Below, piece by piece: positions 1 to 64,000 of a stretch of 64,000 nucleotides of DNA. Source of the stretch: Citrifermentans bemidjiense Bem (GTDB lineage Bacteria > Desulfobacterota > Desulfuromonadia > Geobacterales > Geobacteraceae); contig NC_011146.1 of NCBI RefSeq assembly GCF_000020725.1, forward strand, positions 4,096,001-4,160,000, written 5' to 3'. Made by a program: the position numbers and the translations under genes. The notes beneath the pieces are model-generated. The model saw nothing but the letters and a program-made list of their open reading frames with translations. It ran no database searches and had not been told where the DNA came from. Every line of letters starts with the position of its first letter. The first letter of the stretch is position 1.

Positions 1-2
1 CG

Positions 3-797
3 TCGAACTTCATGGGAAGCAATGCCGTCTATGCGATATCAATCGCTCCGGGCAGAAGCGCCAGCCTGTTTTCTTACGATACCAACCTGGATCCATCCGC
101 CTCCTACCCGCCTCTCCCCTCGCCGGTCGCGACCGGCGCCTGTCCATACGCGCTACAACCCCGTTTCAGCACCGTCCGAACCGGAGGGGTCGATGGCGCC
201 GTGATCCCCGCCGATATCAACAAAAACCAGAAGATTTACATAATCCGGCACGCCGAGGCGCATCCTGACCCGACACACCGGTTCGAAGACGGCAACTACG
301 TGGGGGCTGGGCAATGGCGGGCCCTGGCTCTACCTAACGCCCTGCGCGACAAAATCAATCCCGACATGGTTCTGTCGATCGACCCCGGGCAATGGGCTTT
401 TACTGGAGCGGCCAATATTGCCTATGTCAGGCCCTCGTTAACCATCATGCCCTATGCAGTAGCGAACAATCTTCCCTATTACCTTGTATCGAGCTTTGAA
501 CTGGGAAATCCTGACGAGCCCCGACTAGCCAGTAACTATCTCTTTACCGGCGGCGCCTTCTCCAACAAGACCATTCTGCTGGCGTGGGAGTCCTCGCGCA
601 TCAAACCGCTGATAAACGCCCTTTTGTCGAAATACGGCGGCAGCAATCTTTCTCTCCTGCCGACCGCCTGGCCAAGTGCCGACTACGATACCATATGGAC
701 GGTGACGCTTGATGCGCTTGGCAACGTCACGGTGGATAACGATCTGTGCGAGGGAATAGATTCGGCCGGCCTTCCTGCGACTGCACCGCAATACTGA
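3..797 (+). CDS. Histidine phosphatase-like protein, 5' end outside window
   Basis: The reading frame is open to the left edge, so the ATG at 12 is probably internal and the N-terminus lies outside the window. The segment IIRHAEAHPD resembles the Arg-His phosphate-binding motif of the histidine phosphatase superfamily (RHG/RHA). The C-terminal stretch ending DYDTIWTVTLDALGN also resembles that family. The place where a second catalytic His is expected (WEHxxI-like) reads WESSRI, so the enzyme may be inactive or unusual. The stop is followed by about 70 bp with no gene and then the cstA leader ORF. Family assignment is by motif only; substrate unknown. Confidence 0.55.
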   Translation, partial: SNFMGSNAVYAISIAPGRSASLFSYDTNLDPSASYPPLPSPVATGACPYALQPRFSTVRTGGVDGAVIPADINKNQKIYIIRHAEAHPDPTHRFEDGNYVGAGQWRALALPNALRDKINPDMVLSIDPGQWAFTGAANIAYVRPSLTIMPYAVANNLPYYLVSSFELGNPDEPRLASNYLFTGGAFSNKTILLAWESSRIKPLINALLSKYGGSNLSLLPTAWPSADYDTIWTVTLDALGNVTVDNDLCEGIDSAGLPATAPQY

Positions 798-869
798 CCG
801 TCACCGTTTGTCTGCCGCTTTTGATGGATACCTGTCGATTGGCAGATTAATTCAAGCAAGGAGAGTGAA

Positions 870-950
870 ATGAATGCAACTAAGAAGATGATGAGCGAGG
901 ATGTTTCGACTTTTCCGGTCAAACTTCTGAAAAAAGGACAAATCCAATGA
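870..950 (+). CDS. 26-residue leader ORF translationally overlapping cstA
   Basis: A short ORF starts with ATG after a good ribosome-binding site (GGAGAG, 4 nt spacing) and encodes 26 residues, rich in Lys and Met. Its stop TGA overlaps the cstA start as ATGA, the arrangement typical of translational coupling. I recognise no family. It may be a leader peptide that delivers ribosomes to cstA, whose own start has only a weak Shine-Dalgarno (AAAAAGGACA about 6 nt upstream), or it may be a chance ORF. Confidence 0.35.
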   Translation: MNATKKMMSEDVSTFPVKLLKKGQIQ

Positions 951-2794
951 ACTCTTTAACCCTGATTTTCGTAACCGCATGCCTCTTCGCCATCGCATAC
1001 CGTTTCTATGGACTGTTCCTGGCGAACAAGGTCTTGAATCTGCGCGAGGAGCGGGAGACGCCGGCTGTCCTCTGTGGGGATGGACATGACTACCTGCCGA
1101 CCAACAAGTATGTCCTGTTTGGTCATCACTTTGCCGCCATTGCCGCAGCCGGGCCGCTTCTGGGGCCGGTGCTGGCGGCCCAGTTCGGATTCCTCCCTGG
1201 CGCACTCTGGATTTTGGTCGGCGCGGTGCTGGCAGGTGGGGTGCACGACATGGTCGTGCTGTTCGCCTCGGTCCGGCATAAGGGGAAAAGCATATCGGTT
1301 ATCGCCGAAGCCGAGATTGGCAAGGTTGCGGGTAAGGTGGCCTCCATCGCTGTGCTTTTCATCCTGATTCTGACATTAGCGGGACTCTGTATCGCCGTCG
1401 TCAACGCCATGTTCAACAGCCCTTGGGGGACCTTTACCGTCTTTGCCACCATCCCCATCGCGATGATCATGGGAACCTACCTGCAGAAAATCCGCCCCGG
1501 CGATATCCGGGGGGGCAGCCTGATCGGCGTTGTCTTGCTGGCGCTTGCTATCTATGCCGGCCCTTACGTTGCCGCAGATCCAACCCTGGCGAGCGTGTTC
1601 ACCTTCTCCAGGAAACAGCTTGCCCTGATCCTTCCGGCCTACGGCTTTGCAGCGTCGGCACTGCCGGTCTGGTTCCTGCTGGTACCCCGCGATTACCTTT
1701 CCACCTATCTCAAAATCGGCACCATCGGCGCACTGGCCTTGGGTATTGCCCTTGTCCATCCCCAGCTGCACATGCCGGCTATTACCCCTTACTTCTTCGG
1801 TGGCGGCCCGATTATCAACGGCGCAGCGTTTCCCTTTCTGTTCATCACCATTGCCTGCGGCGCCCTGTCCGGGTTCCACGCCATCATCGGCACCGGCACT
1901 ACGCCCAAGATGATAGCCAATGAACGCGACGTCCTCTTTGTCGGGTATGGCGCCATGCTGGTGGAAGGTTTTGTTGCCGTCATGGCGCTGATCGCGGCCT
2001 GCGTACTGCTCCCCGGCGATTACTTCGCAATCAACGCCGCACCTGCCGCCTATGCCAAGCTTGGACTAGCTCCGATCAACCTGCCGGACATGGCAGCACA
2101 GGTAGGTGAGCAGGTTCAGGGACGTCCCGGAGGCGCCGTCACCCTGGCGGTGGGCATGGCCTATATCTTCTCATCCTTGCCGTTCATGAAGGGGATGATG
2201 GCTTACTGGTATCACTTCGCAATAATGTTCGAAGCGGTCTTCATCTTGACCGCCGTCGATGCCGGTACCCGCGTGGGGCGCTATCTGCTGCAGGAGATGC
2301 TCGGCAAGGTATACGCACCATTTGCAGACAACGCCTGGACACCCGGCATTATCCTGACCAGCGCCCTGTTCACCTCTGCCTGGGGCTATCTGGTATATAC
2401 CGGTGACATATCGACCATCTGGCCGTTGTTCGGCATGAGCAATCAGCTCCTCGCCACCTGTGCCCTAATTGTCGGCACAACCATGCTGATCAGGCTCGGC
2501 AAGTTAAAATTTGCCTGGGTCACCGCCGGACCCGGCCTGTTCATGATGCCTATCTGCATGTGGGCTGGGTATCTTAACGTCACGCAGAACTTCCTGCCCA
2601 AGGGGCTGTATCTTCTGGCAAGCCTGTCCGTTATCCTGATGATTCTTATGACCATTGTATTTGTGGAGGCGTTCCGGCGCTGGTACGCGCTCCTGCGGAT
2701 AGGAAAAACGGTTTTCGACAGCCACGGAGATCAGGTGCTGGCACTGGCCATGGAGCGGGAAGAGTCTGAGGTTGTCCTGCCGGCGCAGGAATGA
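947..2794 (+). CDS. cstA: CstA-family carbon starvation / peptide-pyruvate permease
   Basis: A 615-residue polytopic inner-membrane protein with the CstA hallmark near residues 45-110: GHDYLPTNK, then GHHFAAIAAAGPLLGPVLA and GGVHDMVVLFASVRHKG. Hydrophobic segments run almost end to end. The family imports peptides or pyruvate (E. coli CstA, BtsT) when carbon is limiting. At 615 residues it is shorter than the roughly 700-residue E. coli proteins and lacks their long tail. The usual small YbdD-type partner is not found downstream; instead a 26-codon ORF overlaps the start. The exact substrate cannot be told from sequence. Confidence 0.95.
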   Translation: MNSLTLIFVTACLFAIAYRFYGLFLANKVLNLREERETPAVLCGDGHDYLPTNKYVLFGHHFAAIAAAGPLLGPVLAAQFGFLPGALWILVGAVLAGGVHDMVVLFASVRHKGKSISVIAEAEIGKVAGKVASIAVLFILILTLAGLCIAVVNAMFNSPWGTFTVFATIPIAMIMGTYLQKIRPGDIRGGSLIGVVLLALAIYAGPYVAADPTLASVFTFSRKQLALILPAYGFAASALPVWFLLVPRDYLSTYLKIGTIGALALGIALVHPQLHMPAITPYFFGGGPIINGAAFPFLFITIACGALSGFHAIIGTGTTPKMIANERDVLFVGYGAMLVEGFVAVMALIAACVLLPGDYFAINAAPAAYAKLGLAPINLPDMAAQVGEQVQGRPGGAVTLAVGMAYIFSSLPFMKGMMAYWYHFAIMFEAVFILTAVDAGTRVGRYLLQEMLGKVYAPFADNAWTPGIILTSALFTSAWGYLVYTGDISTIWPLFGMSNQLLATCALIVGTTMLIRLGKLKFAWVTAGPGLFMMPICMWAGYLNVTQNFLPKGLYLLASLSVILMILMTIVFVEAFRRWYALLRIGKTVFDSHGDQVLALAMEREESEVVLPAQE

Positions 2795-2817
2795 CAGCAC
2801 AATTACGTGCGCGAACC

Positions 2818-2872
2818 AGATCGGCCCGAGTGCTCGGGCCGATCTGAGGGCGCGGCTACCACCCGTAGCCGG
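2818..2872. terminator. Paired hairpins between convergent cstA and dacB
   Basis: A perfect 13-bp stem with a 2-nt loop (AGATCGGCCCGAG/CTCGGGCCGATCT, 2818-2845) is followed by a 7-bp stem (CGGCTAC/GTAGCCG, 2853-2871). Neither strand has a strong T-tract, so it is only a probable bidirectional transcription stop or RNA-stabilising element between the two convergent genes. Confidence 0.5.
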
Positions 2873-2880
2873 TGTTGGCT

Positions 2881-4347
2881 TTAGGGGGTGCGGCGGAAGC
2901 CGCAGAGAAGTTTCGCGATGCGATCCTGGACCTCCCGGGCCTGCCGCCCGGAACGGGGGTAGTTCTGGATGATGATGGAAAAGGCAAACGGTTCCCCGTC
3001 GGCGCTGGTGGCGTACCCGGCTAGAGCGGAGACGCCTTTCATGTTTCCTGTTTTCCCCCGCACGTTTCCTTCGGCGCAGCTCCCCTTCATGCGGTTCTTC
3101 AACGTGCCATCTATACCTGCTATTGGAAGGGATTCCTGAAAGATCCGGTACAGCCCCGGGTCGCGCTGAATGGCGCGCAACACCTGAATCATGGTGTCAG
3201 CGCTGGAAAGGTTGTAGCGCGAAAGGCCGGAACCGTCTGCGACCACCACGTTATCAGTGGCTATCCCCTGCCTCTCCAGGTAACGGCGCACCACGGCACT
3301 CCCCGCCTCCGCCGATCCCCGCTTTCCGCTTCCATGCAGACCCAGCAGTTTCAACAGGCTCTCGGCTGTCACGTTGTCGCTGGTCTTCAATGCGAATCGA
3401 ACCATCTCCTCCAGGCTATGGGAGGAGCGCGCCACCTCGGTTGCTCCCGCCGGAGTGGTAGCCGTAGTCATATCCGTGACCTTCACCCCTTGCGCCCGGA
3501 GCGCATCCCGGAACAGGGTGAGCGCCATCAGTTCCGGCCGCCAGACGCTGGCCTGTTTCACCTGGGGAGCACTTCCCAACGCTATCACTCCGGTCACCGT
3601 GACCACATTGTCCCGCTCGCCGGGGCGCCTTGAGGCCTGGATGCTGCTTTCATCCTTGGCACTACCGGTCCTAGTCAGATTTTGAACGGTGTAGTAGGAG
3701 GTGCGAGGTTCCGCCGTGACAACGGCCGGGGCGCCCGCCTTGGCGCCAGGCTTCACCAGGAGTGAGACGGCATTGTGGTTGACCGACAATGGAGAGATCA
3801 TCATCTCGTCGTCGTCCCACATCCACCCCATGCCACGGTAGAGGTCGTCGAAACAAGAAAGATCGGCGGCGAGAGTGTACTCCCTCCCCTTGTCCAGCTT
3901 GGAAGCCGCAGCCGCGGCCAGGGTCGCCAAGTCCGCCGCGGAGAGCAGACTGTCACCGCATCCTTTCAGGTAGATCCTCGCCCCCGCTGCGTCAAGCGCA
4001 ACAGTGGTGGCGACCTCCCGGTCCGGTCCCAGGATGGACAAGGCAGCAACCGCGGTGAAGACCTTTTGAGTGGAGGCGGGAACCAAGAGAAGCCGCGGGT
4101 TGAACTCGTAGATGGTGTCGCCGTGCTTCAGCGAGACCACCTTTATTCCCGCGCTGGTGACGGGAAGAAATTCACGAGCGAGGATGGCGTCGATATCATT
4201 TTTAAGCCGGGCCGCGGAATTGCTGGCAACGCCGAGTTCGGTCCGTGCAGGGGGAGCAGCTTGTCCGGCAAAGGTCGCGGCAGGCGAACCCGTCGAGATA
4301 ATCAGTAATGAAAGCACAGCCCCTAGGGCCTTGCGAAGATACGACAT
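2881..4347 (-). CDS. dacB: D-alanyl-D-alanine carboxypeptidase / endopeptidase (PBP4, class C)
   Basis: A periplasmic penicillin-binding protein of the PBP4/S13 family that trims peptidoglycan stem peptides or cross-links. With the ATG at 4347 the protein has 488 residues. All three active-site motifs are visible: SxxK as STQK (Ser92, Lys95), SDN at about 323-325 and KTG at about 432-434. An N-terminal signal peptide (LRKALGAVLSLLIISTG) precedes an Ala-rich cleavage region. An upstream TTG at 4368 is in frame, but the ATG at 4347 has an AAGGGGG ribosome-binding site about 10 nt upstream and is preferred. It converges on cstA. Confidence 0.9.
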   Translation of the reverse strand: MSYLRKALGAVLSLLIISTGSPAATFAGQAAPPARTELGVASNSAARLKNDIDAILAREFLPVTSAGIKVVSLKHGDTIYEFNPRLLLVPASTQKVFTAVAALSILGPDREVATTVALDAAGARIYLKGCGDSLLSAADLATLAAAAASKLDKGREYTLAADLSCFDDLYRGMGWMWDDDEMMISPLSVNHNAVSLLVKPGAKAGAPAVVTAEPRTSYYTVQNLTRTGSAKDESSIQASRRPGERDNVVTVTGVIALGSAPQVKQASVWRPELMALTLFRDALRAQGVKVTDMTTATTPAGATEVARSSHSLEEMVRFALKTSDNVTAESLLKLLGLHGSGKRGSAEAGSAVVRRYLERQGIATDNVVVADGSGLSRYNLSSADTMIQVLRAIQRDPGLYRIFQESLPIAGIDGTLKNRMKGSCAEGNVRGKTGNMKGVSALAGYATSADGEPFAFSIIIQNYPRSGRQAREVQDRIAKLLCGFRRTP

Positions 4348-4737
4348 AACTTTAACGTCCCCCTTCAAAGAGAAAAACTCCTACTATGCCTGCCGCTCTG
4401 GCTGCCGCGATTTCATCTCTTCCGCTTCCCAGGCGCAGCATATCATGTGCTTCCGATTCTGCCTTCCCCAAAATCGAGGGGCTCGGGCTAGTTGTCCAAC
4501 TACATAGTCATCGGTCTTTACTCCGGCGCCTTTAACCCGGGAAGAGCGCACACCAATGAACGAAGCATATCGCCTAGTTGCCTCCTCTCCATCGCATCTG
4601 GTGCTAATGAATACACTCTGCCTCGCTAACAAATAAAACCTTTGTCTATTCAGCCCTTGCAGCCTGCAAAACGGCGGATAAGATCGTGGGGTGCTTCGGA
4701 TGCTGACCGAGGTAAACCGCTGTAAAAGGAGGTCCAG
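4348..4737. other. Intergenic region upstream of dacB, no supported gene
   Basis: About 390 bp, more AT-rich than the flanking genes. An 82-codon frame on the minus strand (4384-4632) has no family resemblance and no convincing ribosome-binding site, so I do not call it. The region should hold promoters for dacB (minus) and for the gene at 4738 (plus), but I see no clear -35/-10 pair. The right end carries the strong AAAGGAGG site used by the 4738 gene. Confidence 0.5.
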
Positions 4738-5130
4738 ATGTTCAAGATCAAAATCAAGTTGAATGGTAGGGATTCCGTTTTCATTGCCAACAGCGAACGG
4801 TACATCACCGGTATGGAAAATATCGGGGCATACAAGGGTGTCACCGGGGATTCACCGCCCTCCATTGATCTCTTAAAACAAACCTTTGGCCAGTACAAGC
4901 AGTGCTTCGAAAAGGGCGCAACCGGTGACCGCATCCAGATCACCATGCGAAACCGAACCCGAAAGGAGCTTAAGGAGATGTTCCAAAAGGCCCAGAATTA
5001 CCTACAGGCAGTGGCGAGCGAGGCAGACCTGCCGGCACTACTGCAAGCAGGGTTCGAGTTACGAAGTGCAGGAGTACGTGGCAAACGCGGCACCGGCACT
5101 GTACCACCCACAGAACCACAAGGGTCTTAG
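4738..5130 (+). CDS. Conserved-looking hypothetical protein, 130 aa
   Basis: The start is well supported: AAAGGAGG lies 7 nt before the ATG. The protein is soluble, basic and without a signal peptide. It contains a predicted amphipathic helical stretch (KELKEMFQKAQNYLQAVA, about residues 78-95) followed by PALLQAGFELR. I do not recognise a named domain. It stands alone between dacB and a repeat array. A G/C-rich imperfect hairpin at 5183-5228 could end its transcript. Base composition is ordinary for the window, which argues that it is genuine. Confidence 0.65.
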   Translation: MFKIKIKLNGRDSVFIANSERYITGMENIGAYKGVTGDSPPSIDLLKQTFGQYKQCFEKGATGDRIQITMRNRTRKELKEMFQKAQNYLQAVASEADLPALLQAGFELRSAGVRGKRGTGTVPPTEPQGS

Positions 5131-5809
5131 TCTCCTTTTTGTCACCCCTCAGTCAGCGGAAGCAGTTGCTCTACTTGATCTACCCCCGGAGGCCGTTCAG
5201 CAAGTGCATTGGAACAGCCTCCCGGGGGCTCTTCCTTGACAGACAGTGTCTCAATTCCCTCAAAATGGTCTTCCCGTTCACTGAATATCCCCATCGTGCC
5301 GGAAATTCCTGACATTTGCACTAGACGTCCCCATCTCCGGACAATCCACCGTCGTGTTTCAACTAAATGCTCTCATCTCTGGACAATACGTCTTTACGTT
5401 TTGATTAAACATCCCATCTCCCGACAATTCGTCATCGCCTTTCAACTAAACGTCCCCATCTCCCGACAATTCGTCATCGCGTTTCAGCTAAACGTCCCCA
5501 TATCCCGACAATTCGTCATCGCGTTTCAGCTAAACGTCCCCATCTCCCGACAATTCGTCATCGCCTTTCAACTAAACGTCCCCATCTCCCGACAATTCGT
5601 CATCGTGTTTCAACCATGTATCCTCAGGGGCCAGGTTGGGGGGCTATGAAATATTCTGTGTAAAAAACCTGGGTATTCCCAGTTGAGAGAAAAAGCCCCA
5701 CCCTATTGACCGTAGGCTATGAATTCATTCCAATACCGGTGGATTTGTGCTAGTTTGCGGTACAATTCGTAGCGGCGTCCCCTATTTTGGTAGATGCGCA
5801 AGGAGTCCG
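5131..5809. other. Long intergenic region with hairpin and tandem repeats
   Basis: About 680 bp without a supported gene. It contains an imperfect long hairpin (CCCCCGGAGGC at 5183-5193 with GCCTCCCGGGGG at 5217-5228), the 42-bp tandem array (5326-5618) and a small CTGGG/CCCAG hairpin near 5668-5681. The frame that crosses the array is open only because 42 is a multiple of three. A segment at 5760-5786 (ACAATTCGT followed by CGTCCCC) looks like one more decayed repeat unit. The promoter of the 5.8-10.7 kb operon must lie in the last 190 bp. Confidence 0.6.
5326..5618. repeat. Tandem direct repeat, 42-bp period, seven units
   Basis: Seven contiguous units begin at 5326, 5368, 5410, 5451, 5493, 5535 and 5577. 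All are 42 bp except the third, which has lost one base (41 bp). The core is CCCATCTCCCGACAATTCG. Units 4-6 are nearly identical, unit 7 keeps the core but its tail has diverged, and units 1 and 2 are decayed. A still more decayed unit of about 40 bp precedes them near 5286. There are no unique spacers, so it is not a CRISPR. The GAC-AATTC-GTC part forms a short imperfect dyad. Confidence 0.9.
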
Positions 5810-6061
5810 ATGGATCTATTCGAGGAACTCAAAGCTGCTGCGGCCGGCAGAAACGAAGAGGGTGATTTTCCGGACTGGCTTCTCGCGGGGGTGCTGGAGG
5901 TCGCGAATTCTCCCGATTTGCATAGCGACCACCTTGGACTGGTGGAGTTGCTTCTTGCGCAGGTTCGCGATTACGACGCCTATGCCGGCGCCGGCTGCTT
6001 TGATGCGTCAGTGACTGCGGGTACAATTGAACGCACTCTTAGGCTGATGGGCCAGCGGTAG
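5810..6061 (+). CDS. Small acidic hypothetical protein, first gene of the NosL operon
   Basis: The ATG at 5810 has AAGGAG 4 nt upstream and gives an 83-residue acidic, soluble protein (MDLFEELKAAAAG...). A longer in-frame start at 5747 lacks a ribosome-binding site and would add a stretch of unconvincing composition. No domain recognised. It ends 25 bp before the TlpA-like gene, so it is probably the first gene of the operon running to 10710, but a functional link is only inferred from position. Confidence 0.6.
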   Translation: MDLFEELKAAAAGRNEEGDFPDWLLAGVLEVANSPDLHSDHLGLVELLLAQVRDYDAYAGAGCFDASVTAGTIERTLRLMGQR

Positions 6062-6086
6062 CAAAAGGAATCAGGAGAATCACCAG

Positions 6087-6581
6087 ATGGCGCGACTGAC
6101 CTGCTGCTTCTCCCTGCTCTTTGCCATCACTGCGGCGATCTTTTCTTCGGGGTGCGACAGGAAGATGGTGAAGGTAGGCGAGCAAGCGCCGCCGGTCTCG
6201 GGAAGGGACATTCGCGGCAACCAGGTGTCGCCTGAGACCTTGAAAGGCAAGGTCGTTGTCCTTTACTTCTGGACTAATTCATGCTGCGGCGAAACTCTGA
6301 AAGAGGACCTGGAGCCGGTTTATCGCAGGAACAAGGACAGGGGACTGGCGGTCATCGCGGTAAACGAGTTCGACGAGGAAAAAGATTTAGTTTCTATAGC
6401 GGCAACTAACCGGCTCTCAGTTCCGATAATGGTGGATGCCGGCTCTACATTGGCGAAAGACTTCACGGTCTTTGCCTTCCCTACAGCGTTCATACTGGAT
6501 AGAAACGGCACCCTAAGACAGAAGGTCCTTGGACAGATCTCGGCAGCCAAGCTAGAGCAGCTAATCCAGCAAGTCAATTAG
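6087..6581 (+). CDS. TlpA/ResA-like thioredoxin-fold lipoprotein with CCGE active site
   Basis: A 164-residue exported protein with an N-terminal hydrophobic segment and lipobox-like SSGC (Cys23), so probably membrane-anchored facing the periplasm. The thioredoxin/AhpC-TSA fold is shown by VGEQAPPVSGRDIRG, LKGKVVVLYFW and the cis-Pro region FAFPTAFILDRNG. The usual CxxC is replaced by SCCGE: Cys66 is in the nucleophile position, the second Cys is adjacent (Cys67) and the resolving position is Glu. Such a site may hold metal or act as a one-Cys peroxidase or reductase. SD is AGGAGA. Adjacent nosL-like genes suggest it reduces or loads their Cys pairs. Confidence 0.85.
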   Translation: MARLTCCFSLLFAITAAIFSSGCDRKMVKVGEQAPPVSGRDIRGNQVSPETLKGKVVVLYFWTNSCCGETLKEDLEPVYRRNKDRGLAVIAVNEFDEEKDLVSIAATNRLSVPIMVDAGSTLAKDFTVFAFPTAFILDRNGTLRQKVLGQISAAKLEQLIQQVN

Positions 6582-6594
6582 CATGAGGACGCAC

Positions 6595-7113
6595 ATGAGA
6601 GTAGTGAGAGAAGTAATTATCACTTGCCTGGTCATTGCCGCAATTACCGGGTTTGCTCTGGCTGCGCCCCCTGATCTCGATAAATACCGGACCTGCAACT
6701 ACTGCGGCATGGACAGGTCGAAATATGGCCACAGCAGAATGCTCATAGAATACGACGACGGCACCTCCGTGGCAGCCTGCAGCCTTCACTGTGCCGCTGT
6801 TGATCTTGCAGTCAACATTGACCGGACAGCATCACACATCTACGTAGGCGATTACGGCAGCAGGAAACTCATCGATGCGGAAACCGCCTCCTGGGTCATC
6901 GGAGGCAGCCGGCCGGGAGTGATGTCCGCTAATGCCAAGTGGGCTTTCGAGACAAAAGAAGGGGCTGCCGGATTTATAAAGGAGCATGGCGGGACGCTTA
7001 GCACATTCGATGACTCCGTCAGCGCTGCTTATCTCGACATGTACAAAGACACGAAGGCGATCAGGGAACGGCACAAAGCAAAGCATCGGGGCAGCAGCGG
7101 GGGGCCCAGATGA
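6595..7113 (+). CDS. NosL-like periplasmic metal-binding protein 1
   Basis: Belongs to the NosL family, periplasmic Cu(I)-binding proteins known for delivering copper to nitrous oxide reductase. The ATG at 6595 has GAGGA 5 nt upstream and is preferred over the ATG at 6583. The 172-residue product has a signal sequence (VIITCLVIAAITGFALA), then CNYCGM (Cys34, Cys37, Met39) and a second pair CSLHC (Cys62, Cys66). The Cys/Met set fits soft-metal binding. No lipobox is obvious, unlike classical NosL lipoproteins. It overlaps the next gene by 4 nt (ATGA). No nosZ is in the window. Confidence 0.85.
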   Translation: MRVVREVIITCLVIAAITGFALAAPPDLDKYRTCNYCGMDRSKYGHSRMLIEYDDGTSVAACSLHCAAVDLAVNIDRTASHIYVGDYGSRKLIDAETASWVIGGSRPGVMSANAKWAFETKEGAAGFIKEHGGTLSTFDDSVSAAYLDMYKDTKAIRERHKAKHRGSSGGPR

Positions 7114-7598
7114 TCCGCCGCATCCTCAACCATTTCTCAGTGTATATCACTCCTTTTTTACTCGCTTCGCTGGGGATGGCTGCCAATATAAAGCCGGATA
7201 AGGTTGGGCCGAAAGACAGGTGCCCGGTCTGTGGGATGTTCGTAGCCAGATATCTCGACTTTGCCGCCCAAGTCAAATTCGAAGACGGCCAAGTGTTTCA
7301 TTTCGACGGCGCAAAGGATATGTTTACCTTCTACCTGGACATCCCTCGTTATGCTCCCGGCAGGCAGATGTCCGACGTCACCTACATCTTTGTCACCAAC
7401 TATTACGAGCTCAACCTAATCGACGGGAAAAAGGCCCTGTACGTCGCAGGCAGCGACGTCTATGGCCCGATGGGACACGAACTGATACCCTTTGCCCACC
7501 GGCCGGAAGCCGAAGACTTTCTGAAGGACCATGAGGGAAAGCATCTGTTCCGGTTTCAGGATGTGACGCCGGCGGCACTCTCCAAGCTTGAGCGATGA
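7110..7598 (+). CDS. NosL-like periplasmic metal-binding protein 2
   Basis: Second NosL paralogue, 162 residues, starting inside the ATGA overlap with NosL-like 1. An N-terminal signal segment (about 8-25) precedes CPVCGMFV (Cys38, Cys41, Met43), the family's metal site. FEDGQVFHFDGAKDMFTFY and YVAGSDVYGPMGHELIPF match NosL core regions. It lacks the extra CxxxC of paralogue 1, so the two may pass metal between them or serve different partners. Known role of the family is copper delivery; the partner here is unknown. Confidence 0.9.
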   Translation: MIRRILNHFSVYITPFLLASLGMAANIKPDKVGPKDRCPVCGMFVARYLDFAAQVKFEDGQVFHFDGAKDMFTFYLDIPRYAPGRQMSDVTYIFVTNYYELNLIDGKKALYVAGSDVYGPMGHELIPFAHRPEAEDFLKDHEGKHLFRFQDVTPAALSKLER

Positions 7599-7900
7599 CT
7601 CAACGAAAGTCCGCACTTTTTGCCTGGGTGGTTGCCTTGCTTTCCTTTACCCTGGCAGGACTGCTCATCCACGCGCAGCATAAAGTCGGTTCCGCGTCCC
7701 CCGTTATTGCCGCCAACGCGATGCTGGTCAGGCAGTTGCAACTGACCGACCTCTGTGTATTTACCGAGGCCAGCTACACCAGAAACCCCGCCGTTGCAGG
7801 CGCAGCGCCTGCTTTCCAGGACTCCCCCCTGTCATTTGAGCACTTCCCCAGCGGGGCACTCGTGCAGCCCCACCCCGCAGCGGCCAGGAACGTCCCGTGA
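7595..7900 (+). CDS. Single-TM periplasmic-facing small protein of the NosL operon
   Basis: A 101-residue protein starting in an ATGA overlap with the preceding NosL. One N-terminal membrane segment (about 8-25) is followed by a periplasmic tail with LTDLCVFTEASYTRNP and FQDSPLSFEHFPSGAL. I do not recognise a named domain, but the tail is ordered and its composition is protein-like. The translational overlaps on both sides (GTGA with the permease) suggest obligate co-expression; it may be a subunit or substrate-presenting partner of the ABC exporter. Confidence 0.7.
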   Translation: MTQRKSALFAWVVALLSFTLAGLLIHAQHKVGSASPVIAANAMLVRQLQLTDLCVFTEASYTRNPAVAGAAPAFQDSPLSFEHFPSGALVQPHPAAARNVP

Positions 7901-9021
7901 TTGAACGCCACCGCTACATCCTCGACTTCACTTTGGCCTCCTTGCTCCGCAGGAAGGGGAAGAACTCCGCCCTTCTCGTTGTCTACATCCTTGTAGTGTT
8001 CGTAGCGGCTTCAGTTCTGTTCTTCACCCATGCCTTACAGTACGAGGCGTCGCTGCTGCTCGAAGACGCGCCCGATATCGTGGTCCAAAACACCCTGACT
8101 GGACGCCAGCATCCTGTCCCGGTCAAGTGGCGCCGGTCCATCGGCGAGATCCGCGGCGTCGCCTCTGTAGCACCAAGGCTCTGGGGGTACCAATACGATA
8201 AAGCATTTGCTGCGAACTACACCCTCCTGGTACCTGTTAAAGACGAGCCGCCGTCAGGAAGTATCGATATCGGCAGCGCCATCTCCCGCACCCGCAACGC
8301 CTATCCCGGCGATATCATCTCCCTCCCCGGAAGCGATGGCCGCCCCCATGCCTTTACCATCCGGCAGACGCTCTCCTCGGAATCGCAACTCCTGACCGGG
8401 GACCTCATGGTTCTTTCGGAGAAGGACTTCAGGGAGCTTTCCGGTATCCCCAAAGATCAGGCGACAGATCTCGTGCTGCGGGTCCCGAACGCCCGGGAGC
8501 AGCGGACCGTAGCGGCGAAGATCACCCGGCTTTACCCTGAGGCGCGCCCCATCTTGCGCGAGGAGATGCGACGGACTTATGACGCCGTTTATGGCTGGCG
8601 TTCGTCCCTTCTGCTGGTTGTCTTCAGCGGAGCAGGTTTGGCTTTCTTTATCTTTGCCTGGGACAAGGCTACGGGCATCTCTGCCGAGGAAAGAAAAGAA
8701 ATCGGCATCCTGAAGGCTATCGGGTGGGAAACTTCGGACATACTGTTGATGAAATTCTGGGAGGGAATCGTCATTTCGCTTTGTTCTTTCCTGGCGGGAA
8801 GCATCCTTGCCTACTTCCATGTCTTTGCGTCTTCCTCTGCACTATTTCTTCCCGTCCTTAAAGGATGGTCGACCCTCTATCCCACCTTCAGGCTTCAGCC
8901 GTCCATCGATTACTGGCAGCTTGCGGTCCTCTTCTTCTTGACGGTGATTCCCTATACCATCGCGACCATTATCCCTTTCTGGCGCGCGGCAACGATCGAT
9001 CCCGATGTGGCGATGAGGTGA
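7897..9021 (+). CDS. FtsX/MacB-type ABC transporter permease
   Basis: A 374-residue permease with the FtsX-family plan: one N-terminal membrane helix (about 22-45), a large extracytoplasmic domain (about 46-225), then three C-terminal helices (near 228-250, 283-308 and 340-365). ERKEIGILKAIGW, ahead of the C-terminal helices, is the typical coupling region. The GTG start overlaps the previous stop. Such exporters (MacB, LolCE) move lipoproteins, peptides or drive periplasmic work rather than import. The ATPase follows 7 bp later. Substrate unknown; context suggests metalloprotein assembly or export. Confidence 0.9.
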   Translation: MIERHRYILDFTLASLLRRKGKNSALLVVYILVVFVAASVLFFTHALQYEASLLLEDAPDIVVQNTLTGRQHPVPVKWRRSIGEIRGVASVAPRLWGYQYDKAFAANYTLLVPVKDEPPSGSIDIGSAISRTRNAYPGDIISLPGSDGRPHAFTIRQTLSSESQLLTGDLMVLSEKDFRELSGIPKDQATDLVLRVPNAREQRTVAAKITRLYPEARPILREEMRRTYDAVYGWRSSLLLVVFSGAGLAFFIFAWDKATGISAEERKEIGILKAIGWETSDILLMKFWEGIVISLCSFLAGSILAYFHVFASSSALFLPVLKGWSTLYPTFRLQPSIDYWQLAVLFFLTVIPYTIATIIPFWRAATIDPDVAMR

Positions 9022-9028
9022 ACGCAGT

Positions 9029-9715
9029 ATGATCTCCGTTCAGAACGTAGTGAAGATCTTCAACGGCGGGCGACCGAACGAGTTGCGCGCGGTCCGGGAG
9101 GTTTCCCTGGAGATCGGGTTGGACCAGGCCACGGCCCTGGTGGGACCGAGCGGATCGGGAAAGACGACGCTCCTCTCTTTGATTGGATGCATGGCCCGCC
9201 CCACATCCGGCCGCATCTTCGTCAAGGAAGAGGAGGTCACCAGCCTCCCTGAGCGGTTTCTTGCCGGGATCCGAAGATCGACCTTCGGGTTCGTCTTTCA
9301 GCGGCACAATCTGATAAAGGGAATTTCCGTGCTGGAGAACGTCATGGCGCCCGCTTACCCCGAGGGGGAACCTTTCCCGCAGCTTCGGCAAAGGGCCCTC
9401 GATACCTTGGAGCGGTTGAACCTGAAGCAGCGTGCGGACGCTAAGGTGGAGTGGCTTTCCGGAGGGGAGGCGCAGAGGGTGGCAATCGCTCGCGCCATGA
9501 TTAACCGTCCAGCCGTCATGATAGCCGATGAGCCGACGGCGCACCTCGATACGAAGTTGTCCTACGACTTCATGTCGCTTATGAAGGAAGTGAAAGACGC
9601 CGGGACCGCGGTTATCCTTGCCAGCCACGACCCCATCGTCTATGGCTGCGACCTTATCGGCCGGGTAGTGGAGTTGCGTGACGGGCGGGTAGTGACCGAG
9701 AGGAACCCGAGGTGA
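9029..9715 (+). CDS. LolD/MacB-type ABC transporter ATPase
   Basis: A 228-residue cytoplasmic ATPase pairing with the FtsX-like permease just upstream. It has Walker A GPSGSGKTT (about 39-47), Q-loop region FGFVFQRHNL, signature LSGGEAQRVAIARA, Walker B VMIADEPTAHLD and the H-loop SHD. The Gln-to-Glu change in the signature (LSGGE) is normal for the LolD/MacB group. It ends in a GTGA overlap with the following membrane protein, so it is translated with it. Confidence 0.95.
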   Translation: MISVQNVVKIFNGGRPNELRAVREVSLEIGLDQATALVGPSGSGKTTLLSLIGCMARPTSGRIFVKEEEVTSLPERFLAGIRRSTFGFVFQRHNLIKGISVLENVMAPAYPEGEPFPQLRQRALDTLERLNLKQRADAKVEWLSGGEAQRVAIARAMINRPAVMIADEPTAHLDTKLSYDFMSLMKEVKDAGTAVILASHDPIVYGCDLIGRVVELRDGRVVTERNPR

Positions 9716-10710
9716 CACTCTCTCCGGGAATAGTCGCCCTGCTTGTATCTTCTCTGCTGGTCAGCATGATGTTGCTTATCGCCGCCAAGGAAGGAGCGTC
9801 GATTATCCGGCACTGGAACATGACCAGCGGAAGCGAGCTTCAACTTGCCCTGGAGCGCCGGACCTATCTCATCTCCACCATCGTCGCTATCTTCCTGCCG
9901 CTGCAACTTTTCTCCCTGTTTCTGTTTATCAACACCGTGGACGGCATCAGTCACCTTTTCACTGGCGCCATGTGCGCAGCGGGTACGCTGAAGGTGAACC
10001 GGTTCGGATATCCCACCTTGTTCCTGAAGATGGTGACTTTCCTGTTGGCAGGGATATGGCTCATACTGAACCATGCAGACAATGAAGGGCGAGACTACCC
10101 TCTAATTCGGGTGAAGTACTGGTTGCTGTTGTTAATAGTCCCTGTCTTGCTCATTGAAACCATACTGCAAGCCTCTTTTTTCTGGCGGCTCCGCCCGGAC
10201 GTCATCACCTCGTGCTGCGGCGCTCTCTTTAGCAAAGGTTCGGGAACCCTGGCATCCGACATCGTTGCCGCTCCAGTGGTTCCCGTGGCAGTAGCTTTCT
10301 TTGGGATAATAGCCGCAGCAATTGCATCTGGCGGGTTATTTCTCAAGACCAAGCGCGGTGCTGCTTCGTTCGGCTGCATAAGCGGGATAGCCTTCATCAC
10401 CGCGATCATTGCGGTTATTTCTTTCATCTCCGTATATATCTACGAGCTCCCCTCGCACCATTGCCCGTTCTGTTTGCTCCATCGGGAGTATCACTTCATC
10501 GGATACCTGCTGTACGCGCTTCTTTTCTCTGGAGTTGTAGCCGGTGCCGGTGTGGGCGTGCTTCACCGATTCAAAAAGGTAGCGAGCATTAAAGGCCCGC
10601 TACTGCAGATGCAGCAAAAGCTGACGGTTGTCGCCCTGGCATCGTTCGCGACAACGGCACTGATCGTCATCTGGAAGATGGCCTCTTCGACGTTGAGGCT
10701 GTTTACTTAG
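9712..10710 (+). CDS. Polytopic membrane protein with CPFC motif, last gene of the NosL operon
   Basis: A 332-residue protein with about eight hydrophobic segments, starting GTG in overlap with the ATPase. Near the C-terminus HHCPFCLLHREYHFIGY resembles the CxxC-bearing loop-helix of DsbB/VKOR-type thiol oxidoreductases, but overall similarity to those families is not evident to me. Other Cys groups (MCAAG, SCCGAL, GCISG) could be redox-active or bind metal. In a cluster with a thioredoxin-like lipoprotein and two CxxCGM proteins, a role in thiol or metal redox across the membrane is plausible but inferred. Confidence 0.75.
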   Translation: MTLSPGIVALLVSSLLVSMMLLIAAKEGASIIRHWNMTSGSELQLALERRTYLISTIVAIFLPLQLFSLFLFINTVDGISHLFTGAMCAAGTLKVNRFGYPTLFLKMVTFLLAGIWLILNHADNEGRDYPLIRVKYWLLLLIVPVLLIETILQASFFWRLRPDVITSCCGALFSKGSGTLASDIVAAPVVPVAVAFFGIIAAAIASGGLFLKTKRGAASFGCISGIAFITAIIAVISFISVYIYELPSHHCPFCLLHREYHFIGYLLYALLFSGVVAGAGVGVLHRFKKVASIKGPLLQMQQKLTVVALASFATTALIVIWKMASSTLRLFT

Positions 10711-11611
10711 CCCCGTTTTCTCCCTTCGCTACTACGCTGTTTACTGACAGTCTCAGGTTGTCAAAGACAATCCCTCTCTCAGCCCCGCCCGTCGTGGCGC
10801 TGATGTGCAGGTGCGGCTCCAGCGTGTTGCCGGAATTCCCGACGTTACCTAGTAACTCTCCAGCAGAAACGACTTGGCCAGCTTTCACCTTAATAGTGCC
10901 GCGCTTTAAATGCGCCAGGAAGAGTTCCGTGTCGGCGCACTTCATGACCAGATGATTTCCCGCCGGATGTTCCACATCCGGACGTCCGGGTGCATTGTCC
11001 GGCAACCCGTCCTGAGCGAACAGGATGGTTCCCGCGCAGGGGCTGGATATCCTCTCCCCGAAGATTTCATAGGCAGCTAAGGAGCGGGGAGCAATGCCGT
11101 CGGCCCGATTGCCGAAACCGTTTAACTTAACAACGTCAAAGGCGAGCCTGCTTCCGCCTAACACATGAAACGGATTAGTAATCATGCTGCTTCCGCCCTG
11201 GAGCACGTAGTAATTTCCTGAAGCTAACGGGAATGACAGGTTGAGGGCGCTTTCCGGCTGATGAAACGCTGCAACGGCCAAGACATCCAGCACCACGAAC
11301 AGAAGAAGAGCAAGCAGGGAGATAGAAAAGCGCAACCTGCTCCAATGCCTGGCTTTATCGTTGAACTTCGTACCTCGCATCGAGTAGGCAACTGCGAGAA
11401 CAAACAGAACCAGGGAAGCAAAACGCAGGTAGTAGCTGGTAAGCGCCCAGGGGGCAGTCAGAAATGCAAACGCAACGACGCTGCCACAGGTTGCGGTCGA
11501 TAGAGCCCATTCAAGCCGGTGCCGAGGCTTGCCCCTTACCAGCCACACCAATGCAGCAGCAACGAGGCATGGCGGGTAAAGTGCGAAAATGTACTGAAGA
11601 AGTGCTTTCAC
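10703..11611 (-). CDS. Membrane-anchored M23-like (LytM fold) protein
   Basis: A 302-residue protein with four or five hydrophobic segments in the first 120 residues, then an extracytoplasmic M23-type domain: ISSPCAGTIL, GNHLVMKC, LFLAHLKRGTIKVKAGQ, GNVGNSGNTLEPHLHIS. The HLH part of the zinc site is present. The usual HxxxD is represented by RLAFD, with Arg at the His position, so hydrolase activity is doubtful; it may be a degenerate LytM activator. Its 3' end overlaps the convergent CPFC gene by 8 bp. It heads a minus-strand series of envelope proteins with 11625-12863 upstream. Confidence 0.8.
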   Translation of the reverse strand: MKALLQYIFALYPPCLVAAALVWLVRGKPRHRLEWALSTATCGSVVAFAFLTAPWALTSYYLRFASLVLFVLAVAYSMRGTKFNDKARHWSRLRFSISLLALLLFVVLDVLAVAAFHQPESALNLSFPLASGNYYVLQGGSSMITNPFHVLGGSRLAFDVVKLNGFGNRADGIAPRSLAAYEIFGERISSPCAGTILFAQDGLPDNAPGRPDVEHPAGNHLVMKCADTELFLAHLKRGTIKVKAGQVVSAGELLGNVGNSGNTLEPHLHISATTGGAERGIVFDNLRLSVNSVVAKGENGAK

Positions 11612-11624
11612 GTTTGATCTCAGG

Positions 11625-12863
11625 TCAGCTGGGCGACCTGGGGAAAAGGAGCGTCAAGTCCCCCTTGCGGAGGGTCAATTCGGATTTATTTCCACTGGAC
11701 CCCTTGATATAGGAAACACTCAAGGTCTCGCTCGATTTCGTTATCTGCATCATGTCGAACAAAGACATACCTGCCGTCTCGCGGCCATTCAAGGCAATAA
11801 GTTCGTCACCGACCGACAATCCAGCTTTGTCTGCGGCACTCCCTTTCCATAAACCGCTCACGATAGCCTTACCCTTCTCATAAGAGACTGCGAATCCGTA
11901 AGACATCATCTCCTTTTCAAGATGCCGATCGTCGAACGGCTTCAAGTACAGAAGAGAGGCTGGGTAATCGATGGTCACCATGAAATTCTTCAGATATGCG
12001 GCGCCCAGGGTCATAACATCTTCGAAGCGGTTAGAGAAAATCGCCGCATTCTCTATGGTTATGGGGCCTGATGCTATTCGATCCGTTTTGACCAAGTAGC
12101 TTTCTCTGTCTTTGCCGAATACTCCTGCTCCCATCGAGCCGTTGGAGCTGATGTATTCTCCACTCTTGAAGTGAGGCAGCTTGTTGAGGGTGGACAGAGG
12201 AAAAGAGGCGATCGCATCGTGTCCGGTATCGACCATGCAGTCGAGAGCTACCGAGCCGTCTACTTCGCATTTCATGGTAGGCGCAAATCCGAACTTCATG
12301 TTTTTCCACATCGGCAACTTCATCGCACCGTCAAAGGAGCGTCCTTCGGATTTACTCAGGAACGTCACTCGCTGATTCCGGTAATCCAGCTGAACCGTAA
12401 AAAACCTGAGAAAATTGGAACCGAGCAAGCCGTCGATCTTCGGGTTGAATTTTTTCATATCGACAACAGCAGCTGCGCAGTCTGAAACGGCGGCTTTCCC
12501 TACGCTTATTCTGTTCACCTGAACCAGGCGAACGTCTTTTTTGTTCCCCGCTGAGTCTGCAACCTTATTCGTCACCGAGTCCTTGAACGCGAATCTTTTG
12601 GCGACCTGTTCGTCTATGACGGTAAGGGCACCTGTATCCACCATGAAAGTCAGATCCTCTGGGGAATCGTCGATTCTGACCTTTACGGTGAGAAGATGGG
12701 CCATCTGCTCTGCCTTGACAGATTCATCGTTGGTCAAGATGCTCTGAGGCGAGCCGCCCCGAACCATGGAGACCCCCTTGATTGCCGAGCAACCGGTATT
12801 AAGCAAACCGACCAGCAGAAAACAGATCAAAAACAGTGACTGACGAGAATGAAAAGGTTTCAT
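11625..12863 (-). CDS. Lipoprotein with retropepsin-like aspartyl protease and PDZ domains
   Basis: A 412-residue lipoprotein (signal peptide, then LNTGC with Cys25). Two aspartyl-protease-type motifs, MVDTGA (Asp76) and MVDTGH (Asp212), each sit in a clan-AA-like half, recalling bacterial retropepsin-like or gag-asp families. A C-terminal PDZ domain follows (about 320-405, with GSAADKAGLSVGDELIALNG). Having both DTG motifs in one chain would allow a pseudo-dimeric active site, as in pepsins. It lies 13 bp upstream of the M23-like gene and 41 bp downstream of the HExxH lipoprotein, suggesting a protease operon acting in the periplasm or outer membrane. Confidence 0.8.
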   Translation of the reverse strand: MKPFHSRQSLFLICFLLVGLLNTGCSAIKGVSMVRGGSPQSILTNDESVKAEQMAHLLTVKVRIDDSPEDLTFMVDTGALTVIDEQVAKRFAFKDSVTNKVADSAGNKKDVRLVQVNRISVGKAAVSDCAAAVVDMKKFNPKIDGLLGSNFLRFFTVQLDYRNQRVTFLSKSEGRSFDGAMKLPMWKNMKFGFAPTMKCEVDGSVALDCMVDTGHDAIASFPLSTLNKLPHFKSGEYISSNGSMGAGVFGKDRESYLVKTDRIASGPITIENAAIFSNRFEDVMTLGAAYLKNFMVTIDYPASLLYLKPFDDRHLEKEMMSYGFAVSYEKGKAIVSGLWKGSAADKAGLSVGDELIALNGRETAGMSLFDMMQITKSSETLSVSYIKGSSGNKSELTLRKGDLTLLFPRSPS

Positions 12864-12904
12864 ATTGAAAATCCTTTAGACACCAACGCTCGCTATCCTG
12901 GGTG

Positions 12905-13672
12905 TCATTTTGAAGTGGCCGCATATGAGTTCTCAAAACTTTCTCCTGATTTTACCTTGTCGATCAGTTTCAGGAGTCCCTCTCTGCCGGCTTTCCGATG
13001 CCAGGTTCTAACCTCGTGCCCAGCCAACGTATAGACCACATACATCTTTCCAGGCACGCCTAACGCACAATCAACGTCGCCATACTTCCCTGCAGCCTTG
13101 TTCCACCCCTTTAGCGTCACCAGGTCATCCAGCCTGGGAGTGTCCATCTTCTGGGCCACGATCCGCTCCCATACCTTTTCCGAATGTCTTGGCTCTTCAC
13201 TTACAACAACCGCAAGCCCCTCGTCAAACCAGGTGGGGATGGAATTCATTCCGAAAATTCCATCGAACTTCGCATCCATTCTCGTTCTTAGTTCCGCGTG
13301 CGACCATTCATGTGTCAGGATTGGAACCGTGAGTCCTCTTGGAGAGATTAAAACTTTCGATTTGCCTAGGTCTTTCCCGCGGGGCTTCCCGCCGCCTATG
13401 CCGGCGAAGCATTCTTCCGTCGAACAAGCAAGTATGTCCGGTTGGCTGGTGATGCTGCCGTAAAAATTAGTAATATTTGTTCTCGCCACGGCGACAACTT
13501 GCCTAAAGTCTTCTCTTTGGGCTAGTGACATCTCCTTGTTAACGAACACCCTTGGAGCAAGCTCCTCCATCCCCAGCGCGGACGGAGGCAATAAATAAGC
13601 TTTTGCTCCATTGAACTCAGTACATCCGGACAGCAATAAGAGAAGTAGGATCAATCCGTACCTTGGGCTCAT
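12905..13672 (-). CDS. HExxH zinc-metalloprotease-like lipoprotein
   Basis: A 255-residue lipoprotein (LLLLSGC, Cys17). The motif HEWSH (121-125) is a zinc-binding HExxH, and WFDEGLAVVVSEE places Glu151 about 26 residues on as the probable third ligand, the gluzincin (peptidase MA-like) pattern. CSTEEC could form a disulfide. I cannot assign a named family. It is first in a row of three minus-strand envelope hydrolase-like genes. GC content here is lower than in the core genes to the right, hinting at an acquired segment. Confidence 0.75.
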   Translation of the reverse strand: MSPRYGLILLLLLLSGCTEFNGAKAYLLPPSALGMEELAPRVFVNKEMSLAQREDFRQVVAVARTNITNFYGSITSQPDILACSTEECFAGIGGGKPRGKDLGKSKVLISPRGLTVPILTHEWSHAELRTRMDAKFDGIFGMNSIPTWFDEGLAVVVSEEPRHSEKVWERIVAQKMDTPRLDDLVTLKGWNKAAGKYGDVDCALGVPGKMYVVYTLAGHEVRTWHRKAGREGLLKLIDKVKSGESFENSYAATSK

Positions 13673-13712
13673 ACTTTTCCCCTTTCAGCTGTTGCCGCGC
13701 GGAGTGGGATGG

Positions 13713-14396
13713 TCAATATGCGGCCACTTTGCAGAGGTAGTGATAGAGAGGGGCGATGGTTCCGAAGCCGGAAACTAAGTCCGAGATCAACGTCTTGTCG
13801 ATAAAGCTGTCCGTAACTGGTTGATTGCTGGCAAGGTAAATACTTTTTCTGTTGTACCAGTCATTCAACTCGGCCGGGATGCCGGGCTTCAAGGGGCGCT
13901 TGTATCTATCGCCCTCGATTGTGAAGACATTCTGGCTTGAGAAGAATGAAGTCGCCGAATGGAATTTAGCCGGTTTGGAGTCTATAGATTTCCTGAACCT
14001 GTCCATGGTTTCGCGGCTGGCGCTGTAGAAGCCCATGCCGTAACGGTAAGAGTCCGGGGAAATCTCGAAGAAATACGCCGGGTAATCCTTCCACTCGATC
14101 CTCGGCCGCTTGAAGGTAATCCAGTGACTTGTCTTGTACGGGGACTTGTCCCTTGAGAACCGCGTATCCCGATAGATGCGGGAAATCGTCTTGTTCAACG
14201 CAGGCCTTACTTCCAAATCAGGATCGAGGCTCTGCATAAATGGCCCTAGTCCAGCTGCCAATGACTGCAAAGGCTTCAGGACATTATCCTGGTAATCTGA
14301 TTTATGAAGCTCGAACCATTGCTTGTTGTTGTTATCGTTCAGATTTCTGAGAAATTGGAACGTCCCGGCAGGAAATCCCTCGAATTTTTCTATCAT
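13713..14396 (-). CDS. DUF2461 family protein
   Basis: A 227-residue cytoplasmic protein. The N-terminus (FLRNLNDNNNKQWFELHKSDY) and the central RIYRDTRFSRDKSPYKTS are characteristic of DUF2461 (TIGR02453). Members are widespread, single-domain proteins of unknown biochemical function. Length is normal for the family. The gene is separate from the protease-like series (40 bp gap), and its start is followed upstream by a 540-bp intergenic region. Confidence 0.9.
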   Translation of the reverse strand: MIEKFEGFPAGTFQFLRNLNDNNNKQWFELHKSDYQDNVLKPLQSLAAGLGPFMQSLDPDLEVRPALNKTISRIYRDTRFSRDKSPYKTSHWITFKRPRIEWKDYPAYFFEISPDSYRYGMGFYSASRETMDRFRKSIDSKPAKFHSATSFFSSQNVFTIEGDRYKRPLKPGIPAELNDWYNRKSIYLASNQPVTDSFIDKTLISDLVSGFGTIAPLYHYLCKVAAY

Positions 14397-14935
14397 TTCA
14401 GTGTCCTTTTCCTCAGCTCGGCGTATCTCGCTCTAGATATATCCCGTGAACCTTCTCAAGCAGGGCTGATTTGGTTGTCTGTTTCAACATGCTCGCGCAT
14501 GACATCTCTCACCCTCACTTCAGGACTGGCTGCGGTCTGTTGTCGCTGCCACCCGTCATTTGAGTTTGCTTCGATTGTTTCGTCGCTCGAACAAGGGACT
14601 TTTCTCCGGGCACATCCGTAATGGAAACCGCGCAGCAGATTAGCACGCACAGCAGACCAACATCAATGGAAATTAATTTTGATTGGGATCACTTTTGAAC
14701 GGGTTGGTCGTGGCCAGAAAAGGGAAGGCTTTCCCATTCCTGCCGCTGGTAGCGAACGATGGGCTGACAGGGAGTGGTTGCGGCGGAGACTAAAACGCGA
14801 CTGCATCGGATGATGCAGCCGCGTATGGTTAAGAAGGCCGAGTTGTGGGTCATGGCAGGGTGAAGAAGAAGCAAGAATGGCGATGAGCCGTCGGCGCCGG
14901 ATGGGCTCTCACTTCGTGCCCGGTTTGCCGCCGTC
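14397..14935. other. Intergenic region between DUF2461 and radical SAM genes
   Basis: About 540 bp. Short open frames here have no family features or ribosome-binding sites. The only structure I can support is the terminator hairpin at 14795-14824 on the minus strand. The part at 14660-14700 is AT-rich (AATTAATTTTGATT) and may hold a promoter for the minus-strand DUF2461 gene. Confidence 0.5.
14795..14824 (-). terminator. Rho-independent terminator for the radical SAM gene
   Basis: On the minus strand a 13-position stem with one mismatch (ACGCGG-CTGCATC / GATGCAG-TCGCGT, 4-nt loop) is followed by GTTTTAG. It lies about 110 bp past the stop of the radical SAM gene. The T-tract is short, so efficiency is uncertain. 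Confidence 0.6.
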
Positions 14936-16441
14936 TTACCGGTCTCTGCCGTGGGAGCCGCAGATTTCTTCCGCTACGGTACGGAAATGAAAACCATAGA
15001 TGGTGAGGGTTATGGTCAACGGGAGAAGCCGCGGTTTCCTGACGAGGGTCCACAGGAAAATCTTCCAGTAGTGCAGCCGCTCCTTGCCGAGAATCCCCAG
15101 GAAAAGCACGGAGCGAAAGAAGGCCCTGATATCGCGCCGCTGCAGCATGGAAAAGGGGGAGGGTCCCAAAAGCCGGTACTGTTTCAGGAAGGTCATCAGC
15201 CGTGCATAGAAATGCTCGGGGGAGTAGATGGTCCTCATCAGGCGCTGGTACCCTTCGATCAGCACCTCCGGCCCCATTTTGGGAATATAGGTGAGGGCGG
15301 TATCGGTGTTGTTCCCGCTGCACGTGCTTATGATTCTTCCCTCGCGGCAGAGGCGGTTATAGAGCTTGGTGCCCCGAAGGACCATCAGTACCCCCACCAT
15401 GGCGGTGACGATGCCGCTTTCCTGGATGAAGCGGAACTGTTTCTCGAAGATGGCCGGCGAGTCGCTGTCGAAACCGACGATGAAGCCACCCTGCACCTGA
15501 AGCCCGGCCCGCTGGAGATAATGCACGGAGGCCACCAGATCGCGGTTGTAGTTCTGGAGCTTTCCGGTCTCCTTCAGCGAATCCTCTTCGGGACTCTCGA
15601 TCCCGATGAAGACCTCCTGGAACCCCGCGGCGACCATCATTTCTATGAGCTGCGGGTCGTCGGCAAGGTTTATGGAAGCCTCGGTATAGAAGAAGAAGGG
15701 GTACCCGCGGACCTTCATCCAGGACAGTATCGCCGGGAGAACTTCCTTTTTCAGCTTCCCTTTGTCGCCGATGAAGTTGTCGTCCACGAAGAAGACCCCG
15801 CCGCGCCACCCCGCCGCATAGAGCGCCTCCAACTCGGCAATCACTTGTTCCGGATTCTTGGTCCTGGGCCTATGGCCGAAGAGCTGGGTGATGTCGCAGA
15901 ACTCGCAGTCGAAGGGACAGCCGCGGGAGTACTGAATATTCATGGAAGCATAGTGGCGCATGTCGATAAGGGACCATTTGGGGATCGGCGTGCTGGAGAG
16001 GTCGGGGCGTCCCTCGGGGCGATAAAGCCGCTGCGGCGCCTCTTTGTCCAGGTCCGCCAGGAATCGGGGCAAGGTCTCCTCGGCCTCGCCCAAAAGGAGG
16101 TGGTTCGCCTCCGGGAATTCGTCGTGGCAGGTGGAAAAAAGCGGACCGCCGGCAACGGTCTTGACCCGCATGTCGCGGCATCGTGACAGAACTTGCCGTG
16201 CGGACTCCCTCTGCACGGTCATGGCGCTAACGAATACGTAGTCGGCCCGGAAGATGTCGGCGTCGGAGAGCGGCTCGACGTTGAGGTCGATCAGCCTCAT
16301 TTCCCAACTCTGCGGGAGCATCGCTGCGACAGTAAGAAGCCCCAGAGGAGGAAACGCCGCTTTCTTGCCGATAAACGGCATGGCGTGGCGGAAACTCCAA
16401 TAGGTATCGGGGTACTTGGGATAAACCAGTAGAACCTTCAT
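14936..16441 (-). CDS. B12-binding radical SAM protein (DUF4070 type)
   Basis: A 501-residue enzyme with an N-terminal cobalamin-binding-like domain (about 1-140, starting KVLLVYPKYPDTYWSF) and a radical SAM core whose 4Fe-4S motif is CPFDCEFC (Cys175, Cys179, Cys182). The C-terminal part matches the DUF4070 extension. The N-terminus and the SIQYSRGCPFDCEFCDIT-like core closely recall the group containing hopanoid C-2 methylase HpnP, but other members are uncharacterised and no hopanoid genes are in the window. The ATG has AGAGG upstream. Likely a radical methylase; substrate unknown. Confidence 0.85.
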   Translation of the reverse strand: MKVLLVYPKYPDTYWSFRHAMPFIGKKAAFPPLGLLTVAAMLPQSWEMRLIDLNVEPLSDADIFRADYVFVSAMTVQRESARQVLSRCRDMRVKTVAGGPLFSTCHDEFPEANHLLLGEAEETLPRFLADLDKEAPQRLYRPEGRPDLSSTPIPKWSLIDMRHYASMNIQYSRGCPFDCEFCDITQLFGHRPRTKNPEQVIAELEALYAAGWRGGVFFVDDNFIGDKGKLKKEVLPAILSWMKVRGYPFFFYTEASINLADDPQLIEMMVAAGFQEVFIGIESPEEDSLKETGKLQNYNRDLVASVHYLQRAGLQVQGGFIVGFDSDSPAIFEKQFRFIQESGIVTAMVGVLMVLRGTKLYNRLCREGRIISTCSGNNTDTALTYIPKMGPEVLIEGYQRLMRTIYSPEHFYARLMTFLKQYRLLGPSPFSMLQRRDIRAFFRSVLFLGILGKERLHYWKIFLWTLVRKPRLLPLTITLTIYGFHFRTVAEEICGSHGRDR

Positions 16442-16571
16442 TTTCGCCTCTTGGGAGCCTGCCCGAATTTTCGCGCTTCAAGATGTGAGGGCCTGCCGGG
16501 GGGTTATCATGACACATAGCATTGGGGCAGTTTAACTTTAGTCAGGATCAAGTCAATTCCGCTAACTTGAT

Positions 16572-17825
16572 TCACGGTTTGCCCTCAGCCGCTGTGAGGC
16601 ATCCGGTTTCGCCTGCACCCCGTCCGCTGTGAAAGTGACTCAGCACGATGGCGGCAAGACAAAGAGAGGAACTAAAGGAGAGTGCCCAGGCAGTCCCGAG
16701 CATTGCGGCCAGGGCCCCCACCAGGGCTGTTCCCAGCGGGGCGGTCCCGATGAGCGCCAAGCTGTAGGCGGCCATGACTCTTCCACGCATGTGGCCGGGG
16801 GAACTCTGCTGCAGGGTGCGATTTACCAGCGCAAGAAATACCACCAGAGCCCCTCCTGCCAGGGCCAAGGCAAATAAGGTCAGGGGATAGTGCTCCGAGC
16901 GGGAGAATACCAGCAAGGCTGCCGCAAATAGCATCGCTGCCGATGCGGCGACTTCTTTCCGCGCCCGGATCTCCCGCGCCCACGACAATGCCACTGCGGC
17001 GAGCAGCGACCCGCCACCGGCACAGGCCGACATCACTCCAAGCCCCCGAGCTCCGACTCCCAACGTATCGGCGAACACCGGGAGCAGCGGCACGAAAGGG
17101 ATCCCCAGCAAGCCGACCAGGGCCACCTGTAGCAGCAGCGGCCGGACCTCCCTGTCGTTCAGCACAAAGCGAAAGCCCTCACAGAGGTCGGCAAGCGGAA
17201 GGCGCCCCGGCCTTTTGCCTTCAAGGTTCTCCCCTCCCGCGGACTGCACGAAGAGAAGGGACAGCATACCGACCAGGAAGCTGGAGGCGTTTATGAAGAA
17301 GCAAGGGGCCGTGCCGAAAGCTGCCATGGTGAAACCGGCTATCGCTGGGCCGATCAGGCGTGTGGCGTTGAAGGAGACTGCGTTCAGGGAGACTGCTTGG
17401 CTGAGCCGGCCAACTGGGACCAGTTCGGAAAGGAATGCGTGTCGTGCCGGCAACTCCAGGGCTTGCAAGGTCGCCTGGAGAAACGCGAGTGCCAAGACCT
17501 GGGATACGGTGATCTCACCGCAAGCGGTCAGAAGACCCAGCAAGGAGGCGGGTATCAAGGATGCTGCTTGTGTGGTCATGAGCAGCACCCGCTTGTCGAA
17601 GCGATCCGCAATGACACCGCCGAGAAGGCTGAAGAGAAGCGCCGGCAACGATGTCATGACTGCGGTCAGCGCAAGCTGCCCCGGAGACTTTGTCAGGGAC
17701 CACACCAGCCACCCCTGGGCGACCGACTGCGTCACGCACCCAAGCCATGACACACTCTGCCCCATCCAGAAGATGCGATAATTGCTGTCGCGCAACAGTT
17801 GCGGCTCTGCTGTAGCGTTACTCAT
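16572..17825 (-). CDS. MFS transporter, EntS/MFS_3-like exporter
   Basis: A 417-residue inner-membrane protein with about 12 hydrophobic helices. The N-terminal FWMGQSVSWLGCVTQSVAQGWLVW and ADRFDKRVLLMTTQA (loop 2-3 motif A-like) and LALIGTAPLGTALVGALA are typical of the enterobactin-exporter-like MFS_3 group. Substrate unknown. It is on the same strand as the radical SAM gene 130 bp downstream. A G/C-rich palindrome lies just upstream of its start, so it is probably transcribed from its own promoter. Confidence 0.85.
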   Translation of the reverse strand: MSNATAEPQLLRDSNYRIFWMGQSVSWLGCVTQSVAQGWLVWSLTKSPGQLALTAVMTSLPALLFSLLGGVIADRFDKRVLLMTTQAASLIPASLLGLLTACGEITVSQVLALAFLQATLQALELPARHAFLSELVPVGRLSQAVSLNAVSFNATRLIGPAIAGFTMAAFGTAPCFFINASSFLVGMLSLLFVQSAGGENLEGKRPGRLPLADLCEGFRFVLNDREVRPLLLQVALVGLLGIPFVPLLPVFADTLGVGARGLGVMSACAGGGSLLAAVALSWAREIRARKEVAASAAMLFAAALLVFSRSEHYPLTLFALALAGGALVVFLALVNRTLQQSSPGHMRGRVMAAYSLALIGTAPLGTALVGALAAMLGTAWALSFSSSLCLAAIVLSHFHSGRGAGETGCLTAAEGKP

Positions 17826-17839
17826 GACATTGCCTGGTT

Positions 17840-17864
17840 CCCCCCCTCCTTGCGGGAGGGGGGG
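17840..17864. repeat. Dispersed G/C palindrome, copy near MFS gene
   Basis: CCCCCCCTCC-TTGC-GGGAGGGGGGG, a hairpin of 10 bp in the space between the MFS and flavocytochrome genes. The same type recurs near 29191, 29702, 40267 and 61250, and a related form near 45371-45884, so it is a REP-like interspersed element rather than a gene-specific terminator. Confidence 0.7.
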
Positions 17865-17895
17865 TGTCTGTAGCTGGTTGAGATAAGGCGAGCTG

Positions 17896-19674
17896 CTAGC
17901 GGCTAGCTGTTTTGGCGACCTTGGCTGCGTTTGCCCCCGCTATCCTGCCGAAGGTGATGGTCTGCGAGATGGAGTTTCCACCCAGCCGGTTCTTGCCATG
18001 AACCCCGCCAGTACCCTCTCCTGCGGCGAAAAGCCCCTTGATCGGTTTGCCATCCTTGGCTATCACCTCGCTATCCGTGGTGATCTTGAGCCCACCCATG
18101 GTGTAATGCACCCCCGGTTTCACCTCGATGGCGTAGTACTTGGCGGTTTGAAGCGGTCGCGGCAGGTCGGCGCGCTTGAATTCGGGATCGTTCTTCGCCT
18201 CGTACGCCTTATTGTAGGCGGCAATGGTCGCCTCCAGCGTCCCGGCCGGCATCTTGATCTTGTCGGCGAGTTCCTGGATGCTGGCCCCTTCCTGCACAAG
18301 GTTCAGATGGAAATAGCCGTCGATCTGCTTGAGGCTCTTCCTTACCCCTTCGTCGAAGACGAGATAGGCGGACTTGCCGGACTGGGCCAATATGGCGGCG
18401 GATGCCTTGTCGCGGGTGGTCAATTCGTTAACGAAGCGCTTTCCTTCGTGGTTCACCAGGATGGCGCCATTGCCGCGCACCGCCTCGGTGATCAGGGTAC
18501 GGCTTGCGGCAGCGACGGTGGGATGAATCTGGATCTCCTTCATGTCCTTCAGTTCTGCGCCGGCAGCAGCGCCCAGATCGATGCCGTCGCCGGTCGCACC
18601 CGGCTGGTTGGAGGTGGTCATCCCTTTGTATTCCGGTCGAAGGTAGGCGACTTTCTCTGCGTTGGCCGAGAATCCACCCGCAGCGATGATCACGGCCTTT
18701 GCCTTGATGGTGTAAAGGCCGCTGTGTTTTCCTTCCACCTGGACTCCGGTCACCCTCCCCTTACCGTCTTCAACGATTTTGACCACCTTGCTGTTGACGC
18801 GGGTGTCGATCTTGCGCTGCGCTGCGTTTCTGCGTAGAACGTCGATGACCTGCGCGCCCACCGCTGAGCCGCCCTTGGGACGATGAGTGCGGTTGACGCT
18901 GGCGCCCCCCATGCGCCCTACGTCGCTCAGGTCGGCGCCGAGCCCGGTGAGCCAGTCAACGGACGAGGCGGAATTCTTGGCAAGCACCATGGCTAGGGCC
19001 GGATCGTTGAGATTCCCCCCTCCGGTCATGGTGTCCTTGTACATGAGGTCGACGGAGTCGGCGATTCCCTTTTCCTTCTGGACCGACGTCTCAGCGGCGT
19101 TCATGCCGCCGGCCGCCAGCATGCTGTTGCCGCCGGTGATGGGCTGCTTCTCGATAATGACCACCTTGGCGCCGGCATCATGCGCGGTGATGGCCGCGGT
19201 AAAGCCTGCCGCGCCGGCGCCTATGACCACAACGTCGGCCTGTTCGGTGCGCTTGACCGGTTTACGTTTGGCGGTCGAAACAGGCGCGGCGGACTTGTGA
19301 GCCGTCGCCCCGCCACCGGGAATCTTCATATCGAAAGCATGGCAGTTCATACAGTAAGCCCACGAAGCCGTGTGGCCATGATGGCAGGCGGTACAGTTAA
19401 TCTCTCCCAGGTGCGACTTATGGGGGTTAACCTCTTCGTGGGAATTCTTCCCCAATTCGGCCAGCGTTCCGTGGCAATTGATGCACTTGGCGTTCACGGC
19501 GGCTTCCGAGTCATCCACCACGACCTTCTTCGCGCTGCCGTGGCAGTCGGCACAAGTCGCTTTGCCCACGTGGGCTTTTGCCAGATTCTCCGCGTTACCG
19601 CCCCACAGTGCCGTCGCCGACGCCACCACCATCATTGCCGCCATCAAAAAGCCGAACCTCGAAAGTCTCATCAT
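17896..19674 (-). CDS. Periplasmic flavocytochrome c, fumarate reductase-like
   Basis: A 592-residue exported protein. The start is the ATG-ATG at 19674 with AGGAGA 4-5 nt upstream; a longer in-frame start is not needed. A signal peptide is followed by four c-type heme motifs (CADCH, CINCH, CTACH, CMNCH at about residues 41-112), then an FAD domain (VVVIGAGAAGFTAA). Substrate-site elements match Shewanella FccA: IQIHPT, TEAVRGNG, NELTTRDKAS (catalytic Arg), HYTMGGL and NRLGGNSIS. It should transfer electrons from the quinol/cytochrome network to fumarate or a related enoate. Urocanate or methacrylate reductase roles cannot be excluded, although the His in IHPT favours fumarate. Confidence 0.92.
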   Translation of the reverse strand: MMRLSRFGFLMAAMMVVASATALWGGNAENLAKAHVGKATCADCHGSAKKVVVDDSEAAVNAKCINCHGTLAELGKNSHEEVNPHKSHLGEINCTACHHGHTASWAYCMNCHAFDMKIPGGGATAHKSAAPVSTAKRKPVKRTEQADVVVIGAGAAGFTAAITAHDAGAKVVIIEKQPITGGNSMLAAGGMNAAETSVQKEKGIADSVDLMYKDTMTGGGNLNDPALAMVLAKNSASSVDWLTGLGADLSDVGRMGGASVNRTHRPKGGSAVGAQVIDVLRRNAAQRKIDTRVNSKVVKIVEDGKGRVTGVQVEGKHSGLYTIKAKAVIIAAGGFSANAEKVAYLRPEYKGMTTSNQPGATGDGIDLGAAAGAELKDMKEIQIHPTVAAASRTLITEAVRGNGAILVNHEGKRFVNELTTRDKASAAILAQSGKSAYLVFDEGVRKSLKQIDGYFHLNLVQEGASIQELADKIKMPAGTLEATIAAYNKAYEAKNDPEFKRADLPRPLQTAKYYAIEVKPGVHYTMGGLKITTDSEVIAKDGKPIKGLFAAGEGTGGVHGKNRLGGNSISQTITFGRIAGANAAKVAKTASR

Positions 19675-19863
19675 ATTTCTCCTTTGCATGTCGTCCAGGG
19701 CCAACGCCCCTGCCTCGGCAGGACTTCAACTATCTCAAACTGTCAGAAGCCAACGGACTTTCTGGTTGAGCACGAGGAATGCCAACAAAGGAAGTATGTG
19801 ATAATGTATTGAAATTGCACCATTTGTGAATGAGAGTGAAGCGGAATATACGAGAGAAGTGCA

Positions 19864-19878
19864 ATAACCAAAGGTTAT
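19864..19878. promoter_or_regulatory. Inverted repeat ATAACC-AAA-GGTTAT, candidate operator
   Basis: A perfect 6-bp inverted repeat with a 3-nt spacer, about 190 bp upstream of the flavocytochrome start. The same half-site recurs in a second dyad 65 bp away, which makes a transcription-factor site plausible. No regulator gene is adjacent. Confidence 0.45.
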
Positions 19879-19942
19879 GGAACGGCAGTGCCGACAGCGG
19901 ACGATACGCTGCAATTCCGGTGGCTTAGCTGTTTTGGGCAGA

Positions 19943-19960
19943 AGGTTATGACCATAACCT
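19943..19960. promoter_or_regulatory. Inverted repeat AGGTTATG-AC-CATAACCT, candidate operator
   Basis: A perfect 8-bp inverted repeat with a 2-nt spacer. It uses the same GGTTAT half-site as the dyad at 19864, with the arms in the opposite order. It lies about 270 bp upstream of the flavocytochrome start and 100 bp upstream of the helicase promoter. Confidence 0.45.
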
Positions 19961-20062
19961 CCGGCTATACCATTTCGTACGCGGAGCTGTTTGAGTGAGT
20001 TTTGTGCCCGAGATTCATAAGGGGTTTCCAGTTGTGAGGGCGCCGGATGGTTCTTAAAGAGA

Positions 20063-20092
20063 TTGTGACAGTGCGCAACTACATGCTATAAG
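20063..20092 (+). promoter_or_regulatory. Sigma-70-like promoter of the DEAD-box helicase
   Basis: TTGTGA (20063-20068) and TATAAG (20087-20092) with an 18-nt spacer. Transcription would begin near 20099, only a few bases before the terminator hairpin at 20103. Confidence 0.55.
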
Positions 20093-20102
20093 ATGCAGGC
20101 GG

Positions 20103-20132
20103 ACCACAGGCTCTTCCTGTGGTTTTTCTTTT
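20103..20132 (+). terminator. Leader terminator / attenuator ahead of DEAD-box helicase
   Basis: ACCACAGG-CTCTT-CCTGTGGT followed by TTTTTCTTTT is a textbook intrinsic terminator. It sits between the predicted promoter and the helicase ribosome-binding site (AGGAG, 20139-20143), so it either attenuates this gene or marks a very short upstream transcript. Confidence 0.75.
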
Positions 20133-20150
20133 AGGTACAGGAGTTTTATT

Positions 20151-21296
20151 ATGTCATTTGCATCCCTTGGCCTGCACCCCGAACTGTTGAGCGCGATCGC
20201 GGAGCAGCCTGAATACAAGCGTCCCTACCCCATCCAGAGCAAGGTGATTCCGGCCGTTTTAAAGGGAAGGGATGTGATCGCCATCGCCAGGACCGGATCG
20301 GGTAAAACGGCGAGCTTCATCCTCCCGCTGCTGCAACTCATCCATTGCCGGGATGCGGGGGAGCGGCGCAGGCTCAGTGCGTTGATCCTGGTGCCTACGC
20401 GCGAACTCGCCGCCCAGATCGAGGAGGTCGCGAAACAGCTCGGGGGGCATCTGAAGCCTCGGGTCAAGACCGGCGCGGTCTTCGGCGGGGTCGCCATCAA
20501 CCCCCAGATGATACTTTTGAAAGGGATAGAGCTGCTCATCGCCACTCCGGGACGGCTAATCGAACTCGTGGCCCAAAACAGCGTGCAGCTTTCCTCCGTC
20601 GCCACCCTGGTTCTTGACGAAGCCGACCGGCTTTACGCGGAGGACTTTCAAGAGGAACTGCAGCAGATCCTCGCCCTGCTCCCGTCCAAACGTCAGAACC
20701 TGCTCTTTTCAGCCACCTTCCCCCCGGAGGTTGAGCGGCTGGCGGCGAGCCTGTTGACCGACCCGATGCGGATAGAAATCGAGGCGACGGCAACCGAAGC
20801 GCAGCTGATTACCCAGCAGATTTACCTGGTGGACTCAAGCCGCAAGGGCCCCCTGCTCAGGTATCTGATCAAAAGCGGAGACTGGAAACAGGTGCTGGTC
20901 TTCGCTTCGTCGCAAAAGCGCGCCGACAACGTCACCAGGAAGCTCGTCGCCAACGGGATCAGCGCCTCCACCTTTCACAGCGGCATGAGCCAGGGCGGCA
21001 GGACCTCCGCCTTGGCCAGGTTCAAATCCGGCGAGCTTCGGGTGCTGGTCGCAACGGACCTCGCCTCCCGCGGCATCGACGTACAGTACCTTCCGCATGT
21101 GGTCAACTATGAACTTCCCCGGTCTCCCATCGATTATCAGCACCGCATCGGGAGAACCGGCCGGGCCGAAACGGCCGGGGTCGCCGTGACGCTCCTTTGC
21201 CCGGAAGATCTGGCGCACTTCAAGGTGATCGAGAAACGGCTCGGGCAACGGCTTCCCCGTATCGACACTGCGGAGCTCGATCTCTCTGCCTATTAG
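20151..21296 (+). CDS. DEAD-box ATP-dependent RNA helicase, RhlE-like
   Basis: A 381-residue cytoplasmic helicase with the full motif set: Q-motif Gln29, Walker A ARTGSGKT (about 46-53), PTRELA, DEAD (156-159), SAT (187-189), ATDLASRGIDV and HRIGRTGRA. It ends soon after the second RecA domain, with no long basic tail, so it is a minimal core helicase. Such proteins unwind RNA in ribosome assembly, decay or cold adaptation. The start is fixed by AGGAG 7 nt upstream. A terminator hairpin in the leader suggests control of its own expression. Confidence 0.95.
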   Translation: MSFASLGLHPELLSAIAEQPEYKRPYPIQSKVIPAVLKGRDVIAIARTGSGKTASFILPLLQLIHCRDAGERRRLSALILVPTRELAAQIEEVAKQLGGHLKPRVKTGAVFGGVAINPQMILLKGIELLIATPGRLIELVAQNSVQLSSVATLVLDEADRLYAEDFQEELQQILALLPSKRQNLLFSATFPPEVERLAASLLTDPMRIEIEATATEAQLITQQIYLVDSSRKGPLLRYLIKSGDWKQVLVFASSQKRADNVTRKLVANGISASTFHSGMSQGGRTSALARFKSGELRVLVATDLASRGIDVQYLPHVVNYELPRSPIDYQHRIGRTGRAETAGVAVTLLCPEDLAHFKVIEKRLGQRLPRIDTAELDLSAY

Positions 21297-21490
21297 AGTT
21301 TCCGCCGTAATTCGGCAGAGCGTGGTGCTCTTTTAGAGCTTGCCGCTGTAGATGGTTATGCCGTGCACGGTTGGGCAAAACAGGAGACTGAATGGATAAT
21401 TGTCTATGACAGTGCGCCTGAAATGCTAACAGCTTAAACTTGTGGTACCTTCTATGGATCTTGCTACCTGCGAAAAGGATGGTGACTAGA

Positions 21491-22546
21491 GTGAGCGATG
21501 AAACGAATAAAAATGAGGTCCTCCAACTGACACCTCACGAAACACGCTACCTGTTCGTGCTCCCCTTCTCGACGGACCGGGTGCTGGCACGGCGCTTTCT
21601 GGCCAAGGACGGCGACATGCCGGGGAATATAAGATTCGGGAAGCTTCTCGAAGTACTGGACAAGGTCGCCGAAAACACGGCGCTCGGGTACGTGAACCAG
21701 TTCTATCCCGACGCACGGGTGGTGACCGCCGCCATAGACAACATCGTGGTGAGAAACCCAGCCGACACCACGCATGATCTTGTTTTTTCGGCGCAGATAA
21801 ACCATGTGGGGAAATCTTCGATGGAGGTGGGGATCCGGGTTGAGTGCCTGGGGACCTGTTCAAGCCACCTGGCGAGCTGCTACTTCACCATGGTAGCCCG
21901 CTCGGCGGACAGCAAAGAAGCAAAGAGCCTGACGCTCCCCCCGCTCGACTACAGGCAGCCGGTAGAGCAGAAAAGGCACCAAAAGGCAGAGCAGCGGCGC
22001 CAGGCGTACCGGGAAAGTCTGGTGAAGGCCGAGGAAATGCCCTCCCTGGAGGAGTACCTCCTGCTGAAAAAGCTGCACAAGGAACAGGAGTCTGTCGACT
22101 TCGACGGCGTTCGCGCCGGGTCGCTCGTGCTGGAAAGCGCCCTTCGGGCCTATCCCGAGCAGGAGAACGTGCCGAAGACGATCTTCGGCGGGTACCTGAC
22201 CCGCAAGGCCTACGAGCTCGCCGCCCTCGCCGCCGAAATGGTGACTCCGAACCGGGTGGTCCCCTGCCAGGTGAACCGCATCAACTTCAACCAGCCGGTG
22301 CTTCTGGGGGACCAGTTGAAGTTCACCGCCCGGGTGGTTTTCACCGGGAAGACCACCATCACCGTGCAGTCCGACATAGAACGCTTCAGCCGCGACGCCC
22401 ACAACAAGGCCCTTTCCAATTCATGCCTCTTCACCTTCCGCAACGTCGGCAACGAGATGGAACCAATGACCGTACCTTTCATCTACCCGGTCACCTACGC
22501 GGAGGATGCCAGGTTCCTGAACGCCTACCGGCAGAGAGTGGATTGA
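21491..22546 (+). CDS. Double-hotdog acyl-CoA thioesterase-like protein
   Basis: About 351 residues from the GTG at 21491; the ATG at 21479 is an alternative, and neither has an ideal ribosome-binding site (AAAAGGA lies 11 nt before the GTG). Two hotdog-fold halves are suggested: GKLLEVLDKVAENTALGYV with VVTAAIDNIVVRNPADTTHD, and GGYLTRKAYELAALAAEMV with NRINFNQPVLLGDQLKFTA. The segments resemble the BFIT/ACOT acyl-CoA hydrolase group, so hydrolysis of acyl-CoA in the cytoplasm is likely. Convergent with the chemoreceptor gene 19 bp away. Confidence 0.85.
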   Translation: MSDETNKNEVLQLTPHETRYLFVLPFSTDRVLARRFLAKDGDMPGNIRFGKLLEVLDKVAENTALGYVNQFYPDARVVTAAIDNIVVRNPADTTHDLVFSAQINHVGKSSMEVGIRVECLGTCSSHLASCYFTMVARSADSKEAKSLTLPPLDYRQPVEQKRHQKAEQRRQAYRESLVKAEEMPSLEEYLLLKKLHKEQESVDFDGVRAGSLVLESALRAYPEQENVPKTIFGGYLTRKAYELAALAAEMVTPNRVVPCQVNRINFNQPVLLGDQLKFTARVVFTGKTTITVQSDIERFSRDAHNKALSNSCLFTFRNVGNEMEPMTVPFIYPVTYAEDARFLNAYRQRVD

Positions 22547-22565
22547 ACGCCAGCCGCTCCCCCGG

Positions 22566-24206
22566 TTACAGCTTGAACTGATGCACCAACCTCTGCAGCT
22601 CTTCGGCTTGCCTGGCTACCCCGGTGGCGGCTTTAGCGGCCTCGTCGATGGCGCTGCTGTTCTGATGTGCAAGCTCGTTGAGGCTCAAGACGTTATGGCT
22701 GATTTCCCGGGTGGTGGAGGTCTGCTCCTCGGCGGCAGTGGCAATCTGGCTTATCTGTTCCGTGACGGCGGTGATGATCTCCAAAATCTCCTGCAATGAG
22801 TTCCCCGAGGCGGCGGCATGGTTGCTCCCCTGCTCCACCTCTACCACGCTCTGCTCCATCGTCTGCACCGCGTCCCTGGTTTCCTTCTGGATCGACTTTA
22901 TCATCTCCCCGATTTCCTTGGTGGCGCGGGTGGTCCGCTCCGCAAGGGCTCGCACTTCGTCAGCGACCACCGCGAAACCGCGCCCCTGCTCACCGGCACG
23001 CGCCGCTTCGATCGCCGCGTTTAGGGCCAGCAGGTTGGTCTGATCGGCGATGTCCTCTATGGTCCCGACGATGGCGCCAATCTGGTCCGACCGGCTCCCC
23101 AGCTGCCCCACGTTCTCGGCGGCGTTTTTGACCCGAGCGGCAATGGCTTGCATGACCGAAATGGATTGTCCCACGATCCCTGCCCCTTCCGATGCCTTGC
23201 CTGACGCCCCGGCTGCGTTGTCCGCAGCCAGATGGCAGCTGCCGGCTATGTCCGAAGAGGTGGCGGACATCTCTTCGCCGGCTGTCGCAAGCGACGTCGA
23301 TTGCGAGGAAAGTGTCGCGATGCTCTCCGACATACCCCTGGAGCTTGCCTGCAGTTCGACCGAGGACGAGGAGAGCTGAATCGCACTGTCGGATACCTGC
23401 GAGATGACGCCGTGCAGCTTGCTTACGAAGGTGTTGAACCAGACGCACAGGTCGCCTATTTCGTTGTCGCCGTGGATCGGCAAGCGCTTGGTTAGATCCC
23501 CGTCCCCCTGCGCGATGTCCTTTATGCTGTCCACCACCTCCTTGACCGGCCCGGTGATGGTGCGCGAAACCATAAAGGCCAGTAAGACGCTCAAGCCCAA
23601 GACGCCCAGAAGGCCCAGCCCAATCGCCAACCTGACTCTCCCCATGTCCTCGTCCACTTTGTTGATATAGATGCCGGTCCCGACCACCCATCCCCACGGC
23701 TTGAAGAGTTTGGTGTAGCTGAGTTTTGGCTGCGGCTTGGACTCTTTCGGTTTGAGCTGGCGATACTCGACGAAACCCGCACCTTTCTCACCCGACGCCG
23801 CCTTGGTGAACTCACGGTAGATCAATTTCCCGTCCGCGTCCTTGAACGAGCTCATGTCCTTCCCTTCGTTTTCGGGACGCAGCGGATGAGCTATGAGACG
23901 GTTGTCGAGGTCGCTTATGAAGAAATACTCCTTGCCGTCGTAGCGCAGCACCTTTATGTCGAAGGCGGCCCGCTTCTGCGCCTCTTCTTTGGAGAGCGCC
24001 CCGGCATCGACCTGTTTCTGGTAGTTGGCAAGTATGGTGGACGCCTCTTCAACAAGGAACCGGACCGAATCCTTTTTCTCGGAAATCAGCAGTTCCCTGA
24101 TATAGGGAACCATGATGAATGTCGCAGCCAGCACCAGCACCAGCCATGACAGCAAAGAAAGACTCACGATCTTAGAAAAAATACCCCAGTCCTTATAGCT
24201 CTTCAT
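22566..24206 (-). CDS. Methyl-accepting chemotaxis protein with single Cache domain
   Basis: A 546-residue chemoreceptor. The ATG at 24206 follows GGAGG by about 8 nt and is preferred over the TTG six bases upstream. TM1 is about 14-36; a periplasmic single-Cache (sCache_2-like) domain includes [23 protein letters not shown] and [13 protein letters not shown]2 is about 190-212; then HAMP and a cytoplasmic signalling domain with the hairpin tip [27 protein letters not shown]. No C-terminal NWETF-like pentapeptide. It probably senses small organic acids, as many sCache receptors do (inference). A sigma-28-like promoter lies upstream. Confidence 0.95.
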
Positions 24207-24260
24207 GCACAACTCCTCCCCTTCGATTTCGCGTTGACGTCAAAGTGAACCAAACTTCTC

Positions 24261-24287
24261 TTGTCGGAACTTCGCCCTAAAAGTTTA
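24261..24287 (-). promoter_or_regulatory. Sigma-28 (FliA)-like promoter of the Cache chemoreceptor
   Basis: On the minus strand TAAACTTT, 11 nt, TCCGACAA. The FliA consensus is TAAAGTTT-N11-GCCGATAA, so this matches 7 of 8 and 6 of 8 positions with exact spacing. It lies about 55 bp upstream of the start codon. Confidence 0.7.
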
Positions 24288-24461
24288 GTTCAAAAAGGAA
24301 AAGACACTGCTGGCAAGGCGAAAACTGTTGATCTTGCGGCATTGTCCTCTGTTGAACGGTGACGCAGCGCGAAGGCGATTGTGTATAACGTCGCGATGCA
24401 GCGCCACAATAAGCGCACATACATTTGCAATCACAAATAATTTATCAATAACACTATGCTT

Positions 24462-24490
24462 TTGACAATCTTGCCTCCAAATGATACAGA
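24462..24490 (+). promoter_or_regulatory. Sigma-70-like promoter giving a possibly leaderless transcript
   Basis: TTGACA (24462-24467), 17-nt spacer, TACAGA (24485-24490). Transcription would start at about 24497, essentially at the ATG of the LolA-like gene at 24498, which also lacks a ribosome-binding site. Confidence 0.5.
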
Positions 24491-24497
24491 ACTTGTA

Positions 24498-25292
24498 ATG
24501 AACTTACGCAAACTGATACTCTTCATCTTCTGCACTGCTTGTTTGCATCAGCCTCAGATAGCTGGAGCAAATGAAGCTCCTTCAGCTGCTGAGCTATTCA
24601 AAAGCGTGGAAGACAGATTCGTCAGGCTGCAATCGATCTCCTACTCGGTCAAAAGATTCTCCACCTCGAAACATCAGGCCGCCGGCGACAGGTGGCTCTT
24701 CCGCTTCAAGTCTCCCGACAAGGTCCGCATCGACTACCTTGAGCCTTACAACAGGCTGATCGTGACCGACGGCGCTTATCTTCTGGAATATCTCCCTTCA
24801 GCAGGCAAGGCACTTAAAACGGAACTGGCCTCTCTTTCGCCGCAGAAGCGGGCCATGGTGCTGAGCGGGGCGTTCGGACGGGTGTCGGTCGACGGGCTGA
24901 GGCTCGGGAACTACCAGGAGATGCTGCGCCGGGCGGTGAAGGTGACACCGGCGCGCGTGGGGGACAACAAGGCATGGCTGGTGGAAGGGGCGAACCCGCG
25001 CTACCAGGTCTACATCGACCAGGAAAAAGCGGTGCCGCTCAAGACGGAAATCTACGACGCGGACGGGGAGCTGGTCCTGCGCACGGAAGCGTCGTCCCTG
25101 TACCAGGCGGCTCCCGGGTTCTGGCTGCCGCGGGAGATCGCGTCCACCACCCGCGCCCCCGACGGATTTTACAAGACCGCGCTGAGCCTTAGCGAGGTGA
25201 GGGTCGACGAGGCGATAGCAGATCAGGTTTTTCGGTTCGAGCTCCCTGCGGGAGTTGAAATAGCAACCAGCAAACAGGAGGAAAAGAAATGA
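24498..25292 (+). CDS. LolA-like outer-membrane lipoprotein carrier family protein
   Basis: A 264-residue exported protein. The ATG at 24498 opens directly onto a signal peptide (NLRKLILFIFCTACLHQPQIAGA); the earlier in-frame ATG at 24456 overlaps the predicted promoter. The LolA/LolB-like fold is suggested by VEDRFVRLQSISYSVKRFST, WLFRFKSPDKVRIDYLEPYNRLIVTDG and YQVYIDQEKAVPLKTEIYD. Canonical LolA is shorter (about 180-200 residues), so it may instead carry another lipid or be an envelope-stability factor of the DUF4292/RseB-like fold. It is translationally coupled (ATGA) to a small secreted protein. Confidence 0.75.
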   Translation: MNLRKLILFIFCTACLHQPQIAGANEAPSAAELFKSVEDRFVRLQSISYSVKRFSTSKHQAAGDRWLFRFKSPDKVRIDYLEPYNRLIVTDGAYLLEYLPSAGKALKTELASLSPQKRAMVLSGAFGRVSVDGLRLGNYQEMLRRAVKVTPARVGDNKAWLVEGANPRYQVYIDQEKAVPLKTEIYDADGELVLRTEASSLYQAAPGFWLPREIASTTRAPDGFYKTALSLSEVRVDEAIADQVFRFELPAGVEIATSKQEEKK

Positions 25293-25561
25293 AAAAGTTG
25301 GTGTATCTGGCAGTTCTCTGTTCCATGTTGACCTTCCCGAGCTTCGCTTCCGCTGCGAAGGATGCCGGGGCCGCAACGGTCCTCTCCATGGTCTTCTCCG
25401 GTTCGGGCGAGTGGTACAACCGCGATTTCAAGGGAAATTTCCCCTGGGGCGAGTGCATTCTGGGCGAGATCTGCTGCCTGGTGAAGGTAAGCTCGGCGTT
25501 CGACGCCGCGGCAGGAAAAACGGACAACGACATCCGTCTCGACTTCTGGAGCAAACCCTAG
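25289..25561 (+). CDS. Small secreted Cys-containing hypothetical protein
   Basis: A 90-residue protein with a clear signal peptide (KKLVYLAVLCSMLTFPSFASA). The mature part contains GEWYNRDFKGNFPWGECILGEICC, with three Cys close together, and ends IRLDFWSKP. I recognise no family. It overlaps the LolA-like gene by 4 nt with AGGAGG just upstream of its ATG, and an intrinsic terminator follows, so the two genes form a complete transcription unit and probably act together in the periplasm or outer membrane. Confidence 0.7.
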   Translation: MKKLVYLAVLCSMLTFPSFASAAKDAGAATVLSMVFSGSGEWYNRDFKGNFPWGECILGEICCLVKVSSAFDAAAGKTDNDIRLDFWSKP

Positions 25562-25588
25562 GCGGCGCAAGAAACCGGCAGTAAAAAG

Positions 25589-25621
25589 GCGCCCGCGGCA
25601 ACCCCGCCGGGCGCTTTTTTT
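25589..25621 (+). terminator. Rho-independent terminator of the LolA-like operon
   Basis: GCGCCCG (25589-25595) pairs with CGGGCGC (25608-25614), followed by seven T. It ends the two-gene unit 24498-25561. Confidence 0.9.
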
Positions 25622-25627
25622 GCGTCT

Positions 25628-26542
25628 TTAGTAGCGGAAGGTGAGCGCCAGCAGGGGTTTGCCGCTTTCGTTGCGGCCAATAGACATGCCGAACTCACCC
25701 TGCAGCTTGTCGATGAAATCCCTTTCCCGGCTGCGGTTGTACTTGTGGGCGCTGCTGGCAGCGTTGTAGATGTTGCCGATGTACCATCCCGATTCAAAGC
25801 CAAAGAGAATGCCGCCGGCTACGTTGTTACCCCTATGGATCGCCTCCAGCCCGCCCCAGAGAAAAAGGCCGTTCAAGAGCACGGTGATGGCTGCATCCTT
25901 GGGGCGCTCGACGTAGATTTGGCCGGCGCCCGGCAGGACGGCAGACAGCCCCGCCGCAAGGGAGGGAGACTTGCGCGGCAGCAAGGGGAATTGCCCGGCG
26001 GCTTTCGCAAGTTGCATCCCTTCCTCGTGCCGGGCGGAGTCCTTGGGGAGGCCGCCAAAGGCCCCCGCCCCCTGCTCCCATTGCCCCTGCAACAGGTAGC
26101 ACCACCCCATCTTCATGCGCGCCTCGTCGGCCTGCGTCTCCTGCGGGTAGCGGCTTATGAACTCCTGGTAGGCTGCGAGCGCCGCAGCATAATCCTTTTT
26201 GGCGAAATAGCTCTCCCCCACCATGAACAACGCCTTCCGGCCGGTTTCCTCTTCGGGGTAGCGCCCGGCCAGGGTGCGGAACTTCTCTACCGCCGCCCCC
26301 CATTTCTCCCCTTTCAGGTACGAGAGCGCTATCTTGTACTGCGCCGCCTTCGCCGCCGGCTCGGCGGGGAAGAAGTAAAGGACGCGCTCGTATTCCGAGA
26401 TGGCGCGGTAATAATCCCCCTCGTCGAAGAGGTGGTCGCCAAAGGAGAGCGCGCTCTCCGCGGTCAATTGCAGCGGCGCGGCAAAGGTGGCGCCGACGCT
26501 GCAGGCTAAGATCAGCAAAACTGCGGCAATGGTTCTAGTCAT
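25628..26542 (-). CDS. Exported TPR protein with C-terminal membrane segments
   Basis: A 304-residue protein starting at the ATG at 26542 (nine codons after an upstream in-frame start that lacks a better context). A signal peptide is followed by three or four TPR-like repeats (about 30-165, for example YYRAISEYERVLYFFPAEPAAKAAQ and YAAALAAYQEFISRYPQE). The C-terminal part has LSAVLPGAGQIYVERPKDAAITVLLNG, a pattern of membrane-associated DUF5683-like proteins. Last of three minus-strand genes overlapping yidD by 8 nt; probably an envelope assembly factor. Confidence 0.8.
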   Translation of the reverse strand: MTRTIAAVLLILACSVGATFAAPLQLTAESALSFGDHLFDEGDYYRAISEYERVLYFFPAEPAAKAAQYKIALSYLKGEKWGAAVEKFRTLAGRYPEEETGRKALFMVGESYFAKKDYAAALAAYQEFISRYPQETQADEARMKMGWCYLLQGQWEQGAGAFGGLPKDSARHEEGMQLAKAAGQFPLLPRKSPSLAAGLSAVLPGAGQIYVERPKDAAITVLLNGLFLWGGLEAIHRGNNVAGGILFGFESGWYIGNIYNAASSAHKYNRSRERDFIDKLQGEFGMSIGRNESGKPLLALTFRY

Positions 26543-26972
26543 GTCTGTACCACCAGAAATCGTTGTCATCGAGGGTGTCGACAGCCCTGATGCGGCTGCC
26601 GACCATTACCTTCTGGGAAAGGCGGCTCTCATCCGCCTCGTGCATGAGCCGGTCTGCGGTCATCACAACGCCGATAACGGGACCATGGCGCCGGATGGCC
26701 TGGATGCTGAACTGCGAGCAGGTGGGGTAAAGGGGGCAACGGTCGCCGTCCATGGGCGAGATGAACAGCTGGTAGAACTTGAGCAGGCCGAGAAACGGCG
26801 CGTCGATGAACCGCGATTTCGGCAGGTCTTGCCGGCGCCCTGCCTGCTGCGGCTGCGCAAAGACCGGCGCTGCCGGCAACACGGACCACGGTCCCCACTC
26901 TCCCCCAAAGGCAAAGGGGGCGCAAAAGAAGACTGCACCCAAAGCCGCCAGACAAAGTATCCACGCGCGCAC
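26535..26972 (-). CDS. yidD: YidD-family protein with N-terminal signal-like extension
   Basis: The C-terminal half contains the YidD signature FYQLFISPMDGDRCPLYPTCSQF and AIRRHGPVIG; YidD helps YidC insert inner-membrane proteins. The GTG at 26972, with GAGG upstream and 1 nt after the preceding stop, gives about 145 residues; starts further upstream would overlap the TPR gene. Unlike usual 70-85-residue YidD, the first 45 residues form a hydrophobic, signal-peptide-like segment (WILCLAALGAVFFCAPFAFG). Canonical YidD sits between rpmH/rnpA and yidC, so this is a displaced, exported-looking paralogue. Confidence 0.85.
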   Translation of the reverse strand: MRAWILCLAALGAVFFCAPFAFGGEWGPWSVLPAAPVFAQPQQAGRRQDLPKSRFIDAPFLGLLKFYQLFISPMDGDRCPLYPTCSQFSIQAIRRHGPVIGVVMTADRLMHEADESRLSQKVMVGSRIRAVDTLDDNDFWWYRHD

Positions 26973-26973
26973 G

Positions 26974-27531
26974 CTATTCGGCCTCAAGCCGTCTAAGCGC
27001 CAGGCGTGACGCATCTTTGTCGGACATCTGCAGGACCGCTTTGCGCAGTTCGTCCCGCGCGTTCGAGGCTTCAAACCGTTTCTTCACGTAGTCTGCGTCT
27101 ATCTGCTTGGCCTGGCGGTAGGCCTGGTAGGCTGCGTAAAAACGGTCTTCCCGGTAAAGGGCGACGGCCAGGTTGTAAGCCGCCTTTACCGCGGAGGAAT
27201 CCAGTTCCAGGGCCTTGCGGAAAGCATGTTCGGCGTTTTCAAATTGCTTGAGGCGCAGGTAGGCCGCGCCGAGGTTGTTGAAGGTGGTGGCTTGCGGGTC
27301 GTAGGAAAGAGACTTCTGGTAGGCCTCGATGGCCTGGGGGAGCCGGTTCAAACGGTAGCAGGCGAAGCCCAGCCCGTTCAGGTAGCGGGGGTTTTTGCCG
27401 TCGGTTCTTAGGAGCTCGCTGTAGCGGCTGAATTCCTGTTCCAGATCCTGCGCTGACGGCTCGCTGTATCCGAGCGCGGAAGAAGAGAACCAGATGGTGA
27501 GGAGGAGTGTCATGGCAACTTTGTAAAGCAT
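26974..27531 (-). CDS. Exported TPR protein
   Basis: A 185-residue protein with a signal peptide (LYKVAMTLLLTIWFSSSALG) and three TPR repeats in tandem (about 47-150), such as PRYLNGLGFACYRLNRLPQA, ATTFNNLGAAYLRLKQFENA and VKAAYNLAVALYREDRFYAA. First gene of a three-gene minus-strand unit with the YidD-like and second TPR protein. Likely a periplasmic scaffold; partner unknown. Confidence 0.85.
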   Translation of the reverse strand: MLYKVAMTLLLTIWFSSSALGYSEPSAQDLEQEFSRYSELLRTDGKNPRYLNGLGFACYRLNRLPQAIEAYQKSLSYDPQATTFNNLGAAYLRLKQFENAEHAFRKALELDSSAVKAAYNLAVALYREDRFYAAYQAYRQAKQIDADYVKKRFEASNARDELRKAVLQMSDKDASRLALRRLEAE

Positions 27532-27573
27532 CCCCTCTTTTACCCCATCCGGACTAATGAGTAAACTTATTTC

Positions 27574-28428
27574 TCAGGCGCTGCGTCCCCGTCGCCTCTT
27601 CTTTCCGGAGACCACCTGGGCGTGGTTCAGCGCCGCCACCAGGGCCACCCCCCCGATGATGTTCCCCGCCAAGACCGGCAGCATGTAACCCAGCAGGTAA
27701 CCCGGGTAGGAGATCTCGCCGACGACGGCGAGGTACATGGTCTCAGCCGATCCCGCCACTATGTGCGACATCTTACCGAGCCCGACGAGATAAGTGATGA
27801 TGACGATGGTCGCCAGGCGAGAGTTGGCGGAACCCGGGAGCAGCCAAACCATGAGGGCGATGAGCCAGCCCCCGAAGATCCCCTTGAAGAAGACGGCGGT
27901 GATGCCGGGAGCAATGGCTTCGCGCCCGAGAGTCCTGAAGCTTTCCAGGACGCCCGGATCGAACACCGGCTCCCTGAGCCCCAGGGTGAAAAGCCACACT
28001 CCCAACAGGTTGGCGGCAAGGACGACGCTCCAAAGGCGGGCCACGTTCAGCAGGGTGGCGAGGTCGCGGCGGTGCAGCAGCGGCAGGATCACGGTCAGGG
28101 TGTTCTCGGTGAAGAGCTGCTGCCGTCCCAGGATGACGATGAGAAAGCCGACGGTGTAGCCGAACTTGGAGACCAGCGGCCGCCAGGGAAGATCGGGAAG
28201 GTGCGCGTGCAAGAGTCCCTCCGCGAAGAGGGAAAACCCCATGGAGAGCCCCGCAGCCACTCCCGACCACGCCAGCGCCGAGGTCGGCCGCTGCAACTCG
28301 GTCTCCCCTTCCTTTCGGACCGCCTCGTGGACCACCACCGCGCCGATACTGGTCGCTTCCTCGATCTTCGCCTCTTCCTCCGGCGTGGTCTCAACGGTCC
28401 TTTGCCATTTTTCGCCGTTTTCGCTCAT
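27574..28428 (-). CDS. Formate/nitrite transporter (FNT) family channel, YfdC-like
   Basis: A 284-residue inner-membrane protein starting at the ATG at 28428 (GGGGGCG upstream), nine codons inside a longer frame. A charged cytoplasmic N-terminal stretch of about 50 residues precedes six membrane helices. GRQQLFTENTLTVILPLL and GLGKMSHIVAGSAETMYL match FNT helices, with the central pore His retained. The long N-terminus resembles E. coli YfdC rather than FocA or NirC. Monocarboxylate or nitrite conductance is expected for the family; the substrate here is not known. Confidence 0.88.
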   Translation of the reverse strand: MSENGEKWQRTVETTPEEEAKIEEATSIGAVVVHEAVRKEGETELQRPTSALAWSGVAAGLSMGFSLFAEGLLHAHLPDLPWRPLVSKFGYTVGFLIVILGRQQLFTENTLTVILPLLHRRDLATLLNVARLWSVVLAANLLGVWLFTLGLREPVFDPGVLESFRTLGREAIAPGITAVFFKGIFGGWLIALMVWLLPGSANSRLATIVIITYLVGLGKMSHIVAGSAETMYLAVVGEISYPGYLLGYMLPVLAGNIIGGVALVAALNHAQVVSGKKRRRGRSA

Positions 28429-28638
28429 AACGCCCCCGATTGGCCGGGCAGGCACTGTTGCGCTGCCGCCGCGGCATATCCTGCGCTGCCGCGCGCCATC
28501 ACGGCCAGATATGGGTTTACCCGGCAGGGCAGGGCTGTCAAGACACTGGGCACCGGAGTTTTGGCTTCCAATAGACGATTTTTGCGGGTAAGGTTAGCAT
28601 CCGTTCAAGAACCAGATTCCCAATATCGAGGAGGCAAT

Positions 28639-29109
28639 ATGAAAAAGGCGCTGGTGACGTACTATTCGCAGTCGGGTAACACACGCAAGATGGCCCAGCT
28701 GATAGCAGACCACCTCCAGTCCCGCGGCGTTCAGGCCGACCTGATCGCGGTCCAGGACGTGGATATCGACACCCTCCCCTCCTACGACGGCTTCCTGGTC
28801 GGCTCCCCCAATTACTTCGGGACCATGGCCTGGCCGGTGAAGAAGTTCATCGACGACAGCATCAAGTACTACAAGAAGTTGAACGGGAAGGCGGCGGCCG
28901 CTTTCACCTCGGAGGGGATGATCGGCGGCGGCGGCGACCTGGTGGTCCTCGACATCCTGAAGGCGTTCCTGATTCACGGCTGCGTCGTTCAGGGAATGAC
29001 CGATGCCGGCCATTTCGGACCGGTCTCCATCGGCGCGCCCGATGAGCGCATAGAGAAGGAAGTGGCGGTCATGGGCGACGCCTTCTGCTCGCTGCTCAAC
29101 AGGCCGTAA
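28639..29109 (+). CDS. Flavodoxin-family protein (WrbA-like)
   Basis: A 156-residue FMN-binding protein. The ATG at 28639 follows GAGGAGG closely. The phosphate loop YSQSGNTRKMAQ (about 9-20), the region VGSPNYFGTMAWPVKKF and SEGMIGGGGDLVVLDIL fit flavodoxin-like NAD(P)H:quinone oxidoreductases or flavodoxins. It probably serves as a low-potential electron carrier or quinone reductase. Divergent from the FNT gene, 210 bp away. A much longer frame starting at 27622 is an antisense shadow of the FNT gene joined to this one. Confidence 0.9.
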   Translation: MKKALVTYYSQSGNTRKMAQLIADHLQSRGVQADLIAVQDVDIDTLPSYDGFLVGSPNYFGTMAWPVKKFIDDSIKYYKKLNGKAAAAFTSEGMIGGGGDLVVLDILKAFLIHGCVVQGMTDAGHFGPVSIGAPDERIEKEVAVMGDAFCSLLNRP

Positions 29110-29190
29110 CGCCGGCCGCGCGGTGTCGCACCGTTAACAACATGACAATGGCTTTGCGAAGGTTCAGCGGGGAATTCCGGCAAGAAGAGT

Positions 29191-29215
29191 CCCCCCTCCC
29201 GCAAGGGGAGGGGGG
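29191..29215. repeat. Dispersed G/C palindrome
   Basis: CCCCCCTCCC-GCAAG-GGGAGGGGGG, perfect 10-bp stem, between the flavodoxin and DUF2845 genes. The same element recurs at 29702-29726. Confidence 0.75.
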
Positions 29216-29316
29216 ATCAAGAGCGGCTTTCCCCGGTGCTTTCCGACGACCCTTTGGGAAGGGGAGCCTTTTTTCGCGGCCATGCAGCTGACAAGAGCTA
29301 AGAGGAGGAGTAACAG

Positions 29317-29649
29317 ATGAGATTTTTAGGCGCGATAACCCTGTCCTTTTTGCTCGCCCTCCCGGCATGGGCGACGGAAAACCCCACCATGATCTGCCCC
29401 AAGGGGATCGTCTCGGACGGCGATTACCAGGTGGAAGTGCTGGCGAAGTGCGGGGAACCGGCGGCCAAGATACGCAGAGAGGAGAAGCGCTTCGAGAAGG
29501 TGCGCGATGGGGGTAGGGAAAAGACGCTGGCAAGCACGGTGACCGTCGATGAATGGACCTTCAACTTCGGCCCCCAGGAATTCCTGCAGCTGGTGGTCAT
29601 CGAGGACGGCCGGGTGAAAAGGATCGAGAGCCTGGGGTACGGCTACTGA
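29317..29649 (+). CDS. DUF2845 exported protein
   Basis: A 110-residue secreted protein with a signal peptide (RFLGAITLSFLLALPAWA) and a mature part with MICPKGIVSDGDYQVEVLAKCGEPA, the DUF2845 pattern with two conserved Cys, then DEWTFNFGPQEFLQLVVIEDGRVKRIESLGYGY. Small periplasmic proteins of unknown role. AGGAGGAG lies about 6 nt upstream. Single-gene unit between two copies of the G/C palindrome. Confidence 0.85.
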   Translation: MRFLGAITLSFLLALPAWATENPTMICPKGIVSDGDYQVEVLAKCGEPAAKIRREEKRFEKVRDGGREKTLASTVTVDEWTFNFGPQEFLQLVVIEDGRVKRIESLGYGY

Positions 29650-29701
29650 GGTTCGCTCCTGCTTGAGCGATCTGCCGAAAGCACCTTCCCCCACCCCCTA
29701 A

Positions 29702-29726
29702 CCCCCTCCCGCAAGGGGAGGGGGGA
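29702..29726. repeat. Dispersed G/C palindrome
   Basis: CCCCCTCCC-GCAAGG-GGAGGGGG with the flanking C-rich run CCCCCACCCCCTAAC, nearly identical to the copy at 29191 and placed between convergent genes. Confidence 0.75.
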
Positions 29727-29768
29727 CCAAGCGAGGTTCCAGGGGATTCCGCGACTACACCTTGCTAG

Positions 29769-31028
29769 TCAGATTATGAGAACGGCGCGGAAATCGTTGA
29801 CGTTGGTGAAGGTCGGGCCGGTGACCAGGGAGTCCCCCAGCGCCTGGAAGAACCCGTGCCCGTCGTTGTCGTCCAGGCTTAGTTTCGGGTTGATCCCCAA
29901 TTGCCACCCCCTTTGCAGGGAATCGGGCGAGAGATACGCGCCAGCTATCTCCTCGCGGCCGTCGACCCCGTCGGTGTCGGCTGCGAGGGCATGGATCCCG
30001 TCCGCACCGTTCAAGGCTATACCCACTGAAAGCAGGAACTCGACGTTGCGCCCTCCCCTGCCGCTGCCGCGCACCGTCACAGTGGTCTCCCCGCCCGAAA
30101 GAAGGACGCAAGGAGGGGCAAAGGGCTGGCTGCGCCGGGCAACCTGCAAGGCGACGCCCGCCATGACCTTCCCCACATCCCTCGCCTCCCCCTCGATCCG
30201 GTCGCTCAGTATCTGCGCCGCGACGCCGTGACCGGCCGCCACCTGGGCCGCAGCCTCCAATGCCCTTTGCGGCGTCGCCACCAGCCGGTAATCCTCCTCC
30301 TGCAGCCTCGGGTCCCCCGGCTTCACCGATTCACCAGCCCCCGAAAGAAGGATCTCCTGCAAATGGCCGGGAAGAGATATCCCATAGCGGCGGACGATGG
30401 CTAGGGCATCGGCGCAGGTGGTGGCGTCGGCGACGGTCGGCCCGGAGGCGATATCGGCCGGGCTGTCGCCGGGGACGTCGGAGATGGCCAGGGTGATTAC
30501 CCGTGCGGGATGGCAGGCCGCTGCAAGCCTTCCCCCCTTGATGGCGGAGAGGTGGCGGCGCACGCAGTTGATCTCGCTTATGCTCGCCCCGCAGTTTAAG
30601 AGCTGGCGGCTCAACTCCTGTTTTTGCGCCAGGGTCACTCCCGGAAGGGGAAGCGGGAGCAGCGCGGAGCCGCCGCCGGAGATGAGACAGATCACGAGGT
30701 CCTCGGGCTTTAGCCCCCGCACCAGTTCGAGCATGCGGGCGGCGGCTGCGCAACCGGCCAGGTCGGGGACGGGGTGGGCGGCCGACACGATCTCGATGCG
30801 GCGGCAGGGAACCTCGTACCCGTAGCGGGTGACCACCAGGCCGGCCGCGATCTCCCCTTGCCAGGCTTCCTCGAAGGCGCGGGCCATGGCGGCGGAGGCC
30901 TTGCCCGCTCCGATCACCACAGTTTTACCCGCCGGCGGTGCGGGTAGATGCTTGGGGATGCACTCTTGCGGACGAGCCGAAGCGACTGCGGCTTCGAACA
31001 TCTGCTGCAGCAGGGCGCGGGGTTCCAT
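29769..31028 (-). CDS. Glycerate kinase (MOFRL family; glycerate 2-kinase / TtuD-like)
   Basis: A 419-residue cytoplasmic kinase. The N-terminal domain has VVIGAGKASAAMARA and ICLISGGGSALLPLP; the C-terminal MOFRL domain has LLSGGETTVTVRGSGRGGRN and ALAADTDGVDG, all characteristic of the GckA/TtuD class that phosphorylates D-glycerate, usually to 2-phosphoglycerate. Length is normal. No hydroxypyruvate reductase or glyoxylate genes adjoin it. It likely feeds glycerate into lower glycolysis. Confidence 0.93.
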   Translation of the reverse strand: MEPRALLQQMFEAAVASARPQECIPKHLPAPPAGKTVVIGAGKASAAMARAFEEAWQGEIAAGLVVTRYGYEVPCRRIEIVSAAHPVPDLAGCAAAARMLELVRGLKPEDLVICLISGGGSALLPLPLPGVTLAQKQELSRQLLNCGASISEINCVRRHLSAIKGGRLAAACHPARVITLAISDVPGDSPADIASGPTVADATTCADALAIVRRYGISLPGHLQEILLSGAGESVKPGDPRLQEEDYRLVATPQRALEAAAQVAAGHGVAAQILSDRIEGEARDVGKVMAGVALQVARRSQPFAPPCVLLSGGETTVTVRGSGRGGRNVEFLLSVGIALNGADGIHALAADTDGVDGREEIAGAYLSPDSLQRGWQLGINPKLSLDDNDGHGFFQALGDSLVTGPTFTNVNDFRAVLII

Positions 31029-31065
31029 GGAGACTCCTTTTGAGTTGCAGGCGGGGAAGGGAGAA

Positions 31066-31102
31066 GGGGGACAGGCACCTGGCGGAGCCAGTCCCCTTGT
31101 CC
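31066..31102. repeat. Interspersed GGGGACAGGCACC-type repeat, copy 1
   Basis: GGGGGACAGGCACC followed by GGCGGAGCCAGTCCCC; the arms GGGGAC/GTCCCC can pair. A second copy is at 33600. I recall this element as common in Geobacter genomes. Confidence 0.75.
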
Positions 31103-31184
31103 AGCTAAATAGATCGAATGGAAAAAGGGCTACAGTCTATCACTGTGAGCCCTTTTTCTTAAACCGGAAAAACAACAATCGCTG

Positions 31185-31583
31185 TCAATACCGCCCCTTC
31201 CTGATCCAGCCGTGCCTATCCCCCGCATAAAAGTACCCGTGGCAGAGGTAGGGGCCGTTGTTGTAGATGGTCACCGTCTGCACTTCGCCGCACTCGGGAC
31301 AGGGAAGGGTCGGCGTCTCGCGCCGGGCGGCCTCCTGCCTCAGGTTCTCGAGCCGGGCGTCCAGGATCTCGATGCGGGCCAAAAGCTCCCGGTCGAGCAG
31401 ATGCTCCAGGCACCCCCTCACCCCGCACCTTTGCTCCCCACCGTCCACGGCCACCGGGTGTTCGCATTCGGTGCAGCTGCAGTCCATGTCGAGGTTGCCG
31501 CAAAGGGCGCAGCGGCTGTCCTTAAACTCAGGCAGCCCGAAGGATCCAGCAGGATGGATGTAGCTGAAGATGGAACGTGGCAT
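31185..31583 (-). CDS. Cys-rich zinc-ribbon-like hypothetical protein
   Basis: A 132-residue protein from the ATG at 31583, which follows GAGGAGG by 6-8 nt; a longer frame upstream has atypical composition. Several metal-binding Cys pairs are visible: CALCG with CSCTEC, CGVRGC and CPECG. A predicted helix (LDRELLARIEILDARLENLRQEA) lies between the second and last pair. It ends YAGDRHGWIRKGRY. It looks like a cytoplasmic zinc-binding protein; I do not recognise the family. Confidence 0.75.
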   Translation of the reverse strand: MPRSIFSYIHPAGSFGLPEFKDSRCALCGNLDMDCSCTECEHPVAVDGGEQRCGVRGCLEHLLDRELLARIEILDARLENLRQEAARRETPTLPCPECGEVQTVTIYNNGPYLCHGYFYAGDRHGWIRKGRY

Positions 31584-31948
31584 CGCTTTTCCTCCTCTTC
31601 GGGGAGATGGTGTCGGCGCCTGCGCCCGGCCCCCCGGCACAGCGATTAAAATCCTGCCATAAAAAAAGAGCAATGCAAAAGCCTTCCATCCCGCACGATC
31701 CCCTCTTCCTTGCGCGTAGTTCCGCGCTTTCTCGGCCATGGCCCCAGGCAGCGTCAGCGAGAAACTCTTCTGAACTTCGATTCAACCTGACTCGTTAAAA
31801 CTAAAAAATACCCTATTGCGTAAAGTAACCGACCGAACTACCGATACCGATATAACAAACAAACAGGATCATATTGGTCTTCACCGCGGCGACGATGCGC
31901 GCATCTCTCGCCATATAGATATCACCAGCAACAACGATGGAGGAAGCA
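31584..31948. other. Divergent intergenic region with sigma-28-like promoter
   Basis: About 365 bp between the Cys-rich gene (minus) and the chemoreceptor (plus). Apart from the sigma-28-like promoter at 31821-31847 and the chemoreceptor ribosome-binding site I see no structured element. The stretch 31790-31870 is AT-rich. Confidence 0.5.
31821..31847 (+). promoter_or_regulatory. Sigma-28 (FliA)-like promoter of chemoreceptor 2
   Basis: TAAAGTAA, 11 nt, ACCGATAC, against the FliA consensus TAAAGTTT-N11-GCCGATAA: 6/8 and 6/8 with exact spacing. It is about 100 bp upstream of the start codon. Confidence 0.75.
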
Positions 31949-33571
31949 ATGTTCAAGAACTTGAGTATCGGAACAAAATTGGTAATCGCCTTCATAGCTA
32001 TAGCCATGATCGGCACAGTAGTCGGTTCGGTCGGTGTGATAAAGATAGACCGCATCGCCAAGGACGACGCCACGTTGTACAAAGGCGTCACGGTGCCGCT
32101 GGCGGACCTGGCCAACATGTCCACTAATTTCCAGCGGGTCCGCATCAACGTCAGGGACGCGGTGGAAGCGGAAAACGAACAGGACGCAAAGGCGGCACTC
32201 GATACCATTAAGGATTTGCGCGGCAAGATAGACGGCTCTTCCGCGGCCTATGAGAAAACCATATCCACGGAGGAGGGACGCCGGGACTACAACGATTTCA
32301 AGCAGGCCCGCAAGAAGTACGTGGAGCTAACCGATAAGGTGCTCGAGCTGTCGGGCGCGGGAAAGAAGGCTGAGGCGATGCATCTGTTGCACGGCGAGGC
32401 GAAGAAGGCGGCGCTGTTCCAGCAGGATTTGATGAACCGCCTGATGCAGGCGAAGACCGACCAGGGGGAAAAGACATCCGAACATAACTCTGACGTCGCC
32501 AGGGCGGCTTCCCTGTTGATGATAATCCTGGTCGTGGCTGGGGTGCTCCTCGCCGTCGCCGGCGGCGTGTTCATCGCCAGGGCGATCACGGTCCCGCTTA
32601 GGACCGCCGTCTCCAAGGCGAACTCCATCGGCGCCGGAGACCTCACGGTGGATATCCAGGCCGATTCCACGGACGAGACGGGGCAGTTGCTGGCGACCCT
32701 TCGGGCCATGGCCGCAAATCTGCGCGGCATCATGGCAAAGGTCGCCGACACCTCGGACCAGGTGGCGGCGGCCTCCAACCAGTTGCACTCAACCTCCGAC
32801 CAGATAGCAACCGGCGCGGAAGAGGTCGCCTCCCAGGCCGGTACCGTCGCCACCGCAGGCGAGGAGATGTCGGCCACCTCGAGCGATATCGCCCAGAACT
32901 GCCAGCATGCGGCGGAAGGGGCCAGGCGCGCTTCCCAGACGGCGCAAAACGGGGCCGTCGTGGTGGAGAAGACGGTTGCCGTGATGGGGCAGATAGCCGA
33001 GAAGGTGCAGGAGACGGCCAGGACCGTGGAGACGCTGGGAGAGCGCAGCGACCAGATCGGCGCCATCATCGGGACCATAGAGGACATCGCGGACCAGACG
33101 AACCTCCTGGCGCTGAACGCCGCCATCGAGGCCGCGCGCGCCGGGGAGCAGGGGCGCGGTTTTGCCGTGGTCGCCGACGAGGTGCGGGCGCTGGCGGAGC
33201 GGACCACCAGGGCCACCAGGGAAATCGGCGAGATGATCAAGGCCATCCAGAACCAGACCAAGGGTGCGGTGATCGCCATGGAAGAAGGGGTGGAACAGGT
33301 GAAGGCCGGGACCGCGGAAGCGGCCAAGTCGGGAAAGGCGCTGCAGGAGATCCTGGAGCAGATAAACGACGTGGCGATGCAGATCCACCAGGTGGCTACC
33401 GCCGCCGAGGAACAGACCGCAACCACCAGCGAGATCTCCAGCAACATGGTGCAGATAACCGAGGTGGTGCAGCAGACTTCGCAGGGGGCGCACGAGTCGG
33501 CGCAAGCGGCGGCAAGGCTCAGCAACAACGCCGACGAACTGCAGCGGCTGGTCAGGCAGTTCCGCATCTGA
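31949..33571 (+). CDS. Methyl-accepting chemotaxis protein, four-helix-bundle sensor
   Basis: A 540-residue chemoreceptor; the ATG at 31949 follows GGAGG by 5 nt. TM1 is about 10-30, then an all-helical periplasmic 4HB_MCP-like domain with many Lys/Glu residues, TM2 about 187-210 ([23 protein letters not shown]), HAMP, and a signalling domain with [27 protein letters not shown]. The cytoplasmic half is very like the 22566 receptor, so the two probably join the same kinase array. Ligand unknown. A perfect intrinsic terminator follows. Confidence 0.95.
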
Positions 33572-33599
33572 ACCGCGGAAAGGCGTCCGCATCGAAAGA

Positions 33600-33635
33600 C
33601 AGGGGGACAGGCACCTTGCGGAGCCAGTCCCCCTC
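33600..33635. repeat. Interspersed GGGGACAGGCACC-type repeat, copy 2
   Basis: AGGGGGACAGGCACCT followed by TGCGGAGCCAGTCCCCCT. It differs from copy 1 (31066) mainly by T for G in the centre and slightly longer outer arms. Confidence 0.75.
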
Positions 33636-33641
33636 ACCAAG

Positions 33642-33671
33642 GAGCCGGGTTTTCTACCCGGCTCTTTTTTT
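33642..33671 (+). terminator. Rho-independent terminator of chemoreceptor 2
   Basis: GAGCCGGGT-TTTCT-ACCCGGCTC followed by seven T. A perfect 9-bp stem, 70 bp after the stop. Confidence 0.95.
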
Positions 33672-33733
33672 ATTCCTCAAGCCCCCTTACAGCCACTCTC
33701 ACTGACGAAAGCGTTGCGCCGCTTTAAATAACT

Positions 33734-33761
33734 TAAAGTAATTCTATGCCAGTGACGATAA
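33734..33761 (+). promoter_or_regulatory. Sigma-28-like promoter of the binding-protein/chemoreceptor operon
   Basis: TAAAGTAA, 12 nt, GACGATAA. The -10 matches GCCGATAA at 7 of 8 positions; the spacer is one base longer than the consensus 11. It lies about 70 bp upstream of the first binding protein. Confidence 0.55.
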
Positions 33762-33829
33762 CGATAACGGTATCAGCTGTCCCGCTAGTTCAATGTGTCA
33801 AAAAAACTCTGCCAGTAAGAGGAGGCGTA

Positions 33830-34594
33830 ATGAGAAAGATTAGCATGCTGCTGTTAGCCGTAGGTTCGTTCCTTGCCAGTTTCGCCACGCAGGCTCCCGC
33901 CGAAGAATTGAAGATAGGAGCAGGCGGCGCCCCTACCGAGAATATCCTGAAACCGGTCCGCTCCGGCTTCGAGTCAGCGACCGGTATCAAGCTCTACATC
34001 GTCGCCTCTGGTCCCAAGAACGCTTTCCTGGACCTGCAAAAGGGAGAAATCGACGCGGCTGCCGCCGGTCTCGATTATCCGCAATGGCAGGCCTTGATGA
34101 CAAAGGAAGGGGCCGAGGTCAAGGATCCGGCAGCCTACACCCCGGTTCTCATCGGCAAGGACAAGGTACGGGTCATCGTGAACAAGGAGAACAAGGTCGG
34201 CATCCTGAGCGCGGATCAGCTCAAGGGGATCTTCAGCGGCGACATCTCCTCCTGGAAGGAGGTCGGCGGGGAGGACACCCCCATACTGCTCGTGATCGGC
34301 AAATTGACGCCGGGGACCAACAGCAGGTTCTTCAAAAAGTTCCTGCCGGGAAAGGAGGTCGCGAAGGACGTGATCGACGCGACCACGGCTGAGGACGTGC
34401 GCCTGAACGTGGCCTCCAACCCCACTGCCATCGGCTTCGGTCCGCTGTCGCTCGTGGACGCTTCGGTCAAGGCGATCGAGACCCCCGAGCTGGCGCGGGA
34501 CATCACGCTGCTGACCAAAGGGAAACCCAGCTCCAAGGTGCAGAAACTCATCGATTACATCAAAGGGGACGGACGCAAGTTCATCAAGGAGTAA
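33830..34594 (+). CDS. PstS-like periplasmic solute-binding protein 1
   Basis: A 254-residue exported protein; the ATG at 33830 has GGAGG 5 nt upstream. After the signal peptide the mature start EELKIGAGGAPTENILKPV and the later LKGIFSGDISSWKEVGGEDTPI and AIGFGPLSL are typical of PstS-like phosphate-type binding proteins (PBP-like_2). TPGTNSRFFKKF corresponds to the PstS anion-binding loop. No PstC, PstA or PstB is nearby; instead a paralogue and a chemoreceptor follow, so a sensing role is likely. Confidence 0.88.
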   Translation: MRKISMLLLAVGSFLASFATQAPAEELKIGAGGAPTENILKPVRSGFESATGIKLYIVASGPKNAFLDLQKGEIDAAAAGLDYPQWQALMTKEGAEVKDPAAYTPVLIGKDKVRVIVNKENKVGILSADQLKGIFSGDISSWKEVGGEDTPILLVIGKLTPGTNSRFFKKFLPGKEVAKDVIDATTAEDVRLNVASNPTAIGFGPLSLVDASVKAIETPELARDITLLTKGKPSSKVQKLIDYIKGDGRKFIKE

Positions 34595-34640
34595 CGTTCC
34601 CCGATCCATTACCGGTAACCAGCTAAACCAGGAGGGCACA

Positions 34641-35399
34641 ATGAGAAAAGGCATCATCTGTCTGGCTGTCGCTGCATGCACCATTTTCACAAGCGCCGCA
34701 TTCGGGGAGGAGATCAAGGCCGGCGGCGGCGGAGCCCCCATGGACGGCTACCTGAAACCGGTAAAAGAGGCGTTCGAGAAAAGTTCCGGCATCAAGCTGA
34801 ACCTCAACTTCAGTTCGGCCACCGCCGCCTTCAAACAGCTCTCCACAGGGGATCTGGACGTCTCGGCCGCGGGACTCGCCTTCGAGGACCTCCTGAAGAC
34901 GGCGAAGAAGGAGAACATCGAAGTCGCCGACCCGGCCGCCTATGTCGCCACCGCTATCGGCGCCAGCAAGATCTACACGGTGAGCCACAAGGACAACCCC
35001 GTGAAGAGCCTCTCCTTCGACCAGCTCAAGGGGATCTTCACCGGGAAGATCGCCAACTGGAAGGAAGTCGGCGGCAACGACGCCCCGATCCTGATCGTCC
35101 TATCCTCCATCAACCCCGCCACCAACGCAGCTTACAAGAAGATCGCCCTGGCCGACGCCCCCTTCGCCGCCGACATCGTGGATGCGGGACGCTTCGAGGA
35201 CGTGCGCGAGAAGGTGGCAGCCAATCCCGAGGCGATAGCCTTCGGCCCGGTCACCATGCTGGACGCCAGCATCAAGACCGTGCAGACCCCCGACGTGGCG
35301 CGCCCGGTGATACTGATCACCAAGGGGGCACCCACCCCGAAGGTCCAGAAGCTGATCTCCTTCATCAAGGGCGAGGGGCAGAAGTTCATCAAGCAGTAA
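34641..35399 (+). CDS. PstS-like periplasmic solute-binding protein 2
   Basis: A 252-residue paralogue of the preceding gene, with the same layout: signal peptide, [40 protein letters not shown] and [13 protein letters not shown]. The loop that binds anion in PstS differs ([14 protein letters not shown] instead of TPGTNSRFFKKF), so the two proteins probably bind different ligands. GGAGG precedes its ATG. It is followed after 124 bp, including a hairpin, by the large chemoreceptor. Confidence 0.88.
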
Positions 35400-35443
35400 A
35401 GCCGGAGAACCGCACAAATTCCACCGTACCCGTCGCGTCAGAG

Positions 35444-35469
35444 CCTTCCCCTTCCGGTGCGGGGGAAGG
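35444..35469. repeat. Intercistronic hairpin CCTTCCCC/GGGGAAGG
   Basis: An 8-bp stem with a 10-nt loop between binding protein 2 and the chemoreceptor. There is no T-tract, so it may stabilise the upstream mRNA or be a member of the dispersed palindromes rather than terminate. Confidence 0.5.
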
Positions 35470-35523
35470 CCCTGGGACCCCATCCACCAAAGGCAAACAT
35501 TGCCAGCAGTACGGAGTAGCAAG

Positions 35524-37974
35524 ATGACCATCAAGACCAAGCTCACCTTGAACGTGATCATAGTCATCCTGATCGTGGCGGGCGTCGCCGTCACCAGCAT
35601 CGTCGGCATGGGTTTCGTCAACAGCCGGCTCCAGGATCTCACCCAGCGCAGCACCCCCTTCCAGATGAGGACGGTCGAGTTCCAGCGCGGGATCCAGGAG
35701 GCGACGGCGGACCTCATCAAGGTGAGCGCCTCCCGCAACCGCGGCGAGTTCCTGGCAGCCAAATCCGAGGCGGACAAGTCGCTCTCTCAGGTGCAAAGCG
35801 GCCAGGCGGCGCTGCAGACGCTCTCCGGGAGCGTCAAGATCGAGGGGTACGAGGCACTGAGCGGCATCGCCACCGAACTCTACAAGGTCACCGAGGGGAG
35901 GCTGCGCGCCGGGGAAGACGCCGCGGCCGCCCAGAAGACCATCACTGAGCGGATGCGGGAAACGACCGCGCGGCTGAAGGAACTCGACGGCAAGGTCAAG
36001 GGGCTGCAGTCGACCAGCTCCACCTCGTACAGCAAGTCCGTGGGCGCCACCAAGAACGTCTCGGACCGCGCCGGCAACATCGACGCCCTGAAGCTGACCA
36101 TGAAGGATTTCCAGCTCGGGCTTTTGGAGATCAGCAAAGCGCAGAGTAAGAAGGGGGTCCTGATCACGCAGGCAAAGTGCAACTCGGCCATGAACAAGGC
36201 GCTGCAAAACCAGGCCGCTAAAGATTCGAACTCCATCTCCTCGGAGCTGAAGCTTCTGGGGAGCAAGATACCGCCGTTCATCAAGCTGCAAAACGCCGCA
36301 CTGGAGCCCGGGGCGACGGATACTTCGGCGCGGGACCAGCTCTTTGGCGAGATCGTCCACATGCTCAGTACCATCAACCTTGCCCTGGAGCAGGAATCCG
36401 CCATGGCCTCGGATACGCTCTCGGCCGAAACCCGCAAGCAGAGCACCTACTTCGGCAACTCCAACCTGGCCACCTACGTCATGGCGGGGAACTCGGAGCT
36501 GCTTTCACTGGGGCTCAAGGTCGACGGCCTGGTCGCGAAGCTCTTCACTGCGGCGAGCGTGCAGGAGGTGGACGCAATCCAGGCGGAGCTCTCCGGCATC
36601 TTCGCCCGCATCGGCCAGACCGACGCGATGCTCGCCAAATCCCTCGCCAAGCTGAACGCCAGCCGGGAGGCCGCGATCCTCAAGCAGGCCGGCGGCGCCC
36701 TGGAATCGATCCGCGGACTCCTCACCCTGAAGGACGGGGTGATCGCCAAGCTCCGCAACCGCCTGGAGATGGAGAACCAGGCGGCAACGGCCAAAGGGAA
36801 ACTGAGGGAGATCGTCCTCAAGCAGGCAGAGAGCGGGAAGCAGACCGTGAGCGTCGCGCAGGTGAACCAGGAGAAGGCTATCGCCACCGTCAACAAGATG
36901 GTCCGCTTCACGACGCTCCTGGTCGGCGCCATCAGCATCGGCGCGGCCCTGTTCGGCATGATCTTCGGCAGCTGGGTCTACCGCTCGATATCCAAGCCGC
37001 TGGCGCAGCTTCTGGGCGTCTCGCAGGCGGTGGCGAAGGGGGATTTGGCGGTGAAGATCGACACCACCAACAAAGACGAGGTTGGGAAGGTCCAGCTCGC
37101 CATGGCCGAGATGGTGGACAACCTCAGGGGGATGGTAGGGAAGATCAAGGGCGCCACCGAGAGCCTCGCCAGTAGCTCCGAGGAACTCTCCGCCACAGCG
37201 GTCGCTCTCGAGCGGGGGGCCGAAGAGCAGACTACCCGCATCGACCATTCGGCGACGGCCATGACCGAGATGACCCAGACCACCATCGAGGTGGCGAGAA
37301 ACTCCACCGACACCTCCGACGCCGCGGCGCAGATGAAGGCCATAGCCGAGCGGGGCCGCAGCGCCATGCAGGTCACCGCAAACGAGCTCGATCAGTTCGC
37401 CGAGTCGGTGAAGGAGGCGGCCGGGAAGGTGGAATCGTTGGGGAAGCAGTCGGAGGAGATAAGCGACGTGGTGACGCTGATCAACGACATCGCCAACCAG
37501 ACCAACCTGCTGGCGCTAAACGCGGCAATCGAGGCGGCGCGCGCCGGGGAACAGGGGCGGGGCTTCGCAGTCGTCGCCGACAACGTGCGGGAACTGGCCG
37601 AGCGGACCGCGACCGCGACCTCCGATATCTCGCAGACGGTGAAGAACATGCAGGGGAGCGTCAAGTCCTCGGTCGACTTCATGTACGCCGAACGGGACTC
37701 GGTGCAAAGGGTGCAGGAGCAGGTGCAGCAGACCACGGCCGCCATCGGCGAGATCGTCACCTTCGTGGAACAGGTGGCCGACATGGTCCAGCGCATAGCG
37801 GTGGCTGCGGAGGAACAGTCCTCGACCAGCGAGGAGGTTTCCCACAACATGGACGGCATCCAAAACATAGCCGGGGAGCTGCGCAGCTCCTTCGCCGACA
37901 TCAAGAACTCGTCGGGGAGCCTCTCCCACCTGGCCACCGAACTAAACGGCATGGTGGGGTGGTTCAAGGTGTAG
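35524..37974 (+). CDS. Methyl-accepting chemotaxis protein with very long helical sensor domain
   Basis: An 816-residue chemoreceptor from the ATG at 35524 (CGGAG 7 nt upstream). TM1 is about 7-29 and TM2 about 460-482, leaving roughly 430 periplasmic residues that look entirely helical (Ala, Lys, Glu, Leu rich, no long beta pattern), two to three times a normal 4HB domain. HAMP and the signalling domain follow ([27 protein letters not shown], with Asn instead of the Glu seen in the other two receptors). Being last in an operon with two solute-binding proteins, it may read their ligand-bound state. Confidence 0.93.
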
Positions 37975-37999
37975 CAAAGCTGGAGCTTTACGCGCATTG

Positions 38000-38025
38000 G
38001 GTTCCCAAGCCGGAGCTTGGGAACC
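38000..38025. repeat. Inverted repeat GGTTCCCAAGC-CGGA-GCTTGGGAACC
   Basis: A perfect 11-bp stem with a 4-nt loop just after the chemoreceptor operon. The neighbouring GCTGGAGCTTTACGCG repeats part of it. A dispersed REP-like element or a terminator without T-tract. Confidence 0.7.
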
Positions 38026-38187
38026 AGAGAATTCCTCTTTCTCCGACCTCTTCCGTGGCCAGCGTTTTTTTTAGCTTCGCACTTGTCGCATCGATACGTT
38101 ATACTGCGGGACGTGCCGTTTCATGAGAAGCTGCGCGCCCCAGCCGCAGCCCTCCCGCACAAAACGCCAACGCAGTTTAAGGAACAC

Positions 38188-38862
38188 ATGCGCATCCTGA
38201 TCGTCGAGGACGAACAAAAGGCCGCCAACTATCTCAAGAAGGGGCTCAGCGAAAACGGCTTCAGCGTGGACATAGCCAACGACGGCGAGGACGGGCTGCA
38301 CCTGGCCCTGACCGAGGTGTACAGCCTGATCATCCTCGACGTTATGCTCCCGATACGCGGCGGATGGTCCATCATCAAGGAACTGCGCGCCGCGGGAAAC
38401 GACGTCCCGGTCATCTTCCTGTCGGCGCGCGACGAGGTGCACGACCGGGTGCACGGCCTGGAGCTTGGGGCCGACGACTACCTGGTGAAACCCTACGCCT
38501 TCTCCGAGCTTCTGGCCCGCATCCGCATCATACTGCGCCGCTACCCGCTGCAGCAGTCCGAGTCCATGAAGCTGGCCGACCTGGAGCTGGACCTGATCCG
38601 GCACAAGGCCCGGCGCGGCGGCCGCTCGCTCGACCTCACCGTCAAGGAATTCCAGCTCCTCGCCCTGATGCTGCACCGGCGCGGCGAGGTCTTGAGCCGC
38701 ACCACCATCTCCGAGCAGATCTGGGGCATCAACTTCGACACCGACACCAACGTGGTGGACGTGGCGATCAGAAGGCTCAGGAAGAAGGTCGACGACCCCT
38801 TCCCGGTCAAACTCATCCAAACCATCAGGGGAGTAGGCTATGTCCTCGACGAGACCGCCTGA
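38188..38862 (+). CDS. OmpR/PhoB-type response regulator, CusR-like
   Basis: A 224-residue transcription factor; the ATG at 38188 follows AAGGA closely and opens [16 protein letters not shown]. The receiver (about 1-115) has the acidic pair EDE, phospho-Asp in LIILDVMLP, Ser in FLSARD and Lys in VKPYAF. The C-terminal winged helix has [18 protein letters not shown] and [14 protein letters not shown]. Closest in pattern to heavy-metal regulators CusR/CopR. TATACT at 38100-38105 may be its -10 box. Its 3' end overlaps the kinase gene by 23 nt. Confidence 0.93.
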
Positions 38863-40309
38863 ACCCCGCCGCTCCACCTCCATCACCGCGCGCCTGGTCG
38901 CCTTCTACCTGATCAGCACCCTTTTGATACTCCTTTGCACCAACTGGTTCCAGTTCAAGGCGCTCTCCAAGGACCTCAACTACGAGGACAACGATTTCGT
39001 GCTGGAAAGGATCAACTCGCTGCGCGACATCGTGGCCCGGCACCCGGACGCGCTGAGGGACCAGATACCGATCGACAGGCCGGGGCAGCCCGTGCGGCAC
39101 CTGGTTCGGATCCAGGACGCGGAGGGGCGCACCCTGCTGGAGTCGCCGCAGATGTCGGAGTTGGCGGTGGGGCTTTTCCCGCCGGCGGTGACCGCGCAGG
39201 AAAACATCGGCCGCAGCGCCAAGTACCGCGCGTCCAATCACAGGCGCTACCTCCTGAACGCTGCCTGGGCCGGGAAGGAGGGCGATCCGCACTTCCGGCT
39301 GTTGCAGGTGGCGCTGGACATAACCAATGAAGACGCCCTGATTTCCAAGTACCTGCTGCGTACCGTGGCCGCGGTGGCCATAGGGCTGCTGCTCGCTGCG
39401 GGGCTCGGGGTCCTCATCGCCCGCCGGGGCTTGAGGCCGCTGCAGGAGATGGCGGCAAAGGTGGCCCGGATCACCGAGGCCGACCTGCACCAACGGGTCG
39501 GGACGACGACGAGCTGGCCTAACGAGCTGGACCAGTTGACCGCGGCTCTCGACGCCATGCTGGCCCGGCTGGAGGAATCCTTCGCACGGCTGTCGGAGTT
39601 TTCAGCAAACCTGGCCCACGAGCTGCGCACGCCGATCAACAACCTGCGCGGCGAAGCCGAGGTCGCGCTGTCCCGGGCACGCTCCGAAGAGGAATACCGT
39701 CGCATCATCGAGTCGAGCATCGAGGAGTACGAGCGGCTGGCCCGCATGGTGGGGGACATCCTGTTCCTGGCCCGGCCGGACCGCGCCCACGAAAAGCGCC
39801 TGATCGACGCGAGGCAGGCCTTGGAAACGCTGGCGGAGTACTACAGCAACGTTGCGGAGGAGCAGCAGACTTCCATCTCGGTGGAGGGGAGCGGCGACAT
39901 CTGCGTAGACCCCAACCTGTTCCAACGCGCCGTGGGGAACCTCATCTCGAACGCGCTGCACTACACCCCGAAGTCCGGGCGCATCTCCCTGAAGATCGAC
40001 CATAAGGAGGACGGCTCGGTCGCCATCTCCGTCGCCGACAACGGCATGGGGGTGGACGAAGCGGAGCTGCCGCGCGTCTTCGATCGCTTCTACCGCTCGC
40101 CGCAGGCCCGCCTGGTGTACAACCAGGGGAGCGGTCTCGGGCTCGCCATCGTCCGTTCCATCATGACCCTGCATGGCGGCAGCGTCTCTGTCGCCAGCGC
40201 TCCCGGGATAGGGACCACCGTCACCCTCAGTTTTGCACCTCCCCCGCCGGGTGCAGTTGCAGAACAAGTCCCCCCCTCCCTTGACGGGAGGGGGACGGGG
40301 GGGGGGTGA
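38840..40309 (+). CDS. CusS-like heavy-metal sensor histidine kinase
   Basis: A 489-residue membrane kinase, partner of the preceding regulator (overlapping start). TM1 is about 13-34, a periplasmic sensor about 35-165, TM2 about 170-192, HAMP, then HisKA with [20 protein letters not shown] (His260) and HATPase with [15 protein letters not shown] and GSGLGLAIV. The spacing fits the heavy-metal sensor kinase family (TIGR01386). The last 20 or so residues ([19 protein letters not shown]...) are encoded inside a G/C palindrome, so the natural C-terminus has been replaced by repeat sequence. Confidence 0.92.
40267..40307. repeat. Dispersed G/C palindrome overlapping the CusS-like 3' end
   Basis: CCCCCCTCCC-TTGAC-GGGAGGGGG followed by ACGGGGGGGGG. 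It supplies the last codons and the stop of the sensor kinase. Confidence 0.7.
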
Positions 40310-40417
40310 AGCACCGGCAGCCGGCGCCATACATCTTTTTCACGAGACTTTTCCCCGCAATTTGGCTAGCATGGCCCACTTGAAGCTAAGCAATAAGACC
40401 GCCGCCACAGGAGCAGC

Positions 40418-42955
40418 ATGAAACAGGGTGACGCCAACCAAAGAAGAGTCGAGACGGCGAGGATCGTCGGCATCTACGCCATCTTCGGCCTGGCCTGGAT
40501 CTACGGGTCCGACCACGTCCTGGACTGGATGTTCGAAGACCGCGCCCTGCTGCTCCGGATCGCCGTCGCCAAAGGCTTCCTCTTCATACTCTGCACCGCT
40601 GCGCTGCTCTATTTCCTGATCAGCCGCTATCTCGACAGGCTCGGCGCCGCCGAGCGCGAAAGGCTCGAGATCCTGGACAACTACCGGACCATCTTCAACG
40701 CCACCAACGAAGCCATCTTCCTCCACGACATCGACAGCGGCCGCATCCTCGACGTGAACCAGCAGGTACTGGAGATGTACGGCTATACGCGGGAAGAGGC
40801 GCTAGCCGGCGACATCGGCCTGTTTTCCGCGGGGAGCGCCCCCTATTCCCAGTCCGAGGCGGTCGCCAAGGTGCGCAAGGCGGCCGATGAGGGGCCGCAG
40901 GTATTCCAATGGCTCGCCAAAAGGAAAAACGGCGAGCAGTTCTGGGCCGAGGTGTCGCTCAGGAGGACTACTGCCCGGGGGAAGCTCGCCATCATCGCCG
41001 TGGTCAGGGACGTGACCGAACGCAAGAGGCAGGAGGACGCCCTCAAGGAGAAAAACGCCCACCTGCGTTTCTTCTTCGAGTACGCGCCGGCCTCCCTGGC
41101 CATGTTCGACCGCAAGATGCGCTATATGCAGGTGAGCCGCCGCTGGCAGAGCATGTACGGGCTGGGCGACCGCAACCTGATCGGGCTGTCGCACTACGAC
41201 GTCTTCCCCGAGATTACCGAGCGCTGGAAGGAGTTGCACCGGCGTGGCCTTGCGGGGGAGGTCCTCGGGGAGGAGGCGGACCGGTTCGTGCGCGCCGACG
41301 GCACCGTGCAGTGGGTGCGCTGGGAAATCCGCCCCTGGTACGAGGCGGTGGACCGAGTCGGGGGGATCGTCATCTTCACCGAGGACATCACCCAGAGAAA
41401 ATTGACCGAGGAGGCGCTCTCCGCCAACGAGCGCTTCCTGCGGATGCTCACCGACCAGCTCCCCGGCATGGTGGCCTACTGGGACAACGACCTGCGCTGC
41501 AGCTTCGCCAACAAGGCCTACCAGGAGTGGTTCGGCAAAAGCCCAGAGCAGATGATCGGGATCACCCTGCCGGAACTGCTGGGGGAAAAACTCTTCGCGG
41601 AAAACGAGCAGTACGTCCGGAAAGCCCTGGCGGGCGAGCCGCAGCACTTCGAAAGGACCCTGGTGAAGCCGGGGGGAGAGAAGGGCTACACCTGGGCGCA
41701 TTACATCCCGGACAAGATAGGGGGCGTTACCAGGGGGTTCTATGTCCTCGTCTCCGACGTGACGGAACTGAAGCTCGCCGAGGCGGAGAAGGTCCGGCTG
41801 GAATCCCAGCTGCAGCAGGCGCAAAAGCTGGAATCGGTGGGACGTCTGGCAGGCGGCGTGGCGCACGATTTCAACAACCTTCTCACCGTGATACTGGGGC
41901 TGGCGCAACTGGGGATGGGGGAACTCGACCCCGGCGACCCGGTCCGCGGCCGGCTCGAAGGGATCAGGCAGGCGGCCGAGAAGTCCGCCGCGCTGACGCA
42001 ACAGCTGCTTGGTTTCGCCAGGAAGCAGACCATCGCCCCCGTAATGCTGGACCTGAACCAGACGGTGGAGCAGATGCTGAGCATGCTGAAACGGCTGGTG
42101 GGCGAAAATATCGAGGTGGTGTGGCGCCCGGCGCGGGAGCTTTGGCGGGTCAAGATGGACCCGACCCAGTTGGATCAGATCCTCGCCAACCTCTGCGTCA
42201 ACGCCCGCGACGCCATTGACGATGTCGGCAGGATCATCATAGAGACTGGAAACGCAAGGCTCGACCAGGAATACTGCGCCGCCCGCTTCGGGTTCGTTCC
42301 CGGCGAGTACGTGCAGTTGACGGTGAGCGACGACGGCTGCGGCATGGATAAGGAGATGATGGCGCACATCTTCGAGCCTTTCTTCACCACGAAAAAGCTG
42401 GGGAAGGGAACGGGGCTAGGTCTCGCCACCCTGTACGGCATCGTCAAGCAGAACAACGGCTTCATAAACACCTACAGCGAGCCCTGCGCGGGAACCACCT
42501 TCAAGATCTACCTTCCCCGCCACGATGCGGCAAAGGCCGAGACGTTGCCGGAGCCTGCGGAGCAGCCGGTTTCCCGCGGCCACGAGACTATCCTGCTGGT
42601 GGAGGACGAGCCTAGCATCCGGGAGGTGACGATTTCCCTGTTGCAGCTGCAGGGGTACCGGGTGCTGGCAGCGGGACTCCCCCGCGAGGCCCTGGAACTC
42701 GCCCGCGCCCACGCAGACGAGATCGACCTGGTGATGACCGACGTGGTGATGCCCGAGATGAACGGCAGGGAACTGGCGCGCAGCCTCCTCGCCATCTCTC
42801 CCCGACTGAAGGTCCTGTTCATGTCGGGATACACGGCCAACGTCATCGCCCACCACGGCGTGCTCGAGGAAGGGGTCAACTTCATCTCGAAGCCGTTTTC
42901 GCTGCCGGACCTGGCGGAAAAGGTGCGCGAGGTGCTGGACGCGAAGACGCCGTGA
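40418..42955 (+). CDS. Multi-PAS hybrid sensor histidine kinase with receiver domain
   Basis: An 845-residue protein. Two N-terminal hydrophobic helices (about 16-36 and 47-68), then three PAS domains (roughly 85-200, 215-335 and 345-460; the first ends VRDVTERKRQ, the second FTEDITQRKL), HisKA with VAHDFNNLLTVILG (His483), HATPase (NLCVNARDAI, SDDGCGMD, GTGLGLATLYG) and a C-terminal receiver with VEDEP, phospho-Asp775 in MTDVVMPEMNG and SKPFSLPDL. HDFNN type kinases often pass phosphate through their own receiver. No DNA-binding partner adjoins. Signal unknown. Confidence 0.93.
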   Translation: MKQGDANQRRVETARIVGIYAIFGLAWIYGSDHVLDWMFEDRALLLRIAVAKGFLFILCTAALLYFLISRYLDRLGAAERERLEILDNYRTIFNATNEAIFLHDIDSGRILDVNQQVLEMYGYTREEALAGDIGLFSAGSAPYSQSEAVAKVRKAADEGPQVFQWLAKRKNGEQFWAEVSLRRTTARGKLAIIAVVRDVTERKRQEDALKEKNAHLRFFFEYAPASLAMFDRKMRYMQVSRRWQSMYGLGDRNLIGLSHYDVFPEITERWKELHRRGLAGEVLGEEADRFVRADGTVQWVRWEIRPWYEAVDRVGGIVIFTEDITQRKLTEEALSANERFLRMLTDQLPGMVAYWDNDLRCSFANKAYQEWFGKSPEQMIGITLPELLGEKLFAENEQYVRKALAGEPQHFERTLVKPGGEKGYTWAHYIPDKIGGVTRGFYVLVSDVTELKLAEAEKVRLESQLQQAQKLESVGRLAGGVAHDFNNLLTVILGLAQLGMGELDPGDPVRGRLEGIRQAAEKSAALTQQLLGFARKQTIAPVMLDLNQTVEQMLSMLKRLVGENIEVVWRPARELWRVKMDPTQLDQILANLCVNARDAIDDVGRIIIETGNARLDQEYCAARFGFVPGEYVQLTVSDDGCGMDKEMMAHIFEPFFTTKKLGKGTGLGLATLYGIVKQNNGFINTYSEPCAGTTFKIYLPRHDAAKAETLPEPAEQPVSRGHETILLVEDEPSIREVTISLLQLQGYRVLAAGLPREALELARAHADEIDLVMTDVVMPEMNGRELARSLLAISPRLKVLFMSGYTANVIAHHGVLEEGVNFISKPFSLPDLAEKVREVLDAKTP

Positions 42956-43078
42956 CGCGCTGAGAAGCGACCCAGCTTCCCGCATGACAGAATTGTCATC
43001 TCGGTGCAATGTTCCAGCAACGCTTACTCCTGTATCTTATCGTCGCCCACGGGCAATACCCATCCGAGGTTACCAAAC

Positions 43079-44980
43079 ATGCCGCAGCGCCGACCGGGTC
43101 TCATCGCCCTCGTCTCTATCACGTTTCTCGCCGTCTCCACCGCAATCAGACTGATGCTCCTGGCCATGACCCCCAAAGGGGCCGGGCTCGGCGCCGTTTT
43201 GCTTTTGAAGGCCGCCGCCACAGGGTTCTTCTTCGACCTGGTCACCCTTTCCTACGCGCTGCTGCCGGTAGCGCTCTACCTGATCCTGCTCCCGCGCCGC
43301 GTCGCCACCCACCGCTCCCACGCCTGGTTTTTGCGCCTGCTTTTCACGGTCTACCTGGGTGTGCTGGTCTTCGACGCCTGCTCCGAGTACCTCTTCTTCG
43401 ACGAGTTCGGGACCCGCTTCAACTTCATCGCCGTGGACTACCTGGTCTACACCCAGGAGGTGATCGGCAACATCCGCGAGTCGTATCCCCTCACCCCCAT
43501 CTTCTCGGGGATCGGCATCGTGGCGCTAGCCGGAGCCTGGCTCCTTAGGAAGTACCTGGACCGCGGGATCAACGTCACCTTTACCGGACCGTACCGCCGC
43601 ATCGGCGCGCTTTTGGTGCTGCCGGCGCTACTCTCCTACTCCCTGGTGCACGTCTCTTACTCCTCCATCTCCTACAACAACTTCGCCAACGAGCTGGCGG
43701 GCAACGGCATCTACAACCTCTTCGCCGCCTTCGTCAACAACGAGCTTTCCTTCACCAGGTTCTACCGGACCAAGCCGCAGGACCAGGTAAACAGCAGGCT
43801 GAGGACGCTGGTGGCCGAGCGCAACAACAGCTTCGTCAACCCAAGCTCCGAGCGTTTCACCAGGAGCATCCGTAGCGAGGGGAAAGAGCAGCATCTGAAC
43901 CTCGTGGTGGTGGTCGAGGAGAGCCTTTCCGCAGAGTACCTCGGGAGCTTCGGGAACAAGGACAACCTCACCCCGAACCTGGACCGGCTCGCCTCCCAGT
44001 CGCTTTTATTCACCAACCTCTACGCCACCGGCACCCGGACCGTGCGCGGGCTGGAGGCGCTCACCCTTTCCATCCCTCCCCTGCCAGGCACCTCGATCAT
44101 GAAGCGCCCCAACAACTCCGGCTTCCGTTCCTGGGGTGAGATCCTGAACGCCAAAGGGTATGAGTCGAAGTACATCTACGCCGGGCACGGCTACTTCGAC
44201 AATATGAACGCCTTTTTCTCCGGCAACGGCTACTCCATAGTGGACCGCGCCGACTTCGCCAAGGACGAGGTGACCTTCTCCAACATCTGGGGGGTCTGCG
44301 ACGAGGACCTGTTCCGGAAGGTGATCAAGGAGGGGAGCAAGTCGTACGCGGCTAAGAAGCCCTTCTTCTCCATGGTGATGACCACCTCCAACCACCGTCC
44401 CTTCACCTACCCTGCCGGGCGCATCGACATCGCGCCGAAGACCGGGAGAAAAGGAGGGGTGAAGTACGCCGACTACGCCATCGGGAGGCTTATCGCAGAG
44501 GCGAGCAGCCAGCCATGGTTCAAGGACACCGTCTTCGTCATCATCGCCGACCATTGCGGCGGCAGCGCCGGGAAGACCGACATCCCGGTCAAGAGGTACG
44601 AGATCCCGATGCTGGTCTACTCCCCGGCGCACGTGAATCCCGGGCGCGTGGAGAAGCTGATGAGCCAGATCGACGTGGCCCCGACGGTGCTCGGGATGAT
44701 GAACATGAGCTATCAAAGCGATTTTCTGGGGCGCGACGCCCTGAAGGAAAGCGGGCAGGAGCCGCGAGCCTTCATCTCGACCTACCAAAAGCTCGGCTAC
44801 CTGACCGAGGACCGGCTCTTGGTGCTGGGCCCGCAGAAGTACGCTGCGCAGTACCAGGTGGACAGGAAAAGCGGCGAGGCGAAAAAGCAGGCGGTAAGCG
44901 AAGAATTCTTAGGCGACATGCTGGCCTACTACCAGGGAGGGGACTACCTGTACCAGCACAGGCTGAACCGGCTTCGTTAG
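43079..44980 (+). CDS. LtaS/MdoB-like sulfatase-fold phosphoglycerol or phosphoethanolamine transferase
   Basis: A 633-residue protein from the ATG at 43079 (GAGG upstream), with five membrane helices in the first 220 residues and a large periplasmic alkaline-phosphatase/sulfatase domain. Metal-site and catalytic landmarks: VVVVEESLSAEYLGSFG, the nucleophile region TGTRTVRGLE (Thr319 likely), IIADHCGGSAG and the closing H region. Family members transfer glycerol-phosphate or phosphoethanolamine to envelope glycans. It ends exactly at the start of a truncated PAP2 gene, a common partner in such lipid-remodelling loci. Confidence 0.88.
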   Translation: MPQRRPGLIALVSITFLAVSTAIRLMLLAMTPKGAGLGAVLLLKAAATGFFFDLVTLSYALLPVALYLILLPRRVATHRSHAWFLRLLFTVYLGVLVFDACSEYLFFDEFGTRFNFIAVDYLVYTQEVIGNIRESYPLTPIFSGIGIVALAGAWLLRKYLDRGINVTFTGPYRRIGALLVLPALLSYSLVHVSYSSISYNNFANELAGNGIYNLFAAFVNNELSFTRFYRTKPQDQVNSRLRTLVAERNNSFVNPSSERFTRSIRSEGKEQHLNLVVVVEESLSAEYLGSFGNKDNLTPNLDRLASQSLLFTNLYATGTRTVRGLEALTLSIPPLPGTSIMKRPNNSGFRSWGEILNAKGYESKYIYAGHGYFDNMNAFFSGNGYSIVDRADFAKDEVTFSNIWGVCDEDLFRKVIKEGSKSYAAKKPFFSMVMTTSNHRPFTYPAGRIDIAPKTGRKGGVKYADYAIGRLIAEASSQPWFKDTVFVIIADHCGGSAGKTDIPVKRYEIPMLVYSPAHVNPGRVEKLMSQIDVAPTVLGMMNMSYQSDFLGRDALKESGQEPRAFISTYQKLGYLTEDRLLVLGPQKYAAQYQVDRKSGEAKKQAVSEEFLGDMLAYYQGGDYLYQHRLNRLR

Positions 44981-45280
44981 ATGACACAGAAGCTGGACCG
45001 GAAATTCCGGCTCACGCACCGGATCCTGCCGCTGGCGGTTTTTGCGGCGGCGGCACTGTGGTGCGAGTTGACCGACGTTGACCTGACGCTCTCCGACCGC
45101 TACTTCGATTTCGCCAAGGGGGTATGGCCGCAGAAGGACGCCTGGTGGGCCGAGAAGCTGATACACCTGAGGGGAAGGGACCTGATCACCTGCATCGGCG
45201 CGGGAGCGCTATTGGGGTGGCTGGCGAGCTTTATCTCCGACAGGCTCAGGCCGCAGCGCTGGCGGTTTACCTACCGATGA
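44981..45280 (+). pseudogene. Truncated PAP2-family phosphatase, N-terminal part only
   Basis: The 99-residue frame begins immediately after the sulfatase stop. LTDVDLTLSDRYFDFAKGVWP and the following helix (DLITCIGAGALLGWLASFI) match the N-terminus of membrane PAP2 phosphatases of about 240 residues. The catalytic parts (KxxxxxxRP, PSGH, SRxxxxxHxxxD) are missing: the frame ends after RWRFTYR and no continuation appears in any frame. G/C palindromes and a DUF559 module lie just downstream, so an insertion-deletion event probably removed the rest. Confidence 0.7.
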
Positions 45281-45368
45281 GGCGGGTGCTGGCGAGGGAT
45301 TGATTCGATTGGGGCAGGTCAGTGAAGCTGGCAGAGAGGGACCCTCAAAGGTTAGGCGAGGCTACTGC

Positions 45369-45387
45369 GTCCCCCCCTTTGCGAATG
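45369..45387. repeat. Partial copy of the DUF559-flanking palindrome
   Basis: CGTCCCCCCCTTTGCGAA, the same as the first half of the left arm at 45451, ending where the second half should begin. Confidence 0.6.
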
Positions 45388-45446
45388 TTCATCCGGGAAT
45401 TCCGTGAATATGGGAAAATGCTGCCTACCAACCACAGCACGTGCAC

Positions 45447-45845
45447 TTACGTCCCCCCCTTTGCGAAGGGGGGACAGGGGGGATTTGCTCTTTGTTGGCA
45501 GATCCGAAATATCTCTTCCAGAACCGCCGCCGTTTCCAATAATACCTGTCGATTGTCGAATCTAAGAACCGTCAACCCCTGTTCTTGAAGAAACAGATCG
45601 CGCGCGACATCACGTTTGCCATGCTCCTCCTGAAGGTGCTGGCTGCCATCCACCTCAATCACCAGCAGTGCTGCGGCAGCAAAGAAATCGACTACATAAG
45701 GCCCCACCGGTTTCTGCCGGTTGAACTGGACTCCAAGGAGTTGCCTGCCCCGTAGATGAGACCACAGCAGTTGCTCTGCATCTGTCATCTGCTTGCGCAG
45801 TTTGCGCGATGCCCCCTTCAACTGGTGGTTGTATGGTCTGACCAA
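45447..45845 (-). CDS. DUF559 (Vsr/REase-like) endonuclease domain protein
   Basis: About 132 residues from the TTG at 45845 (GGGGGG in the flanking palindrome lies just upstream and could act as ribosome-binding site); the first ATG is at 45788. PYNHQLKGASRKLRKQMTDAEQLLWSHLRGRQL, VGPYVVDFFAAAALLVIEVDGSQH and RFDNRQVLLETAAVLEEI match DUF559, a PD-(D/E)xK-fold family related to the Vsr mismatch endonuclease; Asp, Glu, Asp in DFF and EVDG are the catalytic candidates. The last dozen residues (ANPPCPPFAKGGT) are encoded by the left palindrome. Confidence 0.85.
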   Translation of the reverse strand: MVRPYNHQLKGASRKLRKQMTDAEQLLWSHLRGRQLLGVQFNRQKPVGPYVVDFFAAAALLVIEVDGSQHLQEEHGKRDVARDLFLQEQGLTVLRFDNRQVLLETAAVLEEIFRICQQRANPPCPPFAKGGT

Positions 45846-45884
45846 GGCAAATCCCCCCTGCCCCCCCCTTCGCAAAGGGGGGAA
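45452..45884. mobile_element. DUF559 gene bracketed by inverted G-rich palindromes, putative mobile module
   Basis: The left arm (45452-45488) and right arm (45847-45884) are near-perfect inverted copies of each other over about 36 bp; each is itself a CCCCCCTTTGCGAAGGGGGG palindrome plus an AAATCCCCCCTG tail. Between them lies only the DUF559 gene. The layout recalls REP elements with a resident nuclease (RAYT/REPIN-like), but no transposase is present, and target-site duplications cannot be confirmed. Confidence 0.5.
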
Positions 45885-45950
45885 CTTTAATTCACCTGCA
45901 GCGGCTAACGGGCAGAATTCCCCTTGATTCCTCGAAGAACCTTCATGTTC

Positions 45951-47276
45951 CTACTGCTCCTCCGGCTCATTGCCGGCAGGCTCTTTCCTCGCGCCGTTGC
46001 CGCGCCTCGGAATCTTCTGGCCGTGGGGATCGACCTCGGGCTGCCCCAGCTTCTGATCGAGGTAATCGACGATCCCGGCGCCGTGGATGTGCTCCAGCCG
46101 GTGCGCGGTCGGATGCACCGCCTCCTCGGGGGTCCCGATGGAAGCTAGATAACTCTCCCACAGGCGATGGGCGCGCAGTACGTTAGCCGCCTGCTTCTCC
46201 CCCACCTGCGTCAGCCGGTACCCCTGCGGCAAGGCCTCGATCAAACCCTCCGACTCCATCTGTTTCACCGCCTTCCATAGGGTCCCCGGCTGCGGCACCT
46301 GCACGAACTGCTGCAGCACCTTGAGCGGGGTCTCCTTCTGCTGGCGCAGGACCGTGATCAGCACGTCCTCCACCACCTGCTGCGGGATCATGTTGCGCAA
46401 CCGGCGCCACCGGGCCAAAAGCCCATAGCGCGGCGCCACCACCAGCACCGCGAGAAACTGCAGGGTGCAAAAGAGCATCACCGCCCCGCCCCCCGCCGAG
46501 TCCAGCCAGACGCAGAGATACAACCCGCCGATCACGCTGGTCACCCCGAACAGCGACGCCAGCGCCATCATCTTGTCCAGCCGGTCGCTCAAAAGGTAGG
46601 CGGTCGCAGCCGGCGTGATCAAAAGCCCCACCACCAGGATCACCCCCACCATGCTCACCGCGCTCACCACCACCATGGAGACGCACCCGGTCAGCGCGTA
46701 GTCCAAAAGGAGCACGGGGAGCCCCGTCGAAGCCGCCATGATGGGATCGAAACTGGCCAACTGGAAGTGGCGGAAGAAGAGGACCAGGATGGTGAGGACG
46801 GAGGCGGAGACGATGGCGCTGGCCCAAAGGTCGGTGTCGGCCACCCCCAGGATGTCCCCCATGATGAAGTGCATCAGGTCGATGTGGATGTACTGCCGGA
46901 AGATGGAAACCACCACGACACCCAGGGCGAAGACGCCGGTGTACATGATGCCGATGACCGTGTCCTCCTTGACCCGGGAGACCTTGGAGACCACCCCGAT
47001 CAGGGCGACGGTGATGATGGCGGCAATGAGCGAGCCGAGCAGCATGGCCGGCGCGTAAGCCTCCACCCCGAAGAGAAGCTTCATGGCGAGGTAGCCACCA
47101 GCCACCCCGGCGATCATGGCGTGGGAGAGGGCGTCTCCCAGAAAGGCCATCCGCCTCAACACCACCAGCGACCCCACCGCGCCCGAAACGAGCGCCACGG
47201 CGCAGCCGCCGATCAGGGCCTTCTGGAAATAGGTCTCCGTGAGCGGAGCCCAAAATGCATGGATGAGGAAATTCAT
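45951..47276 (-). CDS. Metal ABC transporter permease fused to DtxR/MntR-like domain
   Basis: A 441-residue protein. Residues about 1-285 are a ZnuB/MntB-type permease with eight or so helices (GDALSHAMIAGVAGGYLAMK, VLLLDYALTGCVSMVVVSAVSMVG). The C-terminal 130 residues form a winged-helix plus metal-binding region of the DtxR/MntR type (VLQQFVQVPQPGTLWKAVKQMESEGLIEALPQGYRLTQVG, then LRAHRLWESYLAS and HPTAHRLEHIHGAG). A cytoplasmic repressor-like tail may sense the imported metal and gate the transporter, or the fusion may be used as a regulator. Gene order permease-ATPase-small-binding protein is intact. Confidence 0.9.
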   Translation of the reverse strand: MNFLIHAFWAPLTETYFQKALIGGCAVALVSGAVGSLVVLRRMAFLGDALSHAMIAGVAGGYLAMKLLFGVEAYAPAMLLGSLIAAIITVALIGVVSKVSRVKEDTVIGIMYTGVFALGVVVVSIFRQYIHIDLMHFIMGDILGVADTDLWASAIVSASVLTILVLFFRHFQLASFDPIMAASTGLPVLLLDYALTGCVSMVVVSAVSMVGVILVVGLLITPAATAYLLSDRLDKMMALASLFGVTSVIGGLYLCVWLDSAGGGAVMLFCTLQFLAVLVVAPRYGLLARWRRLRNMIPQQVVEDVLITVLRQQKETPLKVLQQFVQVPQPGTLWKAVKQMESEGLIEALPQGYRLTQVGEKQAANVLRAHRLWESYLASIGTPEEAVHPTAHRLEHIHGAGIVDYLDQKLGQPEVDPHGQKIPRRGNGARKEPAGNEPEEQ

Positions 47277-48040
47277 CGCCCCCCCTCCTTGGCCATCAGG
47301 TCGGTGAAGACCCTGAGGCGCCCCTCGTAGACCTGGCTCAAGAGTTCCTCCTGCAACACGGCGGCGGGAGGTCCGAAGGCGTAGAGCCGCTGCTTCAAGA
47401 GAACCAGGTTGTCGAAGTACTCGGCCGCGGTGGCGAGATCGTGGTGCACCACGACCAGGGTCTTCCCGGCCGCCTTGGCCCGTTCCAGGACGTCGAGTAT
47501 GGCCCGCTCGGTGGCAGCGTCCACCCCGGCGAAAGGCTCGTCCAGGAGCAGGATGTCGGAACCCTGCGCCAGCGCCCGCGCCAGGAACACCCGCTGCTGC
47601 TGCCCGCCCGAGAGCTGCCCTATCTGGCGCTCGGCGAAGTCCGACATGCGGACCATGGAGAGCGCCTCCAGTGCCGCCTCGCGGTCCGCCGCGGAAGGGG
47701 AGCGGTACCAGGGGACGTGCTGGTAGCGCCCCATGAGCGCCACCTCCCGGACGGTGATGGGGAAATCCCAGTCCACGGCGCCGCGCTGCGGGACGTAGGC
47801 CACCTTCCCCTTGGCCTTCTGCACATCCTCGCCGCCGATGAGGATCTCCCCCACGTCCGGCTTCTCGAAACCGAGTATGGCCTTGATCAGCGTGGACTTC
47901 CCCGATCCGTTGGGGCCGATCACACCTACCAGTTGATCCTTTTCGATCCTGACCGACACGTCGAGAAGCGCTGGGCGCGCGCCGTAAGAGACGGTCAGGT
48001 GGCGCACCTCGATGGCGGGAATCCCTTTACCGTTGTTCAT
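47273..48040 (-). CDS. Metal ABC transporter ATPase (ZnuC/MntA-like)
   Basis: A 255-residue ATPase with Walker A GPNGSGKST (about 37-45), Q-loop YVPQRGAVDWDFPI (typical of Mn/Zn uptake ATPases), signature LSGGQQQRVFLARAL, Walker B ILLLDEPFAGVD and switch His VHHD. Overlaps the permease by 4 nt and the upstream small gene by 14 nt, so the set is one operon with 48553-49464. Drives import of Mn2+, Zn2+ or Fe2+; the metal cannot be told from sequence. Confidence 0.95.
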   Translation of the reverse strand: MNNGKGIPAIEVRHLTVSYGARPALLDVSVRIEKDQLVGVIGPNGSGKSTLIKAILGFEKPDVGEILIGGEDVQKAKGKVAYVPQRGAVDWDFPITVREVALMGRYQHVPWYRSPSAADREAALEALSMVRMSDFAERQIGQLSGGQQQRVFLARALAQGSDILLLDEPFAGVDAATERAILDVLERAKAAGKTLVVVHHDLATAAEYFDNLVLLKQRLYAFGPPAAVLQEELLSQVYEGRLRVFTDLMAKEGGR

Positions 48041-48533
48041 GACTCCCCTCCCCGGCAGCAGTAAGATCGAACGGGACCGAGCCCGCCACCACCGCTCCCT
48101 TCTCCCCCCAGAGCGTCTGGTCGGCGATCACCCGCCCCCCTTGCAAGAGCCTCACCCGCAGCGCATGGTCCCGCGTCTCGCCCTGCGGGGGGATGGCCCT
48201 GACATAGATCTCGTTATGGCCCAGCACCAGCCCCGGCACCGGCGTAAGGGATTTGGCGACCCCGGCGGGGAGGGGGCGCTCGCTTTGGTAGATCTCCCGG
48301 TCCGCCACCCGCACCAAAAGCGTCGCCTTCGCGCTCGCTTCACCCTTGAGGGCGAAGGGGTCGGCTGCCGTGGCGAAGCTTGGCGTCAACTCCAGGGTGT
48401 AGGCCTTAGCCGGCGCCTCGGTCAGTTTCTCCGCGGCTGCCACAGGGGGCTTATGCCGGTCGCGCTCGTAGCTGTACAGGGAAAGCCCCCCGATCAGCAC
48501 CAGCCAGATTGTCGCCACCAATAAAAACCTCAT
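48027..48533 (-). CDS. Membrane-anchored hypothetical protein within the metal ABC operon
   Basis: A 168-residue protein with one N-terminal helix (RFLLVATIWLVLIGGLSLYSY) and a beta-rich, Ig-like exported part (LELTPSFATAADPFALKGEASAKATLLVRV, LGHNEIYVRAIPPQGE). No named domain recognised. It lies between the binding-protein and ATPase genes, overlapping the ATPase by 14 nt, so it is likely an accessory, perhaps a periplasmic scaffold for the binding protein. Confidence 0.7.
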   Translation of the reverse strand: MRFLLVATIWLVLIGGLSLYSYERDRHKPPVAAAEKLTEAPAKAYTLELTPSFATAADPFALKGEASAKATLLVRVADREIYQSERPLPAGVAKSLTPVPGLVLGHNEIYVRAIPPQGETRDHALRVRLLQGGRVIADQTLWGEKGAVVAGSVPFDLTAAGEGSHEQR

Positions 48534-48552
48534 GTCGCTTCCTTCTCCTTCT

Positions 48553-49464
48553 CTACTTGAGGGCCTGGACCATCAAAAGGACGTTCTCCCGCATCATGCC
48601 TAAATAGCTCTCCCCGGCGGAGCCTGCCTTACCCATGGAATCTGAATAGAGCTCGCCGCCGATGGCGACGCCGGTCTCCTGGGCAATCTCGCGGATCTGC
48701 TTGGGATTGATGGTGGTTTCGACGAAGATGGCGCGGGCGCCCGCTTGGCGGATGGATTCAACCACCTGCTGGTGCCGCTTGGGGGTCATCCCTCCCCCCA
48801 CCTCGGCCCCGGTGGACCACCCGACCGGCGCTATGCTCTGGTAACGGTTGTTGGGGTTGAAGCGGTAATCGCGGCAGAAATAGTTGAAGGCGTCATGGGT
48901 GGTGACGAGGATGCGGCGGGAGGGGGGGATGCGTCCTACCTCTTCCTTAATCCAGGCGTCCAGAACCCTCAACTGCTGCAGGTAGAGCGTGCCCCGGGCG
49001 CGGTACTCACCGGCATGCGCCGGGTCGAGCCGCCCCAAAGCTTCGATGATGTTGTTGACGTAGACGGCGGCGTTTTGCACGGAGAACCAGGCGTGCGGGT
49101 CGGGAACGACCTGCCCCCCCTTGCCCAGCTGCAGCGGGGCCACCCCCTGCGAGACGGTGACCAGCTCCTTTCTCGCGTCGCGGGCCAGCGCCCCCATCCA
49201 GTTCTTACCCTCCAGGTGCAGGCCGTTCTCCAGGCAGAGGCTTGCGCTCAGCACCACCTGCACGTCGTCAGGGGTCGGCTGGTAGGTGTGCGGATCGGCG
49301 CCCGGCGCGAGGATGCTGCGGACCGTCAGGCGGTCGCCGGCGACCTGGCGCGCGAAGTCCGCGATCTGGGTGGTCGAGGCGACAACGACCGGCTTTCCCG
49401 CGCCGAAGGCAGCCGCAGGGAGGGAGACGAGCATGAAGAGTAGCGGGATGATTAGGCGCAGCAA
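48553..49464 (-). CDS. Metal ABC transporter substrate-binding protein (ZnuA/TroA family)
   Basis: A 303-residue protein starting at the TTG at 49464, which follows AGGAGG by 7 nt; the ATG 72 bp upstream has no such site and would add a non-signal-like stretch. A signal peptide is followed by VVASTTQIADFARQVAGDRL, ILAPGADPHTYQPTPDD (first His ligand), LENGLHLEG (His), DPHAWFS (His) and VTTHDAFNYFCRDY, and a distal Asp in GGELYSDSMG. The ligand set His/His/His/Asp fits TroA-cluster zinc or manganese binding. A long His-rich loop, as in ZnuA, is absent. First gene of the minus-strand uptake operon. Confidence 0.92.
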   Translation of the reverse strand: MLRLIIPLLFMLVSLPAAAFGAGKPVVVASTTQIADFARQVAGDRLTVRSILAPGADPHTYQPTPDDVQVVLSASLCLENGLHLEGKNWMGALARDARKELVTVSQGVAPLQLGKGGQVVPDPHAWFSVQNAAVYVNNIIEALGRLDPAHAGEYRARGTLYLQQLRVLDAWIKEEVGRIPPSRRILVTTHDAFNYFCRDYRFNPNNRYQSIAPVGWSTGAEVGGGMTPKRHQQVVESIRQAGARAIFVETTINPKQIREIAQETGVAIGGELYSDSMGKAGSAGESYLGMMRENVLLMVQALK

Positions 49465-49857
49465 GGGAATCCTCCTGTCAAGGGTGTCCAGCCGAAAAAA
49501 GCATACCCATTGAAACATCCATTCATTAAATGTCAAACCCGCGCCCTATTCCAAATGATCCAGCGCCGCTCCAGTCACCAACGCCACCTTCTCTCTTAGC
49601 TTCTGTGTCATCGTAACCCCTGTCTGTCAGGAATGCTCCTATATCTGTCACACCGGCAGCCAAAAAGGTACAACACGCAGCCGGGTATGGCAATGCACAA
49701 CCGGGCTCACAATCTGGCTGCCGCCTGATCGGCATCCAGTTGTCAGAGGCCCCTTCCGGTGACATAAACTTTAGACAGAACGCATTTTTCTTGCAGCGAA
49801 ACGCATTATTTGTGCTAGCCTTTGTTTTTTTCAATGTACGGAGGCAAGATCCGATTC
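49465..49857. other. Divergent intergenic region between metal-uptake and lar genes
   Basis: About 390 bp. On the minus strand TTGACA (49531-49536) could be the -35 of the metal-uptake operon, but the expected -10 17 bp on (TCAATG) is weak. A 102-codon minus-strand frame (49526-49834) has low-complexity ends, no ribosome-binding site and no family match, so I do not call it. No riboswitch or clear operator recognised. Confidence 0.45.
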
Positions 49858-50613
49858 ATGCAGAGCAAGGTGATCGAAAACATACTGCAAGAAGTCGGCG
49901 CAGGGTCGCTCGACGTTCAGACTGCACTGGAAAGACTAAAACACCTCCCGTTCGAGGACGTAGGGTGCGCGACGGTGGACCACCACCGCTCGCTGCGCCA
50001 GGGGTTTCCGGAAGTCATCTTCGGCCAGGGGAAGAACTTGGCCCAGATGCGCACCATCATCGCGGCCCTCCTCGCCAAAGGGGGGAACGTGCTCGCCACC
50101 CGCGTCAGCGCCGCCAAAGGGGCGAAGCTCAAGGAGACCTTCCCGCAGGCGGTCTACCACCCCGACGCGCGGGCGCTGACCATCGAGCAGCACCCGGTCG
50201 AGCTGCGCGGCAAGGGGAAGATCCTGGTGGTCTGCGCCGGCACCTCGGATATCCCGGTGGCGGCGGAGGCGCTCCTCACGGCGCGCCTGATGGGGAACGA
50301 GGTGGAGCATATCTACGACGTGGGGGTGGCGGGGCTGCATCGGTTGCTCGCGCGGCGCAGCGCTCTCGCCGAGGCATCGGTGATCATCGTGGTCGCCGGC
50401 ATGGAAGGGGCGCTCCCCTCGGTGGTCGGGGGGCTGGTGGACAAGCCGGTGATAGCGGTCCCCACCTCCATAGGCTACGGCGCCTCCTTCGGCGGCGTGG
50501 CGGCGCTATTGGGGATGCTCAACTCCTGCGCCGCGGGGGTCACCGTGGTGAACATAGACAACGGCTTCGGAGCGGCGTACGCCGCGAGCCTGATGAATAG
50601 GGTGCATCGATGA
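49858..50613 (+). CDS. larB: LarB, pyridinium-3,5-biscarboxylic acid mononucleotide synthase
   Basis: A 251-residue enzyme; the ATG at 49858 is chosen (GGAGG lies about 13 nt upstream). PurE-like motifs include DHHRSLRQGFPEVIFGQGKN, LVVCAGTSDIPVAAEA and VVAGMEGALPSVVGGL. LarB carboxylates and hydrolyses nicotinic acid adenine dinucleotide, starting synthesis of the nickel-pincer cofactor. It overlaps larC by 4 nt (ATGA). The sulphur transferase larE and a lactate racemase larA are not in the window. Confidence 0.93.
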   Translation: MQSKVIENILQEVGAGSLDVQTALERLKHLPFEDVGCATVDHHRSLRQGFPEVIFGQGKNLAQMRTIIAALLAKGGNVLATRVSAAKGAKLKETFPQAVYHPDARALTIEQHPVELRGKGKILVVCAGTSDIPVAAEALLTARLMGNEVEHIYDVGVAGLHRLLARRSALAEASVIIVVAGMEGALPSVVGGLVDKPVIAVPTSIGYGASFGGVAALLGMLNSCAAGVTVVNIDNGFGAAYAASLMNRVHR

Positions 50614-51767
50614 AAGTGGCGTACTTCGACTGTTTTGCGGGAATCGCCGGCGACATGACCGTCGCTGCGCTGATCGAACTGGGTCTCCCGCTGGAGGTCC
50701 TGCGGCAGGAACTGGCGGGGCTTCCTTTTTCCGGCTACACGCTGGAAAGCCGCAAGGTGGAGCGACACGGCGTAGCCGGGACCTCCTTCAAGGTGACCCT
50801 CACCGAGGCGGACCAGCCGCACCGGCACTACAGCGGCATCGCGAAGATGATCGAGGCGTCCGGCCTGAAGCCCCGGGTGAAGGAGCTCGCGCAGCGGATC
50901 TTCAGAAGGCTCGCCGAGGCGGAGGCAGCCGTGCACGGCGTCCCCCTGGAGCGGGTGCATTTCCACGAGGTGGGCGCGGTCGACTCCATCGTCGACATCG
51001 TGGGGACCGCCATAGGGCTCGATTACCTGGGGGTGGAAGCGCTCTATGCCTCCGGGCTTCCCTACGGCAGGGGGTTCGTGCAGACGGCGCACGGCAGGCT
51101 CCCGGTCCCGGCGCCGGCAACCGCGGAGCTGATGGAGGGTATTCCCCTTACCGCCGACATCGGCGAGGGGGAGCGGGTCACCCCGACCGGTGCAGCCATA
51201 ATCGCGGCGCTGGCCGATGGCTTCGGCCCCCCGCCGCCAATGACGCCGCTTGGAACCGGCTACGGCGCGGGCGAGAAGGACTTTCCCGAACTCCCCAACC
51301 TGCTCCGGGTGCTTCTGGGCGAAAGCACGGAGGCAAAGGGTCACCAGGAGGTCCTGGTCATCGAGACCCACATCGACGACATGAACCCGGAGATCTTCGG
51401 CTTTCTCATGGAGAGGCTCCTGGAGGCGGGGGCGCTCGACGTCGCCTTTTCCCCCCTGCAGATGAAGAAGAACCGCCCCGCCACCTGCCTCACCGTGATC
51501 GCGGACCCCGCCGACCTGGAAAAGCTCTCGGCCATCGTTCTCTCGGAATCGACCGCCATCGGCCTGCGCTACTACCCGGCCCGCCGCGTCACCGCCGCGC
51601 GTAGCTTAGAAACCCGGGAAACCACCCTGGGCGAGGTCGCGGTGAAGGTGCTGGAAACCGGGCGCGTGACGCCGGAGTACGACTCCTGCCGCAGAATCGC
51701 GCTGGAGAAGGGAATCCCGCTCATCGAGGTGTACCGCACCGTGGAAAGGGAGTGCGGTCAGGCATGA
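50610..51767 (+). CDS. larC: LarC, nickel-pincer cofactor nickel insertase
   Basis: A 385-residue protein inserting Ni into the pincer nucleotide. The N-terminal AYFDCFAGIAGDMTVAALIELG and VERVHFHEVGAVDSIVDIVG, and the C-terminal ETHIDDMNPEIFGFLMERLLEAGALD, are diagnostic. In Lactobacillus LarC needs a programmed frameshift; here both parts are encoded in one uninterrupted frame. It is tied to pgpA by an ATGA overlap at its end, although the two functions are unrelated. Confidence 0.95.
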   Translation: MKVAYFDCFAGIAGDMTVAALIELGLPLEVLRQELAGLPFSGYTLESRKVERHGVAGTSFKVTLTEADQPHRHYSGIAKMIEASGLKPRVKELAQRIFRRLAEAEAAVHGVPLERVHFHEVGAVDSIVDIVGTAIGLDYLGVEALYASGLPYGRGFVQTAHGRLPVPAPATAELMEGIPLTADIGEGERVTPTGAAIIAALADGFGPPPPMTPLGTGYGAGEKDFPELPNLLRVLLGESTEAKGHQEVLVIETHIDDMNPEIFGFLMERLLEAGALDVAFSPLQMKKNRPATCLTVIADPADLEKLSAIVLSESTAIGLRYYPARRVTAARSLETRETTLGEVAVKVLETGRVTPEYDSCRRIALEKGIPLIEVYRTVERECGQA

Positions 51768-52213
51768 AACGCTTCGTCATCATTTCGGCAACCTGGTTCG
51801 GCACCGGCTTTTCCCCGTTCGCCTCGGGGACCGTGGGTACCCTCGGGGCGATACCGTTTTTCCTCCTCCTGTCGCGTATGCCGCTTGCGCTCTACCTGTT
51901 GACCTTGGTCGCCTTCACCCTCTTCGCCTGCTGGAGCGCCGGCTTCGGCGAGGAACTCTGGGGCGAGCACGACTCCGGCAAGATAGTGATCGACGAGGTG
52001 GCCGGGTATCTCGTCACCATGATCGCCGTCCCCCCCACCTGGCAGGGGGTGCTGATCGGGTTCCTGGCCTTCCGCTTCTTCGACATCCTGAAGCCGCAGC
52101 CGGCGCGCTGGTTCGACCGGTCGCTCAAAAACGGCTACGGGGTGGTGCTCGACGACGTCATGGCGGGGCTCTACGCCTGCGCGACGACGCACCTGGCCCT
52201 GAGGTTCCTATGA
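51764..52213 (+). CDS. pgpA: Phosphatidylglycerophosphatase A
   Basis: A 149-residue membrane enzyme converting phosphatidylglycerol phosphate to phosphatidylglycerol. The ATG at 51764 overlaps the larC stop. Conserved PgpA features: TGFSPFASGTVGTLGAIP, VIDEVAGYLV (acidic metal-site residues) and AFRFFDILKPQPARWFD, with three or four membrane segments. It overlaps cinA by 4 nt in a compact larB-larC-pgpA-cinA operon; pgpA next to cinA is a frequent arrangement in bacteria. Confidence 0.95.
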   Translation: MKRFVIISATWFGTGFSPFASGTVGTLGAIPFFLLLSRMPLALYLLTLVAFTLFACWSAGFGEELWGEHDSGKIVIDEVAGYLVTMIAVPPTWQGVLIGFLAFRFFDILKPQPARWFDRSLKNGYGVVLDDVMAGLYACATTHLALRFL

Positions 52214-53454
52214 GGGTGGCGGTTCTTTCCATAGGGGACGAGCTTCTCTCCGGCGAGGTGGTGGACACCAACGCAAGCCACATCGCCGACCGGCTCTTCC
52301 AGGCGGGGGGGCGGGTAGAGCGGCACCTGACCGTCCCCGACGACGCGGAGGCGATCGCCTCCGCCCTCACGGAGCTCGGCGCGCGCAGCGACGCGGTTAT
52401 AGTCACCGGGGGCTTGGGCCCCACCCCGGACGACTTGACCGCCGAGGCCGCGGCGCGGGCAGCCGGAACGGAACTGGAGCTCTCATCTGAAGCGCTTGAC
52501 CACCTGGAGCGCTTCGCCCAGAGGATCACCGGAGAGCTGCACCCGGCCAACCGCAGGCAGGCGCTTCTCCCCAAAGGGTGCAGGCTGATCCCCAACCCTT
52601 TGGGAACCGCCTTGGGCTTCGTGGTCCGCATAGGTCAGGCCGACTGCTTCTTCATGCCCGGCGTCCCCTACGAGATGGAGCGGATGCTGGAAGAGACGGT
52701 GCTCCCGGAGCTTACCGGCAGGTTCGAAGCCGGCTGGCAGCGGGTGACGCTGAAGCTTTTCGGCATCGCCGAGGCTGCCATCGCGGAACTTCTGGAGGGG
52801 GCGATTCCCGAAGGGTCCCCGGTGCAGCTTGCCTACTGCGTGAAGTTCCCGGAGATCCACCTGATCCTGCGGGCCACGGCCAGCGACGCGCCCTTCTTGC
52901 AGCAGGCGGCCGGCGAGCTGCGGCAGCGCCTTTCCGCCTATCTCTTTGCCGAGGACCGGGAGGAGATGGACGACCGGCTGGCGCTTTTGCTGCGGGAAAG
53001 CGGTCTCACCCTGGCGCTGGCCGAATCCTGCACCGGCGGCATGATCGCCGCCCGCATCACCGCCGTCGCGGGAAGCTCCGCCTATTTCCTGGAAGGAAAC
53101 GTCACCTACAGCAACGAGGCGAAGACCAGGATGCTGCAGGTCCCCGCCCCCCTGATAGCGGAGCACGGCGCGGTCAGCGCCGAGGTCGCCCGCGCCATGG
53201 CGGTCGGGGCGAGGGAGGCGGCGGGAAGCGACCTGGCGTTGTCGGTGACCGGCATCGCCGGCCCGGACGGGGGGACCCCCGAAAAGCCGGTCGGCACCGT
53301 CTACCTGGCCCTTGTCGACCAAGGCTCTTGCCGGGTCGAGCGCTTCAACTTCCAGGGCGACCGCGACCGCGTCCGTTCCATCACCTGCTTCACCGCGCTC
53401 GATTGGCTGCGCCGCTACCTCCTCACACGGAAGACGACACCAGGCCGGGGTTGA
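52210..53454 (+). CDS. cinA: CinA-like protein (nicotinamide mononucleotide deamidase)
   Basis: A 414-residue two-domain protein. The N-terminal MoCF/COG1058 domain (about 1-170) starts RVAVLSIGDELLSGEVVDTNA and includes VTGGLGPTPDDLTAEA; the C-terminal amidase (PncC-like, about 255-410) has LAESCTGGMIAARITAVAGSS, GNVTYSNEAK and VTGIAGPDGGT. The full-length form recycles pyridine nucleotides by ADP-ribose pyrophosphatase and NMN deamidase activities. Upstream of recA in many genomes; here a sensor kinase gene intervenes. Confidence 0.95.
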   Translation: MRVAVLSIGDELLSGEVVDTNASHIADRLFQAGGRVERHLTVPDDAEAIASALTELGARSDAVIVTGGLGPTPDDLTAEAAARAAGTELELSSEALDHLERFAQRITGELHPANRRQALLPKGCRLIPNPLGTALGFVVRIGQADCFFMPGVPYEMERMLEETVLPELTGRFEAGWQRVTLKLFGIAEAAIAELLEGAIPEGSPVQLAYCVKFPEIHLILRATASDAPFLQQAAGELRQRLSAYLFAEDREEMDDRLALLLRESGLTLALAESCTGGMIAARITAVAGSSAYFLEGNVTYSNEAKTRMLQVPAPLIAEHGAVSAEVARAMAVGAREAAGSDLALSVTGIAGPDGGTPEKPVGTVYLALVDQGSCRVERFNFQGDRDRVRSITCFTALDWLRRYLLTRKTTPGRG

Positions 53455-53491
53455 CCGGTCACAACAAGTTGCCGGTACAGAGGACACGTTC

Positions 53492-55489
53492 TTGCACTTC
53501 GCACCGTTCCTGCTCATAGCCGTTTGCGAGCTGATATTGCTCTTCATCGGGAGGCGCACCCCGCTGCCGGGGTGGCTGCACCTTGGCGTCTTGGTCACGG
53601 TTACCGCCGTGCTCCTCTTTGTCGCCGCCCGGGCCTGGAAGCGGCAGCTCCGCGTACAGGAAGGGCTGAAGCGCGAGTTGGAGGAGATGCGGCTGGAAGC
53701 GGTGAAAAGCGCCCGCCGCTACAAGAGCCTCCTGGAGGGGGCGGGCAACGCCATCTTCATCTTCAGCGCCGACACCGGTCTTTTGGAGGAAGAAAACCGC
53801 GTGGGACGGGAGCTTTTGGGTTTCAGCAAGGAGGAGCTCGACTCCATCCAGGCGCGCGACCTGTTGCATCCCGACGAGCATGAGCGGTTCCGCTGCTTCC
53901 TCTACCAGGTGAAGCGCAACGGGCGCGGAGAACTGGACTCGGTCCGGATCAGGAAGAAAAACGGCACCTTCTTCCTGGCCGAGATCAATGCCCGGCTCAT
54001 CGACTTGGGGGACGAGCAGGTGGCGCACTGCCTCATGCGCGACATCACCAAGAAAAGGCGCACCGAAAAAGAGATCTGGCAAAGAAACCGCGAGCTTTCC
54101 ATCCTCAACGACATACTCACCGGCATGAACCATTCCGCCGACCTGGAACAGGAGCAGCAAAGAACCCTGTGGGAGATCATGGAGCTCTTCGACGCAGGGG
54201 GGGGCACCATGCACCTGTACCGCGGCGACCAGGGAAGCGCCAGGCTTTGCGCCAGTTGCCACGTCTCTGCCGAATTGGAGCAGCGCCTCTCCCAAAGCCT
54301 CGCCCAAGACCCGGAGCGCTTCCTGAAGGTGAAAAGGCTGAAGGCGCCGCAGATGAAGGAGTTGGGCGCCGCCGCGGAGGGATGGCAATGCCTCACCTCG
54401 GTCCCCATCAGCGCGCAGGAGCACCTGGTCGGCGTAATGCACCTCATGCATCGCGACCCCTGCCGCTACAGCGCCGAAGAAATCCGCTTCCTGGAAAGCG
54501 TCGGCAAGCAGATGGGTAACATCATCGAGAAAGGGAGGCTCTTCGCCGAGCTGAACTGGAAAAGCGGCGAACTGCTCCGCTCGCACCGCCTTTTGGAGAA
54601 GAGCAGCCACAACCTCTCCGTTTCCGAGATCCGGCTCAAGCAGAATCTGGCCTTGGTGGAGCAGGCTAGCCTGGAGCAGAACCGGCTGGACCGGATGAAG
54701 AACCAATTCCTGGGGATGGTCTCCCACGAGTTCAACACCCCGCTCACCAGCATCATCTCCGGCGTCGAGCATCTGCTGCAAAACGGCTGGCACAGCGAGC
54801 AGGAGGCGCGCTCCGTGCTGGAACTGGTGCGGGACGGCGGGCTCAGGCTGAAGGGGCTGGTCGCCGACCTTTTGAAGCTGATCAAGGTGGAGGCCAGGCG
54901 TGGTGCGCTGGAGACCTCGGCGGTGCACCTGCGGCATTTCCTGGACGAACTCGCGGCGCAGTTGCAGCCGCAGCTGGAAGAGCGGGGTCAGCGCGTCACC
55001 CTGGCGGGGTTGGAAGAGCTCCCGTTCTTCGATGCGGACCGCAACTACCTGGAGCGCGTCTTCGGCGAGCTTTTGCAAAACGCCATCAGGTTCAGCCCAC
55101 ACAAAGGGGAGATCCTGGTGACCGGGCGGGTGGTGGACCGCCCTGCCCTCCTGGAGCGCAGGGAAACCCTGGAGCGCTTCAACCCCGAGTTCCTCAGGCG
55201 CTGCGGCGAACGCTGCTATCTGGAAGTGGAGGTGCGGGACAACGGCATCGGCATCCCCCCCGAGGAGCAGCAGGGGATCTTCGGGATCTTCTACGAGGTC
55301 GGCGAGATAAGGCACCACTCCAGCGGCATGAGCCGCGAGCAGGGAAGAGGGGCGGGGTTAGGTCTCGCCATGGTGAAGGGGATGGTGGAGGCCCACGGCG
55401 GGATGGTGTGGGTGGAGAGTGCGGGAGGAAGCTCCTTCTTCCTGGTCCTTCCCCTGGAGCAGGAAGCGATCCAGCCGGCGCTGTTCTGA
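53492..55489 (+). CDS. PAS-GAF sensor histidine kinase
   Basis: A 665-residue kinase from the TTG at 53492 (AGAGGA about 7 nt upstream); a longer frame from 53312 is only the cinA 3' end read in another frame. Two N-terminal helices (about 4-20 and 28-46), PAS (about 80-190), GAF-like region (about 215-360, with WQCLTSVPISAQEHLVGVMHL), HisKA with MVSHEFNTPLTSIISGVEHLL and HATPase with LLQNAIRF, VRDNGIGIP and GRGAGLGLAMVKG. No partner regulator adjoins; signal unknown. Confidence 0.9.
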   Translation: MHFAPFLLIAVCELILLFIGRRTPLPGWLHLGVLVTVTAVLLFVAARAWKRQLRVQEGLKRELEEMRLEAVKSARRYKSLLEGAGNAIFIFSADTGLLEEENRVGRELLGFSKEELDSIQARDLLHPDEHERFRCFLYQVKRNGRGELDSVRIRKKNGTFFLAEINARLIDLGDEQVAHCLMRDITKKRRTEKEIWQRNRELSILNDILTGMNHSADLEQEQQRTLWEIMELFDAGGGTMHLYRGDQGSARLCASCHVSAELEQRLSQSLAQDPERFLKVKRLKAPQMKELGAAAEGWQCLTSVPISAQEHLVGVMHLMHRDPCRYSAEEIRFLESVGKQMGNIIEKGRLFAELNWKSGELLRSHRLLEKSSHNLSVSEIRLKQNLALVEQASLEQNRLDRMKNQFLGMVSHEFNTPLTSIISGVEHLLQNGWHSEQEARSVLELVRDGGLRLKGLVADLLKLIKVEARRGALETSAVHLRHFLDELAAQLQPQLEERGQRVTLAGLEELPFFDADRNYLERVFGELLQNAIRFSPHKGEILVTGRVVDRPALLERRETLERFNPEFLRRCGERCYLEVEVRDNGIGIPPEEQQGIFGIFYEVGEIRHHSSGMSREQGRGAGLGLAMVKGMVEAHGGMVWVESAGGSSFFLVLPLEQEAIQPALF

Positions 55490-55497
55490 ACGGCCGA

Positions 55498-55715
55498 AAG
55501 GCCGTTCAACGTTCAACGTTCGACGTTTAAGATCGAGATTGAGATTGAGATTGAGATTGAGATTAAGTGAAGGCGAACAGGCATGAACAGCAAGAAACGG
55601 TTCAACGTTTGGACGTTGAATCCGATATGGAGAAGGGGCCGTAGCGAGGTGGACGATCTGGCGGAAAGGCGCCTCGAACCTTGAACGTTGAACCTTGAAC
55701 GGTTTTTACTCGTTG
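55498..55715. repeat. GTTCAACG/CGTTGAAC repeat cluster, copy A
   Basis: GCCGTTCAACGTTCAACG with TTCGACGTTT near 55501-55528, ACGGTTCAACGTTTGGACG with TTGAA at 55596-55620 and CTCGAACCTTGAACG with TTGAACCTTGAACGG at 55673-55712. Forward and reverse forms face each other, so long hairpins can form. The same words recur at 63490-63710. Confidence 0.7.
55535..55564. repeat. GAGATT hexanucleotide microsatellite, five units
   Basis: Five perfect GAGATT units in tandem within repeat cluster A. Such a run could vary in length by slippage but lies outside coding sequence. Confidence 0.95.
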
Positions 55716-55802
55716 AAAACCCGCTCCGGGTTGTGCTATTGGTGATGGGATTTTTTACCGGACAACGACCTGCTTTTGTGCAGGCTACAGGAGATATAGA
55801 CG

Positions 55803-56819
<1,017 letters not shown>

Positions 56820-56822
56820 ACC

Positions 56823-57974
56823 ATGGAACTTAACGAGATCCTCGGCATAGCCATGAAGGCGAAGGGGTCCGACATCCACCTGAAGGCGGGGCTTCCCCCC
56901 ATCGTCAGGATCGACGGCGCCTTGCGCGCCATCCCCAACGCCGACCGGCTCTCGACGGACGCAGTCAGGACAATGGCGTTCAACATCATGAACGAACGCC
57001 AGAAACGGATCTTCGAGGAAAACTACGAGGTCGACCTGTCCTACGGTGTCCCGGGTCTCGGGCGCTTCCGCGTCAACGTCTTCGCCCAGCGCGGCACGGT
57101 CGCCCTGGTTCTGCGCGCCATCCCGATCGCCATCCCGACGCTCGAAACGCTGAACCTGCCGCCGGTGCTGAAAAAGCTGGCCCTGGAGCAGCGCGGCCTG
57201 ATCCTCGTCACCGGCACCACGGGGAGCGGCAAGTCCACCACGCTTGCCTCCATCATCGACTACATCAACGAGCACCGGACCTGCAACATCATCACCATCG
57301 AGGATCCGGTCGAGTACCTGCACAAGGACAAGAAGAGCCTGATCAGCCAGCGCGAGGTCGGCTTCGACACCCTGACCTTCGGCAAGGCGCTCACTTCGGC
57401 GCTACGCCAGGACCCGGACGTGATCCTCGTGGGCGAGATGCGCGACTACGAGACCATCGAGACGGCGCTCACCGCCGCCGAGACCGGCCACCTGGTCCTC
57501 TCCACCCTGCATACCCTGGACGCCGCCGAAACCGTCAACAGGGTCATCTCCGTCTTCCCCCCTTACCACCAGAGGCAGGTGAGGATGCAGCTGTCGGGGA
57601 TACTGAAAGGGGTCATCTCCCAAAGGCTCGTGCCGCGCGCCGACGGCAAGGGTCGCGTCCCGGCGGTCGAGGTCCTGATCGGCACTGCGCGCATCAGGGA
57701 TTGCATCGACGACAAGGAGAAGACCAAGCAGATTCCCGAGGCGATCGCCCAGGGGTTCACGACCTACGGCATGCAGACCTTCGACCAGTCGCTCATGCAG
57801 CTTATGACCAAGAACCTGATCAGCTACGAGGAAGCCATGAGGCAGTCGAGCAACCCCGACGACTTCGCCCTCAAGGTCTCCGGCATCTCTTCCACCTCCG
57901 ACTCCAGCTGGGACGAGTTCACCAGCGAAGAGCCCTCCGCAGACGGCGGCGAGATGAATATCGAGAAGTACTAG
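56823..57974 (+). CDS. pilT: Type IV pilus retraction ATPase PilT
   Basis: A 383-residue hexameric cytoplasmic ATPase that depolymerises type IV pili. PAS-like N-terminal domain (about 1-110), Walker A GTTGSGKST (about 135-143), Asp box EDPVEYLH, Walker B and His box DPDVILVGEMRDYETIETALTAAETGHLVLSTLHT and the retraction signature AIRNLIRE-like region replaced by GRVPAVEVLIGTARIRDCI. The tail after about 355 is acidic and Ser-rich. It sits between recA (3 bp) and recX (0 bp), implying one transcript. Confidence 0.95.
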   Translation: MELNEILGIAMKAKGSDIHLKAGLPPIVRIDGALRAIPNADRLSTDAVRTMAFNIMNERQKRIFEENYEVDLSYGVPGLGRFRVNVFAQRGTVALVLRAIPIAIPTLETLNLPPVLKKLALEQRGLILVTGTTGSGKSTTLASIIDYINEHRTCNIITIEDPVEYLHKDKKSLISQREVGFDTLTFGKALTSALRQDPDVILVGEMRDYETIETALTAAETGHLVLSTLHTLDAAETVNRVISVFPPYHQRQVRMQLSGILKGVISQRLVPRADGKGRVPAVEVLIGTARIRDCIDDKEKTKQIPEAIAQGFTTYGMQTFDQSLMQLMTKNLISYEEAMRQSSNPDDFALKVSGISSTSDSSWDEFTSEEPSADGGEMNIEKY

Positions 57975-58445
57975 GTGCAGCGGGGAAGCGCCTTCGACTG
58001 CTGCCTGAGGGTGCTGGCCCTGCGCGACCACGCCGAGGCGGAACTGCGCAGGAAACTGGAAAGGAAGGGTTACCAGGAGGAAGAGGTCGAGGCGAGCGTC
58101 GTCCGGCTGAAGGAACTTGGTTACCTCGACGACCTCCGCTTCGCCCGTGCCTTCGCCGCCTCGCAGCTTAGAAACGGCAAGGGGTACGGGGTGCGGCTGA
58201 AGATGGAGCTCGCCCGTCGCGGCGTCGCCGCAGCCATCGTCGACGAGGTGCTCAGCGAGCTGGCACAGGAGTACGGCGAGTCCGATCTGCTGGCCCAGGT
58301 GATGGAGCGCCGTTACGCCTCCTTCGACCCAACGACCGCGACGGACAAGGAAAAGCGCAAGGTGATCGGCTACCTGCAGCGGAAGGGATTTTCCCTCTCG
58401 GCGATTTTCAAGAAGCTTGACGGGCACGGCTGCTGCGACGAGTAA
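57975..58445 (+). CDS. recX: Regulatory protein RecX
   Basis: A 156-residue RecA modulator that inhibits filament extension. The GTG start directly follows the pilT stop. Three-helix RecX repeats are visible: ALRDHAEAELRRKLERKGY, VVRLKELGYLDDLRFARAFAASQLRNGKGYGVRLKMELARRGV and RKVIGYLQRKGFSLSAIFKKL. It is the normal recA partner, here separated from recA by pilT. Confidence 0.93.
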   Translation: MQRGSAFDCCLRVLALRDHAEAELRRKLERKGYQEEEVEASVVRLKELGYLDDLRFARAFAASQLRNGKGYGVRLKMELARRGVAAAIVDEVLSELAQEYGESDLLAQVMERRYASFDPTTATDKEKRKVIGYLQRKGFSLSAIFKKLDGHGCCDE

Positions 58446-58452
58446 CCGCCAA

Positions 58453-58491
58453 ACCACCCTCACCCCAACCCTCTCCCAGGGGGAGAGGGAG
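58453..58491. repeat. Dispersed palindrome CCCTCTCCC/GGGAGAGGG
   Basis: ACCCTCACCCCAACCC followed by CTCTCCC-AGGG-GGAGAGGGAG, between recX and alaS. A common interspersed hairpin in proteobacteria. Confidence 0.7.
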
Positions 58492-58576
58492 TATGGACGA
58501 ATTTAATCCCCAAGCCCTGTACAGAGGGAGCGGGGAATTTGAAGATGACCATTTAATTCCATTTTGAGGTTTTTTT

Positions 58577-61204
<2,628 letters not shown>

Positions 61205-61206
61205 AA

Positions 61207-61280
61207 ACTCCCCCCTCCTGACCTCCCCCCTCTTAACCAGTCCCCTCCCCTGGAGGGGGAGGGTTAGGGAGGGGGAAGCG
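61207..61280. repeat. Dispersed C-rich/G-rich palindrome after alaS
   Basis: CCCCCCTCCTGACCTCCCCC followed by CTCCCC-TGGA-GGGGGAGGG and TTAGGGAGGGGG. Strong hairpin without T-tract, same class as 29702. Confidence 0.7.
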
Positions 61281-61347
61281 CTGCGGCCCTTTCGACCAAA
61301 GCAAACGCAGGCGACCGCCAGTTACAAAAACAAGATCATCCCGGGAC

Positions 61348-62493
61348 ATGCCGATGCTGCAACTGACCCCAAACCCGAACCAGTCCCTCCAGTTGGAGAT
61401 CGAGAAGAAAACCGTGCTTATCGTCGACGACGAGGCGGTGATCCGCGACCTCTGCAAACGGGTGCTGCACGACTACGACGTCATCGAGGCGGGGGACGGG
61501 GCAGAGGCGCTGGAGATCTTCCACAAGGGGGGGGTCGACGTCATCCTCACCGACGTGATGATGCCGGAAATGGACGGGCTTGAGCTCCTGAAAAACCTGA
61601 AGGAGCGGGAGCCGACCGTGGTGGTCATCATCATGACCGGCTTCGCCGACAAGGAACTGATCCTGAAGGCGCTCAAGGCGGATGCGGACGACTTCATCAC
61701 CAAGCCGCTCAACCTGCTGCAGCTAAAGAGCGCGGTCGACAAGGCGCTGGTGAAAAAGGCCCTCAAGGAAGAGATCGCGAACCTGAAGAGCGTCGACAGC
61801 TTCAAGACGCTCTTTCTCTCCATGATCTCGCACAAGTTCCGCACCCCCATCACCTCCATCTCGCTCTTCCTGCAAAACCTCGCCTCCGGCGTGATAGACA
61901 CGCGCGACGAAGGGGCCAGAGAGCACATTGGCCTCGTGTACGACGAGGCGTGCTACCTGGGCAACCTGGTGAGCGAACTCCTCGCCTTTTCCTCGTTCAT
62001 GAACGGCAACAGCGATCTGCACTTGGAGCCGTGCGACCTGAAGGATCTCATCCCCTCGCTCATCAGTGACTCGAAGGAGTGGCTGACGAAACCAGGGGTC
62101 GCCCCGCAGAGCGACCTGGAAGAGGTACCCGAGCTGAGGCTCGACCGCGAGAAGATCGCCTTCGCGCTGCAGCAGGTGATCGACAACGCCATAAAGTTCT
62201 CCAAGGATACCGGACTTGTCTGCGTCACCATGAGAAACCGCGCCGGCAGTTGCCAGATCTCGGTGGAAGACAACGGCATCGGCATACCCAAGGAGCAGTT
62301 GCCCAAGATCTTCGAGAAGTTCTACCAGGTGGACGCCGATCGGACCGGGCAGGTCCGCGGCTTCGGCCTCGGCCTTTTCTACGCCCGCCTGTTCATCAGG
62401 ATGCACGGCGGCAGCATCAGCATCGAAAGCGAGCTGAATGTCGGCACCCGCGTCCTCATCAGCATCCCCCACACTACCAGTCAAAGCCCCTGA
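61348..62493 (+). CDS. Response regulator-histidine kinase hybrid, soluble
   Basis: A 381-residue cytoplasmic protein. N-terminal receiver (about 20-135): VDDEAVIRDLCKRVL, phospho-Asp in LTDVMMPEMDG, IMTGFAD, ITKPLNLLQL. It is followed by a HisKA-like helix with ISHKFRTPITSISLFLQNLA (HKFRTP instead of HELRTP) and a HATPase with QVIDNAIKFS, VEDNGIGIP and GFGLGLFYARLF. Receiver-first kinases act as signal integrators fed by another kinase. No membrane segments. A first ATG at 61348 lacks a clear ribosome-binding site; the next Met is residue 3. Confidence 0.9.
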   Translation: MPMLQLTPNPNQSLQLEIEKKTVLIVDDEAVIRDLCKRVLHDYDVIEAGDGAEALEIFHKGGVDVILTDVMMPEMDGLELLKNLKEREPTVVVIIMTGFADKELILKALKADADDFITKPLNLLQLKSAVDKALVKKALKEEIANLKSVDSFKTLFLSMISHKFRTPITSISLFLQNLASGVIDTRDEGAREHIGLVYDEACYLGNLVSELLAFSSFMNGNSDLHLEPCDLKDLIPSLISDSKEWLTKPGVAPQSDLEEVPELRLDREKIAFALQQVIDNAIKFSKDTGLVCVTMRNRAGSCQISVEDNGIGIPKEQLPKIFEKFYQVDADRTGQVRGFGLGLFYARLFIRMHGGSISIESELNVGTRVLISIPHTTSQSP

Positions 62494-62534
62494 TAGATCG
62501 TAGCATCGGCCTTTCAGTCAAACCCTCTTTGAAG

Positions 62535-62562
62535 TTGATTATTTCCCTCTATCTGCTATATT
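62535..62562 (+). promoter_or_regulatory. Sigma-70-like promoter of argB
   Basis: TTGATT (62535-62540), 16-nt spacer, TATATT (62557-62562); transcription would start about 35 bp upstream of the argB start. No ARG-box-like site recognised. Confidence 0.55.
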
Positions 62563-62603
62563 AACGTCTTTCAAAACGGCCATAAACTATGAAAGAGGCG
62601 CCA

Positions 62604-63482
62604 ATGCAGCAACTCATAGAAAAGGCGAGCACACTCATGGAGGCGCTCCCTTATATCAGACGTTTTTCCGGCAAGACTATCGTCATCAAGTACGGCGGCC
62701 ACGCGATGGCTGATGAGAAGCTCAGGAAGTCTTTCGCACTCGACGTCATCCTGCTCAAATACATTGGCATCAATACCGTGGTAGTACACGGCGGCGGTCC
62801 GCAGATAAACGAGACACTGAAGCGCTACGGCATAGTGTCAGAGTTCGTGAAGGGGATGCGCGTCACCGATAAAGAGACGATGGGCGTCGTGGAGATGGTC
62901 CTGACCGGGCAGGTCAACCGCGAGGTGGTGGGATACATCAACCAGAACGGCGGCCGCGCGGCCGGACTCTCCGGCAAAGACGGCGACCTCTTGATCTGCG
63001 AGAAGCTGCTGCAGGAAGTAAAGAGCGAAGACGGCAGCACCGAGACGGTCGACATCGGTTTCGTCGGCGACGTAGTCGAGGTGAACCCCGCCATATTACA
63101 GGCATTGGAAAAGGGGGGCTTCATACCGGTCATAGCGCCGGTAGGAGTAGGTCGAGCCGGGGAGAGCTACAACATCAACGCCGACGTCGTGGCCGGCAAG
63201 GTCGCGGCCGCCCTTAACGCCGAAAAACTGATCCTTTTGACCGACGTCTCGGGAGTGAAGAGCAAGGAGGGGGAACTCCTCTCCAGCATCCCGCTCGCCG
63301 ATGTCCCCGCCCTCATCGACAACGGCACCGTCACCGGCGGGATGATCCCCAAGGTCACCTGCTGCACCGACGCGCTTGCCGCCGGGGTCAAGAAGGCCCA
63401 CATCGTGGACGGCCGGATCGAGCACGCGATCCTGCTGGAGATCTTCACCAACGTCGGGATCGGGACGGAAATACAGGCTTAA
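62604..63482 (+). CDS. argB: Acetylglutamate kinase
   Basis: A 292-residue enzyme catalysing the second step of arginine synthesis, N-acetylglutamate phosphorylation. The ATG at 62604 has AGAGG 7 nt upstream and is preferred over the ATG at 62589. Kinase landmarks: [61 protein letters not shown] and GGMIPKV. An N-terminal helix ([20 protein letters not shown]) before the core is typical of arginine-inhibitable hexameric enzymes. Followed by argD after a repeat-rich gap. Confidence 0.97.
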
Positions 63483-63489
63483 CTGCCAA

Positions 63490-63710
63490 CTGCCGTTCAA
63501 CGTTCAATGTTCGACAAAATTCGAGCCAGTAGAAGCCTCACCGTACGGCGCCGTCACAGTGAGAAGGACAACTAGCCCACGCCCCCCTCGAACGTTGAAC
63601 ATCGAACCTCGAACAGTTTTGGGATGGATGGTACGGCGCCGTCACAGTGAAGAGACAACGCTGCCGACGCCGCCTCTCGAACGTTGAACCCGGAACGTTG
63701 AACGGTTTCT
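63490..63710. repeat. GTTCAACG/CGTTGAAC repeat cluster, copy B, with internal direct repeat
   Basis: GCCGTTCAACGTTCAATG with TTCGAC at 63490-63515, CGAACGTTGAACATCGAACC at about 63588-63610 and CGAACGTTGAACCCGGAACG with TTGAACGG at 63679-63706. Inside, GTACGGCGCCGTCACAGTGA occurs twice, at about 63543 and 63631. Related to cluster A at 55498. Confidence 0.7.
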
Positions 63711-63720
63711 AGGAGATTCT

Positions 63721-64000
63721 ATGAATTCAGCAGCATGGATGGAAAAAGCTGACAAATATATCATGAAGACCTACGGCCGCTATCCGCTGGTCCCGGTGAA
63801 GGGCGATGGATGCTACCTGTGGGACGCGGACGGCAAGAAGTACCTGGACTTCCTCGCGGGGGTCGCGGTGAACAACCTGGGGCACTGCCACCCGAAGGTG
63901 ACGGCGGCCCTCGCCAAGCAGGCGGCGGAGCTGATCCACTGCTCGAACTACTACCATATCCCGCAGCAGATCGAACTGGCCGAGCTTCTTTGCGGACTCT
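63721..64000 (+). CDS. argD: Acetylornithine aminotransferase, partial (3' end outside window)
   Basis: The first 93 codons of a class III PLP aminotransferase: KTYGRYPLVPVKGDGCYLWDADGKKYLDFLAGVAVNNLGHCHPKV is diagnostic of ArgD, which transaminates N-acetylglutamate semialdehyde in arginine synthesis. The ATG at 63721 has AGGAG about 8 nt upstream. The gene runs off the right edge; position after argB supports the assignment. Confidence 0.95.
   Translation, partial: MNSAAWMEKADKYIMKTYGRYPLVPVKGDGCYLWDADGKKYLDFLAGVAVNNLGHCHPKVTAALAKQAAELIHCSNYYHIPQQIELAELLCGL

Follow-up and report, generated by a model that had tools for sequence, protein, structure and literature searches.

A conserved five-gene NosL-FtsX-type core with a probable role in envelope copper transfer in Citrifermentans bemidjiense and other bacteria

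The gene cluster at positions 5810 to 10710

The window analysed here is a stretch of 64,000 nucleotides from Citrifermentans bemidjiense Bem (contig NC_011146.1, positions 4,096,001 to 4,160,000). Eight ORFs, all on the + strand, were found tightly packed between positions 5810 and 10710 of the window, at the coordinates given in an initial annotation made from the sequence. A tandem array of seven 42-base units (5320..5614, no strand assigned) lies just 5' of the operon. The first two genes encode a small acidic protein of the GSU3529 family (5810..6061, +) and a TlpA/AhpC-TSA-fold protein (6087..6581, +); they are separated by 25 bases, and a gap of 1 base precedes NosL1 (6583..7113, +). 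From NosL1 to the last gene, the five junctions consist of four 4-base ATGA or GTGA overlaps and one 7-base gap, consistent with the overlaps or gaps under 10 bp described initially.

NosL1 and NosL2 (7110..7598, +) both carried CxxCGM and exceeded the cut-off of the Pfam family PF05573 (55 and 103.8 bits, respectively, against 24), which confirmed the two NosL-like proteins of the initial annotation. NosL1 has in addition a second CxxxC pair (C66, C70). The two were the sole NosL matches in the genome (E up to 0.001). According to an earlier study, the strictly conserved set of NosL comprises the Cys and Met of CXM plus one more Met (PMC6530538). These residues are present in both proteins: C41, M43, and M114 of NosL1 were invariant in 28/28 members, and C41, M43, and M121 of NosL2 in 53/53, the latter three being aligned with C48, M50, and M131 of the solved NosL chain 7og7. 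Based on these ligands, NosL1 and NosL2 are predicted to bind Cu(I). No lipobox, the anchor of NosL from nos operons, was found in NosL2 of the window, which has no Cys upstream of its CxxCGM motif. Among the NosL proteins of the loci, a lipobox was matched in 1/81 by a strict and in 8/80 by a permissive pattern, with start codons uncertain and the strict pattern also missing the SSGC of the TlpA-like protein of the window.

The next gene, tm1 (7595..7900, +), encodes a protein with one transmembrane (TM) segment and a conserved tail (TDLxxFTEAxYTRxP...FQDxP..EHFPxG), for which no match was obtained in Pfam or the PDB. It is followed by a permease (7897..9021, +) that passed PF02687 (FtsX; 36.4 bits, cut-off 25.5) and weakly resembled LolF/LolC (best E 0.049); its homologue at locus L189 also matched MacB_PCD. 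The models closest to the ATPase (9029..9715, +) were LolD, FtsE, and MacB, with LolD the nearest within NCBIfam. This protein matched TIGR02211 with an E of 7.5e-53, yet under the equivalog cut-off, and its nearest solved relatives were the MacB-like ABC ATPase 5xu1 and MacB. The FtsX/MacB-like permease and ATPase proposed initially were thus borne out. FtsX-type and LolD-type relatives use ATP to transmit movement to the periplasm and are not known to pump ions through a channel.

The last gene (9712..10710, +) encodes a protein with eight TM segments by hydropathy and the motif HHCPFC, hereafter CPFC. The window protein gave no match in Pfam, NCBIfam, or the PDB, and its predicted structure was of low confidence (pLDDT 58.5; best Foldseek match, E 0.47). 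Six residues were invariant (C88, C168, C169, H249, H250, and C251), and every one of them falls in the periplasmic loops predicted by the hydropathy topology. However, C254, the second Cys of HHCPFC, is replaced by Asp in 17/39 members. The membrane protein and its motif are present as the initial annotation had it, whereas the second Cys is not conserved and HHCPFC is not an obligate redox pair, which weakens the case for an obligate CxxC redox role of CPFC. As far as residue conservation indicates, a putative periplasm-facing Cys/His site reads better than a CxxC redox motif.

Conservation of the five-gene core

The portable core consists of NosL, tm1, the FtsX permease, the LolD-type ATPase, and CPFC with its eight TM segments. 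In the window, NosL2 is the NosL gene assigned to it. In the class containing the genome of the window (277 genomes and 82 genera surveyed; hereafter the class), CPFC was present in 125/277 genomes and 40/82 genera. All five core genes were found on one strand within 6.5 kb in 50/62 class loci and in 15/27 loci outside the class. The initial annotation had made its proposal depend on the gene set being conserved as a unit beyond this genome, and these counts show that it is. NosL occurred in 120/125 CPFC genomes of the class, and NosL without CPFC in 14/277. In 9/62 class loci, some of them on cut contigs, no NosL lay within 6.5 kb 5' of CPFC. A scan of genome contigs returned two relatives (L033 and L034), and a search of plasmids for CPFC gave no match. 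A literature search, Geobacter bemidjiensis included, retrieved no description of the five-gene unit or of the window operon.

The first two genes are accessories outside this conserved core. The small protein belongs to the GSU3529 subfamily (NF045727; 97 bits, cut-off 44), and its profile matched in 3/63 loci; two of these matches, in the window and at L036, adjoin the cluster, and that at L037 lay kilobases away. A TlpA protein was encoded within 6.5 kb 5' of CPFC in 13/62 class loci. The window protein has a lipobox-like SSGC (by eye) and shows SCCGE instead of the CxxC active site of TlpA/ResA, and 12/17 TlpA-like members have CC or CxC at this place. The eight genes annotated as a unit are all there, but the part that is conserved as a unit numbers five.

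NosZ and copper-related neighbours

NosZ was searched with TIGR04246, the clade I model TIGR04244 being left out; this model was chosen because PF18764 gave nothing and its controls were silent too. Under this search, NosZ exceeded the cut-off in 3/175 CPFC genomes and in 1/277 class genomes. None did so in the genome of the window, where the single match (33 bits, cut-off 625) was the CuA domain of cytochrome oxidase subunit II, and on this search nitrous oxide respiration is rejected as the role there. The absence of nosZ noted initially was thus upheld, and the cluster does not always stand beside a complete nos operon. Since NosL was detected in 134/277 class genomes but NosZ in only one, NosL probably serves a client other than NosZ in most carriers of the class.

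The label "orphan" nevertheless requires a correction. In two of the three CPFC genomes with NosZ, at L189 and L190, a run of genes for NosZ, NosD, NosF, NosL, NosY, and TlpA, interspersed with small genes, is followed directly and on the same strand by the core in the order NosL-tm1-FtsX-ATPase-CPFC (gene identities checked with Pfam for L189; order by profile and by eye for L190).

Neighbouring genes were counted at 63 cluster loci and in 40 control windows of the class, using profiles that were seeded from cluster loci and therefore favour the cluster set. With this bias, SCO was found near 22/63 cluster loci and a cytochrome c-PBP (binding-protein) fusion near 15/63, each against 0/40 controls. 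The fusion occurred in 83/277 genomes, 70 of which also had CPFC; the same query found no such gene in the genome of the window, and SCO gave only a weak partial match there. Relatives of copper TonB receptors adjoin NosL1 or CPFC at L056, L065, L170, and L182, with 247-263 bits against a family cut-off of 472; within the stretch read they were counted at 2/63 cluster loci and 0/40 controls. CuA-type matches were obtained in 92/125 CPFC genomes and 74/152 others (kinship ignored). Multicopper oxidase was not significantly enriched in the class (5/63 vs. 0/40, p 0.15), and PAS/histidine-kinase genes were not specific (15/63 vs. 11/40). CusA and CusB showed no enrichment in the class (5/63 each vs. 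6/40 and 7/40), and these control windows rule them out as partners there. Outside the class, CusA and CusB were near 12/26 loci (no matched control windows), CusA being of the heavy-metal type in 6/6 tested, and at L157, L160, L176, and L191 they lay directly 5' in the same direction. No client was common to all carriers.

Candidate functions of the core

That the metal handled is copper is well supported, and the core probably moves it between envelope proteins. As to how, we consider the chances about even that the five genes form an inner-membrane, ATP-driven machine handing copper over from NosL to periplasmic recipients. This reading is based on the conservation of the unit, the NosL ligands, the copper-gene neighbourhoods, and the predicted topology; complex formation, copper on CPFC, the direction of transfer, the coupling to ATP, and the client are inferred from these. 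Periplasmic Cu(I) would be held by NosL1 and NosL2 via CxxCGM and the distant Met, while the FtsX permease and LolD-type ATPase would act on CPFC as their membrane partner. CPFC would present its six invariant Cys and His toward the periplasm, to which tm1 may add its conserved His/acidic tail, and ATP hydrolysis would drive copper from NosL to CPFC and on to the recipient. The latter could be NosDFY/NosZ in two genomes and, in many class members, SCO and the cytochrome c-PBP fusion; for the genome of the window, the CuA oxidase is a possible recipient. The soft-metal envelope machine suggested initially thus persists in part: the unit is conserved without NosZ and its neighbours point to copper, but it comprises five genes and is not strictly an orphan.

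The core resembles NosL-NosDFY of nitrous oxide reductase in joining a NosL Cu(I) chaperone to an envelope ABC system, and the two share one gene run at L189 and L190. However, the core permease is of the FtsX type (PF02687) whereas NosY is ABC-2; neither ABC-2 NosY nor the NosD beta-helix is among the eight operon genes, CPFC and tm1 are added, the lipobox-like pattern is rare in core-locus NosL, and NosZ is not over the cut-off in 172/175 CPFC genomes. A NosDFYL locus of Parageobacillus likewise lacks NosZ while having NosL and an ABC system, and its authors propose an alternative copper recipient (PMC13068155); that locus has NosDFY, as described there, and the core an FtsX/LolD-type system with CPFC and tm1. 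The ATPase and permease families recall the mechanotransmission systems LolCDE, MacB, and FtsEX by sequence, but the core has one permease gene and dedicated CPFC, tm1, and NosL. We tentatively suggest, while thinking it doubtful, that NosL-tm1-FtsX-LolD-CPFC might form another class of ATP-driven machinery for copper metallation, of the FtsX type and parallel to NosDFY. It would load cuproproteins other than NosZ both within the phylum and outside it (e.g., CuA oxidases where a genome has no full SCO), and CPFC would represent a novel kind of membrane protein for copper transfer.

A somewhat unlikely alternative is a supply of thiol reductant, in which the FtsX ABC system provides the periplasm with reducing power that is relayed by CPFC and TlpA to keep the NosL Cys and copper reduced, the ABC system itself taking no part in copper handling. 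The Campylobacter FetMP-FetABCDEF system, for which its authors propose a reductant relay, has like parts, namely the 8-TM Cys protein FetA, the ABC permeases and ATPase FetBCD, the thioredoxin-fold FetEF, and a periplasmic metal-binding protein (PMC10783030). Moreover, a second FtsX and ATPase are near the clusters at L159 and L164, where TlpA retains CxxC (by eye). The Asp at C254, the scarcity of TlpA, and its frequent CC or CxC argue against this idea, as does the lack of any match of 39 CPFC members to the DUF2318/FtrD-like model of FetA (PF10080) at E up to 1. The core also differs from the Fet system in having NosL in place of FetP, no iron permease FetM in the operon, and neighbours of copper rather than iron type. 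FetA-like DUF2318 proteins were found in 38/39 relatives searched, and elsewhere in the genome of the window, and are therefore no sign of the five-gene unit.

Copper export or detoxification is also unlikely. In this model the machine would strip Cu(I) off NosL or the inner membrane and pass it on to either a multicopper oxidase or a CusA-type pump. It would fit the CusA/CusB genes 5' of several outside-class loci and the multicopper oxidase at 3/26 of the loci outside the class, but CusA/CusB are not enriched in the class, and the nos and SCO genes and the relatives of copper-uptake receptors linked to the core indicate supply instead. The receptor relatives might instead indicate import, with CPFC acting as an inner-membrane permease for copper that an OprC-like receptor and NosL deliver. 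We regard this as quite improbable, since the relatives are few and below their cut-off, and FtsX-type ABC systems are not known to act as ion importers. Lipoprotein release or another LolCDE-like envelope function, with an incidental NosL link, would agree with the LolD-like ATPase and its solved relatives and with the faint LolF/LolC likeness of the permease; it is nonetheless very improbable given NosL in nearly all CPFC genomes of the class and the recurrent copper neighbours.

With CPFC and tm1, the core brings in two families that gave no Pfam match. Where the core is linked to nos genes, its function can be tested directly, with N2O reductase activity as the readout. The core is a short, testable gene set for envelope copper handling in these bacteria.

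Organization and distribution of the unit

All eight genes described in the initial annotation were found on the plus strand at window positions 5810-10710. The tight spacing claimed from the first NosL gene (NosL1) to the CPFC gene was also confirmed, four of the five junctions being ATGA or GTGA overlaps of 4 bases and the fifth a gap of 7 bases. Ahead of NosL1, the genes are separated by 25 and then 1 base. Searches of Pfam and NCBIfam assigned the small protein to the GSU3529 family, the second gene product to AhpC/TSA-ResA-like proteins, two products to NosL, the permease to FtsX, and the ATPase to LolD/FtsE/MacB-like proteins, whereas neither database gave a match (E up to 1) for the one-TM protein or CPFC, a predicted membrane protein named for its HHCPFC motif. 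The minus-strand flanking genes tested (S13 carboxypeptidase, M23 peptidase, PDZ/aspartyl protease, and DUF2461) included no copper family. A 42-base unit is repeated seven times in tandem immediately 5' of the operon (window 5320-5614).

Sixty CPFC neighbourhoods of the class Desulfuromonadia, hand-chosen for genus spread, were examined together with the window and two additional relatives, L033 (Geomonas paludis) and L034 (a Nitrospirae-labelled MAG contig). The complete core (NosL, one-TM protein, FtsX, ATPase, and CPFC) lay on one strand within 6.5 kb in 50 of 62 class loci, with NosL in 53, the one-TM protein in 59, FtsX in 59, the ATPase in 58, and TlpA in 13; part of the misses were due to cut contigs (e.g., L063 and L078). 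The complete core was also present in 15 of 27 loci outside the class, where divergent forms lacked the one-TM protein or NosL. Apart from the window, L036 was the only locus in which the small gene adjoined the cluster. Among TlpA-like members, which have a redoxin fold, SCCG[ED] or CGC replaced CxxC in 12 of 17, including that at window 6087-6581.

CPFC was present in 125 of 277 class genomes (40 of 82 genera), a count taking in a few fragments such as that of 34 residues in genome G167. A profile search of the phylum Desulfobacterota detected it in 62 of 395 genomes (46 of 246 genera); 12 of these genomes belong to the class, and some of the matches were weak. NosL occurred in 134 class genomes; 120 had both proteins, 5 had CPFC without NosL, and 14 had NosL without CPFC. 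NosZ exceeded the cut-off in 1 of 277 class genomes, in 2 of 50 CPFC genomes outside the class, and in 3 of 175 CPFC genomes overall, the outside-class search having covered 51 genomes when G159 is counted; two outside-class genomes (G336 and G370) gave partial matches of about 148 bits, below the cut-off. In G551, the cluster occurs twice within 20 kb (L158), and CPFC was matched five times in this genome, in part by fragments. In G167 (C13, 19386-19892), NosL is directly followed by the CPFC remnant, an arrangement suggestive of a cluster that has decayed or been deleted.

Copper context of the cluster

In L189 (G325), genes for Rieske, cytochrome b, cytochrome c, NosZ, NosD, NosF, NosL, and NosY are followed on the same strand by a CxxC TlpA, further NosL, the one-TM protein, FtsX, the ATPase, and CPFC; ten of these genes were run against Pfam, NosF and NosY being named from family and position. 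The gene order was the same in L190 (G498; NosZ, 799 bits) by profile and by eye. L191, from G628, a congener of G498, carried CusB-CusA-NosL1-NosL2-one-TM-FtsX-ATPase-CPFC, all in the same orientation, and a multicopper oxidase match lay close by; NosZ had no match in G628. The module is therefore portable between copper contexts, and this is the strongest evidence for copper. In L189, a single 451 aa ORF (13999-15354) joins a NosL domain to a Phenol_MetA_deg domain.

Neighbours of 63 cluster loci (60 class loci, L033, L034, and the window) were compared with 40 control windows from 36 of the same genomes, using profiles seeded from cluster loci and thus biased toward them. SCO was near 22 of 63 loci versus 0 of 40 controls (Fisher 4e-6), a cytochrome c-periplasmic-binding-protein fusion near 15 versus 0 (Fisher 4e-4), and a multicopper oxidase near 5 versus 0 (p 0.15), whereas CusA and CusB (5 of 63 each versus 6 and 7 of 40) were not enriched. 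The fusion, in which cytochrome c is joined to a Peripla_BP_6 domain (L058 6016-7713 and relatives), is frequently near SCO. Of the 277 class genomes, 83 had the fusion, and CPFC was also present in 70 of these (odds ratio 13.6, uncorrected for kinship); the fusion lay within 25 kb of CPFC in 25 of 27 hand-picked same-contig pairs. Outside the class, 12 of 26 loci had CusA and CusB, CusA being of the heavy-metal type over the cut-off in 6 of 6 tested; the comparison with class controls, which were not matched to these loci, was indicative only (p 0.01).

Relatives of TonB-dependent copper receptors (best family TIGR01778, 247-263 bits, under the cut-off of 472) adjoined NosL1 in L056, L065, and L182 and NosL-CPFC in L170. 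A Cys-rich protein of about 190 aa recurs with the receptor relative and NosL1 (L182 10025-14153, L056 2885-7456, and L065 13573-16825), joined by a TonB-like protein in L182 and L056 as judged by eye; this set resembles a copper-uptake module in its own right. Also near the cluster are small proteins in which CxCGxxCxC-like motifs are repeated (L085 8779-9273, L058 5458-5841, and L191 2299-2673); the one tested had no Pfam match.

The genome of C. bemidjiense Bem is a single contig of 4,615,150 bases, in which the two NosL of the operon are the only ones. It had no NosZ over the cut-off and no match to the cytochrome c fusion, and SCO gave only a weak match of 24.5 bits against a cut-off of 22.8, which was partial, spanning positions 2-66 of 134. 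Its sole match to the NosZ model was a fusion of cytochrome c with subunit II of a CuA cytochrome oxidase, adjoined, by eye, by subunit III-like and CyoE-like ORFs. This oxidase is a possible copper client of the operon.

Conserved residues

C38, C41, M43, and M121 of NosL2 were invariant in 53 of 53 members, and C41, M43, M114, C66, and C70 of NosL1 in 28 of 28. In the 7og7 chain, the counterparts of NosL2 C41, M43, and M121 are C48, M50, and M131. A CXM motif in which Cys and Met are conserved, a single further Met that is absolutely conserved, and, for clade II, a CXXCXM form have been described (PMC6530538). NosL of nos operons carries a lipobox (PMC7558416), which was found in cluster NosL in 1 of 81 by a strict pattern and 8 of 80 by a permissive one; window NosL2 has no Cys ahead of its motif. 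For the one-TM protein, 31 of the 57 listed full-length members were aligned, and TD, AxYTR, QxxP, and HxPxG were invariant among them.

Averaging hydropathy across an alignment of 39 CPFC members, from 61 listed at full length, indicated eight helices. The positive charge of K/R-rich loops placed these inside, and the predicted outside loops hold C88, C168/C169, and H249/H250/C251, all kept in 39 of 39. Position 254 was occupied by C in 22 members and by D in the other 17; hence, CPFC is not universally a CxxC protein. W35, Q44, and E48 were invariant in the first predicted cytoplasmic loop, which could contact the ATPase. Pfam matches of the 39 members were weak (best E 0.002, in one member), including the commonest, ADD_DNMT3 (11 members, best E 0.019), and were read as chance. 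No PDB sequence matched the CPFC profile, and an AlphaFold2 model from three sequences (pLDDT 58.5) gave no fold match.

Proposed function

ABC systems of the FtsX/LolD/MacB type pass ATP-driven motion to the periplasm. NosL-NosDFY has reportedly been presented as ABC-assisted copper delivery in a cryo-EM study. Such delivery is known for NosL with NosDFY (PMC7558416 and PMC13068155). By analogy, ATP-driven copper transfer is the most likely reading, in which the machine would drive copper from NosL to a recipient by way of the Cys/His residues on the predicted periplasmic side of CPFC. The metal handled is very likely copper, and delivery is more likely than export. An alternative is a reductant relay, as proposed for FetMP-FetABCDEF, an iron system built from the same kinds of parts (PMC10783030).

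In Parageobacillus, a NosDFYL locus that lacks NosZ has been noted (PMC13068155), and NosL without NosZ is therefore not new per se. The NosL-one-TM-FtsX-ATPase-CPFC unit was not found described in the literature covered, which excluded most subscription papers, so that novelty is not proven. The unit is a real, conserved copper-handling set, apparently undescribed so far, in which NosL and an FtsX-type ABC system, both of known kinds, are newly combined with two membrane families that are unclassified.
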